Source: Microvirga sp. VF16
GTDB taxonomy: Bacteria > Pseudomonadota > Alphaproteobacteria > Rhizobiales > Beijerinckiaceae
Length of the DNA: 64,000 nt
Assembly: GCF_016864375.1 (NCBI RefSeq)
Contig: NZ_CP069356.1
Location: 310,001 to 374,000, forward strand
Reading direction: 5' to 3'
Each line of letters opens with the position of its first letter. Positions within the stretch are counted from its first letter, which is position 1. Under the pieces are notes generated by a model that worked only from the letters and a program-made list of their open reading frames with translations, did not search any database and was not told the origin of the DNA. Positions 1-64,000 of the stretch are shown here, piece by piece. A program made the translations under genes and the position numbers.

Positions 1-189
1 AAATAGGGCATGCTCCTCGCACCTCTGGGTGCAGAAGGACGCTTCTCAGATAGTTCCGCTTCATTCTTCCGACCCCATGATGGAAGGGCCATTGTGCCGA
101 ATCCGGAGAGAAGCAAGAGCCCGCAGGACAGTTGAAGCCCTAGGATTGGATGATCCGATTGCGCTTGACTTCAATCGGCCGAATAAAGA
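1..189. other. Left edge, no gene recognised
   Basis: This stretch lies beyond the point where IS6 transposase similarity stops (about 190). The reading frames through it show no recognisable domain and no convincing ribosome-binding site. It probably belongs to whatever truncated the 3' end of the adjoining IS6 gene. Confidence 0.4.
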
Positions 190-679
190 AGCCCTGTTGT
201 TGAGACCCTTCTGGGACCGGTGCTCAACCCTTGGCATGACCTGCCGCTTTGCGGCCCCGTAGGAGGCCAGTTTGTCGGTGATGATGCGCTTGGGTGCCAT
301 GCCTTGTTTCTTCATCAGCCGGGTCAGCAGGCGCTTCGCCGCCTTGGTGTTGCGGCGGCCTTATTTCGTCAAGCACGTACCCGTCCTGATCGACAGCCCG
401 CCACAGCCAGTGTTTCTTGCCAGCGATGTTGATGACGACCTCGTCCAGATGCCAAATGTCGTTTGGGCGTGGCGGCTTGCGACGAAGGCGCCGGACATAC
501 TCTGGTCCGAACTTCTTCCCCCACCGGCGGACGGTCTCATAGGAGACGAGGATGCCGCGCTCGAGCAACATCTCCTCGACGAGCCGGAGGCTCAGAGGAA
601 ATCGGAAGTATAACCAAACCGCATGGGCGATGATCTGAGGTGGGAACCGATGGCGCTTGTAGCTGATGGGCTTGGTCAT
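190..679 (-). pseudogene. IS6-family transposase, frameshifted and 3'-truncated
   Basis: The minus-strand reading begins at ATG 679 (MTKPISYKRHRFPP) and shows the IS6 helix-turn-helix and the first DDE aspartate in DIWHLDEVVI. Near 355-362 the frame breaks: the reading after VLDEI becomes nonsense, while the next frame continues the family sequence as KQGMAPKRIITDKLASYG, including the second aspartate (ITDK). Similarity ends at GLNNRA (about 190), so the catalytic glutamate and C-terminus are gone. A few bases lost at the frameshift plus the truncation make this a dead copy. The distal end lies near 712-725, where the sequence resembles an IS6 tip. Confidence 0.85.
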
Positions 680-852
680 GCACGAGCACTTAAGCCACAA
701 GCCACTGCCCAAAAGTTACCGTGACATCCCCATCAAGAAAGCGCTTGCATCTGTGTCGCGGCGCGACAATCATCATGCCCGCCGCGACAGCCAATCACCA
801 TCCTGATCGCCGCCCACTCCCAATCCAGATTGTCGCGCAATAAGAGAACCCG

Positions 853-1442
853 TTCACCTGCTGGTCGACAGCACAGGCCTGCGGCTGTGTGGACCCGGCG
901 AGTGGCTCATCGAGAAACACGGCACCAAAAGACGGCGGGCTTGGCGAAAATTGCACATTGGTGCTGATGCTGAGACCGGGCGGATCCTCGCATCAGAGCT
1001 GACCAAGAGCGATGTCGATGATGGCTCGCAAGTTGGGCCCTTGCTCGATCAGATCCCAGGTCCACTCGCCTCATTCATCGGTGATGGAGCCTACGATCAA
1101 GCGGGCATCTACGACACCGTCGCCAAACACCATCCTGATGCTGATGTGATCGTTCCACCCCGATCAACGGCGGTGCTGAGCGAGGATGTAGAGCGCGCGC
1201 CCACACAGCGCGATCGGCATCTCCAAAGCATCGTCGAGCATGAACGCATGGTCTGGCAGAAAACATCCGGGTACACTCGAAGGGCCCTGGTGGAGGCATC
1301 CATGAGCTGCCTCAAACGAGTGATGGGTTACGGCTTACGCTCGCAGGCAGAACAACGCCGCAGGACCGAGATGGCCATCGCCATCAATGCGTTAAATCGC
1401 ATGCTTGAGCTTGGTCGCCCGAAGTCCGTCCGCATCGCTTGA
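853..1442 (+). pseudogene. IS5-family transposase, 5'-truncated
   Basis: The open frame extends upstream of the annotated-looking TTG at 951 and carries the IS5 DDE core: first aspartate in LLVDSTGLRLCG, second in GDGAYDQ, glutamate in ALVEASMSCLKRVMG. The N-terminal DNA-binding third is missing; similarity starts at about 853 with no start codon. The element's right end is likely near 1496, where a GGCTTTGTTGCAT-like tip (read on the minus strand) occurs at 1484-1496. It is related to the complete IS5 transposase at 12133-13101, with which it shares the SQVGPLLDQI and PPRSTAV segments. It is not expected to be functional. Confidence 0.85.
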
Positions 1443-1524
1443 GTGCTGGTTCGGTGGCCTTCAATGCGCCCATAGTCCGATCCATGCAACAAAGCCGCGA
1501 CTTGAACCATTCCACTCAAGATAA

Positions 1525-2991
1525 CTAACCGACGACAGCTTCGGCCTCGATCTCAACCGCGTAGTCTCCTACCAAACGTGAAATCTCAAGCAGCGTATTC
1601 GCAGGTCGCACTGCTCCAAAGTAGCGGCCATGCACCCGAGAAACGGGCTCCCAGTCGTCTGCATTGTTTAGATAGATACGTGTTCGGATAGTGTCTGCGA
1701 GCGTTCCTCCCAAGGAGGCGATGCTCGCTGCGATCTTATCCAGAATGTAGACCGCCTGCCCTTGGGCATCGCCTGGGCAGATGATCTCGCCTGAGCCGTG
1801 GGTAGCCGTGGTTCCACTGACAAGGATGCGATTGCCGATCCGCACCGCACGGCTGTAGCCACAGATGGGCTCCCAGACGCTGCCAGAGTCAATGCGTAGG
1901 CGGTCGGGCCGCCCATCGATTGGGACTGCGTCGAACACTGGTGGAAAGCTCTCAAGATGATGGCTGAGATCGCCCGACGCTGTGAGAAATGGTGGGTGAC
2001 GGTACTCGTCACCGCAATCCCCTGGAATACGCTGGGTGGAAGCCAACGCCTCGTCGATGCGTTGCTTGTCATCTTCGTCCAATGAGAACGAAAACAGGGC
2101 CGCATTGTCCGCCCGGTGCTCACGCTCCCCGAGCCGGGCTCCGACAATGACAGCCGCAACGGCCGGCTGTTCGAGCACCCAACGGGTGGCCACATTGGCG
2201 ACAGACACCCCGTGCTTACGAGCAACTTTGTGCAAGGCGGCCAGGATCGACTGGAAAGCAGACCATCCTCCAATCGTGTCAACGAAGCGCTTGTATTTCG
2301 ACTTGCTCCAATCCTTGATAGAGGTTGGCTCCGGCGCACCCATCCACCGGTCCGTCAGGAAGCCGCCTCCGAGTGTACCATAGGCCAGCAGGCGCACGCC
2401 CGTGGCGAGACAAAACGCGCTCATGTCCTCCCCGGCGCGGCGATCGAGCAGGGAGAACGAAACCTGGTTCGACACGATCGGAAAGCCGTGCTTCACCAAG
2501 AGGCGCAGGTGGTCGGTATCGAAGTTCGTCACGCCGAGATGGAGGATGCGCCCGTCCTGCTGCAGCGCGGCGAGCTCCCTCATGGCATCGATATAGCCGG
2601 GGTGCTCGAACATCCACCAGTGGAACTGCAGCAGGTCGATGGTTTCGACACCAAGGCGCTCCAGACGCTCGGCGATGCCAGCCCGGACGACGTCTGCGAA
2701 CATCGGTCCCGGCGAGGGACACCACTTCGTGAAGGCAGTTGGACGCTGCCCCTCGGCTCCAACCTGCATGTCCAGAAAACGACCGGTGATCAGCTCCGCA
2801 CTGCCGTAGTGGTCTGCCATATCGAAGCTGTCAAAGCCCGCGCGGGCGTAGTCGGCCATAGCGGCTGCTGCAGTATCGCGATCCAAGAGACGGCCTTCTC
2901 GCTCCATGTCGGCCACTTGCCAAAGGCCTGTGACCATGCGGCTGATCTCGAGTCCAGGTGCGAGCAGTGTCCGGTCGGGACGAATGGACAT
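1525..2991 (-). CDS. Aldo/keto reductase fused to a RidA (YjgF) domain
   Basis: The first ~330 residues of this 488-residue protein form an aldo/keto reductase barrel with the usual tetrad visible: Asp and Tyr in FDMADHYG, Lys in AFTKW, His in LQFHWW. The last ~125 residues are a RidA/YjgF domain (ILVSGTTATHG ... EIEAEAVVG). Where classical RidA has the imine-binding Arg (PARSC), this protein reads PANTL, so that residue is replaced and ordinary enamine deaminase activity is doubtful. ATG 2991 is chosen because GGAG lies 7 nt upstream; the frame is open to a TTG at 3006. It is the last gene of the minus-strand unit headed by the TIGR04076 gene, just after a strong intercistronic hairpin. The fused architecture is unusual; the substrate is unknown. 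Confidence 0.85.
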   Translation of the reverse strand: MSIRPDRTLLAPGLEISRMVTGLWQVADMEREGRLLDRDTAAAAMADYARAGFDSFDMADHYGSAELITGRFLDMQVGAEGQRPTAFTKWCPSPGPMFADVVRAGIAERLERLGVETIDLLQFHWWMFEHPGYIDAMRELAALQQDGRILHLGVTNFDTDHLRLLVKHGFPIVSNQVSFSLLDRRAGEDMSAFCLATGVRLLAYGTLGGGFLTDRWMGAPEPTSIKDWSKSKYKRFVDTIGGWSAFQSILAALHKVARKHGVSVANVATRWVLEQPAVAAVIVGARLGEREHRADNAALFSFSLDEDDKQRIDEALASTQRIPGDCGDEYRHPPFLTASGDLSHHLESFPPVFDAVPIDGRPDRLRIDSGSVWEPICGYSRAVRIGNRILVSGTTATHGSGEIICPGDAQGQAVYILDKIAASIASLGGTLADTIRTRIYLNNADDWEPVSRVHGRYFGAVRPANTLLEISRLVGDYAVEIEAEAVVG

Positions 2992-3009
2992 GGCAATCTC
3001 CGGCAAAAC

Positions 3010-3044
3010 GGCTTAGGCTCCGCGCCGAGCGCGGAGCCTAAGCC
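3010..3044 (-). terminator. Intercistronic 16-bp hairpin
   Basis: A perfect 16-bp stem (3010-3025 with 3029-3044) closes a 3-nt loop between the binding-protein gene and the aldo/keto reductase-RidA gene. Read on the minus strand, the stem is followed by GTTTTG, a short U-run. It could act as a partial terminator or 3' stabiliser that gives more binding protein than downstream enzyme, as is common after solute-binding-protein genes. Confidence 0.6.
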
Positions 3045-3059
3045 AATGACCAGCAGGGT

Positions 3060-4331
3060 CTAGCGCGACGGGATCTTCGCCTTGATGGTATCAACCTCAT
3101 CGACACCCATCTGGCCAATGGTCGTGACCTCGCCGTTCTGGATCCGCCACAGCCGGAAGGGGCCGGTGATATCGCCGTACTGGTCGAACGTCACAGGTCC
3201 AATGACGCCCTCGTAGTGCACCGGCTTGCCCTCTTTGATGAGCTGGAGCGCCTTCTTGAAGCCCTCAGGTCCGGCATGGATCGCTTCGCCGTCGCTCCCG
3301 GTGACCTTGCGAATGGCGTCTCGGATGGCTGCCGCCTCGAACTTGCCGGCCTGAGCCACCGCAAGGCCGAGGATTGCCGCCGCGTCATAAGCTCGGTCAG
3401 CGGCGGGGGCATTGGCATCAAAGCCGCCGGACATCGCCGGGTAGGCTGTTGCGAAGTGCTCAGTCGAGGGTGTCTTGGTCGTACCCGACGAGGTTCCAAA
3501 GGCATCATTTAGATAACGAGGCCCGACGTCGCGGATGAAGTCGGCGCTATTCATGCCGTCGTTCAGGAGAAACTTTGGGGCACCACCCTGTGAGATCCAG
3601 GTGCGTGCGATCGATGTGCCGTCGCCCGGATAGGAGACGAGGTAAAGGGCGGGCGGATCTCCGTCGAGAGCGCGAGTGACCTCCGGCGCATAGGAGGCTT
3701 GGCCTTGGTTGTAGGGCGTAGTGGATGTGGTCTGGCCCCCAAGCGCCTCGTAGGCACGCTTGAACTCCGCCACCATGTTCACGCCGAAATCGTTGTTGAC
3801 GTGAATGATCGCAATCTTCTTCAGGCCCTGATCCATTGCATACTTCGCAGCCGCCGTGCCTTGGAGCGCGTCCGAGGTGATGGTGCGGAAGAAGATGCCG
3901 TTGGTCTTCCCCTCCTGTGCAATTCGCGTGAGCGTTGGCGACGAGGAGGCGGGCGAAATTTGAACCACGTTCGCCTGCGCCGTCACCGAGGTCAGTACAG
4001 GGAGCGACACCGAGGAGATGATGCCGCCGATGATCGCAGGCACGCGCTTGAGGTCAACAAGTTGTCGGGCTTGGTCGACCGCGACGGAGCCTTGGCTCTG
4101 CGAGTCCCGAAGGTCCGTGGCGAGCTGGCACCCAGCCGCTCCGCCAGCCTCGTTGATCTCCTTAAAGGCAAGCTCGATGGATTTGGCTGCAGCTTGGCCG
4201 AAGCGTCCGGCTGGGCCGGTCAGCTCCACGACAACGCCGACTGTATGCGTGCAGGGCTGCTGTGCGGATGCCGGCAGTGGTGCAAGAGCCATCGCCAGAG
4301 TGGCGGCTGAAACAATGGATGCGAAGCGCAC
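3060..4331 (-). CDS. ABC transporter substrate-binding protein (branched-chain amino acid type)
   Basis: This is a periplasmic type-I binding protein of the LivK/Peripla_BP_6 family. The N-terminus is a signal peptide with a hydrophobic core and an ASAQQ cleavage region near residue 24. The mature part begins TVGVVVELTGPAGRFGQAAAKS and has the family's ELAFKEINEAGGAAG segment. Two GTG starts are possible: 4340, only 2 nt after GGGAGA, and 4331, 9 nt after it. The second gives better spacing and a cleaner signal peptide. It is the extracytoplasmic receptor expected for the divergent livGFHM-type genes at 6383-9757. The substrate cannot be read from sequence; neighbouring aldo/keto reductases suggest a carbonyl or polyol compound rather than an amino acid. 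Confidence 0.9.
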   Translation of the reverse strand: MRFASIVSAATLAMALAPLPASAQQPCTHTVGVVVELTGPAGRFGQAAAKSIELAFKEINEAGGAAGCQLATDLRDSQSQGSVAVDQARQLVDLKRVPAIIGGIISSVSLPVLTSVTAQANVVQISPASSSPTLTRIAQEGKTNGIFFRTITSDALQGTAAAKYAMDQGLKKIAIIHVNNDFGVNMVAEFKRAYEALGGQTTSTTPYNQGQASYAPEVTRALDGDPPALYLVSYPGDGTSIARTWISQGGAPKFLLNDGMNSADFIRDVGPRYLNDAFGTSSGTTKTPSTEHFATAYPAMSGGFDANAPAADRAYDAAAILGLAVAQAGKFEAAAIRDAIRKVTGSDGEAIHAGPEGFKKALQLIKEGKPVHYEGVIGPVTFDQYGDITGPFRLWRIQNGEVTTIGQMGVDEVDTIKAKIPSR

Positions 4332-4454
4332 GGTGAACACTCTCCCTGATCTGGTCCGCCGAAGGTAAGCTTTGGTGTCACTTGCCCCTCCCGGCGGGTA
4401 GGCAGTGTTCCGCCTTGGCGGCCGTTTGGCAAGCGGGGCGGGCTGGGATAGTCC

Positions 4455-4883
4455 TCAAGAGCCCGGGCTGATCCAGGTCTCGTGTAGGGCGAGCCATCGC
4501 ACACCCTCCTCTGCCAAGGCCTCGAACACGGCGGTTGATCGGCGGCGGGTGACGATGCTGCCCGCTGCTTGCTCCTCGATATAGCGGAGAATGATGAGCG
4601 GCGGCCGCAGGAGCAGGAGCTCGGGCTCGACAACGGCAATGTGGAACGGGTCCTGCTTTCCTTTGGTACCGTAAGCTCCTCGTAACCACCCAATCACGTC
4701 CGGCCGCTGGAGCCTCGCTCCACTTGGAGACACCATGGTGAACTCTTCACCCAGAGCGTTCTCCAGACGAGAGAATACGGCATGCGTGTTCTCGACCGTT
4801 CCGCAGAGCCAGGTCTCGAAGAAGGCATGCAGGTCGACCACCTCCTGCAGTGCGGCTTGGGCGAGGGGATGGTCGAGCCCCAT
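4455..4883 (-). CDS. SnoaL/NTF2-like small protein (DUF4440-type)
   Basis: This 142-residue protein has the size and look of a SnoaL/DUF4440 cone-shaped domain: an N-terminal helix (QEVVDLHAFFETW), a central FTMVSPSGARLQRPDVIGWL segment and C-terminal beta strands ending RWLALHETW. The fold assignment is by pattern only and no catalytic residue can be named. The start lies 6 nt after the stop of the upstream aldo/keto reductase, so the two are co-transcribed and probably translationally coupled. The Shine-Dalgarno is weak. A role in the same pathway as the reductases is inference. Confidence 0.65.
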   Translation of the reverse strand: MGLDHPLAQAALQEVVDLHAFFETWLCGTVENTHAVFSRLENALGEEFTMVSPSGARLQRPDVIGWLRGAYGTKGKQDPFHIAVVEPELLLLRPPLIILRYIEEQAAGSIVTRRRSTAVFEALAEEGVRWLALHETWISPGS

Positions 4884-4889
4884 GAGGGG

Positions 4890-5939
4890 TCAGGCCTCAT
4901 TGAGATTATAATGCATGATGCGACCATGCCGGCTCTCCCGGTCACGCTCGAGCGTGTAGGTATCCCCCTCAGGGCCGGTCTTGAGTGCGAGGACCCTGTT
5001 GATGGCGGTCCGGTCCTCCTCATCGAGGGTGAGCCGAAACACATCGAGATTATCGGGCAGGTGCTCGGCGTAGCGGGCACCGATGATAGCGCCTGCCACC
5101 GCGGGCCGGTCCAAGACCCACCGGGTGGCCACCGCCGTTAGGCTGACCCCGTGCTTGCGCCCGATCTCCCGCAGGGTGGCGAGCAGGTTCTGGAACAAGG
5201 ACCAGCCGCCAAAATCGTCGACGATGAGCTTGTACTTAACAAGCGAACGATTGGCGAAAGGCTCCTGGGGCTCCGGGACGCCGAGCCACCGCTCCGACAG
5301 AAAACCACCTGCCACCGTACCATAACACAGAAGCTTCATGCCGCGCTCCTGACACAGCGCAACAAGGCCGTTCTCGGGCCTCTGGTCGAGAAGCGAGTAT
5401 TGGACCTGCATGGACACGAGCGGCACCCCTGCGTCGAGCAGGGCTCGCGTGTGGGGGGTATCGAAGTTGGTACCGCCGATCTGGTGGATCTTTCCCTCGT
5501 CCTGGAGTTCCTTGAGGATGAGTGCGGTCTCGACAGCGCCCGGGACGGCGTAATTCCACCAGTGGAACTGCACCAGATCGAGACGCTCCATCCTGAGCCG
5601 TCGGAGCGAGCGGTCGATGATCTCGCGCACGTACGCACGGTCGACGCGGGAGAGGGCATCCCAGTCCGGCACGAACTTCGTGTGCACCTTGAAGTTCTTC
5701 AGCGCTGCGGAGCCGCGTTCGGCGAGCATGCGATCGCGGAAATGCCCGATCATCTCTTCGACGCCGGTGTAGATGTCGGCGCAGTCGAAGGTCGTGATGC
5801 CCCCATCTACAAAGGCAGACATATCGGCGATCGCCCGCTCGGCCTCGATGGCACCATGCCCGCCGGCAAGCTGCCAGCCCCCACGCAGCATGCGAGAGAT
5901 TCGGTAGCCCGGAGCGAGATCAATCGTTTCGACGGTCAT
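4890..5939 (-). CDS. Aldo/keto reductase
   Basis: This 349-residue reductase is a clear paralogue of the N-terminal part of the AKR-RidA protein at 1525-2991. Shared segments include LCYGTVAGGFLSERWLG against LAYGTLGGGFLTDRWMG, and ATRWVLDRPAVAGAIIGAR against ATRWVLEQPAVAAVIVGAR. The tetrad is present: Asp/Tyr in FDCADIYTG, Lys in VHTKFVP, His in LVQFHWWN. ATG 5939 starts one base after the TGA of the TIGR04076 gene, so longer upstream readings of this frame are rejected. It lacks the RidA extension. It is probably an NAD(P)H-dependent oxidoreductase acting on the compound imported by the adjacent ABC system; the substrate is unknown. Confidence 0.88.
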   Translation of the reverse strand: MTVETIDLAPGYRISRMLRGGWQLAGGHGAIEAERAIADMSAFVDGGITTFDCADIYTGVEEMIGHFRDRMLAERGSAALKNFKVHTKFVPDWDALSRVDRAYVREIIDRSLRRLRMERLDLVQFHWWNYAVPGAVETALILKELQDEGKIHQIGGTNFDTPHTRALLDAGVPLVSMQVQYSLLDQRPENGLVALCQERGMKLLCYGTVAGGFLSERWLGVPEPQEPFANRSLVKYKLIVDDFGGWSLFQNLLATLREIGRKHGVSLTAVATRWVLDRPAVAGAIIGARYAEHLPDNLDVFRLTLDEEDRTAINRVLALKTGPEGDTYTLERDRESRHGRIMHYNLNEA

Positions 5940-5940
5940 G

Positions 5941-6288
5941 TCAGGCCTTCGCATCGGGCAAGGGTACGGCCGTAACCTCCGAGTGGCGGAATACGCGCTT
6001 CGCCATCCGGCTGATCCGGAGCCGGCTCGGACAATTGGGGTCCGGGCAGGCGACCTCGGCATCGGTGGACATCCAGTCGTTCGGATGAGTGACGCGTTGT
6101 TTCGCGGGGAGGAGCGGCAGCAGCGCAGCGAGCGAATAGATCGAGAAGCCCTGGCCTGGGGGGAGGTGAAGCATCTCCCCCTTGAGCTCGAAATAGTCGC
6201 CGGGCTTGGCCCCACAATACAATGTGGCACCCTCCGGAGCGACAACCTCGACCCGCAGGTCGTAGAGATCGAAGAAATCATCCGACAC
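5941..6288 (-). CDS. TIGR04076 family protein
   Basis: This 115-residue protein matches the TIGR04076 pattern: a start with a short beta strand (LRVEVVAPEG), a single Cys in ATLYCGAKPGD, the GFSIYSLAALLPLLPAKQR helix, and the ACPDPNC segment before a final strand. Family function is not established; members often sit beside aldo/keto reductases and amidohydrolases. It is the promoter-proximal gene of the minus-strand unit, its stop abutting the next ATG with one base between. The C-terminal tail after residue ~95 is longer than usual. Confidence 0.7.
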   Translation of the reverse strand: MSDDFFDLYDLRVEVVAPEGATLYCGAKPGDYFELKGEMLHLPPGQGFSIYSLAALLPLLPAKQRVTHPNDWMSTDAEVACPDPNCPSRLRISRMAKRVFRHSEVTAVPLPDAKA

Positions 6289-6382
6289 GGGACAACGTCC
6301 ATTGCCTGTTGCACGTGCGCATTGTCATGACGCAAAATTGCCGCCCTCGCAACACGGCCCGGCCGGTGACTTCATTCCGCTC
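6289..6382. promoter_or_regulatory. Divergent intergenic region of the ABC module
   Basis: About 95 bp separate the minus-strand TIGR04076/aldo-keto reductase/binding-protein unit from the plus-strand ATPase/permease unit, so both promoters must lie here or just inside the flanking genes. No operator palindrome or sigma-70 pair stands out. The plus-strand ATG at 6383 has no clear Shine-Dalgarno. Confidence 0.4.
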
Positions 6383-7141
6383 ATGCTGACAGCCCAATCG
6401 ATCACCAAGACCTTCGGCGGCAACCGCGCCGTCGACGCGGTGTCCTTCACGATCGAGAAGGGGACGATCACGGGCCTCATCGGGCCGAACGGGGCCGGCA
6501 AGACGACCCTCTTCAACTGCCTGGCGGGCTTGTTTCCCCCGACGTCCGGGTTGCTCAGCCTCGACGGGGAGCGGATCGACGGGCTTGCGCCGGATCAGAT
6601 CTTCGCCCAGGGCCTCGCCCGGACGTTCCAGATCCCAAGACCCTTTCCCGAGATGACGGTGCTGGAGAACGTCATGGTGGCACCCCTGCACCAGCGCGGT
6701 GAGCGGTTCTGGGCTAACTGGCTCACGCCGGGCCACGTAGCCGCCGAGGAACGGGCGTTGGCGGCCGCAGCCCGACACTGGATCGACTTCGTGGGCCTGT
6801 CGCATCTCGCTCAGCAGCCGGCGCGCGTCTTGTCCGGCGGACAGCGCAAGCTCCTGGAGCTCGCCCGGGTTCTTGTGGCCAAGCCGCGCCTGATCCTGCT
6901 CGACGAGCCCGGAGCCGGGGTCAATCCCGTGCTGCTGGATGCGATCGTCGACCGGATCGTGGCCCTCAACCGGCAGGGCATCACGTTCCTGATCATCGAG
7001 CACAACATGGATCTGGTGATGAGTTTGTGCCGTCCCATCATGGTGATGGCGCAGGGTCGCCTTCTGATGTCCGGGACGGCGCAGGAGGTGCGTGACGATC
7101 CGAGGGTGGTCGAAGCCTATCTCGGCGGAGCCCCGGCGTGA
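6383..7141 (+). CDS. livG: ABC transporter ATP-binding protein (LivG type)
   Basis: This 252-residue ATPase has Walker A GPNGAGKTT, the insert region typical of LivG between Q-loop and signature, signature LSGGQRK, Walker B LILLDEPGAG and the H-loop in IIEHNMDLV. The LivG-style MDLVMSLC and EVRDDPRVVEAYLGG ending supports the assignment. ATG 6383 is chosen because upstream codons of this frame read into the divergent promoter region with no homology. It overlaps the next ATPase by 4 nt (GTGA), so the two are translated together. Confidence 0.9.
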   Translation: MLTAQSITKTFGGNRAVDAVSFTIEKGTITGLIGPNGAGKTTLFNCLAGLFPPTSGLLSLDGERIDGLAPDQIFAQGLARTFQIPRPFPEMTVLENVMVAPLHQRGERFWANWLTPGHVAAEERALAAAARHWIDFVGLSHLAQQPARVLSGGQRKLLELARVLVAKPRLILLDEPGAGVNPVLLDAIVDRIVALNRQGITFLIIEHNMDLVMSLCRPIMVMAQGRLLMSGTAQEVRDDPRVVEAYLGGAPA

Positions 7142-7860
7142 CGGCTCTCCGGATCGAGGCTCTGGAGGCCGGCTATGAGCCAGGGCTCCCGATCGTGCGC
7201 GGCGCGTCACTGTCGGTCGAGCCGAACGAGATCGTTGCCATCCTCGGACCAAACGGCGCTGGCAAGTCGACCCTGATCAAAGCCATCGCCGGGCTGGTGC
7301 CGATCTCCGCTGGAAGGATCTTCCTGCACGATCGCGAGATCACGGGGCGCGCGGCTCATCGATTAGCCCACGAAGGTCTTGGATTCGTGCCACAGACCGA
7401 GAATGTGTTCGTGAACCTCTCGATCGAGGACAATCTCGATCTCGCCGCCTCGATCCTGAAGGTGCCCAAGAAGCAGCGGCTCCACGATCTCTATGCCTTG
7501 TTCCCGGACCTCGCACGCCAGCGGCGACTCTTGGCGGGTCGTCTCTCGGGGGGGCAGCGCCAGATGCTCGCGGTCGCCCGGGCGCTGGTCGGCGCGCCTA
7601 AGGTCCTGATGCTGGACGAACCCTCAGCGGGGCTTTCGCCGAAGCTCGTGGGTATCGTCTTCGAGAAGCTCAGGGAAGTTCGCGCCACCGGCGTCACAAT
7701 CGTGCTGGTGGAGCAGAACGTGAAGGCGGCGCTCGCCATCGCCGATCGCGCCGCAGTCCTGGTCGAGGGAAGCACCCGGATCGTCGGCGCCGCGCGCGAC
7801 CTCTCGGACGATCCGCAGGTCGCCGCACTCTATCTCGGACAGCATCGAGGAGGCATCTAA
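7138..7860 (+). CDS. livF: ABC transporter ATP-binding protein (LivF type)
   Basis: This 240-residue second ATPase of the importer shows Walker A GPNGAGKST, signature LSGGQRQ, Walker B LMLDEPSAGLSP and the LivF-style VEQNVKAALAIADRAAVL segment. It begins with GTG at 7138 inside the stop of the preceding gene and ends with TAA overlapping the ATG of the LivH-type permease. Together with the LivG-type protein it should form the heterodimeric cytoplasmic motor. Confidence 0.9.
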   Translation: MTALRIEALEAGYEPGLPIVRGASLSVEPNEIVAILGPNGAGKSTLIKAIAGLVPISAGRIFLHDREITGRAAHRLAHEGLGFVPQTENVFVNLSIEDNLDLAASILKVPKKQRLHDLYALFPDLARQRRLLAGRLSGGQRQMLAVARALVGAPKVLMLDEPSAGLSPKLVGIVFEKLREVRATGVTIVLVEQNVKAALAIADRAAVLVEGSTRIVGAARDLSDDPQVAALYLGQHRGGI

Positions 7861-8777
7861 TGTTGCAGCTCATGGCCGACGGCTTCGTCATCGGCTCGGT
7901 CATTGCGCTCGGAGCGATCGGCGTGACGCTGGTCTATTCCATCCTGCGCTTTGCGAACTTCGCCCATGGCGAGTTTTTGACCTGGGGCGCCTATTTCGCT
8001 TGGACGACGCTCCTCGGTATGGCGGCGGTTTGGGGGCCCATGGAGCCCCTCGGCCCGTTCTCGTTCGGATGGGCGCTCCTCACCGCACTGGTCGTCGCCG
8101 CGATCGCAACTGCGGCGCTGGCGCTGCTGGTTGATCGGCTTCTGTTCCGTCAGCTGCGGCGGCACGGGAACGCGATCACGCTGATCATGGCGAGCTTCGG
8201 AGCCGCTCTCGTGCTGCGCAACCTGCTCCAGTTCATCTATGGGGCGGTTCCGGAATACTACAGCCGTGAGATCCAGGTTGCGATCCGGCTGATTCCGAGG
8301 GATGTCTTGGGCGGGTTGCGGATCACCCCGGACCAGCTTTTTGTCCTTGGTCTGACGGCCGTTTCGGTCGTCGGGCTCCATCTCTTCCTCACGCGCACGA
8401 CCCTCGGCAAGGCGATGCGGGCAACCTCCATCAACCCACAACTTGCCCGAGTGACGGGCATCGACGTCGATCGCGTGATCCGCGCCACCTGGATCATCGG
8501 TGCCGTTCTCGCGGCCGTGGCCGGGGTGTTCTCGGGCCTCACTGTCCAGCTGCGACCGCAACTCGGCCTCGACCTTTTGCTTCCGCTCTTCGCCGCGGCG
8601 ATTCTCGGGGGAATCGGCAGCGTCTACGGGGCGGTCGCGGGCGGCCTCATCGTCGGCCTCGCGGAAAGCCTGTCGGTGCCGCTCGTCGGGGCTGAATACC
8701 GAGCGGCCACCGCCTTCGTGGTGCTCATCGCCATCTTGCTTGTCCGCCCCACCGGTCTCTTCGGCGAGAGGACGTGA
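7860..8777 (+). CDS. livH: Branched-chain amino acid-type ABC permease (LivH type)
   Basis: This 305-residue membrane protein has about eight hydrophobic segments and the LivH hallmarks: VYSILRFANFAHGEFLTWGAY near the N-terminus, and GRKAMRATSINPQLARVTGID-like coupling-loop residues near 185-205 that would touch the ATPases. The ATG overlaps the LivF-type stop by one base (TAATG). It is expected to pair with the LivM-type protein in the inner membrane. Confidence 0.9.
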   Translation: MLQLMADGFVIGSVIALGAIGVTLVYSILRFANFAHGEFLTWGAYFAWTTLLGMAAVWGPMEPLGPFSFGWALLTALVVAAIATAALALLVDRLLFRQLRRHGNAITLIMASFGAALVLRNLLQFIYGAVPEYYSREIQVAIRLIPRDVLGGLRITPDQLFVLGLTAVSVVGLHLFLTRTTLGKAMRATSINPQLARVTGIDVDRVIRATWIIGAVLAAVAGVFSGLTVQLRPQLGLDLLLPLFAAAILGGIGSVYGAVAGGLIVGLAESLSVPLVGAEYRAATAFVVLIAILLVRPTGLFGERT

Positions 8778-9757
8778 TGCCCGATCTGCTCGGTCTGCTC
8801 TCATACGGCACCTTCTTTCTCGTCTTTGCCACGATTTTTGGGCTGGTGGTGCTCGGCCTCAACCTGCAATGGGGCTTCACGGGCCTGTTCAATGTCGGCG
8901 TGGCGGGCTTTGTTGCGATTGGGGCCTACACGTCGGCGCTCCTAACAGCGCCGGACTACCCAGATCAGATCGGCGGCTTGGACTTGCCCATTCCCCTCGG
9001 TTGGATCGGCGCGATGGCGACATCTGGGCTTGCAGCCTTCGTCGTTGGGGTGGCAGCACTGCGGCTGCGGCACGACTATCTGGCCATCACCACATTCGGT
9101 ATTGCTGTTACCCTGCAACTGATCGCGTTGAATGCCCAGGGCCTGACGGGCGGGCCGTTCGGGCTGCAGTTCATCCCGAAGCCGTTCGCCGACATCATCG
9201 CGGATAACCTCGCCTGGAACCTGACCTACTTGGTGATAGCCGCGACATTGCTTGGTCTCAGCTATGTTGCCCTGGAACGCTTGGTGCGCAGCCCCTGGGG
9301 TCGCGTTCTGCGAGCGATCCGCGAGGACGAGACGGCGGCCGCGTCCCTTGGGAAGCGGGCCTTCCGGTTTCGTCTGCAAGCCTTTGTGATCGGCTGCATG
9401 CTCATGGGGCTTGGCGGGGCACTTTACGCGCACTTTGTCGGCTACATTGCTCCGGAGGATTTTCTGCCGATTCTTACGTTTCAGATGTGGACGATGCTGA
9501 TTGTGGGCGGCTCGGGCAACAATCTCGGGGCTATCCTTGGAGCCTTCGTGGTATGGGCCTTATGGACCCTGTCCGGGAATGTGCTTCGTGAATTAGTGCC
9601 GGCTGAGTATCAGGCCAGGGCAGCAACCCTCCAAGTCGTTCTTATCGGGCTGCTTCTGGTGCTCATTCTTTTGGTGCGGCCGCGCGGACTCCTCGGCGAG
9701 GAGACCGTGGTTTCACGGCACATGAAGGACTCAGCTGGCGAAGTGCAGGAGGAATAA
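8777..9757 (+). CDS. livM: Branched-chain amino acid-type ABC permease (LivM type)
   Basis: This 326-residue LivM-family permease has GLNLQWGFTGLFNVGVAGF in the first third, the EDETAAASLGKRAFRFRLQAF coupling loop near residues 185-205, and several membrane spans. A GTG at 8774 precedes the ATG at 8777, and both overlap the LivH stop; ATG is preferred. It is the last gene of the unit. Nineteen bases past its stop begins the left tip of an IS6 element, so any gene originally downstream has been cut off. Confidence 0.9.
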   Translation: MPDLLGLLSYGTFFLVFATIFGLVVLGLNLQWGFTGLFNVGVAGFVAIGAYTSALLTAPDYPDQIGGLDLPIPLGWIGAMATSGLAAFVVGVAALRLRHDYLAITTFGIAVTLQLIALNAQGLTGGPFGLQFIPKPFADIIADNLAWNLTYLVIAATLLGLSYVALERLVRSPWGRVLRAIREDETAAASLGKRAFRFRLQAFVIGCMLMGLGGALYAHFVGYIAPEDFLPILTFQMWTMLIVGGSGNNLGAILGAFVVWALWTLSGNVLRELVPAEYQARAATLQVVLIGLLLVLILLVRPRGLLGEETVVSRHMKDSAGEVQEE

Positions 9758-10357
9758 GGCTGTCGAGGCAAGCCGGCCGGTTCTGTCGCAAATCCGGAAC
9801 AGGGACGAGAAAGCAGCAGGTGCACCGTACTGCCCTTATGCGGCGAGCAGGTGAAACTGCTCCGCAAGCGACAGCTGCTGAAAGTAGACATATTTCGCTT
9901 GCTGTTTACGCAGCATATGAACCAACTCGATGCCACCCAGGACCACGCGGGCGCAGTCAGCGGACTTGAAACCGAGCAGCGGTCGCACGCGGCACTTGGC
10001 GGCGCGGCGATCCTGCTCGATACGGTTATTGAGGTATTGACTCTGCCGGATCCTGATCGGCTTGAGCCTGCGTCTTGAACGGTCCTGCAGCCGGCTCTCG
10101 GCATCACACGACAGGATGGCTTCCCGATTGGTCTGGCTGCCGTCGATGACGATCCTCTCGGGCCGGCCGTGCCGGTTGAGGGCCTTGCGCAGAAACCGGT
10201 TGGCGGCAATGAGGTCCCGTCGTTCGCTGAACCAGAACTCAACCGTGTCGCCGTTGCTGTCGATAGCCCGGTAAAGATACAATGGGGTGGACGCCCCTCC
10301 GGCAGCGCCTAGCTGCCAAGGTTGCCACATCCGCAACCACCACCAAGAGGCCCGTCC

Positions 10358-11416
10358 ATGCAGACCCTTGATATCATCGGCATCGATTTAGCGAAGAATG
10401 TCTTTCAGCTCCATGGCGCACGCAAAACTGGCGCTGTGCTCTTTCAGAAGAAGCTGTCCCGAGGCAAGCTGCTGTCGTTTCTTGCCACCCAGCGCCAATG
10501 CACTGTCGCGATGGAAGCCTGTGCCAGCGCTCATTACTGGGGACGCCAGATCAGCACCTTGGGCCATACAGTGAGACTGATCGCCCCCAACTATGTGAAG
10601 CCATTCGTCAAACGGCAGAAGAATGACGCCGCCGATGCCCAAGCCATCTGTGAAGCCGCTCAGCGGCCGACCATGCGCTTTGTTGCGGTCAAGAGTGAGG
10701 AGAAGCAGGCCTCCTCCATGGTGTTCAAGGCCAGAGATCTGCTGATGCGCCAAAGAACCCAGATCATCAATGCCCTGCGCGGACATCTCACCGAATTCGG
10801 CATTATCGCACCCCAAGGAACGAGACACGTTCACACGCTCGTCACCGCGGTTGACGATCCGGCGAATGGCCTTCCTGAGGTGGCGCGATCCGTCTGCCGG
10901 ATGCTCATCACGGCCTTAAGTAAGTTCAACCAGAAGATCGGTGGGTTGGACCGGGAGATCGCGCAGCGGGCGCGGCAGGACGACGAGATCCGACGCCTGA
11001 TGACGATTCCGGGTGTTGGTCCGGTCACGGCAACAGCTCTGGAGGCCTTGGCTCCGGCGGCCGAGACTTTCGACAAGGGGCGGGATTTCGCAGCCTGGAT
11101 GGGGCTCACACCCAGGCAGAACTCGTCTGGCGGGAAGCATCGATTAGGCAAGACATCGAAAATGGGACAACGCGACCTGCGTCGCCTGCTCATCATCGGT
11201 GCCACGGCAGTTGTCCGATGGGCGGCCAGACATGGCACGGCTCCGCACTCCTGGCTGGGACGGATGCTGCGCCGCAAACCGCCGATGCTGATTGCGGTCG
11301 CCCTGGCCAATAAGATGGCGCGGATTGCCTGGGCGCTGATGGCCCGGGAGGAGTTTACCGAGCTTCGGGAGCTGTCGTGTCGGCAGTATAACCCGAGGAA
11401 CTGCCGGAGGATGTGA
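10358..11416 (+). CDS. IS110-family (IS1111-type) transposase
   Basis: This 352-residue RNA-guided-type recombinase of the IS110 family shows its RuvC-like DEDD residues: Asp in IGIDLAKNVFQLHG, Glu in VAMEACASAHYWG, and two Asp in KNDAADAQAICEA. The C-terminal Tnp_20 domain has MTIPGVGPVTATALEALA and the GLTPRQNSSGGKHRLGKTSKMG segment with the proposed catalytic serine. ATG 10358 is taken because upstream codons overlap the subterminal repeat. It is full length with no frameshift, unlike the two other IS110 genes nearby (13187-13895, 14291-15163). Confidence 0.93.
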   Translation: MQTLDIIGIDLAKNVFQLHGARKTGAVLFQKKLSRGKLLSFLATQRQCTVAMEACASAHYWGRQISTLGHTVRLIAPNYVKPFVKRQKNDAADAQAICEAAQRPTMRFVAVKSEEKQASSMVFKARDLLMRQRTQIINALRGHLTEFGIIAPQGTRHVHTLVTAVDDPANGLPEVARSVCRMLITALSKFNQKIGGLDREIAQRARQDDEIRRLMTIPGVGPVTATALEALAPAAETFDKGRDFAAWMGLTPRQNSSGGKHRLGKTSKMGQRDLRRLLIIGATAVVRWAARHGTAPHSWLGRMLRRKPPMLIAVALANKMARIAWALMAREEFTELRELSCRQYNPRNCRRM

Positions 11417-11455
11417 GAAGGTCGAACAGAGATTTATGGGAAATCGGTGGGTCGA

Positions 11456-11595
11456 ACGGGATCAGAAGAACCAGTCGCTGGATGGGCGCTTCGAGCGCGC
11501 AGATACACGTTGGATCTGATCTGCGGACTTCCATAAGGGCCTGCGGCGTTTGGATTGCCGCTTCGAGAGGCCGGACACACGTCAGCACCCGATCG
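11456..11595 (+). ncRNA. Candidate bridge/seeker RNA of the IS1111-type element
   Basis: This lies in the non-coding right end, where IS1111-type elements are known to encode their guide RNA. A first stem-loop pairs GATCAGA 11460-11466 with TCTGATC 11515-11521 and CCA 11471-11473 with TGG 11511-11513. Its internal loop holds GCTGGATG (11477-11484) and AGATACA (11501-11507) on either side of a GCGCT-TCG-AGCGC hairpin. These two segments match the two sides of the element's own insertion site. A second stem-loop (about 11526-11583) contains GCGGC/GCCGC and GGCCT/AGGCC stems and ends AGGCCGG-ACACAC, resembling the element's right tip. RNA boundaries and expression are inferred. Confidence 0.6.
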
Positions 11596-11916
11596 TAGAC
11601 CCAAGATCACACGTTATGATTTCTCTTGCATTCAACGGGGCGTCCACACACATCCAGCATCCTCTGACCTTGATGTAGGTTTCATCGATATGCCAGTTCC
11701 GGCTGACGGCTCGTTTCCAGAGGTTGAAGCGGTCGAGCAGTTCGAGTGAGTAACGAACCACCCAGCGCACGACTGTGGCATGGTCGACGGAGATGCCGCG
11801 CTCCGCCATCATCTCCTCGAGGTTGCGCAGACTGAGGCTGTAAGCCAGGTACCACCGGACACAGAGCAGGATGACTGACCGATCAAATTGCCTGCCCTTG
11901 AACATTATGCCTCACT

Positions 11917-11965
11917 CTCTTTCTTTCCTAGCGCAGGCCATAGCCCTGCGCTAGGAAAGAAAGAG
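11917..11965. repeat. 21-bp perfect hairpin in IS6 leader
   Basis: Two 21-bp arms (11917-11937, 11945-11965) are perfect complements around a 7-nt loop. They fill the space between the IS6 right inverted repeat (11966-11978) and the transposase start (11905). On the minus strand the proximal arm contains a purine-rich AGGAAAGAAAGAG stretch just ahead of the TGAGG ribosome site. The hairpin could therefore limit translation from transcripts entering from outside the element. Confidence 0.75.
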
Positions 11966-12132
11966 TTGCGACAGATCCGTTTAAGGTCGTTGTAGTGGCG
12001 GCTACCCAGCGATGTCCTGGAGGTAGCTGTCTGCAAAGTCCGTCTCGATCTCGATCCAAAGCGGTGAGTGATCCGACATCTGACTTTGGTGCGCAATTCA
12101 GAGGTAGACCGCTCCCGTGCCTGCGGCGGGGC

Positions 12133-13101
12133 TCAGGTGATGCACTGTGATACCGGCATGCCGAGGCGGGTCATGATGTTGATGACCTTGCAGCCGGCCG
12201 CGGCCTCAGCCTTTTGCGTCGGCAGCGTCCGGGCGTGGAGGCGCCGCCCGATCACGGTCTTGTAGCGCATCATCGCCACCTCGCCCAATGACCGACGGCC
12301 GTAGTTAATCGCCTTTTGCCAGCCGAGCCGACCACGCTCTTCGATCATCCGGAGGTGCCGATCCCGCGGCGTAGGCGTCGTCTCGGCGGTGCCGCTCGGC
12401 ACTGCCGTTGATCGCGGTGGGATGATCACAGCGGCGGCAGGGTCCCGCGCGGCGATGGTGCGGTAGACGGGATCGCCATCGTACGCACCATCGGCTGTGA
12501 CCGAAGCGATCGGGCCTGAGATCTGATCAAGCAGCGGTCCGACCTGTGAGGCATCGCCGTCTTCCGTGGTGGTCAGCTCTGAAGCAAGGATCTCGCCGGA
12601 TTCGGGATCAACAGCAAGGTGCAACTTGCGCCAGGTTCGGCGCCCCTTGCCGCCATGCTTGTCGCGCTGCCATTCGCCGGCCCCGAACACCTTCAGGCCG
12701 GTGGAGTCGATCACCACATTCACTGGAGTGGTTGCTGTTCTCACCGCCTTGGCGACGGTCAGGTCGACGCTGCGACGCGAGAAGGTGGTGTGATCCGGAA
12801 CCGGGAGGGCCAAGCCGAGCAGACGCAGGATCGAGGCCAGCATGCCTTCGGTCTGGCGCCAGGGCCGTCCAAAAGCCAGCCGCAGCATCAGACCCGTTTC
12901 GACGACCATCTCGGAGTATCGCTGTGGTCGACCACGCCGGCCCGTGGTTGCCGGCGTCCATGCCTCAAGCGCCTCAGCCGTCACCCACACCGTCAGGTCG
13001 CCGCGCCGACGCAGGGCGGCATCGTAGTCGCGCCAATTCTTCACGCGGCAGCGGGCCTTCGGGATTCTGTGGCGGCGCTCTTGATTGACCTTGTAAGGCA
13101 T
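12133..13101 (-). CDS. IS5-family transposase, apparently complete
   Basis: This 322-residue transposase has the DDE triad in VNVVIDSTGLKVFG, TADGAYDGD and RSLGEVAMMRYKTVIG. The N-terminal ~110 residues form the helix-turn-helix region with the DHTTFSRR motif. It has the normal length for this IS5 subgroup and no internal stop. It is related to the truncated copy at 853-1442. Element tips were not resolved; the reading runs from 13101 (MPYKVNQ) to 12133. Confidence 0.88.
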   Translation of the reverse strand: MPYKVNQERRHRIPKARCRVKNWRDYDAALRRRGDLTVWVTAEALEAWTPATTGRRGRPQRYSEMVVETGLMLRLAFGRPWRQTEGMLASILRLLGLALPVPDHTTFSRRSVDLTVAKAVRTATTPVNVVIDSTGLKVFGAGEWQRDKHGGKGRRTWRKLHLAVDPESGEILASELTTTEDGDASQVGPLLDQISGPIASVTADGAYDGDPVYRTIAARDPAAAVIIPPRSTAVPSGTAETTPTPRDRHLRMIEERGRLGWQKAINYGRRSLGEVAMMRYKTVIGRRLHARTLPTQKAEAAAGCKVINIMTRLGMPVSQCIT

Positions 13102-13186
13102 GCAGCTCTCGGATTCCGACGACCGCCTCTATACCTCACCCCGATCTTCGCGCGACACCTCAGGCCGAATTACGCACCAACGTCCC

Positions 13187-13895
13187 CTCATGCTGCACGG
13201 AGCCCGCGATCTCCTGATCGGGCAGCGGACAGCCCTGATCAATGCTCTGCGCGGTCACTTCGCCGAATTGGGCGTCGTGGTGGCGCAAGGCGCTCGCACC
13301 ACGCGCCAACTGATTGCCCTTATCCATGATGACGCCAATCCCGATCTCCCCGTCACAGCTCGGGTCGCACTCCAGCCTCTGGCGGCGATGCTGGTTGAGA
13401 TTGAGGCGCAGATCGCCAAGCTCGACAAGGCCATTCTGGCGGCCCACCGCAGCGATCCGGTGAGCATCAGGCTCGCCACCATTCCCGGCATCGGCCCGAT
13501 TGCGGCCTCTTGTCTCTCGGCCAGCATCCCGGATGCCGGCCTGTTCCAGGGCAGCCGGGAGTTTGCCGCCTATCTCGGCCTCGTGCCGCGGCAGCATTCA
13601 ACCGGCGGCAAGGCGAGGCTCGGCTCCATCTCGAAGATGGGCAACCGGCATCTGCGCAAGCTGCTGGTCGTCGGCGCACACGCGGCGCTCTACAGCATGA
13701 AGCTACAGCATGAAGTCGGGGAAGACCAGGACGGCCCTGGCTGACTGGGCCCGGGCTCTCCTGGCCAAGAAACCGTTCAAGGTCGTCGCTGTCGCCTTGG
13801 CCAACAAGATGGCCCGGATCGCCTGGGCGGTCATGGCCGGGAGCACGGCTTACGAGCCCGGGAGCAAGGGAGCGGCCGCGCCGGCGGCCTCATAG
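13187..13895 (+). pseudogene. IS110-family transposase remnant with a 13-bp duplication frameshift
   Basis: The reading shows the middle and C-terminal parts of an IS110 transposase (GARDLLIGQRTALINALRGH, LATIPGIGPIAASCLS, LVPRQHSTGGKARLGSISKMG). The N-terminal RuvC-like part with the DEDD residues is missing. At 13690-13715 the 13 bases CTACAGCATGAAG occur twice in tandem. Deleting one copy joins ALYSMK to SGKTRTALADWARALLAKKPFKVVAVALANKM-type sequence and restores the frame. The duplication is thus the direct cause of the frameshift. The fragment is dead. Confidence 0.9.
13690..13715 (+). repeat. 13-bp tandem duplication
   Basis: CTACAGCATGAAG is present at 13690-13702 and again at 13703-13715 with no change. 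It shifts the reading frame of the IS110 remnant by one base and looks like a recent slippage or break-repair event. Confidence 0.95.
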
Positions 13896-14113
13896 ACGAC
13901 CAGCTCAAAACCATTCGCCCCTTGGGGCAACCCAGTTGGCACGGTGACGATGAGATGATGTGAAGCCAAGCGGATATGGATCGCCGGAACTGGCAAACCC
14001 GTGGTGTCGTCTTGCGTCAGTCGAGCGCGATAATGTGAGAGGGACCAGCTCCAGCGTAAAACATCAGGGCCCGCGGTCATGTAGCACCGCGTTCAAAGGC
14101 CGGAGACATGACT
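13896..14113 (+). other. IS110-type non-coding end, remnant
   Basis: No protein is supported here. The stretch has a small GCCCC-TT-GGGGC hairpin near 13917. At 14073-14112 it has a segment that copies, in inverted orientation, the guide-RNA-like hairpin of the next element. GCGGTCATGT, a 12-nt variable part, AAAGGCCGGA and ATGAC occur in the same order. It is probably the non-coding right end of an IS110 element cut short by the tip of the element starting at 14114. Confidence 0.55.
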
Positions 14114-14129
14114 TATGTGGACGGCCCCC

Positions 14130-14290
14130 GCCTCGCAAGAAGATTTCGGCATGGTTTGATCGGATCGCTTGCGGTCATATGTCCGGCCTTTCATTGCAGT
14201 CACACATGACCGCTGGCCAAGATGGCGTCCGCTCTGTGAGTTCCCAACAGCACCGCGGCCTCGCCAGACCACAGTCATGTGCGGAGTGTC
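14130..14290 (-). ncRNA. Candidate guide RNA of the second IS1111-type element
   Basis: This is the non-coding right end on the minus strand. An 11-bp stem (14203-14213 with 14171-14181, one G-U pair) closes a 21-nt loop containing AAAGGCCGGA. Directly after AGGCCGG comes ACATATG (14176-14182), whose ACATA copies the element's own right tip (CACATA at 14114-14119). The intact element shows the same arrangement with ACACAC and a CACACA tip. Expression and ends are not known; the host element's transposase is broken. Confidence 0.45.
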
Positions 14291-15163
14291 TCACCGTCTG
14301 GATCGATCGATCACACCATCTGCTCGCTTCCTTGCAAGGTCCGACACCAGCTCAACACCGGCCCGCGTGATCACCCCATGCCGCACCTTGCCGGCGGTGG
14401 AATGATCCTTCGGGGTCAAGCCAAGCCAGGCGGCAAAGTGGCGGGCCGAGCGAAAGGCCTCGGGTGCAGGCGTCTTCATCACCAACATCGCAGCGCCGAT
14501 CGGACCCACCCCAGGAATCCTGGCCAAGCGTCGGCTGATCTCATGGGCGCGGTGCCAAGCCATGAGGCGATCTTCAATCTCCTCCAATCGGGCCTGCAGC
14601 TGCGCATACTCCGTGGCCTGCATCGCAAACAGCTCCCGGGCGAGAGCCGGCAAGGTCTCCTCGGTTTTGACCCGCTCCAGCAGAGGCTCGATCCGGCACA
14701 GCCCCTTAGGGGCAATGAGCCCGAACTCCGCCGCATAGCCGCGGATCACGTTGACCAGCTGGGTGCGCTGCCGGATCAAGCGATCGCGCACGCCCACCAG
14801 CATCAAGGCCGCCTGCTGGTCGGCTGTTTTGACCGGCACGAAGCGCATGGTGGGCCGGCTCATCGCCTCGCAGATCGCCTCGGCATCAGCCGCATCGTTC
14901 TTGCCACGCTTGACGTACGGCTTGGCCAATTGCGGCGCGATCAGCTTCACCTGGTGCCCTAACGACTGCAGAAGGCGCGCCCAATGGTGCGAGCCCCCAC
15001 AGGCTTCAAGGGCAACTACGGTGGGCGGAAGCTTGCCAAAGAAGGTGATCAGATCCTGGCGCCGCAGCTTCTTGCGCAGCACCGGCTCCTCGGCGGCATT
15101 CACGCCGTGCAGTTGGAAGACGTGCTTTGACGTATCCATTCCGATGCGGATAATCTGGTCCAT
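14291..15163 (-). pseudogene. IS110-family transposase, C-terminally truncated
   Basis: It begins at ATG 15163 behind AGGAG (7 nt spacing) and reads the IS110 N-terminus MDQIIRIGMDTSKHVFQLHG. The DEDD residues follow: Asp in IGMDTSK, Glu in VALEACGGSHHW, Asp in KNDAADAEAICEA. It continues to GLTPKDHSTAGKVRHGVITRAG and then changes abruptly at about 14330 into unrelated LVSDLARKRADG sequence before a stop. About 50 C-terminal residues, including the final conserved LANKMAR-type helix, are missing. It is 290 residues long against ~340 expected. Confidence 0.85.
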
Positions 15164-15282
15164 GGACGGTCTCCTGTGACTGAGATCTGCAACGACCTCA
15201 TTCTGGCACAGCGATGCCGTAAGGGGGCCGTCCACTCCAACAGCACCCGCCCCGCTCGGCCCAAACGTCAACAACAATCACA

Positions 15283-15501
15283 TTGCCAAACGGGCGCCAT
15301 CCAGACAGGACAGCACCGCGGATCGAGTGGACGGAAACAGGGGTGCCGGTGCTCTCGCTCGCGCCGCGGCGCAGCGGCTTCGGGACCGAGCTGCTGACGC
15401 AGACGGTGCCGTACCAGCTCAGGGGAACAACGACGCTGACGTTCAAACCCGGCGGGCTGCAATGCACCATTGAGCTCCCGGCCAAGGAGCTGTTGCAATA
15501 G
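15283..15501 (+). pseudogene. HWE-type sensor histidine kinase, C-terminal remnant
   Basis: From about 15318 the frame reads RIEWTETGVPV, then RRSGFGTELLTQTVPYQLRG, then FKPGGLQCTIELP. This is the end of the ATPase domain of HWE/HisKA_2 kinases (WxE motif, GFG-L-T loop and CTI-L-P terminal strand). Everything upstream, including PAS domains, phospho-acceptor helix and N-box, has been replaced by the IS110 element ending at 15242. It is most likely a dead tail of a former chromosomal sensor kinase gene. Confidence 0.7.
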
Positions 15502-15864
15502 CAGGAACTGGCGGATCGGTGCGGCTGGCGCGCTTCATGCCGCAAGCTTGGACTTTGCGCGTGTGTCCTATGCTTGGTCCGGCTGCGATCCAGGCAATTG
15601 GCGCGTAGGTCGCCTTTTGGCACTGGGCTGACTTTATCCGAAGTTCCGCGGTCACGCGCTGAGCGGACCATCATTTGATCCGCTCTACGTTACACTTTGA
15701 CCCGTTTCAGACGCCCCGCGCTCCGCAGGAGCCCGGCGGTATGGAACCTAACCGTCGGGCCTCGCGAAGAGCGTGTGCAGGGATAAGCTCGTGCCCATCG
15801 CTCCGCCGAAGCTTCTGCCGTCATGTGCTGCCGATCCGTGACTCCGCCAGCAACCTTGAGGATC
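15502..15864. other. Non-coding stretch
   Basis: About 360 bp lie between the kinase remnant and the 3' end of the dodecin gene. Open frames exist on both strands, as expected at this GC content, but none has a recognisable domain or a good ribosome-binding site. No repeat or hairpin stands out. Confidence 0.4.
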
Positions 15865-16125
15865 TCACTCCAAGCCCAGGATCTCCTCGCTTCCCATGCT
15901 CCGTGTGCTCCTGGTACTCGCCCCCTCGTCGAGCTGGAACGCGATCTTCAGGATCACCCGAAACTGGGTGACCTGCTCGTTCTCCACCACAGCCTCGAAC
16001 TCCTTGACCCAGACGGAGCGAATGTTGCGCAACGTCTGTGCGGCGCGCTCGACCGCTTGGCGCGTCGCATCCTCCCAGCTGTCCGGCGACTGGGATGACA
16101 ACTCCACCATTTTCACGATCGACAT
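15865..16125 (-). CDS. Dodecin family protein
   Basis: This 86-residue protein matches dodecin along residues 1-70: the first strand MSIVKMVELSSQSPDSWEDA, the single helix QAVERAAQTLRNIRSVWVKEF and two further strands (AVVENEQVTQFRVILKIAFQL). Dodecins form dodecamers that bind flavins or CoA. The flavin-stacking Trp is plausibly the W in RSVWVKEF. A 15-residue C-terminal tail (STRSTRSMGSEEILGLE) exceeds the usual length. An excellent AAGGAGG lies 6 nt before ATG 16125. It stands alone among mobile elements. Confidence 0.85.
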   Translation of the reverse strand: MSIVKMVELSSQSPDSWEDATRQAVERAAQTLRNIRSVWVKEFEAVVENEQVTQFRVILKIAFQLDEGASTRSTRSMGSEEILGLE

Positions 16126-16356
16126 GTGTCCCTCCTTCGCTGCGGCGCCTGAGCAGCGCCTAACGGGACAAGCCCATATAAGAGCGGCCGTTCCTGGTCA
16201 GGGAAGCGTCTCCCGGGCCCCATTCCCTTGCACGTGGCTAGCTGCACCACGCTGGTGTTCGAGACCCTCAGGCAACCCGGCTGCTTCGGTCGATCCGATG
16301 TCGGCAAACATGCTATTCTGGCGCGACCTGACCCGGGTTCGAAGCGGATTGGTCCC

Positions 16357-16575
16357 ATGACGCACCGTTACGTTCAGCAGTTGCAGAAAGCACGCGAGCG
16401 GCTGGTCGCGCACCGGCGCGAGATGGCCGAGATCATCATCAACACGGCGGCCTTCATTCCCGAGAGAGCCGTCGAGTTCACGGAGATCCAGAACGCGATC
16501 AAGTCGATCGACGAGGCAATCGAGGATGAGGCCAAGCGGGCTGGCACCGTTCTTCGTGACGAAGACAACATGTAG
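16357..16575 (+). CDS. Small helical hypothetical protein
   Basis: This 72-residue protein starts at ATG 16357 (MTHRYVQQLQKARERLVAHR) and is predicted to be almost wholly helical, with a heptad-like hydrophobic spacing. It contains EFTEIQNAIKSIDEAIEDEAK and is acidic at the end. I do not recognise a named family, although short proteins of this kind are frequent in Methylobacteriaceae genomes. The start is supported by loss of codon-like pattern upstream; no strong Shine-Dalgarno is visible. Confidence 0.55.
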   Translation: MTHRYVQQLQKARERLVAHRREMAEIIINTAAFIPERAVEFTEIQNAIKSIDEAIEDEAKRAGTVLRDEDNM

Positions 16576-17075
16576 CCTGACCGGAGCCGGCCCCGCGATG
16601 TAGTCCGTCCCGGCTTCGGCTAGGGTATTGGCCCGGTGTCACTGACCATTTTGGCATGAGACAGCCAGGGAGAGCATGAGGATCTGTGGGACACCCAGTA
16701 CCGGATCAGTTTCAGGAGCCCACCATCTCAATACGTTCATAAGCACGTCAATGACGACGGCTCTCAAGTGCTCTATCCCTGCCCCATAAATCCTTATGCT
16801 CTCCAAGAGGGGATCGACGATCGAGGGCGTGGCCCATACCCGAGCGGGTCTGTACGAGGGAGCGTTCGTGACCGACGGCAATCCGCCAAAGCTCGACACA
16901 TTCCAGATCGGTCAATCGCCGCCCACAACCAGTCTGGTGCGAGACGAGGAGCCGGATGAACTTGCGCCCGATCGATTGACAGGACTAGCGCCCAAGGGGC
17001 ACCCTTTCCGCGTGGGGGTGCACCACAAGGACGGCCACGATGGACCACTTCGACCACATCCTGCACTGGCGACTG
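16576..17075. other. Non-coding stretch next to IS481 element
   Basis: About 500 bp hold no supported gene. The minus-strand IS481 transposase frame spills into it from 17075 to 16912 because the element supplies no stop codon of its own. Other frames (for example 16639-16899 minus) lack homology and ribosome sites. Confidence 0.4.
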
Positions 17076-18063
17076 TGTTTAGTCCCGGCATTTGGTGGAG
17101 TGGATCGAGCCTGAAGCGTTGAGGCTCGGTTTTCCAGATTTTGCAGATGTACTCGTATGGGGTGAGGCCGCGCAGGGTCTTCAGCCGGCGGGCGAAGTTG
17201 TAGACGGCGAGGAAGTCATCCAGGTGGCGCCGCAGCTGATCGTGGGTGTCGTAGTAGTAGCGCCTGACGGTTGCATCCTTCAGGGTGCGGTTCATCCTCT
17301 CCACTTGTCCGTTCGTCCACGGGTGCCGTGGCTTGGTCAAACGATGATCGATGTCGTTCTGGGCACAGGCGAGCTCGAATGAGTGGGCGCGGAAGATCTC
17401 GCCTCGTGCCATGGCCTCTTTGATCAAAGGAGCCGCTGAACTGGTGTTGCCCGGTGTGGTGAAGTGGGTGCCATTGTCGGTCAGCACGGTGTGGATCTTG
17501 TACGGCACGAGAGCGATCAGCGCCCGCAGGAAGTCGGCGGCCACACGGCGTGTGGCTTTCTCGTGCAACTGGGCGAAGGCGAACTTGCTGGTACGATCAA
17601 TCGCGACCAGCAGGTAGAGCCGCCCTTCTTCCGTGTGCACCTCAGCGATGTCGATGTGGAAGTAACCGATCGGGTAGGCCTTGAACTTCTTCTTGGCCGG
17701 CTTGTCGCCGGTCACCTCCGGCAGGCGGCTGATGCCATGGCGCTGCAGGCAGCGGTGAAGTGATGAGCGGGTCAGGTGCGGAATGGTCGGCTGAAGGGCA
17801 TAGAGGCAATCGTCCAGCGGCAGCAGGGTATGCTTGCGGAAGGCGACGATGATGGCCTCTTCCGTGAGCGACAGCACCGTAGACTTGGCGTCCTTGGGGC
17901 CGGTCGGCAGGTCCGACACTGAGGCGCGCGTCTTCCACTTGGCGACCGTCTTCGGGTTGATGCCGTAGCGCTGGGCCAAGGCTCTCAGGCTCGCTTGACT
18001 ATGCTGTATCGCTCGACGGATTGCCTCTGTCGTTGTGGCGCTCCCATGGAGAACCTGGCCCAT
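16912..18063 (-). CDS. IS481-family transposase
   Basis: The integrase-core transposase starts at ATG 18063 (MGQVLHGSATTTEAIRRAIQ). It has an N-terminal helix-turn-helix (SLRALAQRYGINPKTVAKWK) and the DDE triad in GYFHIDIAEVH, VLTDNGTHFT and NGQVERMN. The native end is probably HQMPGLNT at the element tip (17076). Because no stop is encoded there, the frame runs ~55 codons into flanking DNA to 16912, adding an unrelated serine- and arginine-rich tail. Whether that tail affects activity is unknown. Confidence 0.85.
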   Translation of the reverse strand: MGQVLHGSATTTEAIRRAIQHSQASLRALAQRYGINPKTVAKWKTRASVSDLPTGPKDAKSTVLSLTEEAIIVAFRKHTLLPLDDCLYALQPTIPHLTRSSLHRCLQRHGISRLPEVTGDKPAKKKFKAYPIGYFHIDIAEVHTEEGRLYLLVAIDRTSKFAFAQLHEKATRRVAADFLRALIALVPYKIHTVLTDNGTHFTTPGNTSSAAPLIKEAMARGEIFRAHSFELACAQNDIDHRLTKPRHPWTNGQVERMNRTLKDATVRRYYYDTHDQLRRHLDDFLAVYNFARRLKTLRGLTPYEYICKIWKTEPQRFRLDPLHQMPGLNTVASAGCGRSGPSWPSLWCTPTRKGCPLGASPVNRSGASSSGSSSRTRLVVGGD

Positions 18064-18119
18064 AGCGCATCCCTCCATTCAGGCGATAAGAATGCACCAT
18101 CAAACCCTGGGATCAAACA
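17076..18119 (-). mobile_element. IS481-family insertion sequence
   Basis: Imperfect 23-bp terminal inverted repeats (17076-17098 starting TGTTTAGTCCCGGCATTTGG; 18097-18119 reading TGTTTGATCCCAGGGTTTG on the minus strand) agree at about 17 of 23 positions. They enclose a single minus-strand transposase. Length is 1044 bp, normal for the family. No clear target duplication is visible in the flanks. Confidence 0.8.
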
Positions 18120-18393
18120 GCTAGACCTTTGTTCGTGATGTGGAAGACCGTGAGCAGAGCTCGTCCAGCCTCATCTGGACCACCATCATACCGGCTCAAA
18201 GCGACTTCAGGAGCGACCATCTTGAGTGGCCCGTCAGCGTTATGGAAATGCTCAATTCCGACATCCCCAGGCTGCCGCTTTTTCCTGTTGCGTAAGCGTC
18301 CGTCCTTTTCGCACAGTCCCGACCCTGAGCCGACATTCCGGTGCGACGCCGATCAGGGTTCACTCCTCGCACCGATTGACATTACGAAATGTA

Positions 18394-21300
18394 TCACGAA
18401 AGCGCATCAAGCAGCGCCTTGGCCTCCCGCAGGTCAGGTGTGTCAAAACCTTCCATGAACCAGCCGTAGACGGGCGCGAGGAGTTCGCGGGCTTCGGCCT
18501 GCCGGCTCTCCGCGGCCCAAAGCCGGGCAAGGCTCGTGGCGGCGCGGAGTTCCCAAAGCTTGGCGCTCTGCTCGCGGGCCACGGCCATCGCATGGATAAA
18601 GCAAGCTTCGGCCGTGGCTCGATCCCCGGCGGCTGAGACCAGCAGCTCCCCTTTGAGCCGATACAACTCCGCCTCGAACCAGCGCTCGCCGCTCGCGCTC
18701 CCAGCATCCACAGCTGCCGCGAGCAGGCGTTGGGCCTCAGCTGCTCGCCCGGCAGCGGCGCATGTCGTGCCCTGAAGGGCAAAGAAGTAAGGAACGAAAA
18801 GCGCGGAACCCGTCGCCCGATAGGCGTGGAGGCCGGCTTCGATCTGGGCAATTCCCTCCGCCACTCGACCCTGCTGGACCAGCGCCCAGCCGTCGAAAGC
18901 CACACCCAACGCGTGCCAGAGAGGAAAACCATGCTCGGCCGCAAGCGCAACTAAGGCTGCAGCGTGCTGCCCGACGCCCAGAGCGTCCCCGCGGACCTGG
19001 TCCAACATGCACGCGTGCTGAAGGGCATAGGCCAAACCGGTAGGATGCGATAGTCGCTCGGCGTCGTCGACCGCCTCGCGGCAACGCGCGACGGCTTGCT
19101 CTGGAAAGCCCAGCTGAAACAGGGCAAAAGCCAGCCCAGCTAGACCCGCGAGCCGTGGATCGTAGACATAGACATTGGCGAGCGGCCGGTGTCGCTCCGG
19201 GTCGTATAATGCAAGCGTCCGTTCCAGGTGCTCACGCGCTGCGATGAGGGCACCTTGCCAGAGCGAGCTGATCCCGGCCGCGCGGTGGCCGACCATCAGA
19301 CCAGCCGCATCGCCATCCCGCTTGGCGGCGCGGAGCAGCTCTTCGGCAATCTCCTGCGCCGCGACGTGTTCGGCGCGGACCATATGGAACACCCACTGTC
19401 CGAACATCAGGGGAGATAACCGGCCCAGGTCGCCAACCTGCCGGCAGAGCTCGCGCGCGCGGGCATAGGCCCGACCGGTCTCTGGCGCGGCGTGGCCTTT
19501 CGCAGCGATCAATGCTCCGCCGAGGGCGATCTGGAGATCGATTTCTCGCTCTGAGCGCTCAGCGCTCTCCGGAAGGCTGGCAAGGAGGTTCAGCGCTGTG
19601 GTGATGTGAGCGATGGCCTCGGCCATAGCCGAGCGCCGGATCGCCAGCTGCCCGGCCTTGAGCCCATACTGCACCGCTTTGTCGACCAGCCCGGCCTCGC
19701 AGAAGTGGCGGGCGAGCGCTTCCGGCTTCGCCTCTGCTGTCTCGGGGAAGCGCTGCTCCAGGGCCTGGGCAATGCGGGCGTGAAGCTGCTTGCGCCTGCT
19801 CTTGAGCTGGCTCTCGTATGCAGCATCACGCACGAGCGCGTGCTTGAACATGTAGCTCGAATTCGGTGGTGTACCTCGCGCAAAAACGAGCTCAGCCTCG
19901 GTCAGCCGACGCAGGGCGTCTTGCAGCTCGGTTTCGTCCAGCGGCGTGGCCGCGGCGAGCAGCTCGTAGCCGAACTCGCGGCCGATGGCAGCGCCGACTT
20001 GCAACACTTCCTTGACGCCCCCTAGTCTGTCGAGCCGGGCCATGAGCGAGTCGCGCAGCGTCGTCGGGATCGCCAGCGTCGGCAGCGGGGCGGCGAGCGC
20101 GTAGCGCTCACCCTCGTCCTGGAGCAGCCCCGTTTCGAGCACCGTCTTGGTCAGCTCCTCAATAAACAGCGGCACCCCGTCAGTCTTCGCCAGAATCTCG
20201 ATCAGCACCTGCGACGGCAGCGCCTTGCCGCCGGTCAAGTCGGCCACCATCGATGCGCCCCGGGTGCGGCTGAGGCGGTTAAGAGTCAGCGACGTAACGT
20301 GCGCCTGGCCATGCCAGGGAGGGATGAACTCGGGGCGAAACGTGATCAGCACAAGCACCGGCAGGCGCTGCACGCGCGTGATGAGTCGGTCGAGCAGCTC
20401 GAGCGTGGTCGGATCGGCCCAGTGCACATCCTCGTACAGGGTCAGCACCGGCTGATTGGTTGCCAACCCGGCGAGCTGAGCCAGCAGCACGCCGAAGGTC
20501 TCCTCCTTCTGCCGCTGCGGCGTCAGGTTCGGGGCCGGATAGCGCTCTCCCCCTGGGATCGACAGCAGGATGGCAGTCAGAGGCACAGCTTTCGCCACAT
20601 CGGTCGTTGCCTGAGCCAGCAGCGCCTCCAGTTTACTGAGGCTTCGCTCGGGCGCCTCATCGCGGGAGAGCCCGGCGGCGCGCTCGAACAGATCGATGAT
20701 CGGGTAGAGTGCGCTGGTCTGGTGGAAAGGCGAGCAGAAATGGCTGAGCGGCGTATAGGGCTCGTTGACGAGCCGCTCGCGCAGGGCGCGGACGAGACGG
20801 GACTTGCCGATCCCAGGCTCGCCCGACAACAGAACAACCTGCCCGTCGCCCTCCTTGGCCTGCTGCCAGCGATCGAGCAGAAGACCGAGCTCATGCTCCC
20901 GGCCAACCAGTGGCGTTACGCCTCTGGCGTGCCGCGCCTCGAACCGGTCCCGCCTGCGATTTTGGCCCAGCACCCGCCAGGCCTGCACCGGTTCTCCAAA
21001 ACCCTTGAGGTCGTGACGGCCGAGATCCGTTAGCTCGAACAGGCCGTGCACCAGTTGGTGGGTGCTCTGAGCGATCACCACCGCATCAGGATCAGCCATG
21101 GTCTGCAGTCGCGCCGCCAGATTCGGCGTCTCGCCGACGACCGCTTGCTCTTGTGCAGCCCCTGTGCCGATGACATCGCCCACGACCGCCAGACCAGTGG
21201 CAATGCCGACGCGAACTCGCAGCGGTTCCGCCGCCTGCACCCGGCCGACGGCCTCCACCAGCGCCAGTCCCGCCCGCACCGCCCGCTCCGCGTCGTCCTC

Positions 21301-21744
21301 GTGCGCCTGCGGGTATCCGAAGTAGAGCAAGACCCCATCGCCCATGTATTTGGCAACAAAGCCGTCGAAGCGGGCAACCGTCACGGCAACGCAGCGCTGA
21401 TACGCGCCAATCACTTCACGTAGGTCCTCGGGATCGAGCCGTGACGCGAGGGCCGTCGAGCCGACCAAGTCGCAAAACATCACGGTCAGCTGGCGCCGCT
21501 CGGCCGAAGACGCGGGGATCTGGCTTGGCGCCAGTGTCGCGTTGGGGGCTGTTCGCGCTGAGGGGGCCGGCAGGCTCGCCACCGCCTTCAGCAGCTTCTT
21601 GCGCTGGCCAAGCGAGAGACCGAGCTTCTCCAGGTCCGCCTCGTTCAGTTCGGGCAGAACTTCGAAATCGACATCGTTCGCCCGCAACACGGGCGCGAGC
21701 TGTGCCAAGCCTAGTGGCGCCAGCCAGCGCTCCAGCTCGTCCAC
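18394..21744 (-). CDS. SAM-domain adenylate/guanylate cyclase with ATPase and TPR-like repeats
   Basis: This 1116-residue multidomain regulator starts with a SAM domain (residues ~1-60, ending LSLGQRKKLLKAV). A class III nucleotide cyclase domain (~85-270) follows with both metal-binding Asp (MFCDLVGST and KYMGDGVLLYFG) and the Asn/Arg pair in NLAARLQ. Next is an AAA-type ATPase (Walker A GEPGIGKS near 310; Walker B-like VLTLYEDVHWADP). The long C-terminal half is rich in Ala/Leu TPR-like helices. The start is GTG 21744, with GAGGAAA 6 nt upstream. Family members are widespread in Rhizobiales as stand-alone signalling proteins; the signal is unknown. It is a single-gene unit. Confidence 0.9.
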   Translation of the reverse strand: MDELERWLAPLGLAQLAPVLRANDVDFEVLPELNEADLEKLGLSLGQRKKLLKAVASLPAPSARTAPNATLAPSQIPASSAERRQLTVMFCDLVGSTALASRLDPEDLREVIGAYQRCVAVTVARFDGFVAKYMGDGVLLYFGYPQAHEDDAERAVRAGLALVEAVGRVQAAEPLRVRVGIATGLAVVGDVIGTGAAQEQAVVGETPNLAARLQTMADPDAVVIAQSTHQLVHGLFELTDLGRHDLKGFGEPVQAWRVLGQNRRRDRFEARHARGVTPLVGREHELGLLLDRWQQAKEGDGQVVLLSGEPGIGKSRLVRALRERLVNEPYTPLSHFCSPFHQTSALYPIIDLFERAAGLSRDEAPERSLSKLEALLAQATTDVAKAVPLTAILLSIPGGERYPAPNLTPQRQKEETFGVLLAQLAGLATNQPVLTLYEDVHWADPTTLELLDRLITRVQRLPVLVLITFRPEFIPPWHGQAHVTSLTLNRLSRTRGASMVADLTGGKALPSQVLIEILAKTDGVPLFIEELTKTVLETGLLQDEGERYALAAPLPTLAIPTTLRDSLMARLDRLGGVKEVLQVGAAIGREFGYELLAAATPLDETELQDALRRLTEAELVFARGTPPNSSYMFKHALVRDAAYESQLKSRRKQLHARIAQALEQRFPETAEAKPEALARHFCEAGLVDKAVQYGLKAGQLAIRRSAMAEAIAHITTALNLLASLPESAERSEREIDLQIALGGALIAAKGHAAPETGRAYARARELCRQVGDLGRLSPLMFGQWVFHMVRAEHVAAQEIAEELLRAAKRDGDAAGLMVGHRAAGISSLWQGALIAAREHLERTLALYDPERHRPLANVYVYDPRLAGLAGLAFALFQLGFPEQAVARCREAVDDAERLSHPTGLAYALQHACMLDQVRGDALGVGQHAAALVALAAEHGFPLWHALGVAFDGWALVQQGRVAEGIAQIEAGLHAYRATGSALFVPYFFALQGTTCAAAGRAAEAQRLLAAAVDAGSASGERWFEAELYRLKGELLVSAAGDRATAEACFIHAMAVAREQSAKLWELRAATSLARLWAAESRQAEARELLAPVYGWFMEGFDTPDLREAKALLDALS

Positions 21745-21964
21745 GGCAGTTTCCTCGCGGGTTCGGATCGCTCACGGCTGCTCAAGCCGACAATACCAAA
21801 ATCGAGCCCGTGGTCCGAAGATTTCTTGCCTCCGCGAGCTAATGTCGTCTTTTGACTCTGAGCAGACCTTAGCCTGGAGTACACATGTCGTATCTGCTCG
21901 GCGGGGTCTCTCGACAGTAATCTTCCTGAATTGAGCTTCGCTGCGAGGCGAGCTTTGTCTCGTC

Positions 21965-23203
21965 CTAATACAGGAGCCGGGCTCGGATCGTCCCCTCCAT
22001 CGAGCGGATCTCCTCAAGAGCACCTTGGCTCTGCCCAGGGTCCCCTTCCGCCTCAATCACCACGTAGCCGAGTTCCCCGTCGGTCTGCAGATGCTGGGCC
22101 GTGATGTTGAGGCTGCGATCTGAGAAGGCTTGGTTGAGGCGCCCGAGCATGCCGGGCACGTTCTGATGGATGTGGATGTAGCGCGTGCCCGCCGGTCGGC
22201 GCGGCAGCTGCACCTGCGGGAAATTCACTGCGCCAATCGTTGAGCCGACATCCGAGAAATCGACGAGCTTTCTGGCAACTTCCTCCCCAATCCGCTCCTG
22301 CGCCTCCTGGGTGGAGGCACCGATGTGCGGGGTGAGGATCACGTTGTCGAGGCCTTGTAGAGGCGATTGGAACGGCTCCTTGTTAGAGGGGGGCTCGACT
22401 GGGAACACGTCGACAGCGGCTCCACGCAGATGGCCACTCTTCAACGCTGCCGCGAGGGCGTCGAGATCGACCACGGTGCCCCGGCTGTTGTTGATCAGGA
22501 ATGCACCCTTCTTTATCGCATCGATTTCTGCGGCACCGATCATGCCATGCGTGTCGGGCGTCTCGGGCACGTGCAGGCTTACCACATCACTCTGGCTCAG
22601 GAGGTCGTGGAGGCTGGCGGTCGGCTCCGTGTTGCCGTGCCGCAGTTTGTCGGTTTGATCATAGAAGATGACCCTCATGCCCATGGCTTCGGCCAAGTAC
22701 GAGAGCTGAGAGCCGATGTTGCCGTAGCCCACGATGCCGAGCGTCTTGCCGCGAACCTCATGGCTATCGGCTGCCGACTTGTCCCAGCCGCCAGCATGGG
22801 CTGACGTCGATTTCAGAAACACGCGTCGGAAGAGCATGATGATCTCGCCCAGCGTGAGTTCCGCCACGCTGCGGGTGTTGGAGAAAGGCGCGTTGAACAC
22901 CGGTATGCCGGCCAGGCGTGCGGCATCGAGATCTACTTGGTTCGTGCCGACGCTGAAGCAACCAACCGCGATGAGGCGGTCGGCGGACGCAAAAGCCGTC
23001 CTGGTTAGCTGCGTCCGCGAGCGGATGCCAAGCAGATGGACACCTTGCAGGGCCTCCCTCAGCGCGTCCTCGTCCAAGGCCGTCTTGAGATAGGTCAGGT
23101 TTGTGTAGCCCGCCGCCCGCATCAGGTCGACGGCACTATTGTTGACACCTTCCAGCAGGAGAGCCCGGATCTTATCCTTTGGAAGCGAGAGTAAATCGGT
23201 CAT
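21965..23203 (-). CDS. serA: D-3-phosphoglycerate dehydrogenase (SerA type) with ACT domain
   Basis: This 412-residue protein has the length and order of the short SerA form. It shows the NAD-binding GIVGYGNIGSQ, catalytic Arg in NNSRGTVVD, Glu in VFPVEPP, His in LTPHIGAST, and a C-terminal ACT domain (~335-412, HIHQNVPGMLGRLN) that normally senses serine. ATG 23203 is preferred to TTG 23206. It is the first committed enzyme of serine synthesis in other bacteria. Here, beside a GntR regulator and a hydroxy-acid catabolic island, it may be a second copy or act on another 2-hydroxy acid. It is downstream of, and co-oriented with, the GntR gene. Confidence 0.85.
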   Translation of the reverse strand: MTDLLSLPKDKIRALLLEGVNNSAVDLMRAAGYTNLTYLKTALDEDALREALQGVHLLGIRSRTQLTRTAFASADRLIAVGCFSVGTNQVDLDAARLAGIPVFNAPFSNTRSVAELTLGEIIMLFRRVFLKSTSAHAGGWDKSAADSHEVRGKTLGIVGYGNIGSQLSYLAEAMGMRVIFYDQTDKLRHGNTEPTASLHDLLSQSDVVSLHVPETPDTHGMIGAAEIDAIKKGAFLINNSRGTVVDLDALAAALKSGHLRGAAVDVFPVEPPSNKEPFQSPLQGLDNVILTPHIGASTQEAQERIGEEVARKLVDFSDVGSTIGAVNFPQVQLPRRPAGTRYIHIHQNVPGMLGRLNQAFSDRSLNITAQHLQTDGELGYVVIEAEGDPGQSQGALEEIRSMEGTIRARLLY

Positions 23204-23319
23204 CAAAGTCTCTTTAATTTATGCCGGAATAATGAATGGGCCCGATGATCCTGCCGGGTGGAACTCGCGCGGAGCTGGTCGGCCACATATCTCAAGGGGC
23301 GTGTGACAGCCGCAGGCTG

Positions 23320-24255
23320 TTATTCTGCCGCCGCTCGTTTGTTCTGGAGATCTTGAGGCGCCTTTTCCTGGCGCTTGGTCCGAACGGCCGTCTTCAGCGT
23401 GCTTAGCTCCGTGAGGTGTTGCCTCATGAACTCTGACGCTTCGATCCTTTTATCTGCGAGCAAAAGGTCTAGCAGATGGACGTGCTCCCGGCAGCGGCCA
23501 ATCGCGCTCTCGCGGTCGAGCATTTGCCGATAGTCGATCAATCGCCTAACGCGGTCGATCCGTTTCAGGGCGTCGATGAAGAAGCTGTTCTGGCTGCACT
23601 CGATGATGGTTTCGTGCATGCCGCTATTCAGCTCGAAGAGCTTTGCATCCGAGACCTCCCAGATCCCCCCGTCGATGAGCCACTGCTGCTGCTCCCTGCA
23701 ACGCTCCAGGGCAGGGCGGTTCAGGGTGAAGCGGGGCTCCAGGATTGCCGCCGGTTCGATCAGAAGGCGAAAGCGGTAGCTGTCCTCGTAGGCCTGAAGG
23801 GACGTCAGCACGGGGAGAAAGGCCCAGCCGTGTCCGGGGAGACGCTCAATCCAGCCCTCGTTTGCGATACGCCGAAGAATTCGCATCAGGCGTCCTCGGG
23901 TGAGACCGTAGCGGCGCAGCAGTTCGTTCTCGGTGATCCTCTCCGTGAGCCGGCCGTTGAGCCTGTCGTCCGCGATCTGGAAATAGACCTGCTCGTCATC
24001 ATCCGTCGATGACGCCTCAAGGGCCGCAGGGAGCATGCCCTCAGGCTTTGCGATGACGAAGCCGCCACGCTCGGTTGGACGAACGATGCCCGCCTCTTCA
24101 AGCAGGCGCAGGGCGCCTCGGACAGGTGATCGCGAAACGCGGAACAACTCCGCCAGCTTCCGCTCGGTCAAGCGCTCGCCCTCTCCAAGCCCTTCGGATC
24201 GCATGTGCTCAACGATCCGGTTGGCAAGCTGGGTGATGAGTGGTGTCGGCTGCAT
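23320..24255 (-). CDS. GntR-family regulator with two winged-helix domains and FCD-like domain
   Basis: This 311-residue regulator begins with a classical GntR winged helix (GERLTERKLAELFRVSRSPV, residues ~10-75). A second winged-helix-like segment (LTERITENELLRRYGLTRGR, ~100-165) follows, then an FCD-type all-helical effector domain whose metal ligands could be the Asn/His of LNSGMHET and the His of EHVHLL and FMRQHL. ATG 24255 begins MQPTPLITQLANRIVEH; longer in-frame readings enter the operator region. It is divergent from the catabolic island and very likely controls it, with a carboxylate as effector. The double DNA-binding module is uncommon. Confidence 0.85.
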   Translation of the reverse strand: MQPTPLITQLANRIVEHMRSEGLGEGERLTERKLAELFRVSRSPVRGALRLLEEAGIVRPTERGGFVIAKPEGMLPAALEASSTDDDEQVYFQIADDRLNGRLTERITENELLRRYGLTRGRLMRILRRIANEGWIERLPGHGWAFLPVLTSLQAYEDSYRFRLLIEPAAILEPRFTLNRPALERCREQQQWLIDGGIWEVSDAKLFELNSGMHETIIECSQNSFFIDALKRIDRVRRLIDYRQMLDRESAIGRCREHVHLLDLLLADKRIEASEFMRQHLTELSTLKTAVRTKRQEKAPQDLQNKRAAAE

Positions 24256-24416
24256 GGTCCACTGGCTGCTCAAGTGACCGTCCCCTTCTGCCACAGTCCA
24301 ACTGATAAATCCAACCATACATGGTTTTTCATGCTTGCATAATACCAAAAAATTCTTTATCGGGTATTTTGTAAGTCCAAAAAACCATACAAGAGTTGCG
24401 GCCAAGAGAGGAAAAC
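24256..24416. promoter_or_regulatory. Divergent promoter/operator region of the catabolic island
   Basis: This is a distinctly AT-rich 160 bp between the GntR gene and the amidohydrolase. AACCAT-AC-ATGGTT (24313-24326) is a perfect-arm 14-bp palindrome. Its CCATAC half recurs at 24385-24390. AATACC (24341-24346) is matched in inverted orientation by GGTATT (24363-24368). These are good candidates for GntR operators; which is bound is inference. Confidence 0.6.
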
Positions 24417-25394
24417 ATGCCTGAGAGCGTCCATCGCAACGCTTTAAAGATGCACACCCCCGCTGCGGCCGCTCCTGGTTTGGCTCAGCCCAGCGATGTG
24501 TCTTGGAGGACCAGACAGCCCCGCTTTGCTGTTCCGCCGGGCGCATGCGACTGCCACGTCCATGTCTTCCACCCCGAACACTTCCCGTATGCGCCGGACA
24601 GGACGTACACGCCGGGTGCAGCAACCGTTGAGGGACTCGATCTCGTTCGGAAAAGCCTTGGCATTAGCCGCGTTGTGCTCGTCCAGCCGAGCGTCTACGG
24701 CACCGACAACCGGTGCCTTCTCTCCGCCCTCGCAACCCTGGGGCCTGACGTGGCCCGCGGTGTGGCTGTCATCGATCCCGAGACCGTGAGCGATGTGACG
24801 CTTCAGGATCTCCACAAGTCCGGTGTGCGCGGCGTCCGGGTCAATCTTGAGTCCAAGGGCGAGCGGAGCTCGGGACTCGCTCTCAGCGTCATCTCCGCGA
24901 TTTCTGAGCGCGTGATGTCATTTGGGCTTGCTGTACAAGTCTACGCCGACCTGAAGCTCATCGCCGACATGGCCGACGACATCGCCCAGTTGCGGGTTCC
25001 ACTCATCCTAGATCACTTCGGTGGGGCCAAGGCGGCTCTGGGCGTCGAGCAGTACGGCTTCCGAGCCCTGACGGAACTGCTTCGTACCGGTGCCGTATGG
25101 GTAAAGCTATCCGGCGTTTACCGCGCCTCCCAAGATAAGCCCTCATTCAGCGACATTCGCCCAATCGCGGAGGCGCTGATCGAGGCCAACCACAAGCGCC
25201 TCGTTTGGGCGTCGGACTGGCCCCACACCGGGGGCCTCGCTGAGAGGGCTGCGCGCCAACCCACTGATATCGAGCCGTTCCAGCAGATCGACGATGCGCA
25301 CGTGCTCGACCTGCTCGCCGAGTGGGCAGGGGATCCCGCTCGGCACCACCGTATCTTGGTCGACAATGCGGCCGAGCTCTTCGACTTCGCATGA
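24417..25394 (+). CDS. Amidohydrolase family protein (2-pyrone-4,6-dicarboxylate lactonase-like)
   Basis: This 325-residue TIM-barrel hydrolase shows HxH in CDCHVHVFHPEHFPY, a barrel His in LILDHFGG and the terminal Asp in VWASDWPHT, the metal and catalytic positions of the Amidohydro_2 family. GAGAGG lies just before ATG 24417. It is the first gene of the island, right after the operator region. Close architectural relatives open lactones such as 2-pyrone-4,6-dicarboxylate, 4-sulfomuconolactone or sugar lactones. A lactonase role would fit a pathway that delivers a hydroxy-dicarboxylate to the dehydrogenases that follow. Confidence 0.85.
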   Translation: MPESVHRNALKMHTPAAAAPGLAQPSDVSWRTRQPRFAVPPGACDCHVHVFHPEHFPYAPDRTYTPGAATVEGLDLVRKSLGISRVVLVQPSVYGTDNRCLLSALATLGPDVARGVAVIDPETVSDVTLQDLHKSGVRGVRVNLESKGERSSGLALSVISAISERVMSFGLAVQVYADLKLIADMADDIAQLRVPLILDHFGGAKAALGVEQYGFRALTELLRTGAVWVKLSGVYRASQDKPSFSDIRPIAEALIEANHKRLVWASDWPHTGGLAERAARQPTDIEPFQQIDDAHVLDLLAEWAGDPARHHRILVDNAAELFDFA

Positions 25395-25443
25395 TCACAG
25401 CTGGGCCGGGGGGCCTGACAACAGTGAACTCTGGGAGGACGAC

Positions 25444-26451
25444 ATGATTGGCAAAACTTTATTCAGGGCGGCGGCCCTTCGGAAGCTTGCAGGAGCAGTA
25501 TTGCTCTCGGCGGGGCTCGTCGGGCTCGTTTCCCCGGGAGCGGCCCAGACCTATCCCACCCGCAACATCACCTTCGTGGTCGGCTATGCCGCGGGCGGAA
25601 CCGGCGATGTGATCGCGCGTCTGGTTGCGCAGAAGCTTTCCGAGTCTCTTGGCAAGTCCGTTGTGGTTGAAAACCGCGCCGGCGCCAGCGGCGGTATCGC
25701 CGCCAGTGGCGTGGCGCGCGCCGAGCCAGACGGACATACCATCCTCGTCGGACAAAGCGCTGAGATTGCAATCAACCCGCATCTCCTCAAGGGCCTCAAC
25801 TACAATCCCGATAAGGACCTCATGCCGGTCTCCCTCGGGGCCATTGTGCCGCTTGGATTGGTCGTGCCGGCCAAGTCGCCTTACTCGACCCTAGCGGAGC
25901 TCGTCGCCGGGACAAAGTCCTCCCAGAAGGGGCTCTCTTATGCTTCAGCCGGTGCAGGCACGCCAAGCCACTTCGCCGGCGAACTCCTCAGATTGAAGAC
26001 CCAAGGCAGCATGACCCATGTTCCCTACAAGGGGGCCGGCCCGGCACTGAACGACATCTTGGGCGGCCACGTCGACCTGTATTTCCCGGGACTTCCGGCC
26101 GCGATGCCGAACGTTAGGTCCGGCAACATGAAGCTTCTGGCGGTCTCATCGGAGAAGCGCAGCGCGAGTGCGCCCGATGTGCCGACCGTGGCCGAGGCGA
26201 TCAACGCACCGGGGTTCGACATCACGCTGTGGATTGGCTTCTTCGCGCCGCGCGGCACACCGAAAGACATCGTCACGCGCCTCAATGGGGAGATTAACAA
26301 GATCCTCGCCCAACCCGACATCAACGAACGACTTCTGTCGGAAGGTGCGGACGTGACGCCGATGTCCGTCGATCAGTTCTCCGCCTTCGTGAAAACCGAA
26401 AGCGAGAAGTACGCCCAGATCGCTAAACAGACCGGACTGAAAGCCGAGTGA
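25444..26451 (+). CDS. Tripartite tricarboxylate transporter receptor (TctC/Bug family)
   Basis: This 335-residue periplasmic binding protein has a signal peptide ending SPGAAQ, then TYPTRNITFVVGYAAGGTGDVIARL, the Bug-family signature with the AGGTGD ligand loop. Further markers are VVENRAGASGGIA and PYKGAGPALNDILGGHVDL. ATG 25444 has GGGAGGA upstream. There is no adjacent TctA/TctB, so it may be an extra receptor sharing the membrane pair at 30600-32681, or a sensor-type Bug protein. The only other receptor here (29588) is from a distinct subfamily. Confidence 0.88.
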   Translation: MIGKTLFRAAALRKLAGAVLLSAGLVGLVSPGAAQTYPTRNITFVVGYAAGGTGDVIARLVAQKLSESLGKSVVVENRAGASGGIAASGVARAEPDGHTILVGQSAEIAINPHLLKGLNYNPDKDLMPVSLGAIVPLGLVVPAKSPYSTLAELVAGTKSSQKGLSYASAGAGTPSHFAGELLRLKTQGSMTHVPYKGAGPALNDILGGHVDLYFPGLPAAMPNVRSGNMKLLAVSSEKRSASAPDVPTVAEAINAPGFDITLWIGFFAPRGTPKDIVTRLNGEINKILAQPDINERLLSEGADVTPMSVDQFSAFVKTESEKYAQIAKQTGLKAE

Positions 26452-26501
26452 CGCGAAGATCCGGCTTCATTGCCCAAAACCATTCTTGGAAGGCTGCTGA
26501 A

Positions 26502-27587
26502 ATGAAAATCCTTGTTCTCCCCGGTGATGGGATTGGCCCTGAAATCACCGCCGCCACGATCAAAGTGCTCCAGGTCGTCGACGTGCAGGTCGGTCTTGGC
26601 CTCAGCTTCGAGCAACATGACATCGGCCTGGCCTCGCTGAAGTCACAGGGTACGACTTTGCCTGACGCAATCATGGAGCGCATCCCGCAGATGGATGGTG
26701 TCATCCTCGGACCCGTGTCGCACTATGAGTATCCGTCACGACAGGAGGGCGGCATCAACCCTTCTGGCGAGCTTCGCGTCAAGTTCGAGCTCTATGCCAA
26801 CGTACGCCCCTGCCGCTCGCGCGAGGGGCTGACGATCTTGCGCAAGCCCATGGATTTGGTGATCGTCCGGGAGAACACGGAAGGATTTTACTCGGATCGC
26901 AACATGTTCGCAGGCAGCGGCGAATTCATGCCTGATCCCGACATGGCGTTCTCGATCCGCAAGATCACCGCCAAGGCCTCGTCGCGAGTGGCTCAGGCAG
27001 CCTTCGAATTGGCCCAGGGCCGGCGGAAGAAGGTCACCGCCGTCCATAAAGCCAACGTGGTCAAACTCTCGGACGGCCTCTTCCTACGCGAGGTCCGCAA
27101 AGTGGCCCAAGACTATCCGGACGTTCAGCTGGAGGAGTTGATCGTCGATGCGGCGGCCGCCCATCTCATCCGCACCCCTGACCGGTTTGACGTGATCGTC
27201 ACCACCAACATGTTCGGCGACATCCTCTCCGACGAGGCTTCGGAGTTGTCGGGAAGCCTTGGCTTGGGAGGGGCCATCAACGCAGGCGAGTCCGTCTGCG
27301 TCGCTCAGGCTCAGCATGGTTCCGCCCCTGACATCGCCGGAAAGAATATCGCCAATCCAACGTCGCTAATTCTGTCAGCTGCGATGCTCCTCGACTGGCG
27401 TGGGCGCCGCGATGACAACGAAAAGCTGAAGAAGGCGGCTGCTCTTCTCGAATCTGCCGTTGAGAGGGTCCTGGACAATCCGGCGACCCGCACGCGCGAC
27501 ATCGGAGGCTCACTCAACACCGATGCCTTCGCAGAGGCCGTGTGCACGGCCATCGCTGCCGAGAGCGGCTCCAACAAGGCAGCCTAA
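26502..27587 (+). CDS. Isopropylmalate/tartrate dehydrogenase-family protein
   Basis: This 361-residue beta-decarboxylating dehydrogenase carries LPGDGIGPEI at the N-terminus, RENTEGFYSDRN, the catalytic Lys region VHKANVVKLSDGLF, and the Mg-binding Asp in MFGDILSDEASEL. ATG 26502 follows GGAAGG at a short distance. The family includes isopropylmalate, tartrate, isocitrate and homoisocitrate dehydrogenases, which oxidise 2-hydroxy acids with NAD. RENTEGFYSDRN differs from the leucine-pathway loop, and the catabolic setting favours a tartrate- or malate-like substrate. Confidence 0.85.
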   Translation: MKILVLPGDGIGPEITAATIKVLQVVDVQVGLGLSFEQHDIGLASLKSQGTTLPDAIMERIPQMDGVILGPVSHYEYPSRQEGGINPSGELRVKFELYANVRPCRSREGLTILRKPMDLVIVRENTEGFYSDRNMFAGSGEFMPDPDMAFSIRKITAKASSRVAQAAFELAQGRRKKVTAVHKANVVKLSDGLFLREVRKVAQDYPDVQLEELIVDAAAAHLIRTPDRFDVIVTTNMFGDILSDEASELSGSLGLGGAINAGESVCVAQAQHGSAPDIAGKNIANPTSLILSAAMLLDWRGRRDDNEKLKKAAALLESAVERVLDNPATRTRDIGGSLNTDAFAEAVCTAIAAESGSNKAA

Positions 27588-27621
27588 GCCCGGCCAACGC
27601 TCCATTACGAGGAATCACAGA

Positions 27622-29019
27622 ATGATTGTTTCGATCAATCCAACGATCGGCAAGGAAATCGCCCGCTTCGAGGAGCATACGCCTGCTGAAGTCGACGCAG
27701 CATTGGCGGCCGCCGCGAAGGCACAGGCTGCCTGGCGCAAGGTTCCGATCACCGAACGCGTCACGCTGCTGAACCGCATGGCCGCGGCTTTGCGGGCCAG
27801 CAAGGACAAGTATGCCCGTATGATCACGGAGGAGATGGGCAAGCCGCTCGTCGAGTCCGAGGCCGAGATCGAGAAGTGTGCCTGGAATTGTGACTTCTAT
27901 GCCGAGCACGCTCCGCGTTACCTGGCGGACGAGCTGGTCGCCACGAATGCCTCGGAAAGCGCGATTGTCTATGACCCGCTTGGCATCGTTCTGACGATCA
28001 TGCCGTGGAACTACCCGTTCTGGCAGCTGTTCCGGTTTCTAGCGCCGGCGCTGGCCGCTGGCAACGGAGCAATCCTCAAGCATGCCAACAACGTGCCGCA
28101 GTGCGCTTTGGCCATTGAGGAGGTCGTGCGGGAGGCAGGCTGCCCCGATGGGCTGTTCCGCACCCTTCTGATCCAGCCCGATCAGGTCGCGGGCATCATC
28201 GCCGATGACAGAATTGCTGCCGTGACCTTGACCGGCTCAACCGAGGTCGGCGCCATTGTCGCCTCCCAGGCGGGCAAGGCGCTCAAGAAGCAGGTGCTCG
28301 AACTCGGGGGCTCCGATCCGTTCATCGTGCTCGCCGACGCGGATATCGAGGAAGCCGCCGCTGTTGCAGTCAAGGCCCGTTACATCAACGTCGGCCAGAG
28401 CTGCGTCAACGCCAAGCGCTTCATTGTCGAGGAGGCTGTCGCGGACCGGTTCATCGCCGCCTTCTGTGAGGGCGTCGGGAAGCTGAAGGTCGGTGATCCG
28501 ATGGAAGCCGACACGGCCATCGGCCCTATGGCCCGCGCCAACCTGCGTGCCGGCCTGCACGATCAGGTCAGGCGCACCCTGGATGCTGGCGCGACGCTGA
28601 AAATGGGCGGCGAGATCCTGGACGGGGACGGCTTCTATTATCCCCCGACGGTGATCGACCACGTCACGCCCGAGATGACTGCCTTCCGTGAGGAGACGTT
28701 CGGGCCGGTGGCCGCGGTCATTCGCGTGAAGAACGCCGATGAGGCGGTCAGGCTCGCCAACGACACCGAGTTCGGTCTGGGCGCTTCGCTCTGGACAAAG
28801 GATGTCGCAAAGGCCCGTGAGTTCGCGCGAGACATTGAAGCAGGCGCGGTCTTCATCAACGGCATGGTCGCCTCCCAGCCCGCGCTGCCCTTCGGCGGCA
28901 TCAAGCGGTCAGGCTATGGCCGCGAGCTCGGTGCCCTCGGGATCCGCGAGTTCACCAACAACAAGACGCTTTGGATCGGCCCCGCGAAGGTAGCGACCAA
29001 AGTCACCCAATCCGAATAA
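27622..29019 (+). CDS. NAD(P)-dependent succinate-semialdehyde-type dehydrogenase
   Basis: This 465-residue aldehyde dehydrogenase of the short SSADH (Sad/YneI) type shows IMPWNYPFWQLFR, the NAD-binding LTGSTEVG, the general base Glu in LELGGSDPF and the nucleophile Cys in NVGQSCVNAKR. The C-terminal FGGIKRSGYGRELG and FGLGASLW are also present. ATG 27622 lies after GAGGAAT. It would oxidise a semialdehyde from the dehydrogenase/lactonase steps to a central dicarboxylate such as succinate. Confidence 0.9.
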   Translation: MIVSINPTIGKEIARFEEHTPAEVDAALAAAAKAQAAWRKVPITERVTLLNRMAAALRASKDKYARMITEEMGKPLVESEAEIEKCAWNCDFYAEHAPRYLADELVATNASESAIVYDPLGIVLTIMPWNYPFWQLFRFLAPALAAGNGAILKHANNVPQCALAIEEVVREAGCPDGLFRTLLIQPDQVAGIIADDRIAAVTLTGSTEVGAIVASQAGKALKKQVLELGGSDPFIVLADADIEEAAAVAVKARYINVGQSCVNAKRFIVEEAVADRFIAAFCEGVGKLKVGDPMEADTAIGPMARANLRAGLHDQVRRTLDAGATLKMGGEILDGDGFYYPPTVIDHVTPEMTAFREETFGPVAAVIRVKNADEAVRLANDTEFGLGASLWTKDVAKAREFARDIEAGAVFINGMVASQPALPFGGIKRSGYGRELGALGIREFTNNKTLWIGPAKVATKVTQSE

Positions 29020-29041
29020 CTGGCTGCCAAGGACATCCACC

Positions 29042-29458
29042 ATGAGCAACACACAACCAACCGGCGCCATCCTGCGTCCTTCCGAGATCACCCCGCGCGA
29101 GCGGGGCGGCGGCGCCCGCACGACGCCGCTCGTCACCCGCAGGGTCGGGTCGACCAGCCTCATCAACGGCATCACGGCCTTCGAGGGCGGTGCCCAGATC
29201 CCGCTGCACAAGCACAACTGCGAGGAAAGCGTGATGATCCTCGAAGGGCACGCCATCGCGGTGATCGACGGGGTGGAGCATGCTCTCGGTCCGCTGGACA
29301 CCACCTGGATCCCGGCCGACGTCCCGCACTTCTTCAGGAACGCCTCGGACACCGAGCCGATGCGCATCTTCTGGACCTATGCGTCCGTGGACGCCACGCG
29401 GACCATCATCGCGACCGGCGACACGCGGACCATCGACGCCGAACACGGCGCCAAGTAG
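29042..29458 (+). CDS. Cupin-domain protein
   Basis: This 138-residue single cupin has the two metal-binding motifs: IPLHKHNCEESVMILEG (His, His, Glu) and VPHFFRNAS (second His). It likely binds a divalent metal and may act as a small isomerase, decarboxylase or sensor of the pathway substrate. AAGGA lies 8 nt before ATG 29042; the gene begins 22 bp after the dehydrogenase stop, so it belongs to the same transcript. Confidence 0.8.
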   Translation: MSNTQPTGAILRPSEITPRERGGGARTTPLVTRRVGSTSLINGITAFEGGAQIPLHKHNCEESVMILEGHAIAVIDGVEHALGPLDTTWIPADVPHFFRNASDTEPMRIFWTYASVDATRTIIATGDTRTIDAEHGAK

Positions 29459-29587
29459 GTCCTGCTCGACGGCGGCGCGGAAGCGGAATGCGTGCCGCCA
29501 GAACCATCCAAAACAACGACCCGGGGAGGACAACCGCCGGGCACATGATCAGCAAACTTGTAAAATGTTCAGAGAGGAAACACTGAA

Positions 29588-30562
29588 ATGACGTCGATCT
29601 ACCGCCGTTCGTTCTCGAAGTTCATGGCCGTCACGGCAGCCGCCATCATGCTTGGGGCCGGGGCTGCCCAAGCGGAAGTCAAGGGCCTTGAGATCATGGC
29701 GCCGAGCGGACCCGGCAGCGGCTACGACCAGCTCGCCCGCACCATCCAGACCGTCCTTCAGGACGAGAAGCTCGCTTCGGGCATTCAGGTGCAAAACGTC
29801 GCCGGCGGCGGCGGCACCGTCGGGCTGTCGCAGTACGTCACGGGCAAGAAGCGCAATCCCACCATCATGATCGTCGGCTTCGCCCTCGTCGGTGGTGTTC
29901 TGACCACGAAGTCCGCCATCACGTTGGATCAGACGACCCCCGTGGCCCGGCTCATGGGCGAGTCCGACGTGATCGTCGTGCCTGCGAACTCCGACATCAA
30001 GACGATAGCGGACCTCGTCGCCAAAATGAAAGCGAACCCGGGATCGGTATCCTGGGCCGGCGGCTCTATCGGCGGCTTCGACCACGTGCTGGTCGGCCTC
30101 ATCGCGAAGGCTGCCGGCGTCGACCCCACGAAGGTCAACTACGTCGTGCACGCTGGCGGCGGTGAGGTGATGGCCTCCACCCTGGGTGGGCATGCGACGG
30201 TCGGCGTGAGCGGCGTCGAGGAGTTCCGTCCGCAAATTCAGGCTGGCCAAGTCCGCGCCCTTGCCATCTCGGCGGACAAGCGCATCCCAGGGTTCGACGT
30301 GCCCACCCTGAAGGAGGCCGGCGTGGATGTCTCGTTGGTCAACTGGCGCGGGATCATGACCCACCCGGAAACCCGTGAGGTGGACAAGAAGGCGATCTCG
30401 GAGATGCTCGCGACCATGGTCAAGAGCCCGGCGTGGAAGGCAGCGCTGGAAAAGCGCGGTTGGATCGACACCTACCAGCCCACCGCGGAGTTCGGCCCGT
30501 TCCTCAAGCAGCAGCAGCAGCAGATCGAGGGCGCCCTGAAGGATGCCGGCATCCTGAAGTGA
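29588..30562 (+). CDS. tctC: Tripartite tricarboxylate transporter substrate-binding protein (TctC)
   Basis: This 324-residue receptor has a signal peptide (cleavage near GAAQA) and the TctC-type start LEIMAPSGPGSGYDQLARTIQ. Ligand loops are VQNVAGGGGTVGLSQYV and SWAGGSIGGFDHVLV. It is distinct from the Bug-type receptor at 25444 and lies directly before TctB and TctA, so it is their cognate receptor. GAGAGGAA precedes ATG 29588. The likely ligand is a di- or tricarboxylate. Confidence 0.9.
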   Translation: MTSIYRRSFSKFMAVTAAAIMLGAGAAQAEVKGLEIMAPSGPGSGYDQLARTIQTVLQDEKLASGIQVQNVAGGGGTVGLSQYVTGKKRNPTIMIVGFALVGGVLTTKSAITLDQTTPVARLMGESDVIVVPANSDIKTIADLVAKMKANPGSVSWAGGSIGGFDHVLVGLIAKAAGVDPTKVNYVVHAGGGEVMASTLGGHATVGVSGVEEFRPQIQAGQVRALAISADKRIPGFDVPTLKEAGVDVSLVNWRGIMTHPETREVDKKAISEMLATMVKSPAWKAALEKRGWIDTYQPTAEFGPFLKQQQQQIEGALKDAGILK

Positions 30563-30599
30563 TGCCAAACCGCCGCGAGCCCATGGGGAGATGAGAGCG

Positions 30600-31097
30600 A
30601 TGACAACGGAACGAAGCCTTCGTCGGGGTGAGATCGTGCTGGGGTTGGGGGTGCTCGCCCTCGGATTGTTCGTCGCGATCCAGACGTGGTCGATGCCCGA
30701 GACGGTGGCATCGTCCGCGGTTGGTCCCAAGCTCTTCCCGGGGCTCGTGGCGACCGGGCTGATCGTGGTCGGGCTGAGCCTCCTTCGGGAGGCGCTGGCC
30801 GGCCACATCGCCCACGAAGGAGGCCTGGAACTCGACTGGCCAGCGGTGGCTCTGGTTGCCGGAGCGTTGGTCCTTCAGATCCTGCTTCTGGAAGCTGTCG
30901 GCTGGATCCCCGCAGGCACTTTGCTCTTCATGCTGGTGGCCCGCGCCTTTGGCAGCCGGCGGCATGTTCTCAATGCGGCGTTCGGGCTTGCGCTCACCGC
31001 ACTGACCTTCGCCGTCTTTGACTACGGCCTTGATCTGAACCTCCCCACAGGCTCGTTGTTTGAGCGGGTGCTGGGTTCGGGCGAGGCTACCGAGTGA
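30600..31097 (+). CDS. tctB: Tripartite tricarboxylate transporter small membrane subunit (TctB)
   Basis: This protein of about 165 residues has four hydrophobic segments (GLGVLALGLFVAIQTW; LFPGLVATGLIVVGLSL; WPAVALVAGALVLQILLL; ALTALTFAVFDYGL), typical of TctB. ATG 30600 is chosen over 30591 because GGGGAG sits 9 nt before it but directly abuts the other. It works with the large subunit TctA in the inner membrane. Confidence 0.88.
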   Translation: MTTERSLRRGEIVLGLGVLALGLFVAIQTWSMPETVASSAVGPKLFPGLVATGLIVVGLSLLREALAGHIAHEGGLELDWPAVALVAGALVLQILLLEAVGWIPAGTLLFMLVARAFGSRRHVLNAAFGLALTALTFAVFDYGLDLNLPTGSLFERVLGSGEATE

Positions 31098-31169
31098 CAT
31101 TTTGTTGATCCATTCGGGCGGACCGTCTCGCCGGTCCGAAGCCGCAAAACGCATTCAAGGGCATTACCT

Positions 31170-32681
31170 ATGGAAACGCTCGCAGCCTTGGGCCATGGCT
31201 TCTCCGTCGCCCTGACGCCTTACAACCTGTTGTGGTCCGCCGTCGGCGTGACGGTCGGGACGGCCATCGGCGTGCTGCCGGGCATCGGGCCTGCCCTGAC
31301 GGTCGCCCTGCTCCTGCCCGTCACCTACAATCTTGAGCCGACCAGCGCCTTCATCATGTTCGCGGGCATCTACTACGGCGCCATGTATGGCGGATCGACA
31401 ACCTCCATCCTCCTCAACACGCCGGGCGAGTCAGGTTCGATTGTCACCGCGCTCGACGGGCACGCGATGGCCAAGAAAGGACGTGGAGCGCAGGCGCTTG
31501 CCACGGCCGCCATCGGGTCGTTCGTGGCCGGGACCATCGCCACAGGCGCCTTGACGTTTGTCGCACCCCTGATGGTCAAACTCGCGTTGATGTTCGGGCC
31601 GGCCGAGTACTTCGCCCTCATGGTCCTGGCGCTGACCACAGTCACTGCGGTGCTGGGCGACTCGCTTCCCCGGGGTCTTGCAAGTCTGTTCATCGGCCTC
31701 GCGTTGGGTCTCGTGGGCATCGACCTGCAGACCGGCCAGGCACGCTTCACGCTGGGCATCGCCGAACTTCTGGATGGCATCGACGTCGTGGTCGTCGCCG
31801 TGGGACTGTTCGCCGTCGGGGAAACCCTGTTTGCGGTTTCGCGCCATCGCTTCGAGAAGGAAGAGATGTACGCCCTGAAGGGCTCCAAGTGGATGAGCTG
31901 CGAGGATTGGAGCCGCTCCTGGAAGCCATGGCTTCGCGGCACCCTGCTGGGCTTTCCGATTGGTGCGTTGCCGGCCGGCGGAAGCGAGATCCCGACCTTC
32001 CTGTCCTACCTGACCGAAAAGAGGCTGTCGAAGCATCCGGAGGAATTCGGGCATGGCGCCATCGAGGCCGTTGCCGGTCCGGAAGCGGCCAACAACGCTT
32101 CGGCCGCAGGGGTTTTGGCCCCGCTGCTGGCGCTCGGCCTGCCGACCTCCGCCACGGCCGCCATCATGCTGGCTGCCTTCCAGCAATACGGCATCCAGCC
32201 CGGACCGCTGCTGTTCGACAGCAATCCCACGCTCGTGTGGGGCCTGATCGCCAGCCTCTATATCGGCAACGTGCTGCTGCTGGTGCTGAACCTGCCGATG
32301 GCCGGTGTGTGGGTGAAGCTCCTCGAAATCCCGAGGCCGTGGCTTTATGCAGGCATCCTGATCTTCGCGACCATGGGCGCCTATACCCTCAACAACAACT
32401 TGGTCGACCTCGTGATCCTGTGGGTGATCGGCCTCCTTGGCTTCGGGATGCGCGTGCTCGACGTGCCGGTTGCGCCATGCGTCGTCGGCCTGATCCTAGG
32501 TCCTCTGGCGGAGCAGCAATTCCGCCGCGCGCTGACCATCAGCCAGGGTGACCTCAGCGTGTTCGTCACCCACCCGATCGCGCTGTCCCTGCTCGTGATC
32601 GCCGCTCTGCTGGTGCTGATCCCAGTGATCCTGCGCAGCCGCCGGGTCGGCGATCCCGAAGGCACGGCGACATCGCACTGA
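31170..32681 (+). CDS. tctA: Tripartite tricarboxylate transporter large permease (TctA)
   Basis: This 503-residue TctA permease has about twelve membrane segments. Signature stretches are [20 protein letters not shown], the glycine-rich [20 protein letters not shown] near residue 60, and [19 protein letters not shown] near 265, the second half of the internal duplication. AAGGG precedes ATG 31170. With TctB and the receptor at 29588 it forms a complete cation-coupled carboxylate importer. Confidence 0.93.
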
Positions 32682-32761
32682 CATTCCCTGCCTGCTCAAG
32701 CCGCGGGTGCAGCGGCAGGCCACAAGACCATTCGTTACCGAACAGATTTGAGAGCAGAGAT

Positions 32762-33856
32762 ATGACGAGCAACAACCTGGTTTCAGGCGACCGCCTCCGC
32801 GATTTCGCGACAGCCGTCTATGCATCCACGGGCATGCCGCAGGCCGATGCCCGGCTGGCCGCCGACACCCTTGTTCAGGCCGACCTCTGGGGGCATCAGT
32901 CCCACGGCGTCATGCGCCTGTCCTGGTATACGGCCCGTCTCAGGGCGGGTGTCGTCAAGCCTGTCGCCGAGCCTGAGTTCGTTACGGACGCCGGCGCTGT
33001 GGCGGTGCTGGATGGACGAGATGGAATGGGTCAGGTTCTGACGGCGCTGGCCGCGCGGGATGCCATTCGCCGGGCAAAGGCCCACGGGGTTGGCGTTGTG
33101 GCGCTGCGCAACTCCAACCATTTCGGCACGGCGATGTATTTCACGCTGATGGCAGCCGCCGAGGGATGCGTGGCGTTCCTCTCTACCAACGCAAGCCCTG
33201 CCATGGCCCCCTGGGGAGGGCGGGAGAAGACCGTCGGGACCAATCCCTGGTCGTGGGCCGCCCCCGCCGGCCGGCACGCGCCGATGGTTCTGGATATCGC
33301 CAACACCGCCGTGGCCCGGGGCAAGATCTATCTGGCCCGGCAGAAGGGTCTTCCCATTCCAACCGGGTGGGCCATCAACGCGGACGGGGAGCCGACCACC
33401 GATCCGGTCGAGGCCCTGCGTGGCGTCACGCTGCCGATGGCCGAGCACAAGGGGTATGCCATCTCGGTCATGATGGACATGCTCTCGGGCATTCTGAGCG
33501 GAAGCCAGTTCGGCAAAGGGGTGACTGGTCCCTACCAGGCCGAGCATCCCGGCGGCGTCGGGCATCTCATGATCGTCATGAACATCGAGGCCTTCCAGCC
33601 GCTGCAGGAATTCAACGGCCGGATGGAAGAGCTCATTTCCGAGTTGAAGTCCGTGCCTCTGGCCAAAGGTTTCGACGAGGTCGTGTATCCGGGCGAGTTG
33701 GAGGCCCGGAACGACGCTAGGAACCGTCGCGCGGGACTTCGTCTTCCTGACGATACGATCACCGATCTCGTCGATCTGGCACGGAAGACCGGCACCGAGT
33801 CTATGCTGCCGTTCGACAGAGCGATCATCGAAGCGCACCAATCCGTTGCAGGCTAA
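32762..33856 (+). CDS. Malate/lactate/ureidoglycolate dehydrogenase-family (Ldh_2) oxidoreductase
   Basis: This 364-residue NAD(P)-dependent enzyme of the Ldh_2/YlbC/ComC family shows the catalytic-His region LWGHQSHGVMRL, NSNHFGTAMYF, EKTVGTNPWSWAAP and VLDIANTAVARGK. Family members oxidise 2-hydroxy acids such as malate, lactate, sulfolactate, ureidoglycolate or 2,3-diketogulonate. It follows the transporter by 80 bp and is likely in the same transcript. It gives the island a second 2-hydroxy-acid oxidation step. Confidence 0.87.
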   Translation: MTSNNLVSGDRLRDFATAVYASTGMPQADARLAADTLVQADLWGHQSHGVMRLSWYTARLRAGVVKPVAEPEFVTDAGAVAVLDGRDGMGQVLTALAARDAIRRAKAHGVGVVALRNSNHFGTAMYFTLMAAAEGCVAFLSTNASPAMAPWGGREKTVGTNPWSWAAPAGRHAPMVLDIANTAVARGKIYLARQKGLPIPTGWAINADGEPTTDPVEALRGVTLPMAEHKGYAISVMMDMLSGILSGSQFGKGVTGPYQAEHPGGVGHLMIVMNIEAFQPLQEFNGRMEELISELKSVPLAKGFDEVVYPGELEARNDARNRRAGLRLPDDTITDLVDLARKTGTESMLPFDRAIIEAHQSVAG

Positions 33857-33873
33857 AGGACGGGGCTCCTTCG

Positions 33874-34650
33874 ATGATTCGATACAGTGCACACTTGGGC
33901 TACCTGTTTGCAGAGATGCCACTGGAGAAGCGGTTCGCGGCGGCACGCCAAGCCGGTTTCATAGAGGTGGAGCATCCAAGTCCCTATGGCCTGCCGGCGG
34001 AGCGGGTAAGGAGCCTCTGTGAGGAGCATGGGTTGACCTTTGCCCAAATGGCACTTCCGGCAGGGGATGCCAGCCGTGGAGAGAAGGGCATCGCGTGCCT
34101 CCCGGGCCGAGAGCTGGATTTCGAGGCCAGTGTCAGGAAGGGCCTCGACTACGCTATGCAGATCGGCAGCCGCTTCGTCCATGTCATGTCTGGTGTCCTG
34201 CCCAACGACATGAACCGGGAGGAGGTCTGGCCGACCTACCTCCGGAACGTGGAGTCAGCCTGCAAGGCTGCCGAGGCAGCCCGGATGTCGGTATTGATCG
34301 AGCCCATCGGCGCGGCCACCCTCGCCAATTACATGATGGACGATCCCTATCTTGCGTTGCAGGCGATCGAGGAGATTGGAGCGCCCAATCTTTCCATGCT
34401 GTTTGATGCATTTCATGCGGCGAACGCAGGGATTGATCCGGTTGCCTTCGTCCAGGAGCACCACGGCCGCATCGCCCACGTTCACATTGCCGATCATCCT
34501 GGCCGGCACGAGCCAGGGACCGGGACCATCGACTTTGGCGGTCTGTTTGAAGCGCTCGACGCAGCAAACTACGCGGGGTCGATTGGGCTTGAATATATGC
34601 CGGCGGCCACGACGGAGGCAGGGCTTGGTTGGAGGAACAGCTTCCAGTGA
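33874..34650 (+). CDS. Hydroxypyruvate isomerase-like / sugar phosphate isomerase TIM barrel
   Basis: This 258-residue AP-endonuclease-2-type TIM barrel has the hydroxypyruvate isomerase (Hyi) outline: LGYLFAEMPLEKRFAAARQAGFIEVEHP at the start, Glu in VLIEPIG, Asp/His in MLFDAFHAA, His in HVHIADHPGRHEPGTG and terminal Glu in GLEYMP. These are the metal-binding and catalytic positions of the family. It starts 17 bp after the Ldh-type gene. It probably interconverts hydroxypyruvate with tartronate semialdehyde or an analogous aldose/ketose pair. Confidence 0.83.
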   Translation: MIRYSAHLGYLFAEMPLEKRFAAARQAGFIEVEHPSPYGLPAERVRSLCEEHGLTFAQMALPAGDASRGEKGIACLPGRELDFEASVRKGLDYAMQIGSRFVHVMSGVLPNDMNREEVWPTYLRNVESACKAAEAARMSVLIEPIGAATLANYMMDDPYLALQAIEEIGAPNLSMLFDAFHAANAGIDPVAFVQEHHGRIAHVHIADHPGRHEPGTGTIDFGGLFEALDAANYAGSIGLEYMPAATTEAGLGWRNSFQ

Positions 34651-34714
34651 AGGTGTCGCTGCCGATGTCACCGGGGTACTCATCTCAACACTGACCACAT
34701 AGGGAGAATTCAAC

Positions 34715-35014
34715 GTGATCTGGGAAGTGGCGGCGATCACCGTCAAGGCGGGAATGGAGTCCGAGTTCGAGGCAGGCGTGGCCAAGGCGGCTCCGGTGTT
34801 TCAGAAGGCCAGGGGGTGCAGGAGCCTGAAGCTCCATCGCTCGATTGAGAACTCCAGCAACTACCGGCTCGTCGTCGGCTGGGACACGGTGGAGGACCAC
34901 ATGGTTCACTTCCGAAACTCGGAGGGATTTGCCGAGTGGCGAAAGCTGGTCTCGCACTGCTTCGAGGCTCCGCCCGTGGTTGAGCATACGTCCGAAGTGC
35001 TCACCGGGTTCTGA
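34715..35014 (+). CDS. Antibiotic biosynthesis monooxygenase (ABM) domain protein
   Basis: This 99-residue ferredoxin-like ABM fold reads IWEVAAITVKAGMESEFE at the start and GCRSLKLHRSIENSSNYRLVVGWDTVEDH in the middle, the usual strand-helix order. It starts with GTG 34715 behind AGGGAGAA. Such proteins include cofactor-free monooxygenases and heme-degrading enzymes, but many have unknown roles. Its position at the end of the island suggests an auxiliary function. Confidence 0.78.
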   Translation: MIWEVAAITVKAGMESEFEAGVAKAAPVFQKARGCRSLKLHRSIENSSNYRLVVGWDTVEDHMVHFRNSEGFAEWRKLVSHCFEAPPVVEHTSEVLTGF

Positions 35015-35087
35015 GCGAACGCCATCTCAAGGCCTTGTTGCCGTGGTGCAGCCGGACAACTGCATCATGACTGACGGGAGGAGCCGC

Positions 35088-36371
35088 GTGATCCAAAGTT
35101 CGGAGATCCACCCGCTGCGGGCGCGCGTTCTTGCTGAAGTTCATGCCCGCCCATTCTCTCCCGTTGAAACCCCGACACGGCTTCTGCATCTCGCCTATGT
35201 GAACAGCGCGGAGGCGGCGGCTGCCCATCGTGACGCCCTCATCGACCTTTGCGCGCGCTGCGGCTTTCCAAATCCTGCAACCGACGCGAAGCACACGCGC
35301 ATCGACACGCCGGAAGGAGTTCTGGTGTGGGAGAGCCACTCGGAGTTTACCACGTGCACCTGGGAGTTGGCGAGGCCTGGCCATGCTGCCGCGGAGCCGT
35401 TCCATCCATCGGCCAATTCCTTCCTGAGCCAACTGCCGCAACTTCCACCACCGGGTCGGCTTCTCGTCGCCGTCGACCTCCATCTCGTTCCGGACGGCGC
35501 CATCCGAACTGGGTTGCAGGAGGTCTTCGGCCAGACGCAGATCGCAGCCTCGGAAGCGGAGCAGGGTAAGGCCCTCATCGCAACGGATTTCAAGCCCGAG
35601 GCCCATGGCTGGGTGCGGGTCCTGATCATCAACCGCGGCCTGACACCCGAACAGGCTGGAGCCTTGGTGCAAAGGGTGCTCGAAATTGAGACCTACCGGA
35701 CATTTGCCCTTCTTGGACTGCCTGAAGCCCAGACGCTGGCCCCGGTGATACGCCGGATCGAGGTTGAGCTGCCGGATCTGTTGCGGCAGATGCAGGAGAG
35801 CGACGACTTCGAGGCCAACCACCGCCTGCTCAACCGCATCACGGCGCTTGCGGCGGAACTGGAGGCCGGCGCAGCCGCCAGCCTCTATCGCTTCGGCGCC
35901 ACACGCGCCTACGACGAGCTCGTTCGCCTGCGCCTGAACGCCATTGGCGAGCGCCTAGTGCCGGGAATGCAAAGCTGGTCCGGTTTCCTTTCCCGCCGGC
36001 TGAACCCTGCCATGCGCACCTGCGCCTCGACGGAGGAGCGGCAGGCCAACCTGTCGCGCAAGCTTGCAAGAGCGGCGCAGCTTCTGCGGGCGCGCGTTGA
36101 TGTGGCCCTGGAACAGCAGAACCGCAGCCTGCTGGAAACCATGAACGAGCGCGCCCGGACCCAGCTGCGGCTGCAGCAGACAGTCGAGGGGCTCTCGGTG
36201 GCTGCAATCACGTACTATGTCGCGAGCCTCGCCCATCTCCTGTTCGAGGGGGCCCATTCCGCTGGCGTCCACGTCGATCCCAATGTGGCGACCGCGTTCA
36301 CGGTTCCGTTCGCCCTCATTGGCGTGGCTTGGCTGGTCCGGCGGATCCGCCGCGGACACAGCGTTGATTGA
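35088..36371 (+). CDS. DUF3422 family protein
   Basis: This 427-residue protein matches DUF3422 along its whole length: the start HPLRARVLAEVHARPF, the WESHSEFTTCTWE segment, a coiled middle, and two hydrophobic segments near the C-terminus (VAAITYYVASLAHLLFEG; FTVPFALIGVAWLV). GTG 35088 is chosen because GGGAGGAG lies 6 nt upstream and the family normally begins just before HPLR; an ATG at 35067 is the alternative. The function is unknown. Family members are inner-membrane-anchored proteins frequent in Alpha- and Betaproteobacteria. Confidence 0.85.
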   Translation: MIQSSEIHPLRARVLAEVHARPFSPVETPTRLLHLAYVNSAEAAAAHRDALIDLCARCGFPNPATDAKHTRIDTPEGVLVWESHSEFTTCTWELARPGHAAAEPFHPSANSFLSQLPQLPPPGRLLVAVDLHLVPDGAIRTGLQEVFGQTQIAASEAEQGKALIATDFKPEAHGWVRVLIINRGLTPEQAGALVQRVLEIETYRTFALLGLPEAQTLAPVIRRIEVELPDLLRQMQESDDFEANHRLLNRITALAAELEAGAAASLYRFGATRAYDELVRLRLNAIGERLVPGMQSWSGFLSRRLNPAMRTCASTEERQANLSRKLARAAQLLRARVDVALEQQNRSLLETMNERARTQLRLQQTVEGLSVAAITYYVASLAHLLFEGAHSAGVHVDPNVATAFTVPFALIGVAWLVRRIRRGHSVD

Positions 36372-36400
36372 GAGCGGCAAGATCGAGGAGGTGAGTTGAG

Positions 36401-37504
36401 GTGCTTGGGATCCGAGGGGCATTGAAGGGATGGTTGCGAACGTTCACACCTGCGTCGTTCCCGTACATCCGGTTCATCGCCGCCCTGCTGGTTGGCACAG
36501 CCGGGGGGTGGATCTTCGCGCGAGCAGGTCTGCCCCTGCCGTGGATGCTCGGCTCCATGACGGCGTGCACGCTGGCTTCACTCGTGCGGGCACCGATTGC
36601 CGCGCCTGGCGCCGTGCGGCCGCCGATGACGATGATCATCGGCGTGATGCTGGGGACGGGGTTCACACCACAGATCATTGAAAGCGTGGGGAACTGGATC
36701 CCGACGGTGCTCGGCTTGGCAGGCTTTATTGCGGTCAGCGGCGCGGCCTGCGTCACCTACTTCCGCCGGGTTGCAGGATTTGATCGCCCGACGGCCTACT
36801 TTGCCGGCATGCCGGGCGGCTTGGTGGAGATGGTGATCGCCGGTGAGGACAAGGGCGGCGATGCCCGTACTATCGCGCTTGTCCATTCGGCCCGTGTACT
36901 CCTAGTCGTGCTCACATTGCCGTTTCTTGTGCGCCTGATCAGCGGGGCTCCGCTCGGCGCACGACCCCAGTTCGGCGTGTCGGTATTCGAGACGCCATTG
37001 CGGGACGAGATATGGCTCCTCGGCACCGCGCTGGCCGGAGCGTTGCTCGGACACTTCCTGCGGCTGCCGGCCCGGCTGCTCCTCGGTCCCATGCTGGTCA
37101 GCGCGGCGGTCCACGCCCTCGGCTGGACGCGCTTTGCTCCCGCCATCGAGATCGTCAATGTCGCGCAGCTGGTGCTGGGCACAAGCATCGGATGCCGCTT
37201 CGCCGGCACGGCCCCGCGGGAGATCATCCGCATCCTCGTGCTGTCGCTTGGGTCCACGGTGATCCTGCTCACCATTACGGCCGTCTTCGCGGCCGGCGTG
37301 AGCCACGTGTCATCTTATGGCCAGGTCCCGCTGCTGTTGGCCTACTCGCCCGGCGGTCTGGCGGAGATGAGCCTCGTGGCATTGTCCCTTGGCATCGAAG
37401 TGGCCTTTGTGGCCGCTCATCACATCGTTCGAGTGTTCATCGTCATGCTGGGAGCCGCGCCGGTGTTCGCTCTCTTCCAATGGGAGAAAGTGAAGGGGCC
37501 CTAA
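36401..37504 (+). CDS. AbrB-type membrane protein (TIGR03082 duplication family)
   Basis: This 367-residue polytopic protein is built from two repeats: GGWIFARAGLPLPWMLGSM in the first half and GHFLRLPARLLLGPMLVSA in the second. Each is followed by a hydrophobic hairpin and a PGG motif (MPGGLVEMV; SPGGLAEMS). It belongs to the Pfam AmoA/AbrB-like membrane family, often labelled AbrB family transcriptional regulator; it is a membrane protein with no DNA-binding domain. The start is GTG 36401 after GAGGAGG. Family members are often found near tripartite carboxylate transporters, as here. Confidence 0.85.
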   Translation: MLGIRGALKGWLRTFTPASFPYIRFIAALLVGTAGGWIFARAGLPLPWMLGSMTACTLASLVRAPIAAPGAVRPPMTMIIGVMLGTGFTPQIIESVGNWIPTVLGLAGFIAVSGAACVTYFRRVAGFDRPTAYFAGMPGGLVEMVIAGEDKGGDARTIALVHSARVLLVVLTLPFLVRLISGAPLGARPQFGVSVFETPLRDEIWLLGTALAGALLGHFLRLPARLLLGPMLVSAAVHALGWTRFAPAIEIVNVAQLVLGTSIGCRFAGTAPREIIRILVLSLGSTVILLTITAVFAAGVSHVSSYGQVPLLLAYSPGGLAEMSLVALSLGIEVAFVAAHHIVRVFIVMLGAAPVFALFQWEKVKGP

Positions 37505-38160
37505 GCCTCCTGCCGTGAACGGGGAGGCATCGGCTAAGGTCAGCAAGTGGCACGCCTGAGACGTAAGCTCGAAGGCAGCAATCCTCATCGAAGCGGACGT
37601 TCCCAAAGCGCAGGGAATCTCGGTTCCTGACCCAGAGCAGCCCTTCGGGCACACGCAGTCTGAAAAGGCACGCCTGCTCGACAGGCTCGGCCAGTTCGGC
37701 ATGGCCATTTGCCGTTTGACAAGACGACACCCGTGATGGGTCGAGGGCGGCAGTGGCTACTTGGACTGGCGTTTACCTCTGAGATTCAGCTCTCAGCAGT
37801 CTCGGCGATCTGCGAGGCGAGTTTCCTAAAGGTCCTGTCTCTACAAAAAGAAAGCGCCCTCTCTTCCAGGGGCGCTCCAAGGTCCGACCCGTAGGGGCAA
37901 AAGTAATCGTGCCGGAATGGTTTATCTATTCGGGCGCATCCGCGTTGTCATGTCGGCACACTACGACGGAGAAATACCCTCCATCGGCTCGATGTGACCC
38001 TGCGTCATAGCAGTGTGGCGTTCTCGAACGGAGCGGAAGGGCCGATGGGCGCGACTGATAGCCTTGGTGGAGGTGCCAGACCTCTTATCGCCAAGATTGG
38101 TCGGTTCTGGTCGATGGCAAACGACGGAGAGACGGCGGCTTGCGCACGAGGCAATTTTTG
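37505..38160. other. Intergenic region after the catabolic island
   Basis: About 650 bp hold no supported gene. It has a GCCTCC/GGAGGC inverted pair just after the AbrB-type stop (37503-37530). It also has an AGCGCCC/GGGCGCT hairpin (37853-37876) which, read on the minus strand, is followed by TTTCTTTTT. No minus-strand gene lies upstream of that terminator-like hairpin, so its job is unclear. Short open frames lack homology. Confidence 0.45.
37845..37876 (-). terminator. Orphan terminator-like hairpin
   Basis: A 7-bp GC stem (37853-37859 with 37870-37876) is followed on the minus strand by a T-rich run (complement of AAAAAGAAA at 37845-37853). It looks like a rho-independent terminator, but no minus-strand gene is visible within the preceding 2 kb. 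Confidence 0.4.
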
Positions 38161-40113
38161 ATGGGCAGCACCATGGGGGCCCGAATCCAGGCGTATGACT
38201 GGTCAGGCTCGCCGCTAGGTCCCATCGAAACCTGGCCGGAAGCGCTCCGTATCACGCTCGGCAACATGCTCCACTCTGCATTCGCGACCTATCTCGCATG
38301 GGGGGCGGATCTCATCACCTTCTACAATGACCCCGCCCTCAAGCTACGCGGGAACCGACCGGAGGCACTCGGGCAACCTCTGCCGCAGGCTTGGTCCGAA
38401 ATCTGGGAAATCGCTTCGCCGATGGTCACGCGAGCCCTTCGTGGCGAGACGACCTATGTTCAAGACGTGCCCATCGACATCGTGCAGCGAAGAACCCACC
38501 CCGAGGAGACCTGGTGGACCGGCTCAGTCAGCCCTGTCATGGACGGGGCTGACCAGCTTGGTGGCGTTCTGATAATCTTGCAGGAGACCACAGAGCGCGT
38601 GCTCACTGAGCAGCGGCTTCGGTTTCTGGTCGATCTGAGCACACGCTTACGTGGGGTGGCTGGCGCGCGCGAGGTCATGGCCACTGCCGCGGAGATGCTG
38701 GGACGCCACCTGAGGGCGAACCGCGCCGGGTACTATGAACTAAGTGAGGGTGGTGAGTCCTTTGCGGTTGAGCGCGACTGGACCGATGCCACAACTCCAA
38801 GCTTTACCGGCGAGCACCGCATCAGTGACTTTGGTCCTCTGATCGACCACGAGTTGAGGGCGGGTCGCACCGTGTGCATCGACGATGCCCTGGCGCATCC
38901 GCTCACCGGGGAAGATCCCGTCGCCGCCGAGTTCCTCCGGGCGGGAAAGCGCTCAACCATCATTGCGCCCCTGGTCAGGGACGGTCGGCTGGTCGCATCT
39001 TTCTATGTTCATCACACCGAGCCGCGCCATTGGCGCGATGACGAGGTATCGCTGATTCAGGAGGTGGCCGAGCGCACCTGGACCTCGATCCTGCGAGCCC
39101 GGGCCGAGACGGCGCTCCGGCACAGTGAGGAGCGTTTCCGGCAGTTTGCCGAGCACTCCTCCACGGTGCTGTGGATCCAGGATCTCGAAACCCACGAGAT
39201 GGAGTACGTCAGCCCGGCTTACGAGGCGATCTGGGGCGAGCCTGTGGAGGTCGCCTTACGCGATCCGGGTCACTGGGCCAAGGCCCTTCACCCCGACGAC
39301 CGTGACCGGGCTAGCACCACCCTCGAGCGCGTCCAACGTGGGGAGGAGGGCACGCACGAGTACCACATCATCCGGCCTGACGGTGGTGTGCGCTGGATCC
39401 GTGACACGTTCTTTCCGATCCGAGATGAGCAGGGACGGATCCGGCGGGTGGGCGGCATCGCCCAGGATCTCACCCAACACGAAGGCTCCATAGTCTATGT
39501 GGTGGATGGCGACGAGGCCTCACGTCGCGACCTGAGCCTTCTGCTCCAGGGCGCTGGCTACGAGGTGAAATCCTTTGCCTCGGCGCAGTCTTTCCTCGCG
39601 GTGGCGCCGGTGTTGGTGCCAGGCTGCGTGGTGCTTGATACGCGCAGCCCCGAAGCCGGCGGGCTGACGATTCCGAGAGAACTGAAGGCGCGCCGGGCCG
39701 GGCTGCCGGTCATTGTGCTCGGTGAGGCTGGCCGGAATGTTGCGGTTGGGGTTCAGGCGATGAAGGCCGGAGCCGTGGATTTCCTCGACATGCCGTATCA
39801 ACCTGAACAGGTGCTGGATGCGCTCGCCTCGGCCCAGGCGACCATCCGCGAGAGGGCCGAGCAGGATCAGGCCACCGAGCGCGTGAAGGCGCTCATTGCG
39901 GCGCTGCCGCCGCGCGAACGGGAGGTGCTGGATGGGCTGCTGGCCGGGGGCACGAACAAGACGATTGCACGAGACCTTGGGCTCAGCCCGCGCACGGTTG
40001 AGGCGCACCGGGCCCGCATCATGGAGCGGCTGGGCGCTCAGAGCCTGCCCGAGCTGGTGCAGATTGCGGTTGCAGCCGGCTTGCAGTCCAAACCGCAGGA
40101 TCGGCAAGGCTGA
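38161..40113 (+). CDS. PAS-GAF-PAS-receiver-LuxR one-piece sensor regulator
   Basis: In this 650-residue protein the parts run: N-terminal PAS (~10-140, ending ILQETTERVLTEQ), GAF (~155-310), second PAS with PAC (~320-440, YHIIRPDGGVRWIRDTFFPIRDEQGRIRRVGG), FixJ-like receiver (~450-570) and LuxR/FixJ DNA-binding domain (~585-645, REREVLDGLLAGGTNKTIARDLGLSPRTVEAHRARIMERLG). The receiver keeps the phospho-acceptor Asp (VVLDTRSPEAGG) and acidic pair (VDGDEA). The conserved Lys is replaced in DFLDMPYQ, where FixJ has a K-P. No kinase domain exists. ATG 38161 follows CGAGG. It looks like a sensor and transcription factor in one chain, perhaps phosphorylation-independent. Confidence 0.85.
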   Translation: MGSTMGARIQAYDWSGSPLGPIETWPEALRITLGNMLHSAFATYLAWGADLITFYNDPALKLRGNRPEALGQPLPQAWSEIWEIASPMVTRALRGETTYVQDVPIDIVQRRTHPEETWWTGSVSPVMDGADQLGGVLIILQETTERVLTEQRLRFLVDLSTRLRGVAGAREVMATAAEMLGRHLRANRAGYYELSEGGESFAVERDWTDATTPSFTGEHRISDFGPLIDHELRAGRTVCIDDALAHPLTGEDPVAAEFLRAGKRSTIIAPLVRDGRLVASFYVHHTEPRHWRDDEVSLIQEVAERTWTSILRARAETALRHSEERFRQFAEHSSTVLWIQDLETHEMEYVSPAYEAIWGEPVEVALRDPGHWAKALHPDDRDRASTTLERVQRGEEGTHEYHIIRPDGGVRWIRDTFFPIRDEQGRIRRVGGIAQDLTQHEGSIVYVVDGDEASRRDLSLLLQGAGYEVKSFASAQSFLAVAPVLVPGCVVLDTRSPEAGGLTIPRELKARRAGLPVIVLGEAGRNVAVGVQAMKAGAVDFLDMPYQPEQVLDALASAQATIRERAEQDQATERVKALIAALPPREREVLDGLLAGGTNKTIARDLGLSPRTVEAHRARIMERLGAQSLPELVQIAVAAGLQSKPQDRQG

Positions 40114-40235
40114 CCACACAGGTGATAGGAAACGGCACGACCCGCGTCTCTAATGCGGTCGGACCGCGTCTGAGAATGGCACGGTAAGAATTGTATCCCC
40201 AGATCCATCGGCGATCTCGATGACCGCTTCTCGCA

Positions 40236-41225
40236 CTAGTTGTCTGGATGCGAGACCTCCTTGGCGTGAGCGACGACCTGGAGGGCTTGAGGCAAAGCGT
40301 GTGGATCGGGTGGCTTCGCGCGCCGATTGGCCAGCTTCGGCTCAGCGACCAAGCGGCTTCGCACGACCTCGTCCGGTGATCGCCCCTTGAGCACGCGCTG
40401 GCGTCTTCTGTTGTAGGCTTGGTTGAAGCCCTTGAGCAGCGTCTCCAGATCCCCATGGCTGTAGATCGTGATGCCGAGCACTTCACGCTGCACCCGTCCA
40501 TTGAAGCGCTCGGCGAGACCGTTGGTTTGCGGCGTATACGGCTTGGTCCTGCGATGCTCCACCTTCAACTGGTGGCAGGCGTCCTCGAAGCCATCAGCGG
40601 TAAAGCACGAGCCACGGTCGGTGAGCACGTGGGTGACCTTGAAGGGAAACGCGCGGATCGCTTCTTTGAGGAAGGCAATCGCGCTTATGGCCAGCTCGTC
40701 GTCTTTGACGGCCAGGTGCACCCAGCGCGAGCAGCGGTCGATGGCGACATAGAGGAAGCGTTTGCGGCTCTCGCCATTGGCGGTTCTCAGCTTGGGCAGG
40801 TGTTTGATGTCCATGTGCACGAAGCCGAGATCGTAGTCCTTGAAGGTGCCGCTCCGGCGCTGGCGCTGCTGCGCCGGTGGCAGGCGGCCTAAGCCTTCAG
40901 CCTTGAGGATGCGGTAGACCGCATCACGGTTGAGATGCGGCAGGAAATGCGTGACCACGAAGGTCAGATCGTCGAGCGGAAAGCCGGTGGCCTGCCTCAG
41001 GGCGCAGACGATGGCGCGTTCCTCCTCGGTGGCCCTCCAGGGCAGCTTGTGCGGCCGGCTGCTGTGGTCCTGACAGTCTTTGGGGCCGCGCTTGCGCCAT
41101 TTGCGGACCGTCTCGGTGCTCACACTGAAGCGCTGGGCCAGCACGCCCGTCGGCTCGGATGAGCGGGCAATCTCCTGGCGGACGGCTGGAGTGGTGCGGG
41201 CTTGCGGATGAAGGGAGTGCATCAT
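40236..41225 (-). CDS. IS481-family transposase
   Basis: This 329-residue transposase has a helix-turn-helix (TGVLAQRFSVSTETVRKWRKRG) and DDE residues in GFVHMDIKHLP, HVLTDRGSCFTADGF and TNGLAERFNGRVQ. GGAGGAC directly precedes the tandem ATG start. The element lacks its own stop: the last codons are GAC AA at the tip, and the TAG is completed by the CTAG target duplication (AAC TAG). Target choice thus supplies the terminator of translation. It is a different IS481 subgroup from the element at 17076-18119. Confidence 0.92.
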   Translation of the reverse strand: MMHSLHPQARTTPAVRQEIARSSEPTGVLAQRFSVSTETVRKWRKRGPKDCQDHSSRPHKLPWRATEEERAIVCALRQATGFPLDDLTFVVTHFLPHLNRDAVYRILKAEGLGRLPPAQQRQRRSGTFKDYDLGFVHMDIKHLPKLRTANGESRKRFLYVAIDRCSRWVHLAVKDDELAISAIAFLKEAIRAFPFKVTHVLTDRGSCFTADGFEDACHQLKVEHRRTKPYTPQTNGLAERFNGRVQREVLGITIYSHGDLETLLKGFNQAYNRRRQRVLKGRSPDEVVRSRLVAEPKLANRRAKPPDPHALPQALQVVAHAKEVSHPDN

Positions 41226-41330
41226 GTCCTCCTGCGATGAGGAGCTCGGCGCCGCAGGCCGTCAAAGCGCCAAGCATACTCCTCAATCGCGCAACGCACT
41301 TGGTCCCAACAACGTTCCGCCACCAGACAA
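40240..41330 (-). mobile_element. IS481-family insertion sequence with CTAG target duplication
   Basis: This 1091-bp element has terminal inverted repeats starting TTGTCTGG at both tips (40240 on the plus strand, 41330 on the minus strand; 13 of the first 17 positions agree). It is flanked by CTAG at 40236-40239 and 41331-41334. The only gene is the minus-strand transposase. The intact structure and clean duplication suggest recent transposition. Confidence 0.92.
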
Positions 41331-41475
41331 CTAGGTCATCCACTTCGTCCACGAGCTCCCGAGCCACTTTCACAGCTTCCGCAAAGGCGGCATCGAGATC
41401 GGGCAGCTCTGTGCCGTCTGGATCTACCTCGAGCTTGTCCCCGTTTCGAATGTGGAGATAGTACAGGGGCATCAT

Positions 41476-41840
41476 GATAAGAAACCTGTGCTGGGTGAGC
41501 ATTATAGGCGTCAGACCACAGATGCCCAGCCCTGGCTGGAGCGGTACCAGAGTAAAGCTGGATTACGCTAAACATCCGCAATGGGCTTGGGCATTACAAG
41601 CTGCAATCCTGCTGCGGCGCAGGTGCGGATCCGAAAACCTCTCAACCGGCAGCAGGCGGCAGATCAAGCCGGCGGATGAGGTGTCGAAAACCAGGTATTT
41701 GATCTCTGGACTCTCATAAACGTCCACGCTCTCGGCCGATGAGCCGAGAGCGTTCATGTCAGAACCCGAGAAGCTCAAGGCGCGCGGCTGGCCCGCTCGG
41801 CGGCCTTCTCGGCCTGCACGACACGGTGCGTGTGGCCTCC
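41476..41840. other. Non-coding stretch
   Basis: About 365 bp between the DUF6894 start and the small minus-strand gene. It should contain the DUF6894 promoter. No homology, strong ribosome site or notable repeat was found; the short plus-strand open frame at 41474-41719 is not supported. Confidence 0.35.
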
Positions 41841-42032
41841 TCAGCTGCCATGGGAGAGTTGTTGGAGCTCCTGTCGATACCTGTGAGCCCTCTGGAGCGC
41901 CTCGGCCGCGCGCCGCTCATGGAACGAACGCTGGAACTCGGTATGGGCGTGCCGCGCATAGTGAATGTGCGTCTGGGCTGCGGCCTCGCAGGCTCTGATC
42001 AGGGAGCCCAGCTCTACACGAACCTGGATCAT
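41841..42032 (-). CDS. Small hypothetical protein
   Basis: This 63-residue, His/Gln/Arg-rich helical protein (MIQVRVELGSLIRACEAAAQ at the start) has an excellent GGAAGGAGG 5-6 nt before ATG 42032, the best reason to accept it. No family is recognised. Its C-terminal half (FHERRAAEALQRAHRYRQEL) resembles an amphipathic coiled segment. Confidence 0.6.
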   Translation of the reverse strand: MIQVRVELGSLIRACEAAAQTHIHYARHAHTEFQRSFHERRAAEALQRAHRYRQELQQLSHGS

Positions 42033-42215
42033 TGTTCCTCCTTCCAGTTTGAGTGGTGAATGATGCTAGCGACCACATCTGTGCCAAACAGAGGATGTCG
42101 GTACGAGTTGGCTGCGCTTGCACTCCTGCCTATTCCGTCCTTCTCGGCCCCAAGCCGGTGACGATGGAGCCTCTCTGGAAAGTTCGAGCAGGCAAACCGA
42201 TCAGCGTTGACACCT

Positions 42216-42425
42216 TCAGGCAGCGAAAGACTGGCGGTGCTGTTGCCGCCGCAGCGTTTCCAGCAGGTCCACGTATGGCTGGCGCTTCTCCCAATGAGCG
42301 GCTTTGATCTTGCTCTTGATGTGCACTTTCAGCTTTGGCTCGCGAGCACTCACCTCAACGTTTTCCAGCTCGACCTCGGCCGCAAAGTCGATGTCACCTA
42401 GCGTATGGAGAACTTCTCTCATCAT
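42216..42425 (-). CDS. Small hypothetical protein, paralogue of 43067-43297
   Basis: This 69-residue protein has a beta-like first half (GDIDFAAEVELENVEVSAREP) and a helical second half (HWEKRQPYVDLLETLRRQQ). Residues 8-60 align with the protein at 43067-43297: IDF/IDV, ELENVEVSA against ELARIRVTA, and KRQPYVDLLETLRR against RRTPYVRQIAELRK. Tandem ATGs at 42425/42422 have no strong Shine-Dalgarno. Function unknown. Confidence 0.6.
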   Translation of the reverse strand: MMREVLHTLGDIDFAAEVELENVEVSAREPKLKVHIKSKIKAAHWEKRQPYVDLLETLRRQQHRQSFAA

Positions 42426-43066
42426 GGCGTCGAGGCTCGGCGAGGCTATGCGATAGGTCCGGTGGGATAATCAGGCATAGTTTCCTCTTGGTGTTCTTGC
42501 TTCTTGGCCTAAGAGATGCCGGCATCAACTTGGATTAACAAGTGCTGAGGGATGGGTAGGGTTACGACGGATCTTTACGTACTCCCCTGGAGAGAGCTTC
42601 CGGCTGAACGCCAGCCTCGCCGGCGAGGATAGTATCCATGCAGTGCCTGTCACTAACGGCTCGGATCTGATTTCACATCAGTCAGCGGGGCAGGGAGCAA
42701 GGGGGTCATTCACCGGACCAATCCTGCCTGAACTGCTCAGCATGCCGATGCTGTGGAGGCTGCCTTCTGAGCCTTTACGGAACAATCCGTAGGGAATCTC
42801 CGACTGGTGCCCGTTAGGGTCAGAAGTTATCTCAGGTTAATGGCAGGCAGCGACGATGCCTGCGGTTTAGGGAGAGAGCCGCCCAGAGAGGCGGCGAGAC
42901 GCCAAATCGATCGAGGAACGAGCTAAGGGGGTGGCACGGATGTGCGGCCACCCCCGAAACTTGGCCCCCCTTCCGCAACAGGTTCGCCTGAAGAAGATCT
43001 GGTGAGGGGCGCGATCAAGTTTGCTTTTGGAAGCCTCAAGAACCCGTCAGGGAGGGACACAAGTCC
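42426..43066. other. Intergenic region with hairpins between the paralogous small genes
   Basis: About 640 bp have no supported gene. It holds a CCTCGCC-GGCGAGG perfect palindrome (near 42625), a GCCGCC/GGCGGC hairpin (near 42880-42895) and a stronger 9-bp hairpin at 42927-42955. The two divergent paralogous small genes must have their promoters here. Confidence 0.45.
42927..42955. repeat. 9-bp GC-rich hairpin
   Basis: GGGGGTGGC (42927-42935) pairs perfectly with GCCACCCCC (42947-42955) around an 11-nt loop, about 110 bp upstream of the small gene at 43067. No T-run follows on either strand, so a classical terminator is unlikely; it may be part of a leader. Confidence 0.5.
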
Positions 43067-43297
43067 ATGGACAAGGCTGCGAACGATAATCGCGTTGCTG
43101 AACTCATCGCTATCTTGTCCACGACGTTAGCCAACATTGATGTCGAGTATGAGCTCGAGTTGGCGCGGATCCGGGTGACGGCCAAACCTAATCTCACAGC
43201 AATGATCATGGACACGGTACGCCAGCGGCACGTCGAGCGCCGCACACCCTATGTCCGGCAGATTGCCGAGCTGCGGAAGCGGACGGGTCAGGGATAA
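43067..43297 (+). CDS. Small hypothetical protein, paralogue of 42216-42425
   Basis: This 76-residue protein (MDKAANDNRVAELIAILSTT start) has a GGGAGGG about 10 nt before ATG 43067. Its residues ~20-70 match the minus-strand neighbour at 42216-42425 in order and spacing (IDVEYELELARIRVTAKP; RRTPYVRQIAELRK). A strand-rich half followed by a basic helix is predicted. No named domain is recognised. Confidence 0.65.
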   Translation: MDKAANDNRVAELIAILSTTLANIDVEYELELARIRVTAKPNLTAMIMDTVRQRHVERRTPYVRQIAELRKRTGQG

Positions 43298-43356
43298 GGC
43301 CGGATTGCCGCGCTCGACCGCGGTTGTGTGTTGGGACTGCAGCCAGAGGGGCACAG

Positions 43357-43818
43357 ATGCCGGAGACGCCTGCATTTGACCAGCCTCTCATAACAGCAAC
43401 TGCAAGTGCCGGCCCGGTGCCGCCGGGAACCGAAAGGGTGGAGTACCTGATCGAAGGGATCGGGATTGCCATCTTTGTCACGCTGGCGGTCAGTGCTGCT
43501 GTCATCCTGATCGAAACCGCCGGGGGTGATCCAGGGGCATTGCCCCCTTTTCATTTGGGATTGCCATCTGTTCCGCTGGGGCACTTTGTGGGCAAACGTT
43601 TCGTGGTTCCGCGGATTGGGGTCTCTAGGTGCCCTCAGCGGCCAGAGCATGATTGCCGGTTGCGTCTCCATCCCGAGGGCGACAAAGCGCCGGGATATCC
43701 CTATGCTCATGAAAGGACAATCACGGTTCTGCCGATGGTCTGCAGTTGGCACGGGGCTGACCTAAACCGAACTTCTGCAAGAGGCGAGCGAAGCGGACCT
43801 TTACACGGTCACGCTTAG
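43357..43818 (+). CDS. Hypothetical protein with one membrane segment
   Basis: From ATG 43357 the frame gives MPETPAFDQPLITATASAG, then a clear hydrophobic helix (LIEGIGIAIFVTLAVSAAVILIE, residues ~30-52). A long proline-, arginine- and glycine-rich part follows that looks less protein-like. The gene may really be only the first ~65 residues with a frameshift after the membrane segment. No strong ribosome site, no homology recognised. Confidence 0.3.
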   Translation: MPETPAFDQPLITATASAGPVPPGTERVEYLIEGIGIAIFVTLAVSAAVILIETAGGDPGALPPFHLGLPSVPLGHFVGKRFVVPRIGVSRCPQRPEHDCRLRLHPEGDKAPGYPYAHERTITVLPMVCSWHGADLNRTSARGERSGPLHGHA

Positions 43819-43955
43819 AGACCGTCCCTGACCCCTTCCTGACCTTCGCCAGATGACGGGACCCGGAAGCCCATGCGGGCGCCCCGCAGCGGTCCAAGCG
43901 ACGCGTCGCTGTAGCAGATCCGGTTGCGAAGGACGCTTGACCCCGCAACTCCGGA

Positions 43956-44174
43956 TCACCCTTGTTGGCTTGAAGCGATGGGTTCCGTTCCATCCACCCA
44001 GGATTGGGTAGCGGCCTCGCGGGCGGTCCGTTCGTCCTGGAAACCCTGATCCGTGCTCTTCTCGAACCCGCAGACGTGGCACTGTACAGAGGCGGTGAAG
44101 TACCCGTCTTTCGTGGCAACGCTCAGGACTGATGCCGCGTCACATGAACACTTTGGGCACGATGTCTGGACCAT
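43956..44174 (-). CDS. Small zinc-ribbon-like protein
   Basis: This 72-residue protein has two Cys pairs, CPKCSCD near residue 6 and CHVCG near residue 32, spaced like a small zinc ribbon. A helical C-terminus follows (FQDERTAREAATQSWVDG). ATG 44174 is chosen because AAGGA lies 5 nt upstream; the frame is open to 44225. The ribbon suggests nucleic-acid or protein binding, possibly a restriction-alleviation (Lar)-type or phage-like small protein; this is inference. Confidence 0.6.
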   Translation of the reverse strand: MVQTSCPKCSCDAASVLSVATKDGYFTASVQCHVCGFEKSTDQGFQDERTAREAATQSWVDGTEPIASSQQG

Positions 44175-44537
44175 ATGGTCCTTTCTCTCCATAGCGAGGG
44201 CCGTCAGGAAGCGAGAGTATCGCATATGGTCCGGAAGTGTAGCTCAGGGCGCCGCGACAAATTTGTGCAGCGCAAAATGAGACCGGTTTTTCGGGTATGC
44301 CGTCCGGTGAGGCTTACTGCCAGACCACTCGGCGAGAGCCTGATTTTCAGGCGCTAGTCTTGCCTCGAACGACATGACGTCTCAGAAAGCAAATGTGTTG
44401 CCTAACCAATAGGCAAAAGCACACATTATCAGCGGTTGGCGAACCAAGAAAGGGCATTCAAGTGGTTCCTGCCTAGTCACTGTGCAGGTCTACTGGGCGT
44501 GGACCAATGCCCAAGCAATAAGCCAAGCGAGCAAGAT
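44175..44537. other. Divergent intergenic region
   Basis: About 360 bp separate the zinc-ribbon gene (minus) and the BTLCP gene (plus). It should contain both promoters. The frame of the plus-strand gene is open upstream to 44436, but no start there has a ribosome site. Nothing else is recognised. Confidence 0.4.
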
Positions 44538-45224
44538 ATGCACCGGAATGCATCGAGGCGGCGTCGCGCCCAAGAGGAGACGTGTGTCTATCGTGTCCTG
44601 AGGCGGGCCAGCCAGGCAGCCGCTGTTCTGTGTCTCTGGGGCGCCCACCCTGTCCTCGCCGGGACGCCCGAACCCGCTCCTGTGGCGCCGCCAATCGTCA
44701 GCGAGGATCTTCGCTCTTCCGGAGAAGCCGGACCGACCTTGGCTTGGATGCAGTTCTGCGATCAGCATCCACGGGAGTGCTCGATCGATTCCTCCGAGCC
44801 GGACACCATCCCGCTGACCGACGGCACCTGGTCCTCTCTTCAGGAGGTCAACAAGCACGTCAACCGAACGATAGCGGCGGTGCCGGACCAGGATCACTGG
44901 GGTGTGGTGGATCGCTGGGATTATCCGGACGACGGGCTTGGAGACTGCGAGGACATGCAACTGCTCAAGCGCAAGCTCCTGGTTGAACGGGGACTGCCGC
45001 AACGGGCGATGCGCATGACTGTCGTCATCGATGAACTGGGCGCCGGGCATGCCGTGTTGAGGGTGCGCACGGATCTCGGCGATCTCATCCTGGACAACAA
45101 GAGGGATGCCGTTCTGCCCTGGCAGCAAACAGGTTACGTCTACGTCAAGGGTGAGGGAGCGGAGGGCAAGGCCTGGGTCTGGTTCGGGGATCGGATCGCA
45201 CCTACCGCGACCGCAGCCAAGTAA
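44538..45224 (+). CDS. Transglutaminase-like cysteine peptidase (BTLCP/DUF920 family)
   Basis: This 228-residue exported protein has an Arg-rich N-terminus and a hydrophobic stretch (AAAVLCLWGAHPVLAG) that looks like a signal peptide. The papain-like BTLCP core has catalytic Cys in GDCEDMQLLKR, His in GAGHAVLRVRTD and Asp/Asn in LILDNK. The family is related to LapG, which cleaves adhesins at the cell surface, but many Rhizobiales copies are orphans like this one with no LapD/LapA neighbour. ATG 44538 is used; an earlier in-frame start is possible. Confidence 0.82.
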   Translation: MHRNASRRRRAQEETCVYRVLRRASQAAAVLCLWGAHPVLAGTPEPAPVAPPIVSEDLRSSGEAGPTLAWMQFCDQHPRECSIDSSEPDTIPLTDGTWSSLQEVNKHVNRTIAAVPDQDHWGVVDRWDYPDDGLGDCEDMQLLKRKLLVERGLPQRAMRMTVVIDELGAGHAVLRVRTDLGDLILDNKRDAVLPWQQTGYVYVKGEGAEGKAWVWFGDRIAPTATAAK

Positions 45225-45287
45225 CGGCCGTTCCGGCAATTCGCGGGTGGGGACTGTCAGCACGACGTCGGGTGTTTCCCCACGCTA

Positions 45288-45331
45288 GAGCATCGGACCC
45301 AAAAGTGGACCCACTTTTGGGTCCGATGCTC
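45288..45331. repeat. Perfect 21-bp palindromic arms, extragenic repeat
   Basis: Arms 45288-45308 and 45311-45331 are perfect inverted repeats with a 2-nt spacer (start GAGCATCGGACCC, inner AAAAGTGG). Together with the adjacent palindrome at 45345-45434 this resembles the extragenic palindromic elements scattered in Bradyrhizobium and Methylobacteriaceae genomes. It sits 64 bp after the BTLCP stop and could also end transcription. Confidence 0.8.
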
Positions 45332-45344
45332 AATCCCTTAAGCG

Positions 45345-45434
45345 GCGCATCGTTGATGCGGAACCGGAGGTCCGCGTCAGCGAAAACCGGATCCACTTTT
45401 CACTGGCGTGGCCCTCCGGGTCCGCACGATGCGC
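45345..45434. repeat. Long imperfect palindrome, extragenic repeat
   Basis: Outer arms GCGCATCGT (45345) and ACGATGCGC (ending 45434), inner arms TGCGGA and CCGGAGG with CCTCCGG and TCCGCA, and CGAAAA with TTTTC form a ~90-bp interrupted palindrome. Its centre CCGGATCCACTTTTC echoes the AAAAGTGG core of the neighbouring repeat, suggesting that the two belong to one repeat family. Confidence 0.65.
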
Positions 45435-45739
45435 TAAACGTTCCTTCGCCTGAAGAAGACGACGTTGGCGCTGGTCTCAAGCACCTTCTGGAGTTGCGAC
45501 AGCTCCATGAACGCGTGGGCGCGGTACAGCCGCCACATCGGGCTGACCACCTCTTGGAAGGGGACTTCCGGGTTGGATGTCCACCAGGAATCCCACTCCT
45601 CGGCGGTGAAGTCGTCGCCGTACGCGTGCGTCACACTCAGGTCCGGATCGAAGCCATCGTCGACGCAGAGAGCCTTCGCCCTGGCCCTGATCTGGCTGTC
45701 CATGATGTCGGAGGTTTCCTGGGCCCGCGCGTACAACAT
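45434..45739 (-). CDS. Hypothetical protein
   Basis: This 101-residue protein starts at ATG 45739 (MLYARAQETSDIMDSQIRAR) with GGGGAG 5 nt upstream, a good start; the longer open frame to 45916 is not used. The sequence is acidic in the middle (DDFTAEEWDSWWTSNPEVPF) and ends in FFRRRNV. The three tryptophans and compact size suggest a folded cytoplasmic protein. No family recognised. Its 3' end touches the extragenic palindrome. Confidence 0.6.
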   Translation of the reverse strand: MLYARAQETSDIMDSQIRARAKALCVDDGFDPDLSVTHAYGDDFTAEEWDSWWTSNPEVPFQEVVSPMWRLYRAHAFMELSQLQKVLETSANVVFFRRRNV

Positions 45740-46474
45740 GATCACTCCCCAATCGGCTTGGATGAGGGGAGAGGTTGGCTGCGCTGCTCCATGCAGCGAG
45801 TCAGCTCTTGGATGATCCAGCGTCTGGCCTGGCGTTTTGAGGATCGTGTCATGGTGACCTCCTGCGATGTCACCAGGATCGCTCGAAACAGCCCGTCCTT
45901 CCGTGACCGGGGCCACACATGGCTTGTGCGAAAGCGATCGCAGTCATTCCTGTGGTGAAGCGGCTCAGAGGAAAGGGTTTCCTTTGGTCCTTCCCGACTT
46001 GGCGAGCGACCTCCCGACCTGACCGTGCAGAGGTCAGGCGTCGCTGGCCGGCCCCACGAGGTGGTCCGGGATCAATGTTAGTGAATGATTGGTCGTGGCG
46101 TCGGCGATTGGCGTCCTTCTGGTCGGCGATACGATAAATCTTCTTGGTTGTCTTGCTAGATCCTGGCCAGCATCGCCGTCCTGCAATTCGGGGGGCGGCG
46201 AGTCAGGGTCTAGGTCGGCTCCGGGCACTTCTCGGAAGAAGCGCGGTGTTACGGTCATAACGACGTAGCGGACCTTCCAATCGTTTGCCGTTGGTTACTC
46301 TTTGACCCACTCCGGACTATCCTGCGTCTGAGACACGTGGCTGACGGAGCGATTGACTCGATTGGCCCTCATTTCAGAAGTCCATTTCGCGACACCGCTC
46401 GACCTGCTCGTCAAATCAAGCGGTGGCATTCAGAGCGGGGGCGGCGGAAAATCCGCGTTCGCCCCCGCTTCACA
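45740..46474. other. Long intergenic stretch
   Basis: About 735 bp with no confident gene. A minus-strand open frame at 46034-46258 (74 codons, MTVTPRFFREVPGADLDPD start) reads proline- and aspartate-rich but has no ribosome-binding site or homology. No striking repeats. Confidence 0.35.
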
Positions 46475-46828
46475 TCACAGACCGAAGCAAGGCCCGCCGA
46501 ACACCGAGCGAATGCAGGACAATCCACCACGCCGGCCCCCAGAGGATGTGACGCTCACTCCACCCTGCGGCCCTCTTGGCACTCGGTGATCCCGCACGAT
46601 TGGATTACTGCGATGGTCTCTGATCACGGGTTCTGCCCGATGATCTCGGACGATCACAGGCGCACGATGATCACGGACCACGGGTGGCATGCGATGATCG
46701 CGCACGACGAAGCCGCTGCCATCGTAGCCGCGGTCACGTGCTATGGCTCCGTCGTGTGTGGCAACGAAAACCAGACAGGCGGAGAGCGCGACGGCAACTT
46801 GGGTGAATGTTGTAATACCAGACTTCAT
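46475..46828 (-). CDS. Secreted protein with five VRDHR repeats
   Basis: This 117-residue protein starts at ATG 46828 with AGGAG 7 nt upstream. Residues 1-30 form a signal peptide (hydrophobic core VAVALSACLVFVA, cleavage near GAIA). Residues 41-85 are five tandem nine-residue units with the invariant core RDHR: VVRDHRMPP, VVRDHRAPV, IVRDHRAEP, VIRDHRSNP, IVRDHRVPR. The tail is glycine-rich with two Cys (GGLSCIRSVFGGPCFGL) that could form a disulfide. The His/Asp/Arg lattice might bind metal, heme or anionic polymers. It stands alone; no family recognised. Confidence 0.75.
   Translation of the reverse strand: MKSGITTFTQVAVALSACLVFVATHDGAIARDRGYDGSGFVVRDHRMPPVVRDHRAPVIVRDHRAEPVIRDHRSNPIVRDHRVPRGPQGGVSVTSSGGRRGGLSCIRSVFGGPCFGL
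46574..46708 (-). repeat. 27-bp coding tandem repeat, five copies
   Basis: This DNA encodes the five nine-residue RDHR units of the secreted protein. The GATCAC core recurs every 27 bp (plus-strand GATCACGG, GATCTCGG and similar around it). Synonymous drift between copies shows that it is not a very recent expansion. Confidence 0.8.
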
Positions 46829-47178
46829 GGGAGGACTCCTCTTCGACAAGTGAGGAGTTTACGATGCGCTCCATGCAGGATCTGTGAGCGGGGTCACAGG
46901 CAAAATGTTTCCGTCATCCACCGGCGTCAGGGCACAACGATGATGGGCTTCAAAGTCGGACCGGAGAGGGCCTGTTCGTCTGTGTGTCTGGAATGCCTCG
47001 TTCTGGCACGAGGCGGAAGTACACCGAACGTCAGCTCACGGTAGGAATACCGGACCTTTCAATAGATGAGGAATTGGCCTGTTGACCGGATGGGAGCGTC
47101 AAAGTGATCGGTGCGCAGACAACACCTTGAATGCACACGTATGCCGCATCGCCGTTGATTGTGCCATGCAACTTCCCT
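46829..47178. other. Non-coding stretch
   Basis: About 350 bp between the VRDHR-protein start and the helicase stop. It should hold the promoter of the secreted protein. No supported gene or clear terminator was found. Confidence 0.35.
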
Positions 47179-49260
47179 TTACTGCCGCCACATGCCCCGC
47201 ATCTTCGCGCCGATGTCGACCCGAACCTCTCTCGTTGCGGTGGCTGCGGAAGTCGGCTCCGCTATCGCCATGGGCCACGACATCCGCTCGAACAGCTTCA
47301 GGAGTGCGCTGGGGATGAAACGGGAGCGAGCGGCGTAGACATGACGATCGCCGGTGGCGGATTGCTGATGCGTGAAGAAGCGCTGCGGCACGATGAGGTG
47401 CAGGTGGTCCTTGGCTCGGGTCATGGCGACGTAGAGCAGCCGCCGCTCCTCCTCGATCTCCGCCGTCGTCCCAGTGCCGAGGTCGGACGGAATACAGCCG
47501 TCGACCACGTTGAGAACGAACACCGATTTCCACTTTTGCCCTTTGGCGGAATGAATGGTCGACAGGATCAGGTAGTCCTCGTCGCGCAGAGGCACGCCGG
47601 CCTGATCACTGGTGGCATCCGGCGGATCAAGCGTGAGTTCGGTGAGGAAGCGCTCGCGGGACGGGTAACCGGCCGCGATCTGCACCAACTGGATCAGGTC
47701 GGCCTTGCGGGTGGCGGCATCCTCGTGCATGCGCTCGAGGTGCGGCTCGTACCAGGTCCGCGCTCCTTCAATTTCGGCCGGCCACCCTGCCGTGCCGGCG
47801 CGAAGCTGCGTGATCGTGTCGACGAAGGAGCGCCACTCATCTCCAGCCCGGGGCGGGGCCGGTGCCTCCATCAGGGCTCCGATCGGATCGGCGGCGTCAT
47901 GCATGCGATCAAGCACGCGCCGGGCCGAGGTTGGGCCGACGCCGGGCAGTAGCTGCATCAGCCGGAAGCCGGCGACGCGATCACGCGGGTTCTGCACGAA
48001 CCGCAGCAGGGCGAGCAGATCCTTGACGTGAGACGCATCGAGGAACTTGAGGCCGCCGAACTTCACGAAGGGGATGTTGCGGCGGGTCAGCTCCACCTCC
48101 AAGGGGCCGGAGTGATGCGAGGTCCGAAACAGCACCGCCTGCTGCTTTAGGCTCACGCCGTTCTCGCGGCTCGCCAGCACACGCTCGACCACGTAGCGGG
48201 CCTGGCCGGCCTCGTCGCGCACGGCCACCAGTTGCGGCCGCTCAGCGGACGTGCGGTCGGTCCAGAGATTCTTGGTGAAGCGCTCGGAGGCGAGCTCGAT
48301 CACCGCATTGGCCGCGGCCAGGATCGGCTGGCTTGAACGGTAGTTGCGGTCGAGGGTGACGATCGCGGCCGGCGGGCTGAACTGGCCGGGGAAATCCAGG
48401 ATGTTGCGGACCGTGGCTGCCCGGAAGGAATAAATCGACTGGGCATCGTCCCCGACCACCGTCAGGCCCTGGCCGCCCGGCTTGAGGGCCAGCAGGATCG
48501 AGGACTGGAGCCGGTTCGTGTCCTGGTACTCGTCGACGAGGACATGGTCGAAGCGCCCGCCGAGTTCGGCTGCGATCGAAGGCTCGGCCACCATCTGGGC
48601 CCAGTAGAGCAGGAGGTCGTCGTAATCGAGGACGTTCTGGCGCTGCTTGGCCTCGACATAGGCAGCGAACAACTGCCGCAGCTCGGCGGCCCATCCGGCG
48701 CACCATGGATATGAAGTGCGTAGCACCCCCTCGAGGGCCGTCTCGGCATTCACGCAGCGGGAATAGATCGCCAGACAGGTTGCCTTCGCGGGAAAGCGGC
48801 TCTGGGTGGTGGAGAACCTGAGTTCGTGCCGGACGAGGTTCATCAGGTCGGCCGAGTCCTCGCGGTCATGGATCGAGAAGGCGGGGTCGAGACCGATCTC
48901 CGGCGCGTAGTCGCGCAGGAGCCGGGCGCCAATGCCGTGGAATGTGCCGGCCCAGGTGAGAGCGTCGGTCATCACGCCTGCGCTATGGCCCATGACCCGT
49001 TTGGCGATCCGCTCGACCCGACGCGCCATCTCGGCCGCGGCCCGGCGCGAGAAGGTCAACAGGAGGATGCGGCACGGATCGGCGCCGTTGGCGATGAGGT
49101 GGGCCACGCGGTGGGCCAGGGTGTTGGTCTTGCCCGATCCTGCCCCGGCAATGACCAGCAAGGGCGTTGACGATGATGCACCTCCGGCGATGACGCCGTG
49201 CTCGACCGCTTGACGCTGCCGCGGGTTAAGGTGGTCAAGGTAGGCGGGGTTAGCGGACAC
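47179..49260 (-). CDS. UvrD/Rep-family ATP-dependent DNA helicase
   Basis: This 693-residue SF1A helicase has motif I VIAGAGSGKTNTLAHR, motif II VLVDEYQDTN, motif III VVGDDAQSIYSFRAA, motif IV LDRNYRSSQPIL, motif V ILSTIHSAKGQKWKSVFVLN and motif VI LYVAMTRAKDHLHLI. It begins with GTG 49260 (SANPAYLDHLNPRQRQAVEHG). It lies 104 bp downstream of dnaE2 on the same strand, so it may be read with the SOS mutasome, although the gap leaves room for its own promoter. It is probably an accessory helicase in addition to the housekeeping UvrD. Confidence 0.9.
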   Translation of the reverse strand: MSANPAYLDHLNPRQRQAVEHGVIAGGASSSTPLLVIAGAGSGKTNTLAHRVAHLIANGADPCRILLLTFSRRAAAEMARRVERIAKRVMGHSAGVMTDALTWAGTFHGIGARLLRDYAPEIGLDPAFSIHDREDSADLMNLVRHELRFSTTQSRFPAKATCLAIYSRCVNAETALEGVLRTSYPWCAGWAAELRQLFAAYVEAKQRQNVLDYDDLLLYWAQMVAEPSIAAELGGRFDHVLVDEYQDTNRLQSSILLALKPGGQGLTVVGDDAQSIYSFRAATVRNILDFPGQFSPPAAIVTLDRNYRSSQPILAAANAVIELASERFTKNLWTDRTSAERPQLVAVRDEAGQARYVVERVLASRENGVSLKQQAVLFRTSHHSGPLEVELTRRNIPFVKFGGLKFLDASHVKDLLALLRFVQNPRDRVAGFRLMQLLPGVGPTSARRVLDRMHDAADPIGALMEAPAPPRAGDEWRSFVDTITQLRAGTAGWPAEIEGARTWYEPHLERMHEDAATRKADLIQLVQIAAGYPSRERFLTELTLDPPDATSDQAGVPLRDEDYLILSTIHSAKGQKWKSVFVLNVVDGCIPSDLGTGTTAEIEEERRLLYVAMTRAKDHLHLIVPQRFFTHQQSATGDRHVYAARSRFIPSALLKLFERMSWPMAIAEPTSAATATREVRVDIGAKMRGMWRQ

Positions 49261-49364
49261 AGTCGAATCATTCCTTTGGGTCCACTATAGATCCCGTTTC
49301 CCGTTTTGTTCGCAACGGCACAGCTCGTCGCGCCGGAGAGGGGGGATCGCCCGGCTGGCTCTCA

Positions 49365-52300
49365 TCAGCGAAAGTTTCGTGCGGGGATCTTGATGACGGC
49401 CTCGTCGAACTCAGCCTTCGTCTCCGGCCGTTGAATGGCGTCATCGGAACCGCCGCGAACCCAATCGCGTGTGCCGGTCCTTGCCTCGTCCCCACGTCCG
49501 CTGCGCAGGCGAAGGTCACCGTCACGATCCGCGACCGAGCGCAGGAGGTCGGACAGGTCGATGAAGTGTTCGGCGATCAGATGAGTGACGCCGCCTTCGC
49601 GCTGGAGCCGGCCCCGGCAAGCGATCAAGCGTGCCGACAGGATCAGCCGCCGTTGCTTCTCGAACACCGTCGACCAGATCACCATATTGGCGACGTCAGT
49701 CTCGTCCTCGATGGTCATGAAGGTCACGCCCTTGGCCGAGCCCGGCTTCTGCCGCACGAGGATGCCCCCCGCCACCGTGATCCTCTGCCCATCCCGGGCA
49801 TGGTGCAGGTCCTCGCAGGACCTGATCCGGCGCTCGGTCAGCTCCTGTCTGAGGAATGCCACGGGATGCCGGCGCAGCGTCAGTCCTTTCGAGCGATAGT
49901 CGTCGACGACTTCACGGCCCTCGGTCATCGGAACGAGTTCGACGTCGGGTTCGATGACCTCCGGCTGGATCGTGCGCCCGCGTTCGTCGGCGGCGGCAAA
50001 CAGCGGCATCACCTCATCCGACATCCCCTCGATGGTCCAGAGCGCGTCGCGGCGCTTGACGCCGAGGGAGCCGTAGGCATCGGCCTCCGCCAGGCGTGTG
50101 AGGGCGGCGACCGAAATTCCGGCCCGGCGCCGAAGATCCTCAATGGTCGAGAACGGTTGCTCGGTGCGGACGATCGGGATCAGGCTGGCCTCGGCATTGG
50201 CAAGACCGTGCACCATCCGAAACCCGAGACGGACAGCGAAGCGCCGTGGGTCCGCCGTGGTTTCCAGCGTGCAGTCCCAGCGCGAGTGATTGATGTCGAC
50301 GGGCAGAACCTTCACGCCATGGACCTGGGCGTCCCGCACCAGTTGGGCCGGCGCATAGAACCCCATCGGCTGGGAGTTGAGGATCGCGCAGCAGAACACA
50401 TCGGGATGGTGGCACTTCACCCAGGAGGAGGCATAGGCAATCTTGGCGAAGCTCGCGGCATGGCTCTCGGGAAAGCCGTACGAGCCGAAACCTTCGAGCT
50501 GCTTGAAGGTGCGCTCGGCGAATTCGGCGTCATAGCCTCGGGTGGTCATGCCCTGGATCAGCTTGTCGCGGAACTTGGAGACGCCGGCCGTCAGCTTGAA
50601 TGTCGCCATCGCCCGCCTGAGCTGATCGGCCTCGGACGGCGTGAAGCCGGCACACTCGATCGCCACCCGCATGGCCTGTTCCTGGAAAAGGGGCACGCCG
50701 AGGGTCTTCTCCAGCACGCGCCTGAGCTCTGGTCGAGGATAGTCCGGGGCCTCCTGCCTCTCGCGGCGACGGAGATACGGATGCACCATGTCGCCCTGGA
50801 TCGGGCCGGGCCGGACGATCGCGACCTGGATCACGATGTCGTAGAACGTTCTCGGCTTCAGACGCGGCAGCATCGCCATCTGGGCACGGCTTTCGATCTG
50901 GAAGGTGCCGACCGTGTCGGCCTTGCGGATCATGGCGTAGGTGGCCGGATCCTCACCCGGGATCGTGGCGATGTCGACGTCCTCGCCCTTGTGCTCGCGC
51001 AGGAGATCGAAGGCGCGCCGCATGCAGCCGAGCATGCCGAGGCCCAGGACGTCGACCTTCATGAACTTCAGGGTGTCGATGTCGTTCTTGTCCCATTCGA
51101 TGACCTGACGGTTCTCCATCGCGGCCGGTTCGATCGGGACGAGGTCGTCGAGGCGCGCCTCGGTCAGCACGAAGCCGCCCGGGTGCTGCGAGAGATGGCG
51201 CGGCGCGCCGATGAGTTCGGCGGCCAGCTCCAAGGTCAGGCGCAGGCGCGGATCGTCGAGATTGAGGTTGAGCTCCCGCGCTTCCTTGTCGGACACGCCC
51301 TCATTGCCCCAGCCCCAGACGAGTTTGGAGAGACCGGCCGTCACATCCTCGGGAACGCCGAGCGCCTTGCCGACCTCGCGCACGGCGCCCCGGGCACGGT
51401 AGCAGGTGACGACGGCGGTGAGCGCCGCCCGATGCCGGCCGTAGGTGTCGTAGATCCACTGGATCACCTCCTCGCGCCGCTCGTGCTCGAAGTCGACGTC
51501 AATGTCCGGCGGCTCGCGCCGCTCCTGGGAGACGAAGCGCTCGAACAGGAGGTCGTGCTCGGTCGGATTGATCGAGGTGATGCCGAGCACGAAGCACACC
51601 GCGGAATTTGCCGCCGAGCCGCGGCCCTGGCACAGGATGCCGCGCGACCTGGCGAACGAGGCGATGGCGTGGACCGTCAGGAAGTAAGGTGCATATCCGA
51701 GCTCCTCGATCAGGTGCAGCTCGTGCCGGCAGGTGAGCGCGACGACATCGGGAATGCCCTCCGGATAGCGCTTTTGCGCGCCCTCCCAGGTGAGGCGTTC
51801 CAGCTTCTCCTGCGCGGTCTCGCCCGGCTCCGTCTCGCTCGGGTACTGATAGCGCAGCTCATCGAGCGAGAAGGTGCAGCGCTCGAGGATCTCGCGCACG
51901 CGACGGAACGCTTCGGGATGGCGCTCGAACAGGCGCTCCATCTCGACCGGATCCTTAAAATGGCGGTCGGTATGGCGCTCGAGTCGATAGCCGGCCTCGT
52001 CGATGGTGCAGCCCTCGCGGATGCACGAGACGACGTCCTGCAAGCGGCGCCGGTCGGGATGATGGTAGAGCACATCTCCCATGGCGATGGTCGGGACACG
52101 CGCGGCCTGTGCTGCCTGCTCGACATAGTAGAGCCGGAGATGCTCGTTAGGCGCAAAGCGCCGGATCAGCGCCATGTAGGCACGGTTGCCAAAGGTTCCT
52201 TTCAGGCGGGCGAGGTTTCGAACGAGTTCCTCGTTCGCATCATCGCCCAGCAGGATCGCGAGCAGACCCTCATTCCACGTGACGACATCGTCCCATACCA

Positions 52301-52613
52301 GATGGCACTTGCCCTTGCCGCCGCGGCTCTTGCCGATGCTCAGCAGCCGGCACAGGCGGGAATAGGCTGCCCGATCGGTCGGGTAGACGAGGAGCGACGT
52401 GCCGTCGGTGAGATCGAGCCGGCAGCCGACGATGAGACGGACGCCCGTGTCGCGCGCTGCCTCATAAGCGCGCACGATCCCAGCCAGCGAATTGCGGTCG
52501 GTGATACCGAGTGCCGTGATGCCGAGGAGTTTGGCCTGCTCGAACAGTTCGCGCGGGCTCGAGGCGCCGCGCAGGAAGGAGAAATGCGTCGTGACCTGGA
52601 GTTCTGCGTACAT
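49365..52613 (-). CDS. dnaE2: Error-prone DNA polymerase DnaE2
   Basis: This 1082-residue C-family polymerase has an N-terminal PHP domain ([30 protein letters not shown]). The palm carries its catalytic Asp pair in [15 protein letters not shown] and the third Asp in the VDVLGLGML region. Helix-hairpin-helix and an OB-fold ([19 protein letters not shown]) follow near the C-terminus. The short length and missing tau-binding tail mark DnaE2 rather than the replicative DnaE. It starts at ATG 52613, 18 bp after the imuB stop. In the SOS mutasome it extends past DNA lesions and is the main source of induced mutations. Confidence 0.95.
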
Positions 52614-52631
52614 GGAAGGGATGATCGTCCA

Positions 52632-54134
52632 TCATGGGAAGAAGCCATGCATCCACCAGCGCCCGCCCTCGGCGGCGGGTGCGTCGCGGAAGATCCAGAA
52701 GCGCCCGCCTTGCTCGGTCTCGACGCGGTAATAGTCGCGTGCGGCCGAGCCCTTGTCGCCGTTCCACCATTCCGGCGTGATGCGTTCCGGCCCATCGGCC
52801 TGGGTGACCCTGTGCCGGATTTTGCGCCAGACGAAGAAGGCCGGTGGATGATCCGGGAGCAGGGCGGTGGCCACGACGGACTCGGGTGGATCGAGAAGGC
52901 GCGTGGGCCGCGGCAGGTTCTGCGGCCAGACGGCACCGGTCGGTGGCGCCAGTGCCGGAATCCTGCGCGCCATGCGTTCGGGGACGAGACTCTGGACGGG
53001 CGCGAGGCGGTAGACCCGTCTCATGCCGATGCGGGCACCGAGCCGGTCGACGAGCTGGCCGAGATCCGCGTCACCGGCATCGTCGCCGTCGAGCCCCCGA
53101 ACCTGGCGTTGCGTTTCCGTCAACGGCTCGACCTTGCTCGCGACGAGGACGATCTCCTCAATGCCGAACCCGGGATCGATGGTTTGCAGACGCTCATTGA
53201 AGAGTTTCGCGAGATGGGCGGCATCCCGGTTGGCTCGCGCGGTCCCGACGCGCAGGCAGGCGCTCTTCTGGTCGACGCGCTGACACAGGAGATCGAGCCG
53301 GCGTACCCCTTCGCCGCGGCGCTCCAGTTGCCGACATAGATCCTTGGAGAGGCGCAGCAGGATCGCTTTCAGGTCTTCGAGCCGACCGATGGGCTCCGCG
53401 AAGGCGCAGGACGCCGTCGGCGTTTCCTTTGGGATCAGTGGCGTGATCACCTCGAAGGTGTGGCCCAGGGCCTGATCGAGACGCAGCGCCACGTCCCGGC
53501 CGAACCGCCGGACCAGAGGCGCCCGTGGCATGGCAGCAAGCTGTCCGACCCGCTCGATGCCGAGCCGATGCAGGGCGGTGAGTTTGTCGGCGGCAATCCG
53601 TAGCGCCCCGATCGGCAAGGTCGCAACGGCGTCAACGGTCCGACCTGTCGGTACCACGCCGCCAATTCCGTAGCGTGCCACCGCCCAGGCGGCACCCGGG
53701 GCATCGGCGACGGCGGCTCTGGCGGCGATACCCTGCCGCGTCAGGCGGCCGGTCAGATCCGCGAGCAACTCTTCCTCGCTGCCGAACAGATGGGCGACCC
53801 CGGCGATGTCGATCCACAGGCCGTCGGGGGGATCGGGCGCCACCACGGGCGAATAGGCGATGGCCCACCGCGCCAGCTCCCGTAGCGAGACCTCATCATC
53901 CTCGGGTACAGCGTCGACGACATGCAGGTTGGGAACGAGCGCCTGCGCCTGTGCGACAGGCATGCCCACGTACAGCCCCACCTCCTGCGCAGCCGCACAG
54001 GCCGCGCGTATCACGCGGCGCGATCCGATCGTATGCACGGTCACAAGCGGTTCATGACGCGGCGGCTCGCCGGTCCGCCGTCTGACCCGATCGGTCGGCC
54101 AGGTCGGCAGGTAGAGCGAGACGACCCTTCGCAT
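52632..54134 (-). CDS. imuB: Y-family polymerase-like mutasome protein ImuB
   Basis: This 500-residue protein begins MRRVVSLYLPTWPTDRVRRR. The Y-family fold is recognisable (LWIDIAGVAHLFGSEEEL; RFGRDVALRLDQALG little-finger region) but the N-terminal catalytic acidic motif is absent, as in ImuB of other bacteria. ImuB is an inactive polymerase that links DnaE2 to the beta clamp. ATG 54134 is used, with GGAG 8 nt upstream; it overlaps the end of imuA by about 80 bp, so translation is coupled. The C-terminal WWMHGFFP tail is the family's normal ending. Confidence 0.93.
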   Translation of the reverse strand: MRRVVSLYLPTWPTDRVRRRTGEPPRHEPLVTVHTIGSRRVIRAACAAAQEVGLYVGMPVAQAQALVPNLHVVDAVPEDDEVSLRELARWAIAYSPVVAPDPPDGLWIDIAGVAHLFGSEEELLADLTGRLTRQGIAARAAVADAPGAAWAVARYGIGGVVPTGRTVDAVATLPIGALRIAADKLTALHRLGIERVGQLAAMPRAPLVRRFGRDVALRLDQALGHTFEVITPLIPKETPTASCAFAEPIGRLEDLKAILLRLSKDLCRQLERRGEGVRRLDLLCQRVDQKSACLRVGTARANRDAAHLAKLFNERLQTIDPGFGIEEIVLVASKVEPLTETQRQVRGLDGDDAGDADLGQLVDRLGARIGMRRVYRLAPVQSLVPERMARRIPALAPPTGAVWPQNLPRPTRLLDPPESVVATALLPDHPPAFFVWRKIRHRVTQADGPERITPEWWNGDKGSAARDYYRVETEQGGRFWIFRDAPAAEGGRWWMHGFFP

Positions 54135-54804
54135 CGCAGGTCTCCAGAATCCAGGTACGGGGTTGGGCGCCACGGCAGCGCAGGAGTTCGACGTGCCAGC
54201 GATCCCGCCCGAGACCGGGTGCCGGCATGAGTTCGGACGGGGCACGGGCGATGCGCCAACGGGTCATTGCGGCGGTCGGAAGATGGACCAAGTCCTTCTC
54301 GGCCACCGTCCACCAGCGCCTGATCACCAGGGCCGTCACCCCTGTCGCTTCAGCCGCCAGTTGCAGGCGACGCGAGGCGGTCAGGCCGAGGCGCGCAACC
54401 TCGCCAATGACGGCCGCGAGGCCTTTCACGTGCAGTCCTTCCTCGATCAGCGGCAGGACCTCGTGCTCGCGCTCGGCTTCAGCGTAGATCACGCGATCTG
54501 GATGCAGCCCCGCGCGCAGGAGTCCTGGCGCGAACAGGTCCCGACGGGTCAGGCACCAGAGGACGGGGCCTTTGAGGCGGGCCGCGATCCCAGCCGTGAA
54601 CAAGGTCGTGCAACCGGCGAACTCGGAGGCGATCCCCGCCTCGATCATTTCGTGCAGCGCGCCCCGGGCAAGGCCGCCGCCCGGCAGGTGACCGTCGAGG
54701 TCGTGGACACCGAAAGGCAGGGGCTTGGACCTGCGAGACCCGCCTTCGTGCCGGGCAATCTGGAGCCGTAAATCGGCAAGCCTGTCCTGTCGCCCGGGGT
54801 CCAT
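54052..54804 (-). CDS. imuA: Mutasome accessory protein ImuA (SulA/RecA-like)
   Basis: This 250-residue RecA-like protein has the ImuA outline: LADLRLQIARHEGGSRRSKPLPFGV at the start, then LPGGGLARGALHEMIEAG, LWCLTRRDLFAPGLLRAGL and ALVIRRWWT. The nucleotide-binding loop of true RecA is degenerate. ATG 54804 lies 36 bp from a GTTC-N7-GTTC box. It is the first gene of the imuA-imuB-dnaE2 cassette. ImuA interacts with RecA, ImuB and DnaE2 in lesion bypass. Confidence 0.9.
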   Translation of the reverse strand: MDPGRQDRLADLRLQIARHEGGSRRSKPLPFGVHDLDGHLPGGGLARGALHEMIEAGIASEFAGCTTLFTAGIAARLKGPVLWCLTRRDLFAPGLLRAGLHPDRVIYAEAEREHEVLPLIEEGLHVKGLAAVIGEVARLGLTASRRLQLAAEATGVTALVIRRWWTVAEKDLVHLPTAAMTRWRIARAPSELMPAPGLGRDRWHVELLRCRGAQPRTWILETCDAKGRLALPADLADRSGQTADRRAAAS

Positions 54805-54840
54805 GGAATCCGTGCCAAACGCAAATATCTTGTTGATGAT

Positions 54841-54855
54841 GTTCCTAGTATGTTC
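54841..54855. promoter_or_regulatory. LexA (SOS) box upstream of imuA
   Basis: GTTC-CTAGTAT-GTTC is an exact match to the alphaproteobacterial LexA site GTTC-N7-GTTC. It lies 36 bp before the imuA ATG, overlapping the expected promoter. It predicts DNA-damage induction of imuA-imuB-dnaE2 and possibly of the helicase behind them. Confidence 0.88.
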
Positions 54856-54974
54856 TCATTCGGGGATGAGTCAAATACACGCACCAGTAGCTGTGAATTC
54901 CGAGGAGAAGAGTGTTGCCTTCAATCTGCCAGCAGTCTCTTCCAAGGCTCAGTGATGCCTTGCTCGATCCAAAC

Positions 54975-55058
54975 TCATGCCTTGATATAGGCCAAGGAGC
55001 GGTGCTTGGCGCAGTAAGGACAGCCGGCCACGGCCCGATCCCCGCAGAAGACCGTGGG
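54975..55058 (-). pseudogene. GcrA-like C-terminal remnant
   Basis: The last codons of a minus-strand frame read TVFCGDRAVAGCPYCAKHRSLAYIKA before TGA at 54975. The pattern FCG...G.PYC..H...AY is the C-terminal zinc-binding end of GcrA-family cell-cycle regulators. Upstream of about 55060 the frame turns into the antisense of an IS481 transposase, so the rest of the gene has been replaced. Identification rests on ~25 residues only; another CPYC-type zinc ribbon is possible. Confidence 0.5.
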
Positions 55059-55061
55059 ACC

Positions 55062-55580
55062 GTCGGCACCATGAAAGGGGTCGGGCGGATCTACCAGCAG
55101 ACCTTCCTTGACACCTACACCAAGGTCGCCTTCACCAAACTGTATGATCGCAAGATCCCGCTTACCGCCGCCGACCTGCTCAACGACCGTGTCCTGCCAT
55201 TCTTCGACGCCCATGAGGTGAAGCTGTGTCGGGTGCTCACCGACCGCGGCACCGAGTACTGCGGCAATCCCGAACACCATGAGTACGAGCTCTATCTGGC
55301 AGTCGAGGACGTGGACCATTCCAGAACCAAGACCAAGAGCCCACAGACGAACGGCATCGTTGAGCGCTTTCACAAGACGGTGCTGGACGAGTTCTATCGT
55401 GTGACGTTCCGCAAGAAGATCTATGGCTCAATTGCCGAATTGCAGAGCGATCTCGATGCCTGGGTGAGGAGTTATAATGAGGAGCGGCCGCACCAGGGCC
55501 GGTGGTGTTTTGGCAAGACGCCAATGCAGACCTTCCTCGATGCAATCCCGTTAGCGAAGGAGAAAATGATCGCCGCATGA
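55062..55580 (+). pseudogene. IS481-family transposase, N-terminally truncated
   Basis: From about 55062 the frame reads VGTMKGVGRIYQQTFLDTYTKVAF, the DDE integrase core (Asp in VLTDRGTEYCGNP, Glu in TNGIVERFHKTVLDEF) and the usual end MQTFLDAIPLAKEKMIAA. The N-terminal half with the first catalytic Asp is missing and codons before 55062 are unrelated. It is a third IS481 subgroup in this window and inactive. The following IS6 remnant begins about 55 bp later. Confidence 0.88.
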
Positions 55581-55636
55581 AGCCATCAGACAGGGGAACC
55601 CGACCAATCTCCAGACGCCAGTTGTCAGATCAAATA

Positions 55637-56050
55637 CCGACTACTACAATCGATTTCATGCTGTCGGATCGCCGCAACACTCGAGCAGCTTATCGTTTCT
55701 TGCGCAAAGCCATCAAGATGATGAGCGACTATCCTCCTGCATCGATCACGACCGACAAACTGGCATCGTACCCGAAAGCGATCGGGCGCCTGCAGAACGA
55801 AGGGCTGCTGCCCAAAAAGGTCGTGCATCGGACCTCGAAATACTTGAACAACATCATTGAGGCGGATCACGGCGCACTTAAGCGTGTAATCCGGCCGACG
55901 CGCGGCTTCCAGAGGATGAAAACTGCCTCTGCAACAATCAAAGGTTTTGAAGTCATGCGCATGATCCGCCGCGGTCACTGCATCCAGCAACAGCTCGGCG
56001 CGATAGGCGAAATCCGTCTGGTCAACCAGCTCTTTGGTCTCGCGGCCTGA
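55637..56050 (+). pseudogene. IS6-family transposase, C-terminal remnant
   Basis: The frame from about 55637 reads TTTIDFMLSDRRNTRAAYRF, SITTDKLASYPKAIGRL (second Asp) and YLNNIIEADHGALKRVI (Glu), and ends LVNQLFGLAA. The N-terminal half is missing. The element's right tip is probably at about 56104, where the complement of GGCTTTGTTGCAT occurs (56092-56104). The same ATGCAACAAAGCCGC string is found at the end of the IS5 remnant at 1484-1498. Confidence 0.85.
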
Positions 56051-56104
56051 GTGGCCCATTCGACTGGATTCATGGTGCCCTTTCCAAGTTAATGCAACAA
56101 AGCC

Positions 56105-56360
56105 GCAAATGCCCGTATCCGACATATGGGCCGGATATATCGACAGCACACCTGATGGCGTTCCTGCCATCGGCGAGGTTGAGCGTATTCCGGGCTTCAT
56201 TCTGGCCGCCGGCTTCAGCGGTCATGGCTTCGGCATTGGACCAGGGGCTGGCCACCTCATTGCGGATCTGATTACGGGCAAACCACCGATTGTTGATCCA
56301 CACCCCTACAGGCCTGAGCGCCTAAGCGCCTCTGCATGGGGCAGGGTTGCGGACTTTTGA
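56105..56360 (+). pseudogene. FAD-dependent oxidoreductase (DAO family), C-terminal remnant
   Basis: Right after the IS6 tip the frame reads MPVSDIWAGYIDSTPDGVPA, IGEVERIPGFILAAGFSGHG, FGIGPGAGHLIADLITG and ends WGRVADF. This is the last ~85 residues of a D-amino-acid dehydrogenase/DAO-type flavoprotein, including the FAD-binding GFSGHGFGIGPG loop. The first ~350 residues were lost when the IS6 element arrived. The remnant has no start of its own. Confidence 0.85.
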
Positions 56361-56466
56361 GAGCGTCCACCGCTTCTGGAGAGTACCGATTTCCATTTGA
56401 TCGGTCGGTGCCAAGCCATTGATTTGACCGCTTTTAAGGCACGGCGGTCCCGTCAGCACTGTCAGT

Positions 56467-59400
56467 TCAACCATTCCTGAGGGTCTTACCAGGAGCGGTC
56501 TCGTCCTGTTCTGCAGATAGGGTGAACTGAAACACGGCCCCCCGCGGCTCGTTTGCAGATGCCCACAGCTGGCCGCCATGCGCCTCGATGATCGAGCGGC
56601 AGATCGCCAAGCCCATGCCCATCCCCTCCGGCTTGGTCGTATAAAACGCCTCGAACACCCGCTCTACATGCTGCGGATCCAACCCGACGCCGGTGTCGTG
56701 CACGGCGACCAGCACGGCCCCGGTTTCATCCAGCCGGGACCGGATCAGCAGCTCGCGCGGCCGCTCCGCCCCCTCCTTCATCGCCTCGAGGCCGTTTAGC
56801 ACTAGGTTCAGAATCACCTGCTGCAACTGCACCCTGTCGCCTGCCACGGGCGGGAGGTTGAGCGACAGCTCGGTTCGTAGCAGGATTCGATGGCGGTGCA
56901 CCTCCCCCTGGACGAGGGCGACCGTATCCTGGATCAGGTCGTTCAGGTCCAGCCGCTCCTTGACGGTGGCCGTCTTCCTGAGGAGCGCGCGCACTCGCCC
57001 GATCACCGCGCCGGCCCGGTGCCCATCCTGGACGATGCGCCCCGCCGTCTCCCGCGCTTCGTCGAGATTGGGCGGCTGGTGCGCGAGCCAGCGCAGGGCT
57101 GCGTTGGCATTGGTGACGATGGCGGCCAGCGGCTGGTTGACCTCGTGCGCGATCGAGGACGTCAGCGCGCTCATCGTCGTCACACGCGTGACATGTGCAA
57201 GCTCGGCCTGCGCCTTCTGCAGCACCTCTTCGGCCCGCTTGCGCTCGGTAACGTCCATAGCCGCTCCGATAACTTCAAGCAGCTCGCCGGTCTCGCTGAA
57301 AACGGGATGGCCTACTCCGTGAAGATGCTTAGTCTCGCCGTCCGGAAGAACGATCCGGAAATCGGTCTCGGAATCGCCCCGGATGCGAACTGCTCTTTCC
57401 GCGTTTCCGAGCCATCTGGCCCGATCCTCCGGATGAATCCGCTGGAGAAGCGCCTCGAAGGATGGGATACCTGCTTCCGGATCGAAGCCAAACAAACGGT
57501 AGCGTTCTTGCGACCAGTAGATGATCGCCTTCGTGGCGGGGTTCCATGCCCAACTGCCGCTTTTGCTCAGCGCCTCCGCTTCCGCTAAATAGGCCTCGCT
57601 GCGCCGCAGTTCCTCCTCGCCCCGCTTGCGCTCAGTCAAGTCGAGCACGAAAGTAACACCTTGGTCTCCACCTTCTTTGAAAAGTGCCACGCCGATGAGC
57701 ACGGGCACGCGGCTGCCGTCCTTGCGGAAGTACTCCTTCTCAAACGGGGGCAAGATCCCGGTCCTCTCCAGCTCTGGCACCCATTGTCGTGCATCGCGGT
57801 CGAGCCATTCCGGTGGGGTCAGGTTGGTCCAGCGCAAGCGGCCCGTTGCGAGATCCTCACGATCGTAGCCCACGATGCGGAGAAAGGCGTCATTGGCCTC
57901 GAGGATCCGGCCGTCGAGACCAAAGATGAAGATTCCGATGATGTTGGCCTCGACCAGGCGTCGGATCCTCGCTTCGCGTTCGGCGAGATCGCGGTATAGG
58001 ACGGTATTCTCCAGTGAGATGGCAGCCTGCGAGGCGAGCAGCTTCAGCACCGCGATCCGCGCCGGCACGAAGACCCGGGGAGCCAGGTTGTTTTCAAGGT
58101 AGAGCATGCCAATGAGTTTGGCCTGGTTGAGCAATGGCAGGCAGAGAATGGACCGGGCCTTGCACTGACGGATGTACGGATCGGCGGCAAACGGGCTCTC
58201 GGCCAGCGCATCGTCGAGGATCACGCTCTCCCGGGTGCGCAAGACGTAGTGCAGGACCGACTCTGGCAGTATGGTCGCAGTCACAGTCTCGTCGCATAGT
58301 TGCACAACGACCGTGTCGCCGCGGGTCGTGGCCTCTGCTGCGATCCGCAGCTCGGTCCCACGCGCCAGGATCAACAGGCCGCGCGCGGCCCCCGCCTGCT
58401 CAATGGCCGTGCGCAGGACCGTGTCGATCAGCTTTTCGAGAACGATCTCGCCCGAGATGGCTTGCGACACCTTGATCACGGTCGCAAGGTCGAGATGTTC
58501 GACCGGCGCTCCGATTGTCCTTGTCGGGCCGGGTGCTGGCTCGTCCTCCCGCAGGTGCGGATAGAGCTGATCGAGTTGCCGCACCTTGCCATCGGCTCCC
58601 CAGCGGGCATAGCAGGCGCGGGCCTTGCGCAGATAGGTCTCGGCGAACTCGTCGAACCCGCGCGCCCGGTAGAAGGCGGAAGCGCGCTCATAGGCGATCG
58701 CCTCGTTGTGAACGAAGCCGTTGCCTCGGGCCGAGCGGATTGCCTGCTCATACAGCCGCTCGGCCTCGAGCTCGCGGCCTTCGAGACGGGCGATCTCGGC
58801 GCCGATCAGCGCGGCGCGGTTCGCGAAGTTCTCCGGGCAGTTCTCCGTCCACTCCTGGAGCTGGCGGTGGTGGGTGGTCAAGGCCTCGAGATGGCGGCTA
58901 CGCTCCGCGGCGCGGGCCGCGTCGCAGAGGGCAGCCCGCACCAGCGCAGCGTAGAAATGGAACTCCGCCCACTCGAGATGGGCCGGCATCGTCCAGAGCA
59001 GCCGTTGTGCCTTTGATGCCGCCTCGAGGCCGGACGCGTAGGCCCTCGCGAAGAAGCGCGCCTGCAGATTGCGGATCCAGTACCAGCAGGCGGCGATCGA
59101 CAGGCCCGGGTCCGCCTCCAGGTGCCGCTCGAACCGGCCCTCGTCGAACCCGGCGTCGTCGAAGCGGCCGAACGCCGGGGTCAGACCACGGAGAGTCCGG
59201 ATCAACTGGAGCTGTGTGGTGATGAAGACGATGACAAGACCGAACCGCGCCTGGCGCGCGAAATCGAGCCCGGCCTCAGCCTCGCGCTGCACCTCGGCGA
59301 GCGGATCGCCGGCGGCGAGGAGGTTGGTGATCAGGTTGTTGCGGCTATAGGCGGCAAAGGTGAGGTCGCCGAGCCTGTTGGCCGTATCGAAGGCCCGCCG

Positions 59401-62400
59401 CACCCATTGCCGGCCGGTCTGGACGTGCCTCGTCCATGGATTGATGACGGCGCCGAAGGACACGGAGACGCGGGCTTCGAAGCGCCGCAGCCCGCGCTGC
59501 TCCACCAGATTGAGGCCAAGCTGGCCGAAGCGGAACCCTGCCTTGTAATCGCCGAATTCCGGCCCCAGCACGGTGCCAAGCATGGCGTAGGCATGGCACG
59601 ACGCGTCGCTGTTGCCGTGCTCCAGGCTGAGGTTCGCCATGCGGCCGATGACGAGCGGGCGCAGGTTCTCGTCGGTGTGCCTAGCCGCCGGCACCACCGC
59701 GGTGAGGATGTTCATCGTCCCGCACGCGGCCGGATCGGCCATCCGCGGCAAGTCGAGCAGCGCCTCGATCGGGCGGTCCCCGAGCTGCCGCCACATCCGC
59801 GCGTATTCCTGCCTGACCTCCTCCTTTGTCGGATGCGCCGACCAAGCGATACCGACGCGGCGCAGGTAGTCGAGGGTTACCTCGACGGCGCTGTCGCTCC
59901 GGCCGAGGGTCGTGAACAGCTCCACCTGCAGCCGCGTAATGGCGGCCAGATCGGGGAGGCTGGTGGCGCGGTCTGCAAGTTCAGCAAACCGCGCCTCCGC
60001 CTCCGTCAGCGCGCCGGTCAGGAACTCGCACTCGGCCCGGTGCAAGGCCAGCGCGAAGACGAGTTCGGGCCGGCGCGCCCAAGTGTCCTCCGGCAAGAGC
60101 GCCGCACCGGCGGTGAAATAGGTCAGCGCCGCGGCATGGGCGGTCGAATCCTTGGCGCGTTGGCCTGCAAGCAGGTTCAGCTCGGCCAGTTGCTCGCACT
60201 CATCGCGCGAGGTGACCAAGGCCGCCCCGCGGTTGAATTGGTTGACAATGTCGAAGATCGCCTCCTCCCGCTTCTCAGGAGGTATGTGCGTCGCAAGCAG
60301 TCTCCCGATTCGAAGGTGCGCCTCGCCACGCAGCTCCTCCGGGATCAGCGAATAGGCGGCCTCTTGTATGCGATCGTGGACAAACCGGTAGGTGCCCGTT
60401 AGGCGCTCGACCAATTCTTGACGAACGGCCGGCCACAGAGCCACATGGATCTGCTCCTCCGAAGTCTCGAAAACAATCGAAAGTGTCGTGAGCTCGGTGA
60501 TGTTTCCAAGACACGCCAGCTGCTGCAGCGCCTTCAGCGTTTCGGCCGGTAAGCGGGTGAGCTTGCCGACCATCAGATCCACGACGTTGTCACTGTATCT
60601 CTTGGCATGAATGCGATTGAGATCCCAGCACCAACGCGTCGCATCATGATCGAAGGTGAGCATTCCCTCTTCGGCAAGCGAAGACAGGAACTGAATGGCG
60701 AAGAACGGATTGCCACCCGTCTTCTCGTGTACCAGTCGCGCCAGCGGCGCGGCGCGCTCCGGCGCGCAGCGGAGAGCGTCCGCCATCAACTGCCCGAGAT
60801 GCTCTCGGGCGAGCCGCGCCACTGTGATCGCTGCTACCGTCCCGCCGGCGCTCTTGATGGCGTCCAATTTTCGCATCAACGGATGGTCAGCAGTGACTTC
60901 GTTGTCGCGATAGGCACCGATCAGCATGAGGTGCCGCAGATCCGAGCGGATCAACAGATCCTCCAACAGATCGAGCGTCGCCGCGTCGAGCCACTGCAGG
61001 TCGTCAAGGAAGAGTACCAGTGGATGTTCCGATCGGGCGAAGACGCCGATGAAGCGTCGGAACACCAGCTGGAAGCGGCCGTGCGCTTGCTGTGGTTCAA
61101 GCGGCGGGACCGGAGGCTGCTGACCGATGATGAGCCTCAGCTCGGGGACGACGTCGACCATGAGCTGGCCGTTCGAGCCCAGCGCCTCGCGAAGAGCGTC
61201 GCGCCAGCCGGCCAGTTCGGTCTCGCTCTTCGCCAGAAGGCCCCGGATCAGGCTCTGAAACGCCTGCGCGAGTGTCGCATAGGGGATGTCGCGCTTGTGC
61301 TGGTCGAACTTGCCCGATGCAAACAGCCCGCGCGAAGGCACCAGCACTTTGTGCAGCTCGTGGACCACGGAGGACTTGCCGATGCCGGAATAGCCGGACA
61401 CCAGCACCAGCTCTGGGACGCCACCCTGGACGACGTGATCGAAGGCGGCGAGCAGGATCTCAATCTCGCGCTCGCGCCCGTACAATTTCTCCGGGATAAG
61501 CAGCCGGTCCGGCAGGTCTTGCGTCCCCAGCGGGAAGGCCTCGATGCGGCTCTGCGTGGTCCATGCGGCTAGGCAGCGCCGCAGGTCGTGCGCGAGGCCG
61601 GCGGCGGTCTGGTAGCGCTCCTCGGCGGTCTTGGCGAGCAGCTTCATCACGATGGCGGACAGAGGCTCGGGGATGCCCTTCAGCCGCTCGGCGGGCGACA
61701 TCGGTTGTCTTGCGATATGGCAGTGCACCCATCCCATCGGATCGGATGCCGCAAACGGCAGAACGCCGGTGAGCATCTGATAGAAGATGATGCCGAGGGC
61801 GTAGAGGTCGCTGCGGGCGTCGATCGACCGGTTCATCCGTCCGGTCTGCTCGGGCGCCATGTAGGCGAGGGTGCCGGCAATAGTTTCAGGCGGCTCGGGC
61901 GCCGGCCGTTGGCGCGGCAGGCGCGAGGCGAGGCCGAACCCGGTGAGCCGCATCTGGCCGTCCGCGCCGGTCACCAGGATATTGCCCGGCTTGAGGTCCA
62001 TGTGGACGAGGCCGCGCTGATGGAGCTTGCCCAGAGCTATGGCGATGCCGATGGCGACGCGCACGAAGCGTCCCAACTCCATGGGCGCACCGAGTAACCG
62101 GTCGAGTGGCTCACCGCCCGGATCCTCGAGCACCAGCATGGTGCGGCCGCCTTCGCGCACAAGCTCCAGCGGCCGTGCGGCCCATGCATTGTCCAGTTCA
62201 TCCTTCAACTCGTATTCGTGGGCGAGGCGATCAAGGCTCGAGGGCGTCGGGTGCTCGGTGGTGGGTAGCACGACCAGCACAGCCTGCCGCTGGCCGTTGG
62301 GGTCGAGGCGCCAGCCCCGACCGAGAACACGTTCATCGTCCTGGCCCAGGACTTGGACGTTGCTCTCCCCTTCAGTGCCGAACCGAAAGCTCAGATTCAT
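56467..62400 (-). CDS. Ser/Thr kinase-ATPase-GAF-PAS-histidine kinase fusion
   Basis: This 1977-residue trifunctional sensor runs: protein-kinase-like domain (~50-270; catalytic loop VHMDLKPGN, APE at YMAPEQTG, and TGFG where kinases have DFG); AAA ATPase (~300-570; Walker A GYSGIGKSS, Walker B-like LVLFLDDLQWLD); long helical repeat region (~650-1300); GAF (~1310-1470); two PAS domains (~1480-1600 and ~1605-1725); histidine kinase (phospho-acceptor His in SSIAHEVNQPLAA, N-box LNLVLNGLEA, G-boxes DTGVGLDP and GMGMGLAICRS). The DFG Asp is replaced by Gly, seen in relatives. ATG 62400 follows GGTGGAG. The divergent FixJ-type regulator at 63278 is the likely partner. Confidence 0.92.
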   Translation of the reverse strand: MNLSFRFGTEGESNVQVLGQDDERVLGRGWRLDPNGQRQAVLVVLPTTEHPTPSSLDRLAHEYELKDELDNAWAARPLELVREGGRTMLVLEDPGGEPLDRLLGAPMELGRFVRVAIGIAIALGKLHQRGLVHMDLKPGNILVTGADGQMRLTGFGLASRLPRQRPAPEPPETIAGTLAYMAPEQTGRMNRSIDARSDLYALGIIFYQMLTGVLPFAASDPMGWVHCHIARQPMSPAERLKGIPEPLSAIVMKLLAKTAEERYQTAAGLAHDLRRCLAAWTTQSRIEAFPLGTQDLPDRLLIPEKLYGREREIEILLAAFDHVVQGGVPELVLVSGYSGIGKSSVVHELHKVLVPSRGLFASGKFDQHKRDIPYATLAQAFQSLIRGLLAKSETELAGWRDALREALGSNGQLMVDVVPELRLIIGQQPPVPPLEPQQAHGRFQLVFRRFIGVFARSEHPLVLFLDDLQWLDAATLDLLEDLLIRSDLRHLMLIGAYRDNEVTADHPLMRKLDAIKSAGGTVAAITVARLAREHLGQLMADALRCAPERAAPLARLVHEKTGGNPFFAIQFLSSLAEEGMLTFDHDATRWCWDLNRIHAKRYSDNVVDLMVGKLTRLPAETLKALQQLACLGNITELTTLSIVFETSEEQIHVALWPAVRQELVERLTGTYRFVHDRIQEAAYSLIPEELRGEAHLRIGRLLATHIPPEKREEAIFDIVNQFNRGAALVTSRDECEQLAELNLLAGQRAKDSTAHAAALTYFTAGAALLPEDTWARRPELVFALALHRAECEFLTGALTEAEARFAELADRATSLPDLAAITRLQVELFTTLGRSDSAVEVTLDYLRRVGIAWSAHPTKEEVRQEYARMWRQLGDRPIEALLDLPRMADPAACGTMNILTAVVPAARHTDENLRPLVIGRMANLSLEHGNSDASCHAYAMLGTVLGPEFGDYKAGFRFGQLGLNLVEQRGLRRFEARVSVSFGAVINPWTRHVQTGRQWVRRAFDTANRLGDLTFAAYSRNNLITNLLAAGDPLAEVQREAEAGLDFARQARFGLVIVFITTQLQLIRTLRGLTPAFGRFDDAGFDEGRFERHLEADPGLSIAACWYWIRNLQARFFARAYASGLEAASKAQRLLWTMPAHLEWAEFHFYAALVRAALCDAARAAERSRHLEALTTHHRQLQEWTENCPENFANRAALIGAEIARLEGRELEAERLYEQAIRSARGNGFVHNEAIAYERASAFYRARGFDEFAETYLRKARACYARWGADGKVRQLDQLYPHLREDEPAPGPTRTIGAPVEHLDLATVIKVSQAISGEIVLEKLIDTVLRTAIEQAGAARGLLILARGTELRIAAEATTRGDTVVVQLCDETVTATILPESVLHYVLRTRESVILDDALAESPFAADPYIRQCKARSILCLPLLNQAKLIGMLYLENNLAPRVFVPARIAVLKLLASQAAISLENTVLYRDLAEREARIRRLVEANIIGIFIFGLDGRILEANDAFLRIVGYDREDLATGRLRWTNLTPPEWLDRDARQWVPELERTGILPPFEKEYFRKDGSRVPVLIGVALFKEGGDQGVTFVLDLTERKRGEEELRRSEAYLAEAEALSKSGSWAWNPATKAIIYWSQERYRLFGFDPEAGIPSFEALLQRIHPEDRARWLGNAERAVRIRGDSETDFRIVLPDGETKHLHGVGHPVFSETGELLEVIGAAMDVTERKRAEEVLQKAQAELAHVTRVTTMSALTSSIAHEVNQPLAAIVTNANAALRWLAHQPPNLDEARETAGRIVQDGHRAGAVIGRVRALLRKTATVKERLDLNDLIQDTVALVQGEVHRHRILLRTELSLNLPPVAGDRVQLQQVILNLVLNGLEAMKEGAERPRELLIRSRLDETGAVLVAVHDTGVGLDPQHVERVFEAFYTTKPEGMGMGLAICRSIIEAHGGQLWASANEPRGAVFQFTLSAEQDETAPGKTLRNG

Positions 62401-63277
62401 GTGCCGCACTCCACCCTCAAGTCTGGGGCCGCTGGCGGACCGGCTGCGTTACCATGCCTCCGCACCCATCGTCCGCGTAAGCTGACCAGAGCGAGCTTGA
62501 TCGGCCATTTTGCCACACAGCTACTGTCGATGCTACCAAAGGATGCCGCAGCCCGTCCGCCAAGTAGCTGCAAAAATTGAGCTTTATTTTCGAGTGTGCC
62601 TCAACTTCTCGCAGAAATACGCCATCAGTCGGTCAGCTCGTTGCATGCGCGGTGAGGCCGTCAATCCTAAGGACGCCCCAGCACGCTGTCGGCCAGGAGA
62701 ACGGTCCTTCATTCGATAGCAAGGATCGAGGGAAAAGCCTCTCAATCTATTGAAGCCAGCGCTTCTCCTGCCAGGAAAATTTCCGGCATTCGGCAGCAAC
62801 CGCCACCAGATTTCGCGTCACGTCTCGTGTACGAGCCCACAGGTGGTGTCTGTATCGTCGAGGCTCTGCTCATTGATCCGACGAGGTCGGCGGAAAGATA
62901 GCTCCATGGCCCGAAGCGGAGGGCCGGAAGGTCTGCATCGGGTGTGCGCCGCCTTGTCACGGCGCACACCCAAAACGGCCTTTACTTGCTTGATGCGACA
63001 AAGCCGTTCGAGATGCATACTGCCCGTCGGACACGGCAGAGCATAAAACCTGCCGCTGCTCGGTGAAACGATTTGGTGCAGCGCCGCAGCCTTCGGGCTA
63101 AGCGTGGCTGCTCGCTAGCATCGCGCCAGGCTTGGCTTTGAGCCGCTCGGTCTCCAGCCTGCCACCTGCCGGACTCTCGCGTACTTGCGCAATCTCAAGC
63201 CGTTCGAGCTTCCTTTAGCAATCTCTCCTTGAGTGCTAATTTCAGCTGCTATCGCCTGGTAGCGGGAGAAGGATCTC
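62401..63277. other. Long divergent intergenic region
   Basis: About 875 bp separate the giant kinase gene and the FixJ-type gene. No open frame has homology or a ribosome site. A 12-bp hairpin is at 62940-62971. The last 100 bp before 63278 are more AT-rich (CTTGAGTGCTAATTTCAG) and probably hold the regulator's promoter. Confidence 0.45.
62940..62971. repeat. 12-bp perfect hairpin
   Basis: GGGTGTGCGCCG (62940-62951) pairs with CGGCGCACACCC (62960-62971) around CCTTGTCA. No T-run follows on the plus strand; on the minus strand only TTTTG precedes it. It may be a cruciform-type protein-binding site or a remnant of a terminator in this long intergenic region. Confidence 0.6.
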
Positions 63278-63931
63278 ATGACGCATCGTCCAGCTCCACC
63301 GCCGCCGGCGGCTGCAGAGCCGGTCATTTTTATTGTTGAAGATGATGAATCCCTGCGCGAGGCACTCGGAAGCTTGTTTCGCTCCGTTGGACTCAAGGTC
63401 GAGATGTTCAGTTCCGCCGCCGAACTGCTGCGCGGCAAGTTTCCGGACGTGGAAAGTTGTCTGGTGCTTGACGTCAGGTTGCCAGGGCTGAGCGGCCTCG
63501 ACCTTCAGGCGGAGCTGGCCAAAGCAAATATTCACATTCCGATCATATTTATGACGGGCCATGGTGACATTCCAATGTCAGTGCAAGCCATGAAGGCTGG
63601 AGCCGTCGATTTCCTGCCCAAGCCGTTTCGCGATCAGGATATGTTGGACGCGGTCGCCATGGCGCTCGAGCGCGATCGTCAGCAGCGACGGGCCGCGAAC
63701 CAGCTATCGGACCTGCGGGCCTGTTTCGAGACCCTGACTCAGCGCGAGCGTGAGGTGATGAGCCTGGTCACCGCCGGCCTAATGAACAAGCAAATTGCGG
63801 GGGAGCTGGGGATCAGCGAAATCACCGTCAAAATCCACCGTGGCCAAGTCATGCGGAAAATGGGCGCACGTTCTCTGGCCGATCTGGTGAAAATGGCCGA
63901 GGTGCTCAGAGGCCACTCATCCTCACAGTAG
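63278..63931 (+). CDS. FixJ-family response regulator
   Basis: This 217-residue regulator has a receiver (residues ~15-130) with acidic pair VEDDES, phospho-acceptor Asp in LVLDVRLPGLSG, Thr in MTGHGD and Lys in FLPKPF. A LuxR-type helix-turn-helix follows (~145-205, LTQREREVMSLVTAGLMNKQ). All signalling residues are present, in contrast to the receiver at 38161-40113. GAAGGA precedes ATG 63278. It is likely phosphorylated by the divergent histidine kinase at 56467-62400; the target genes are unknown. Confidence 0.92.
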   Translation: MTHRPAPPPPAAAEPVIFIVEDDESLREALGSLFRSVGLKVEMFSSAAELLRGKFPDVESCLVLDVRLPGLSGLDLQAELAKANIHIPIIFMTGHGDIPMSVQAMKAGAVDFLPKPFRDQDMLDAVAMALERDRQQRRAANQLSDLRACFETLTQREREVMSLVTAGLMNKQIAGELGISEITVKIHRGQVMRKMGARSLADLVKMAEVLRGHSSSQ

Positions 63932-64000
63932 GCCCACGGGCATGGAGACAGCGCGAGGGGGCCCGCGCTGAGATGACGAATTCCCGCTCGATGAACAGCG

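Follow-up and report, generated by a model that had tools for sequence, protein, structure and literature searches.

An IS1111-group insertion sequence of Microvirga whose right-end RNA very probably reads both the target and the element's own end

Results

An IS1111-group element in an IS6 transposase gene

The window, that is the whole stretch of DNA analysed here, covers 64,000 nt of Microvirga sp. VF16 (assembly GCF_016864375.1, contig NZ_CP069356.1, positions 310,001-374,000, forward strand). Coordinates count from its first base. In this window, an IS1111-group element splits a gene for an IS6-family transposase carried by the minus strand. The features of the element are:

10280-11650, plus strand: complete insertion sequence of the IS1111 group (IS110 superfamily), 1371 bp, delimited from inverted repeats, empty-site comparison and Pfam/NCBIfam matches
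10280-10281, plus strand: core dinucleotide CA at the left end; a second copy, 11651-11652, lies in the right flank
10287-10297, plus strand: left subterminal inverted repeat, GTGGACGCCCC
10358-11416, plus strand: DEDD transposase gene, open, 352 aa, identified with Pfam and NCBIfam
11637-11647, plus strand: right subterminal inverted repeat, GGGGCGTCCAC

The transposase matches Pfam DEDD_Tnp_IS110 and Transposase_20, and NCBIfam NF033542 ('IS110 family RNA-guided transposase'). Its translation contains GLTPRQNSSG, which fits the IS1111-group motif GL-P----SG, and its length is just above the ca 330-350 aa published for the group. IS1111 elements have subterminal inverted repeats of 11-13 bp with extensions of 7 bp on the left and 3 bp on the right (PMC11187229). 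In the window element, the repeats are perfect over 11/11 bp, the extensions are 7 and 3 bp, and 234 bp of non-coding DNA follow the stop codon. By its transposase, its repeats with 7/3 extensions and its long downstream non-coding region, the element is a member of the IS1111 group.

The initial annotation considered the insertion point exact, because deletion of 10280-11650 restores the IS6 frame. This is confirmed. Joining the flanks by script gives one open frame, reading GCWMYLYR, and five uninterrupted IS6 copies from the same genome can be aligned through the junction and lack the insert; this genome is listed with 17% contamination, so that 'same genome' may span more than one strain. 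One intact copy, L035, is an IS6 element according to NCBIfam NF033587 (E 1.1e-71). The core CA is found at the empty site in three of the five copies (CCGGTAAAGGTA-CA-TCCAGC, CCGGTAGAGATA-CA-TCCACC and CCGGTATAAGTA-CA-TCCAGC), while the remaining two have TT and AC. Compared with these uninterrupted copies, the window element shows no target duplication beyond the shared core. The joined frame and the empty-site alignments indicate that the earlier calls of the ends, shared CA core included, were right. The element is present as a single copy in its own genome. Beside the start of the IS6 gene lies a long palindrome (11906-11975) with two weak Rfam matches to mir-3146, a human microRNA family. 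This palindrome is outside the element, and the matches, probably false, were taken as chance.

Homologous elements

We assembled 178 homologous loci from several sources: the genome of the window element itself; genomes sampled across its genus, family and order; GTDB contigs, of which the best 80 out of 570 were taken; IMG/VR (23 relatives, the best at 64% amino acid identity); and plasmids (20 loci, a choice from 701 plus 111 matching records). A DNA search scoring two candidates per genome revealed no further close copies in 397 sampled genomes each of the family and the order. Element ends were called by position-weight matrices blind to the core and to the flanks. This procedure replaced a first scheme requiring equal cores, which had given 73 elements, because the equal-core requirement was circular. 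The final set comprises 115 distinct elements; 41 loci were dropped for want of a confident end, 9 as duplicates, 9 as truncated by the edge of the available sequence and 4 because their flanks were too short. The left-end core equals the right-flank core in 103 elements. All four core copies, in the left end, the target, the target guide and the donor guide, are identical in 100 of the 115.

A predicted two-loop RNA at the right end

The non-coding right end contains the following features:

11444-11596, plus strand: predicted two-loop seek/bridge RNA, about 150 nt, with inferred boundaries; covariance model R1 matches 11444-11589
11459-11466, plus strand: 5' arm of stem P2 (partner 11515-11522), which closes the target loop; two-sided changes in 7/8 pairs
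11477-11484, plus strand: right target guide GCTGGATG, complement of CA-TCCAGC
11486-11498, plus strand: hairpin P3 between the target guides; two-sided changes in 4/4 counted pairs
11501-11507, plus strand: left target guide AGATACA, identical to left flank AGATA plus core CA
11530-11534, plus strand: TCCAT, candidate right donor guide, complementary to ATGG of the left end
11538-11572, plus strand: donor-loop hairpins P5 (GGCC 11538-11541/11569-11572) and P6 (GCGGC 11543-11547/11557-11561)
11575-11581, plus strand: left donor guide ACACACG, which repeats ACACA of the own right end and reads the core as CG (G.T wobble with CA)

RNAalifold, applied to 73 non-redundant elements, places two loops inside a weak outer stem. 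In the consensus target loop, P2 closes the right guide, P3 and the left guide. The second multi-loop consists of CCAT, hairpins P5 and P6, and the donor guide. Covariation was counted in alignment A2, whose 44 sequences are too short for the outer stem, the 5' arm of which folds there as a small local hairpin. The 26 pairs of six helices are 96.5% paired, against 24-41% when partners are slid. Changes on both sides occur in 17 of these 26 pairs, a number reached by 0/500 shuffles. The homologous right ends thus share a conserved, covarying structure. P5 is almost invariant, so covariation neither supports nor contradicts it. When the window sequence is folded alone at minimum energy, P2 and P3 are kept and the consensus donor loop is not formed. 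No Rfam family matches over the window element at E up to 1.

The guides, the hairpin GCGCT-TCG-AGCGC and the closing stem GATCAGA/TCTGATC (11460-11466/11515-11521) of the initial annotation are all found in the sequence at the positions it gave. Its RNA interval, 11456-11595, has to be redrawn: it contains the guides as described, but the RNA is larger (about 11444-11596) and the second loop had been missed.

Target guides follow the flanks

In the window element, both target guides are exact (7/7 on the left, 8/8 on the right), and the top-strand complement lies 5' of the bottom-strand match. Homologues have the same order at the same fixed positions. Guides were scored across the 115 elements at the guide positions of the window element, with the same tolerance, up to 2 nt of shift, for control targets as for real ones. 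The left guide, five flank bases plus two core bases, matches its own target 7/7 in 55 elements and 6/7 in 42 (at least 6/7 in 97). In the other 18, it reaches 5/7 in 16 and less in 2 (worst 3/7). The right guide reaches 8/8 in 36 elements and 7/8 in 43 (at least 7/8 in 79), then 6/8 in 22 and 5/8 or fewer in 14 (worst 3/8). Exact matches to the different targets of other elements amount to 0.38% for left and 0.32% for right guides. Without any shift, 54 of the 115 left guides are exact. In the 73 non-redundant elements, 39 left guides are exact; 5000 target shuffles averaged 1.1 and never gave more than 8. The complementarity between guides and flanks thus extends to homologues.

The register of the right guide shifts by 1-2 nt between clades. 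For this reason, fixed alignment columns gave no clean covariation signal for it in the scan described below; when it was aligned on a predicted hairpin instead, no single register emerged (best mean 3.57 of 8), and only the shift-tolerant score was used. Among six distant elements (L184-L189, four with IS names), the automatic end caller failed or was doubtful on L184, L186, L187 and L189. Both target guides are visible in L188, and the right one in L185.

Co-changes were searched for on a tree built with FastTree from the transposase region. The 217 non-coding columns and 64 flank, core or end positions form 13,888 pairs; those with few changes were left unscored but counted in the Bonferroni correction. 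The p-values, from a hypergeometric model on Fitch reconstructions, are rough. In each of the nine best pairs, a guide position is linked to its counterpart in the flank, end or core, nearly always by the same base change. They involve LF-1, LF-3, LF-4, RE-2, RE-4 and core base 1 with either guide. The top pair, LF-3 with 11503, has 30 shared branches out of 38 and 36, 29 of them with the same change (p = 5e-24). The tenth, RF+3 with 11497, is a non-guide pair that also passes the Bonferroni line (p = 3.6e-7). Co-change is weak at LF-2 (p 4e-3), LF-5 (p 4e-3) and target core base 2 (p 5e-2), and the scan found none with the RNA at LF-6 to LF-8. These weak and null positions delimit a left guide of about five bases plus the core. 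Family, 3' non-coding position, guide order and the co-evolution of guides and flanks in homologues together support the original reading of this region as a bridge or seeker RNA of the IS110/IS1111 type.

Close relatives illustrate the same behaviour. Among relatives complete at both ends, L037 is the closest (87% at the DNA level, from another genome of this genus). It interrupts an IS6 gene at the same codons, with AAAGGTA-CA as left flank and AGGTACA as left guide: flank and guide differ from those of the window element at the same base. Judging from the two sequences, L037 is a natural reprogramming of the guide together with the flank. Its right guide, GTTGGATG, has one base changed while the flank is unchanged (7/8). 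L038 (88%) occupies the same IS6 position and lacks its right end; in L039 (89% over the part compared), the left end falls outside the available sequence. Identical guides at unrelated sites were not seen among close copies, of which only L037 has both flanks and both guides. The proposal that the target is a conserved IS6 transposase motif holds for this lineage, but not for the whole family.

Other targets were noted in passing. The rhizobial relatives L164, L169, L174 and L177 have left guides near GTAGC-CG; genes on both sides of L169 carry an IS66 transposase annotation, and L174 (core CG, target CA) shows a CG/CA wobble as in the window element. In L039:1501-3644, the right inverted repeat appears by eye to be interrupted (GGGG^CGTC) by a further IS110-type element. 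From this case, the ends of window-type elements may also be targets.

A donor guide follows the element's own end

The left donor guide repeats the five terminal bases of the element's right end, followed by the core. This repeat is exact in 110 of the 115 elements, over 12 end types, and the five exceptions (L001, which is the window element, L037, L096, L101 and L182) are all 6/7. In the window element and L037, the guide ends with CG where the core is CA, a combination that G.T pairing would permit. Against the different ends of other elements, an exact match is seen in 0.58%; 6/7 is reached by 54%, because element ends are alike. On the tree, 20 of 21 end or core changes coincide with a mirrored change in the RNA on their branch (RE-2 8/8, RE-4 5/5, left-end core base 1 6/6, core base 2 1/2). 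RE-1, RE-3 and RE-5 have no changes. RE-6 and RE-7, outside the guide, have 3 changes and 1 change, none mirrored. These co-changes favour donor reading by the IS1111 RNA. Judged by co-evolution for the guide and by the consensus structure for the loop, a separate donor-binding loop with a left donor guide that includes the core is present.

The possible right donor guide would pair its CCAT (11531-11534) with left-end ATGG. However, CCAT hardly varies and is retained in elements with TTGG, TAGG or GTGG at the left end. The in-register pair LE+7 with 11530 ranks 17th, with 5 shared branches of which 3 are complementary (p = 7e-5, non-significant after correction). In L002 and L181, TCAT pairs with left-end ATGA.

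In L101, the left-end core is TG, and the target core, the target guide and the donor guide all have CG; the left end looks freshly changed. The donor-guide repeat was also read by eye in the distant elements L184, L185 and L188.

Proposed mechanism and alternative explanations

We consider it very probable that the window element is an RNA-guided insertion sequence of the IS1111 group, with a right-end RNA of ca 150 nt carrying a target-reading and a donor-reading loop, and a recombinase that joins the partners at the core. According to this model, a non-coding RNA of about 150 nt would be transcribed from the right end and fold into two loops. In the target loop, GCTGGATG would pair with the top strand of the core and right side, and AGATACA with the bottom strand of the left side and core. 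In the donor loop, ACACACG would pair with the bottom strand of the own right end and core. Held by these pairings in the complex, the circularised element and the target would be united at their shared core by the DEDD recombinase, whose catalysis would join them without added bases. The guides now present would then be those that made this insertion.

IS110 and IS1111 elements are associated with a circular intermediate carrying a promoter at its junction. Joining the right end of the window element to its left end would create TTGCAT-17 bp-CACAAT, a pair of motifs that resembles a promoter and spans the core. Within the last 30 bases, the first TTG is at this offset in 87 of the 115 elements.

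An alternative account would keep target reading only: the active form would be a short seekRNA, ACACACG a processing or protein-binding motif, and the ends would be recognised via the subterminal inverted repeats. It draws on ISEc11, for which an 82-nt seekRNA is sufficient and outperforms the long form (42% vs about 15%), the binding of the ends being left unexplained by its authors (PMC11187229). It also draws on the mixed evidence for a right donor guide. A protein motif, however, need not copy the core, yet ACACACG follows the right end and core in all but one of the 21 tree changes, and the repeat is exact in nearly every element. In addition, the donor guide is located in the 3' loop, which a long RNA of 145-170 nt would include. 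We therefore hold the target-only account to be unlikely.

Two further accounts question the guides themselves. Flank sequences could have been captured after insertion, so that the guide-like stretches record past sites rather than direct insertion. Capture would equally yield guide-flank matches, with flanks and guides changing together on the tree. But two guide halves of opposite sense around a hairpin (with starts 24 nt apart in the window element) are unlike a simple capture, and the 12 copies of a second IS1111 family described below have one guide pair and one target motif. Moreover, changing the guide and the donor flank of ISEc11 changed its target (PMC11187229). Capture is thus highly improbable. 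Matches arising by chance in a non-coding end and picked after the fact would be a concern for a single element, since the guides are short and the odds in one case modest. With fixed positions in 115 elements and 39 exact left guides out of 73 where shuffles never exceeded 8, the homologue scoring, the tree scan and the shuffles already refute this account, to which we give practically no weight.

A second IS1111 family inside IS1111 RNA genes

The region 13100-15320 of the window holds one pair of a struck and a striking IS1111 element:

13970-14113, plus strand: 5' part of the RNA gene of another IS1111 element, cut at the donor guide
14114-15242, minus strand: L019-type IS1111 copy with 272 bp missing inside, inserted in the struck RNA gene, whose other half starts at 15243

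Covariance model R1 gave 45 matches in the own genome, including 11 tail-to-tail pairs 49 nt apart. Eleven stretches hold 12 copies of a 1404-bp IS1111 element, 99.9-100% identical, one of them with the 272 bp missing; the loci concerned are the window region and L220-L230. This element has 47% amino acid identity to that of the window. Eleven of the 12 copies interrupt another IS1111 RNA gene immediately after its donor guide, with one half of that gene on either side; the twelfth is elsewhere, at CTGC-AG-CCATGT. In the homologue sample, 6 of the 7 distinct copies have flanks that, once joined, fit the RNA profile, versus 0 of the 108 other elements. The struck elements are of at least five kinds, by eye. 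The empty site is seen as GACATGACT-GCACCC in L009, an uninterrupted relative of the struck element of the window with 89% identity over 931 bp. Four copies lie in identical struck elements at four loci, and among six genome matches to the struck element none of at least 90% is unstruck; either a composite moves or all struck elements were hit. Some halves are hybrid, so that the 11 cases are not 11 independent events.

The guides of the second family, GGTGCTG and ACATGACT, fit targets NTGC-RG-YCATGT, all 12 copies having this one guide pair. The target core is AG or GG where the element core (L019) is TG. By this mismatch, second-family copies make up 7 of the 12 core exceptions in the sample. 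The U of the right guide of L019 could read A or G, which suggests that core identity on both bases is not strict. Partial relatives in four other genomes (L232, L233, L236, L240 and L248; 89-95%) are located in such RNA genes, as read by eye with one side readable. Eight relatives at 77-80% with the right end present all have other guides and other right flanks. Their right guides fit these flanks 8/8 in L234, L235, L237, L242 and L247 and 7/8 in L238 and L239; L243 is a misfit.

The genome contains 19 free RTGC-RG-YCATGT sites, 6 in R1 matches and 13 elsewhere, whereas the occupied sites are 11 in RNA genes and 0 elsewhere. A Fisher test of occupied versus free sites (p 0.002) was set aside because the twelfth site, CTGC-AG-CCATGT, misfits RTGCRGYCATGT and because the copies are non-independent. 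The bias could be explained by selection against hits in other genes together with this non-independence.

The second element is apparently aimed at the guide-RNA genes of its relatives. A donor guide obliged to copy the element's own end would not drift freely, and a second IS1111 lineage could exploit this. The second family itself has a diverged right end, ACATA, and a diverged donor guide, ACATATG. An insertion would harm the struck element, and the ACATATG guide would let the second family spare itself. That reading donor and target makes IS1111 RNAs vulnerable, and that the second lineage hunts guide-RNA genes while being immune through the divergence of its ends, is a view towards which we lean slightly.

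Discussion

The target part of the RNA is the published IS1111 seekRNA, and its donor part corresponds to the bridge-RNA concept of PMC11208160. As in the IS1111 seekRNAs of ISEc11, ISPa11, ISKpn4 and ISPst6 (PMC11187229), the RNA is encoded in the 3' non-coding region of an element having inverted repeats with 7/3 extensions, no target duplication is made, the guide order is the same (top-strand complement before bottom-strand match; Siddiquee et al. 2024), and relatives are naturally redirected. IS1111 seekRNAs are further characterised by co-purification with the transposase and by being required for movement. In contrast with those cases, the element is another one and its target is an IS6 transposase motif. 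The donor guide, seen here via co-evolution, also sets it apart from the seekRNAs as that source describes them. In size, the window RNA would fit the 'long seekRNA' of 145-170 nt, and its target loop alone the short form of 70-100 nt (PMC11187229).

With the IS621/IS110 bridge RNA (PMC11208160), the RNA shares two loops, one for the target and one for the donor, and a core in each. It differs in being located at the right end, in the reversed order of its guides and in the hairpins inside its loops. For many IS1111 members, Durrant et al. 2024 placed predicted donor nucleotides in a multi-loop, and they displayed six inspected elements of both groups (PMC11208160). Here, donor reading rests on changes mapped on a tree of 115 IS1111 elements. 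Within the open-access literature searched, preprints excluded, we found no study testing whether donor guides co-vary with element ends among IS1111 members.

An element specialised on other mobile DNA has known counterparts. IS4321 and IS5075, of the IS1111 group, reportedly reside in the inverted repeats of Tn21-family transposons. Their target is a transposon end, unlike that of the window element, and amino acid identity is 37-38%. By eye, their non-coding ends (L184 and L185) contain GGATAGATT, which equals their own right end ATAGA plus TT and suggests donor guides in this far branch as well.

The founding papers, in their parts on IS1111 RNAs, leave the recognition of element ends open. 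In one, the 82-nt RNA suffices for ISEc11, which questions the need for a donor loop, and end recognition is stated to be unknown (Siddiquee et al. 2024; PMC11187229); in the other, donor loops are predicted (PMC11208160). The co-changes in 115 elements are evidence for donor reading, and they name the bases: 11575-11581 against RE-5 to core. The target and donor addresses of IS1111 elements would be largely readable from sequence with a simple recipe. The neighbouring family points to competition among RNA-guided elements, which would attack one another's guide genes; such a relation would be unusual for insertion sequences.
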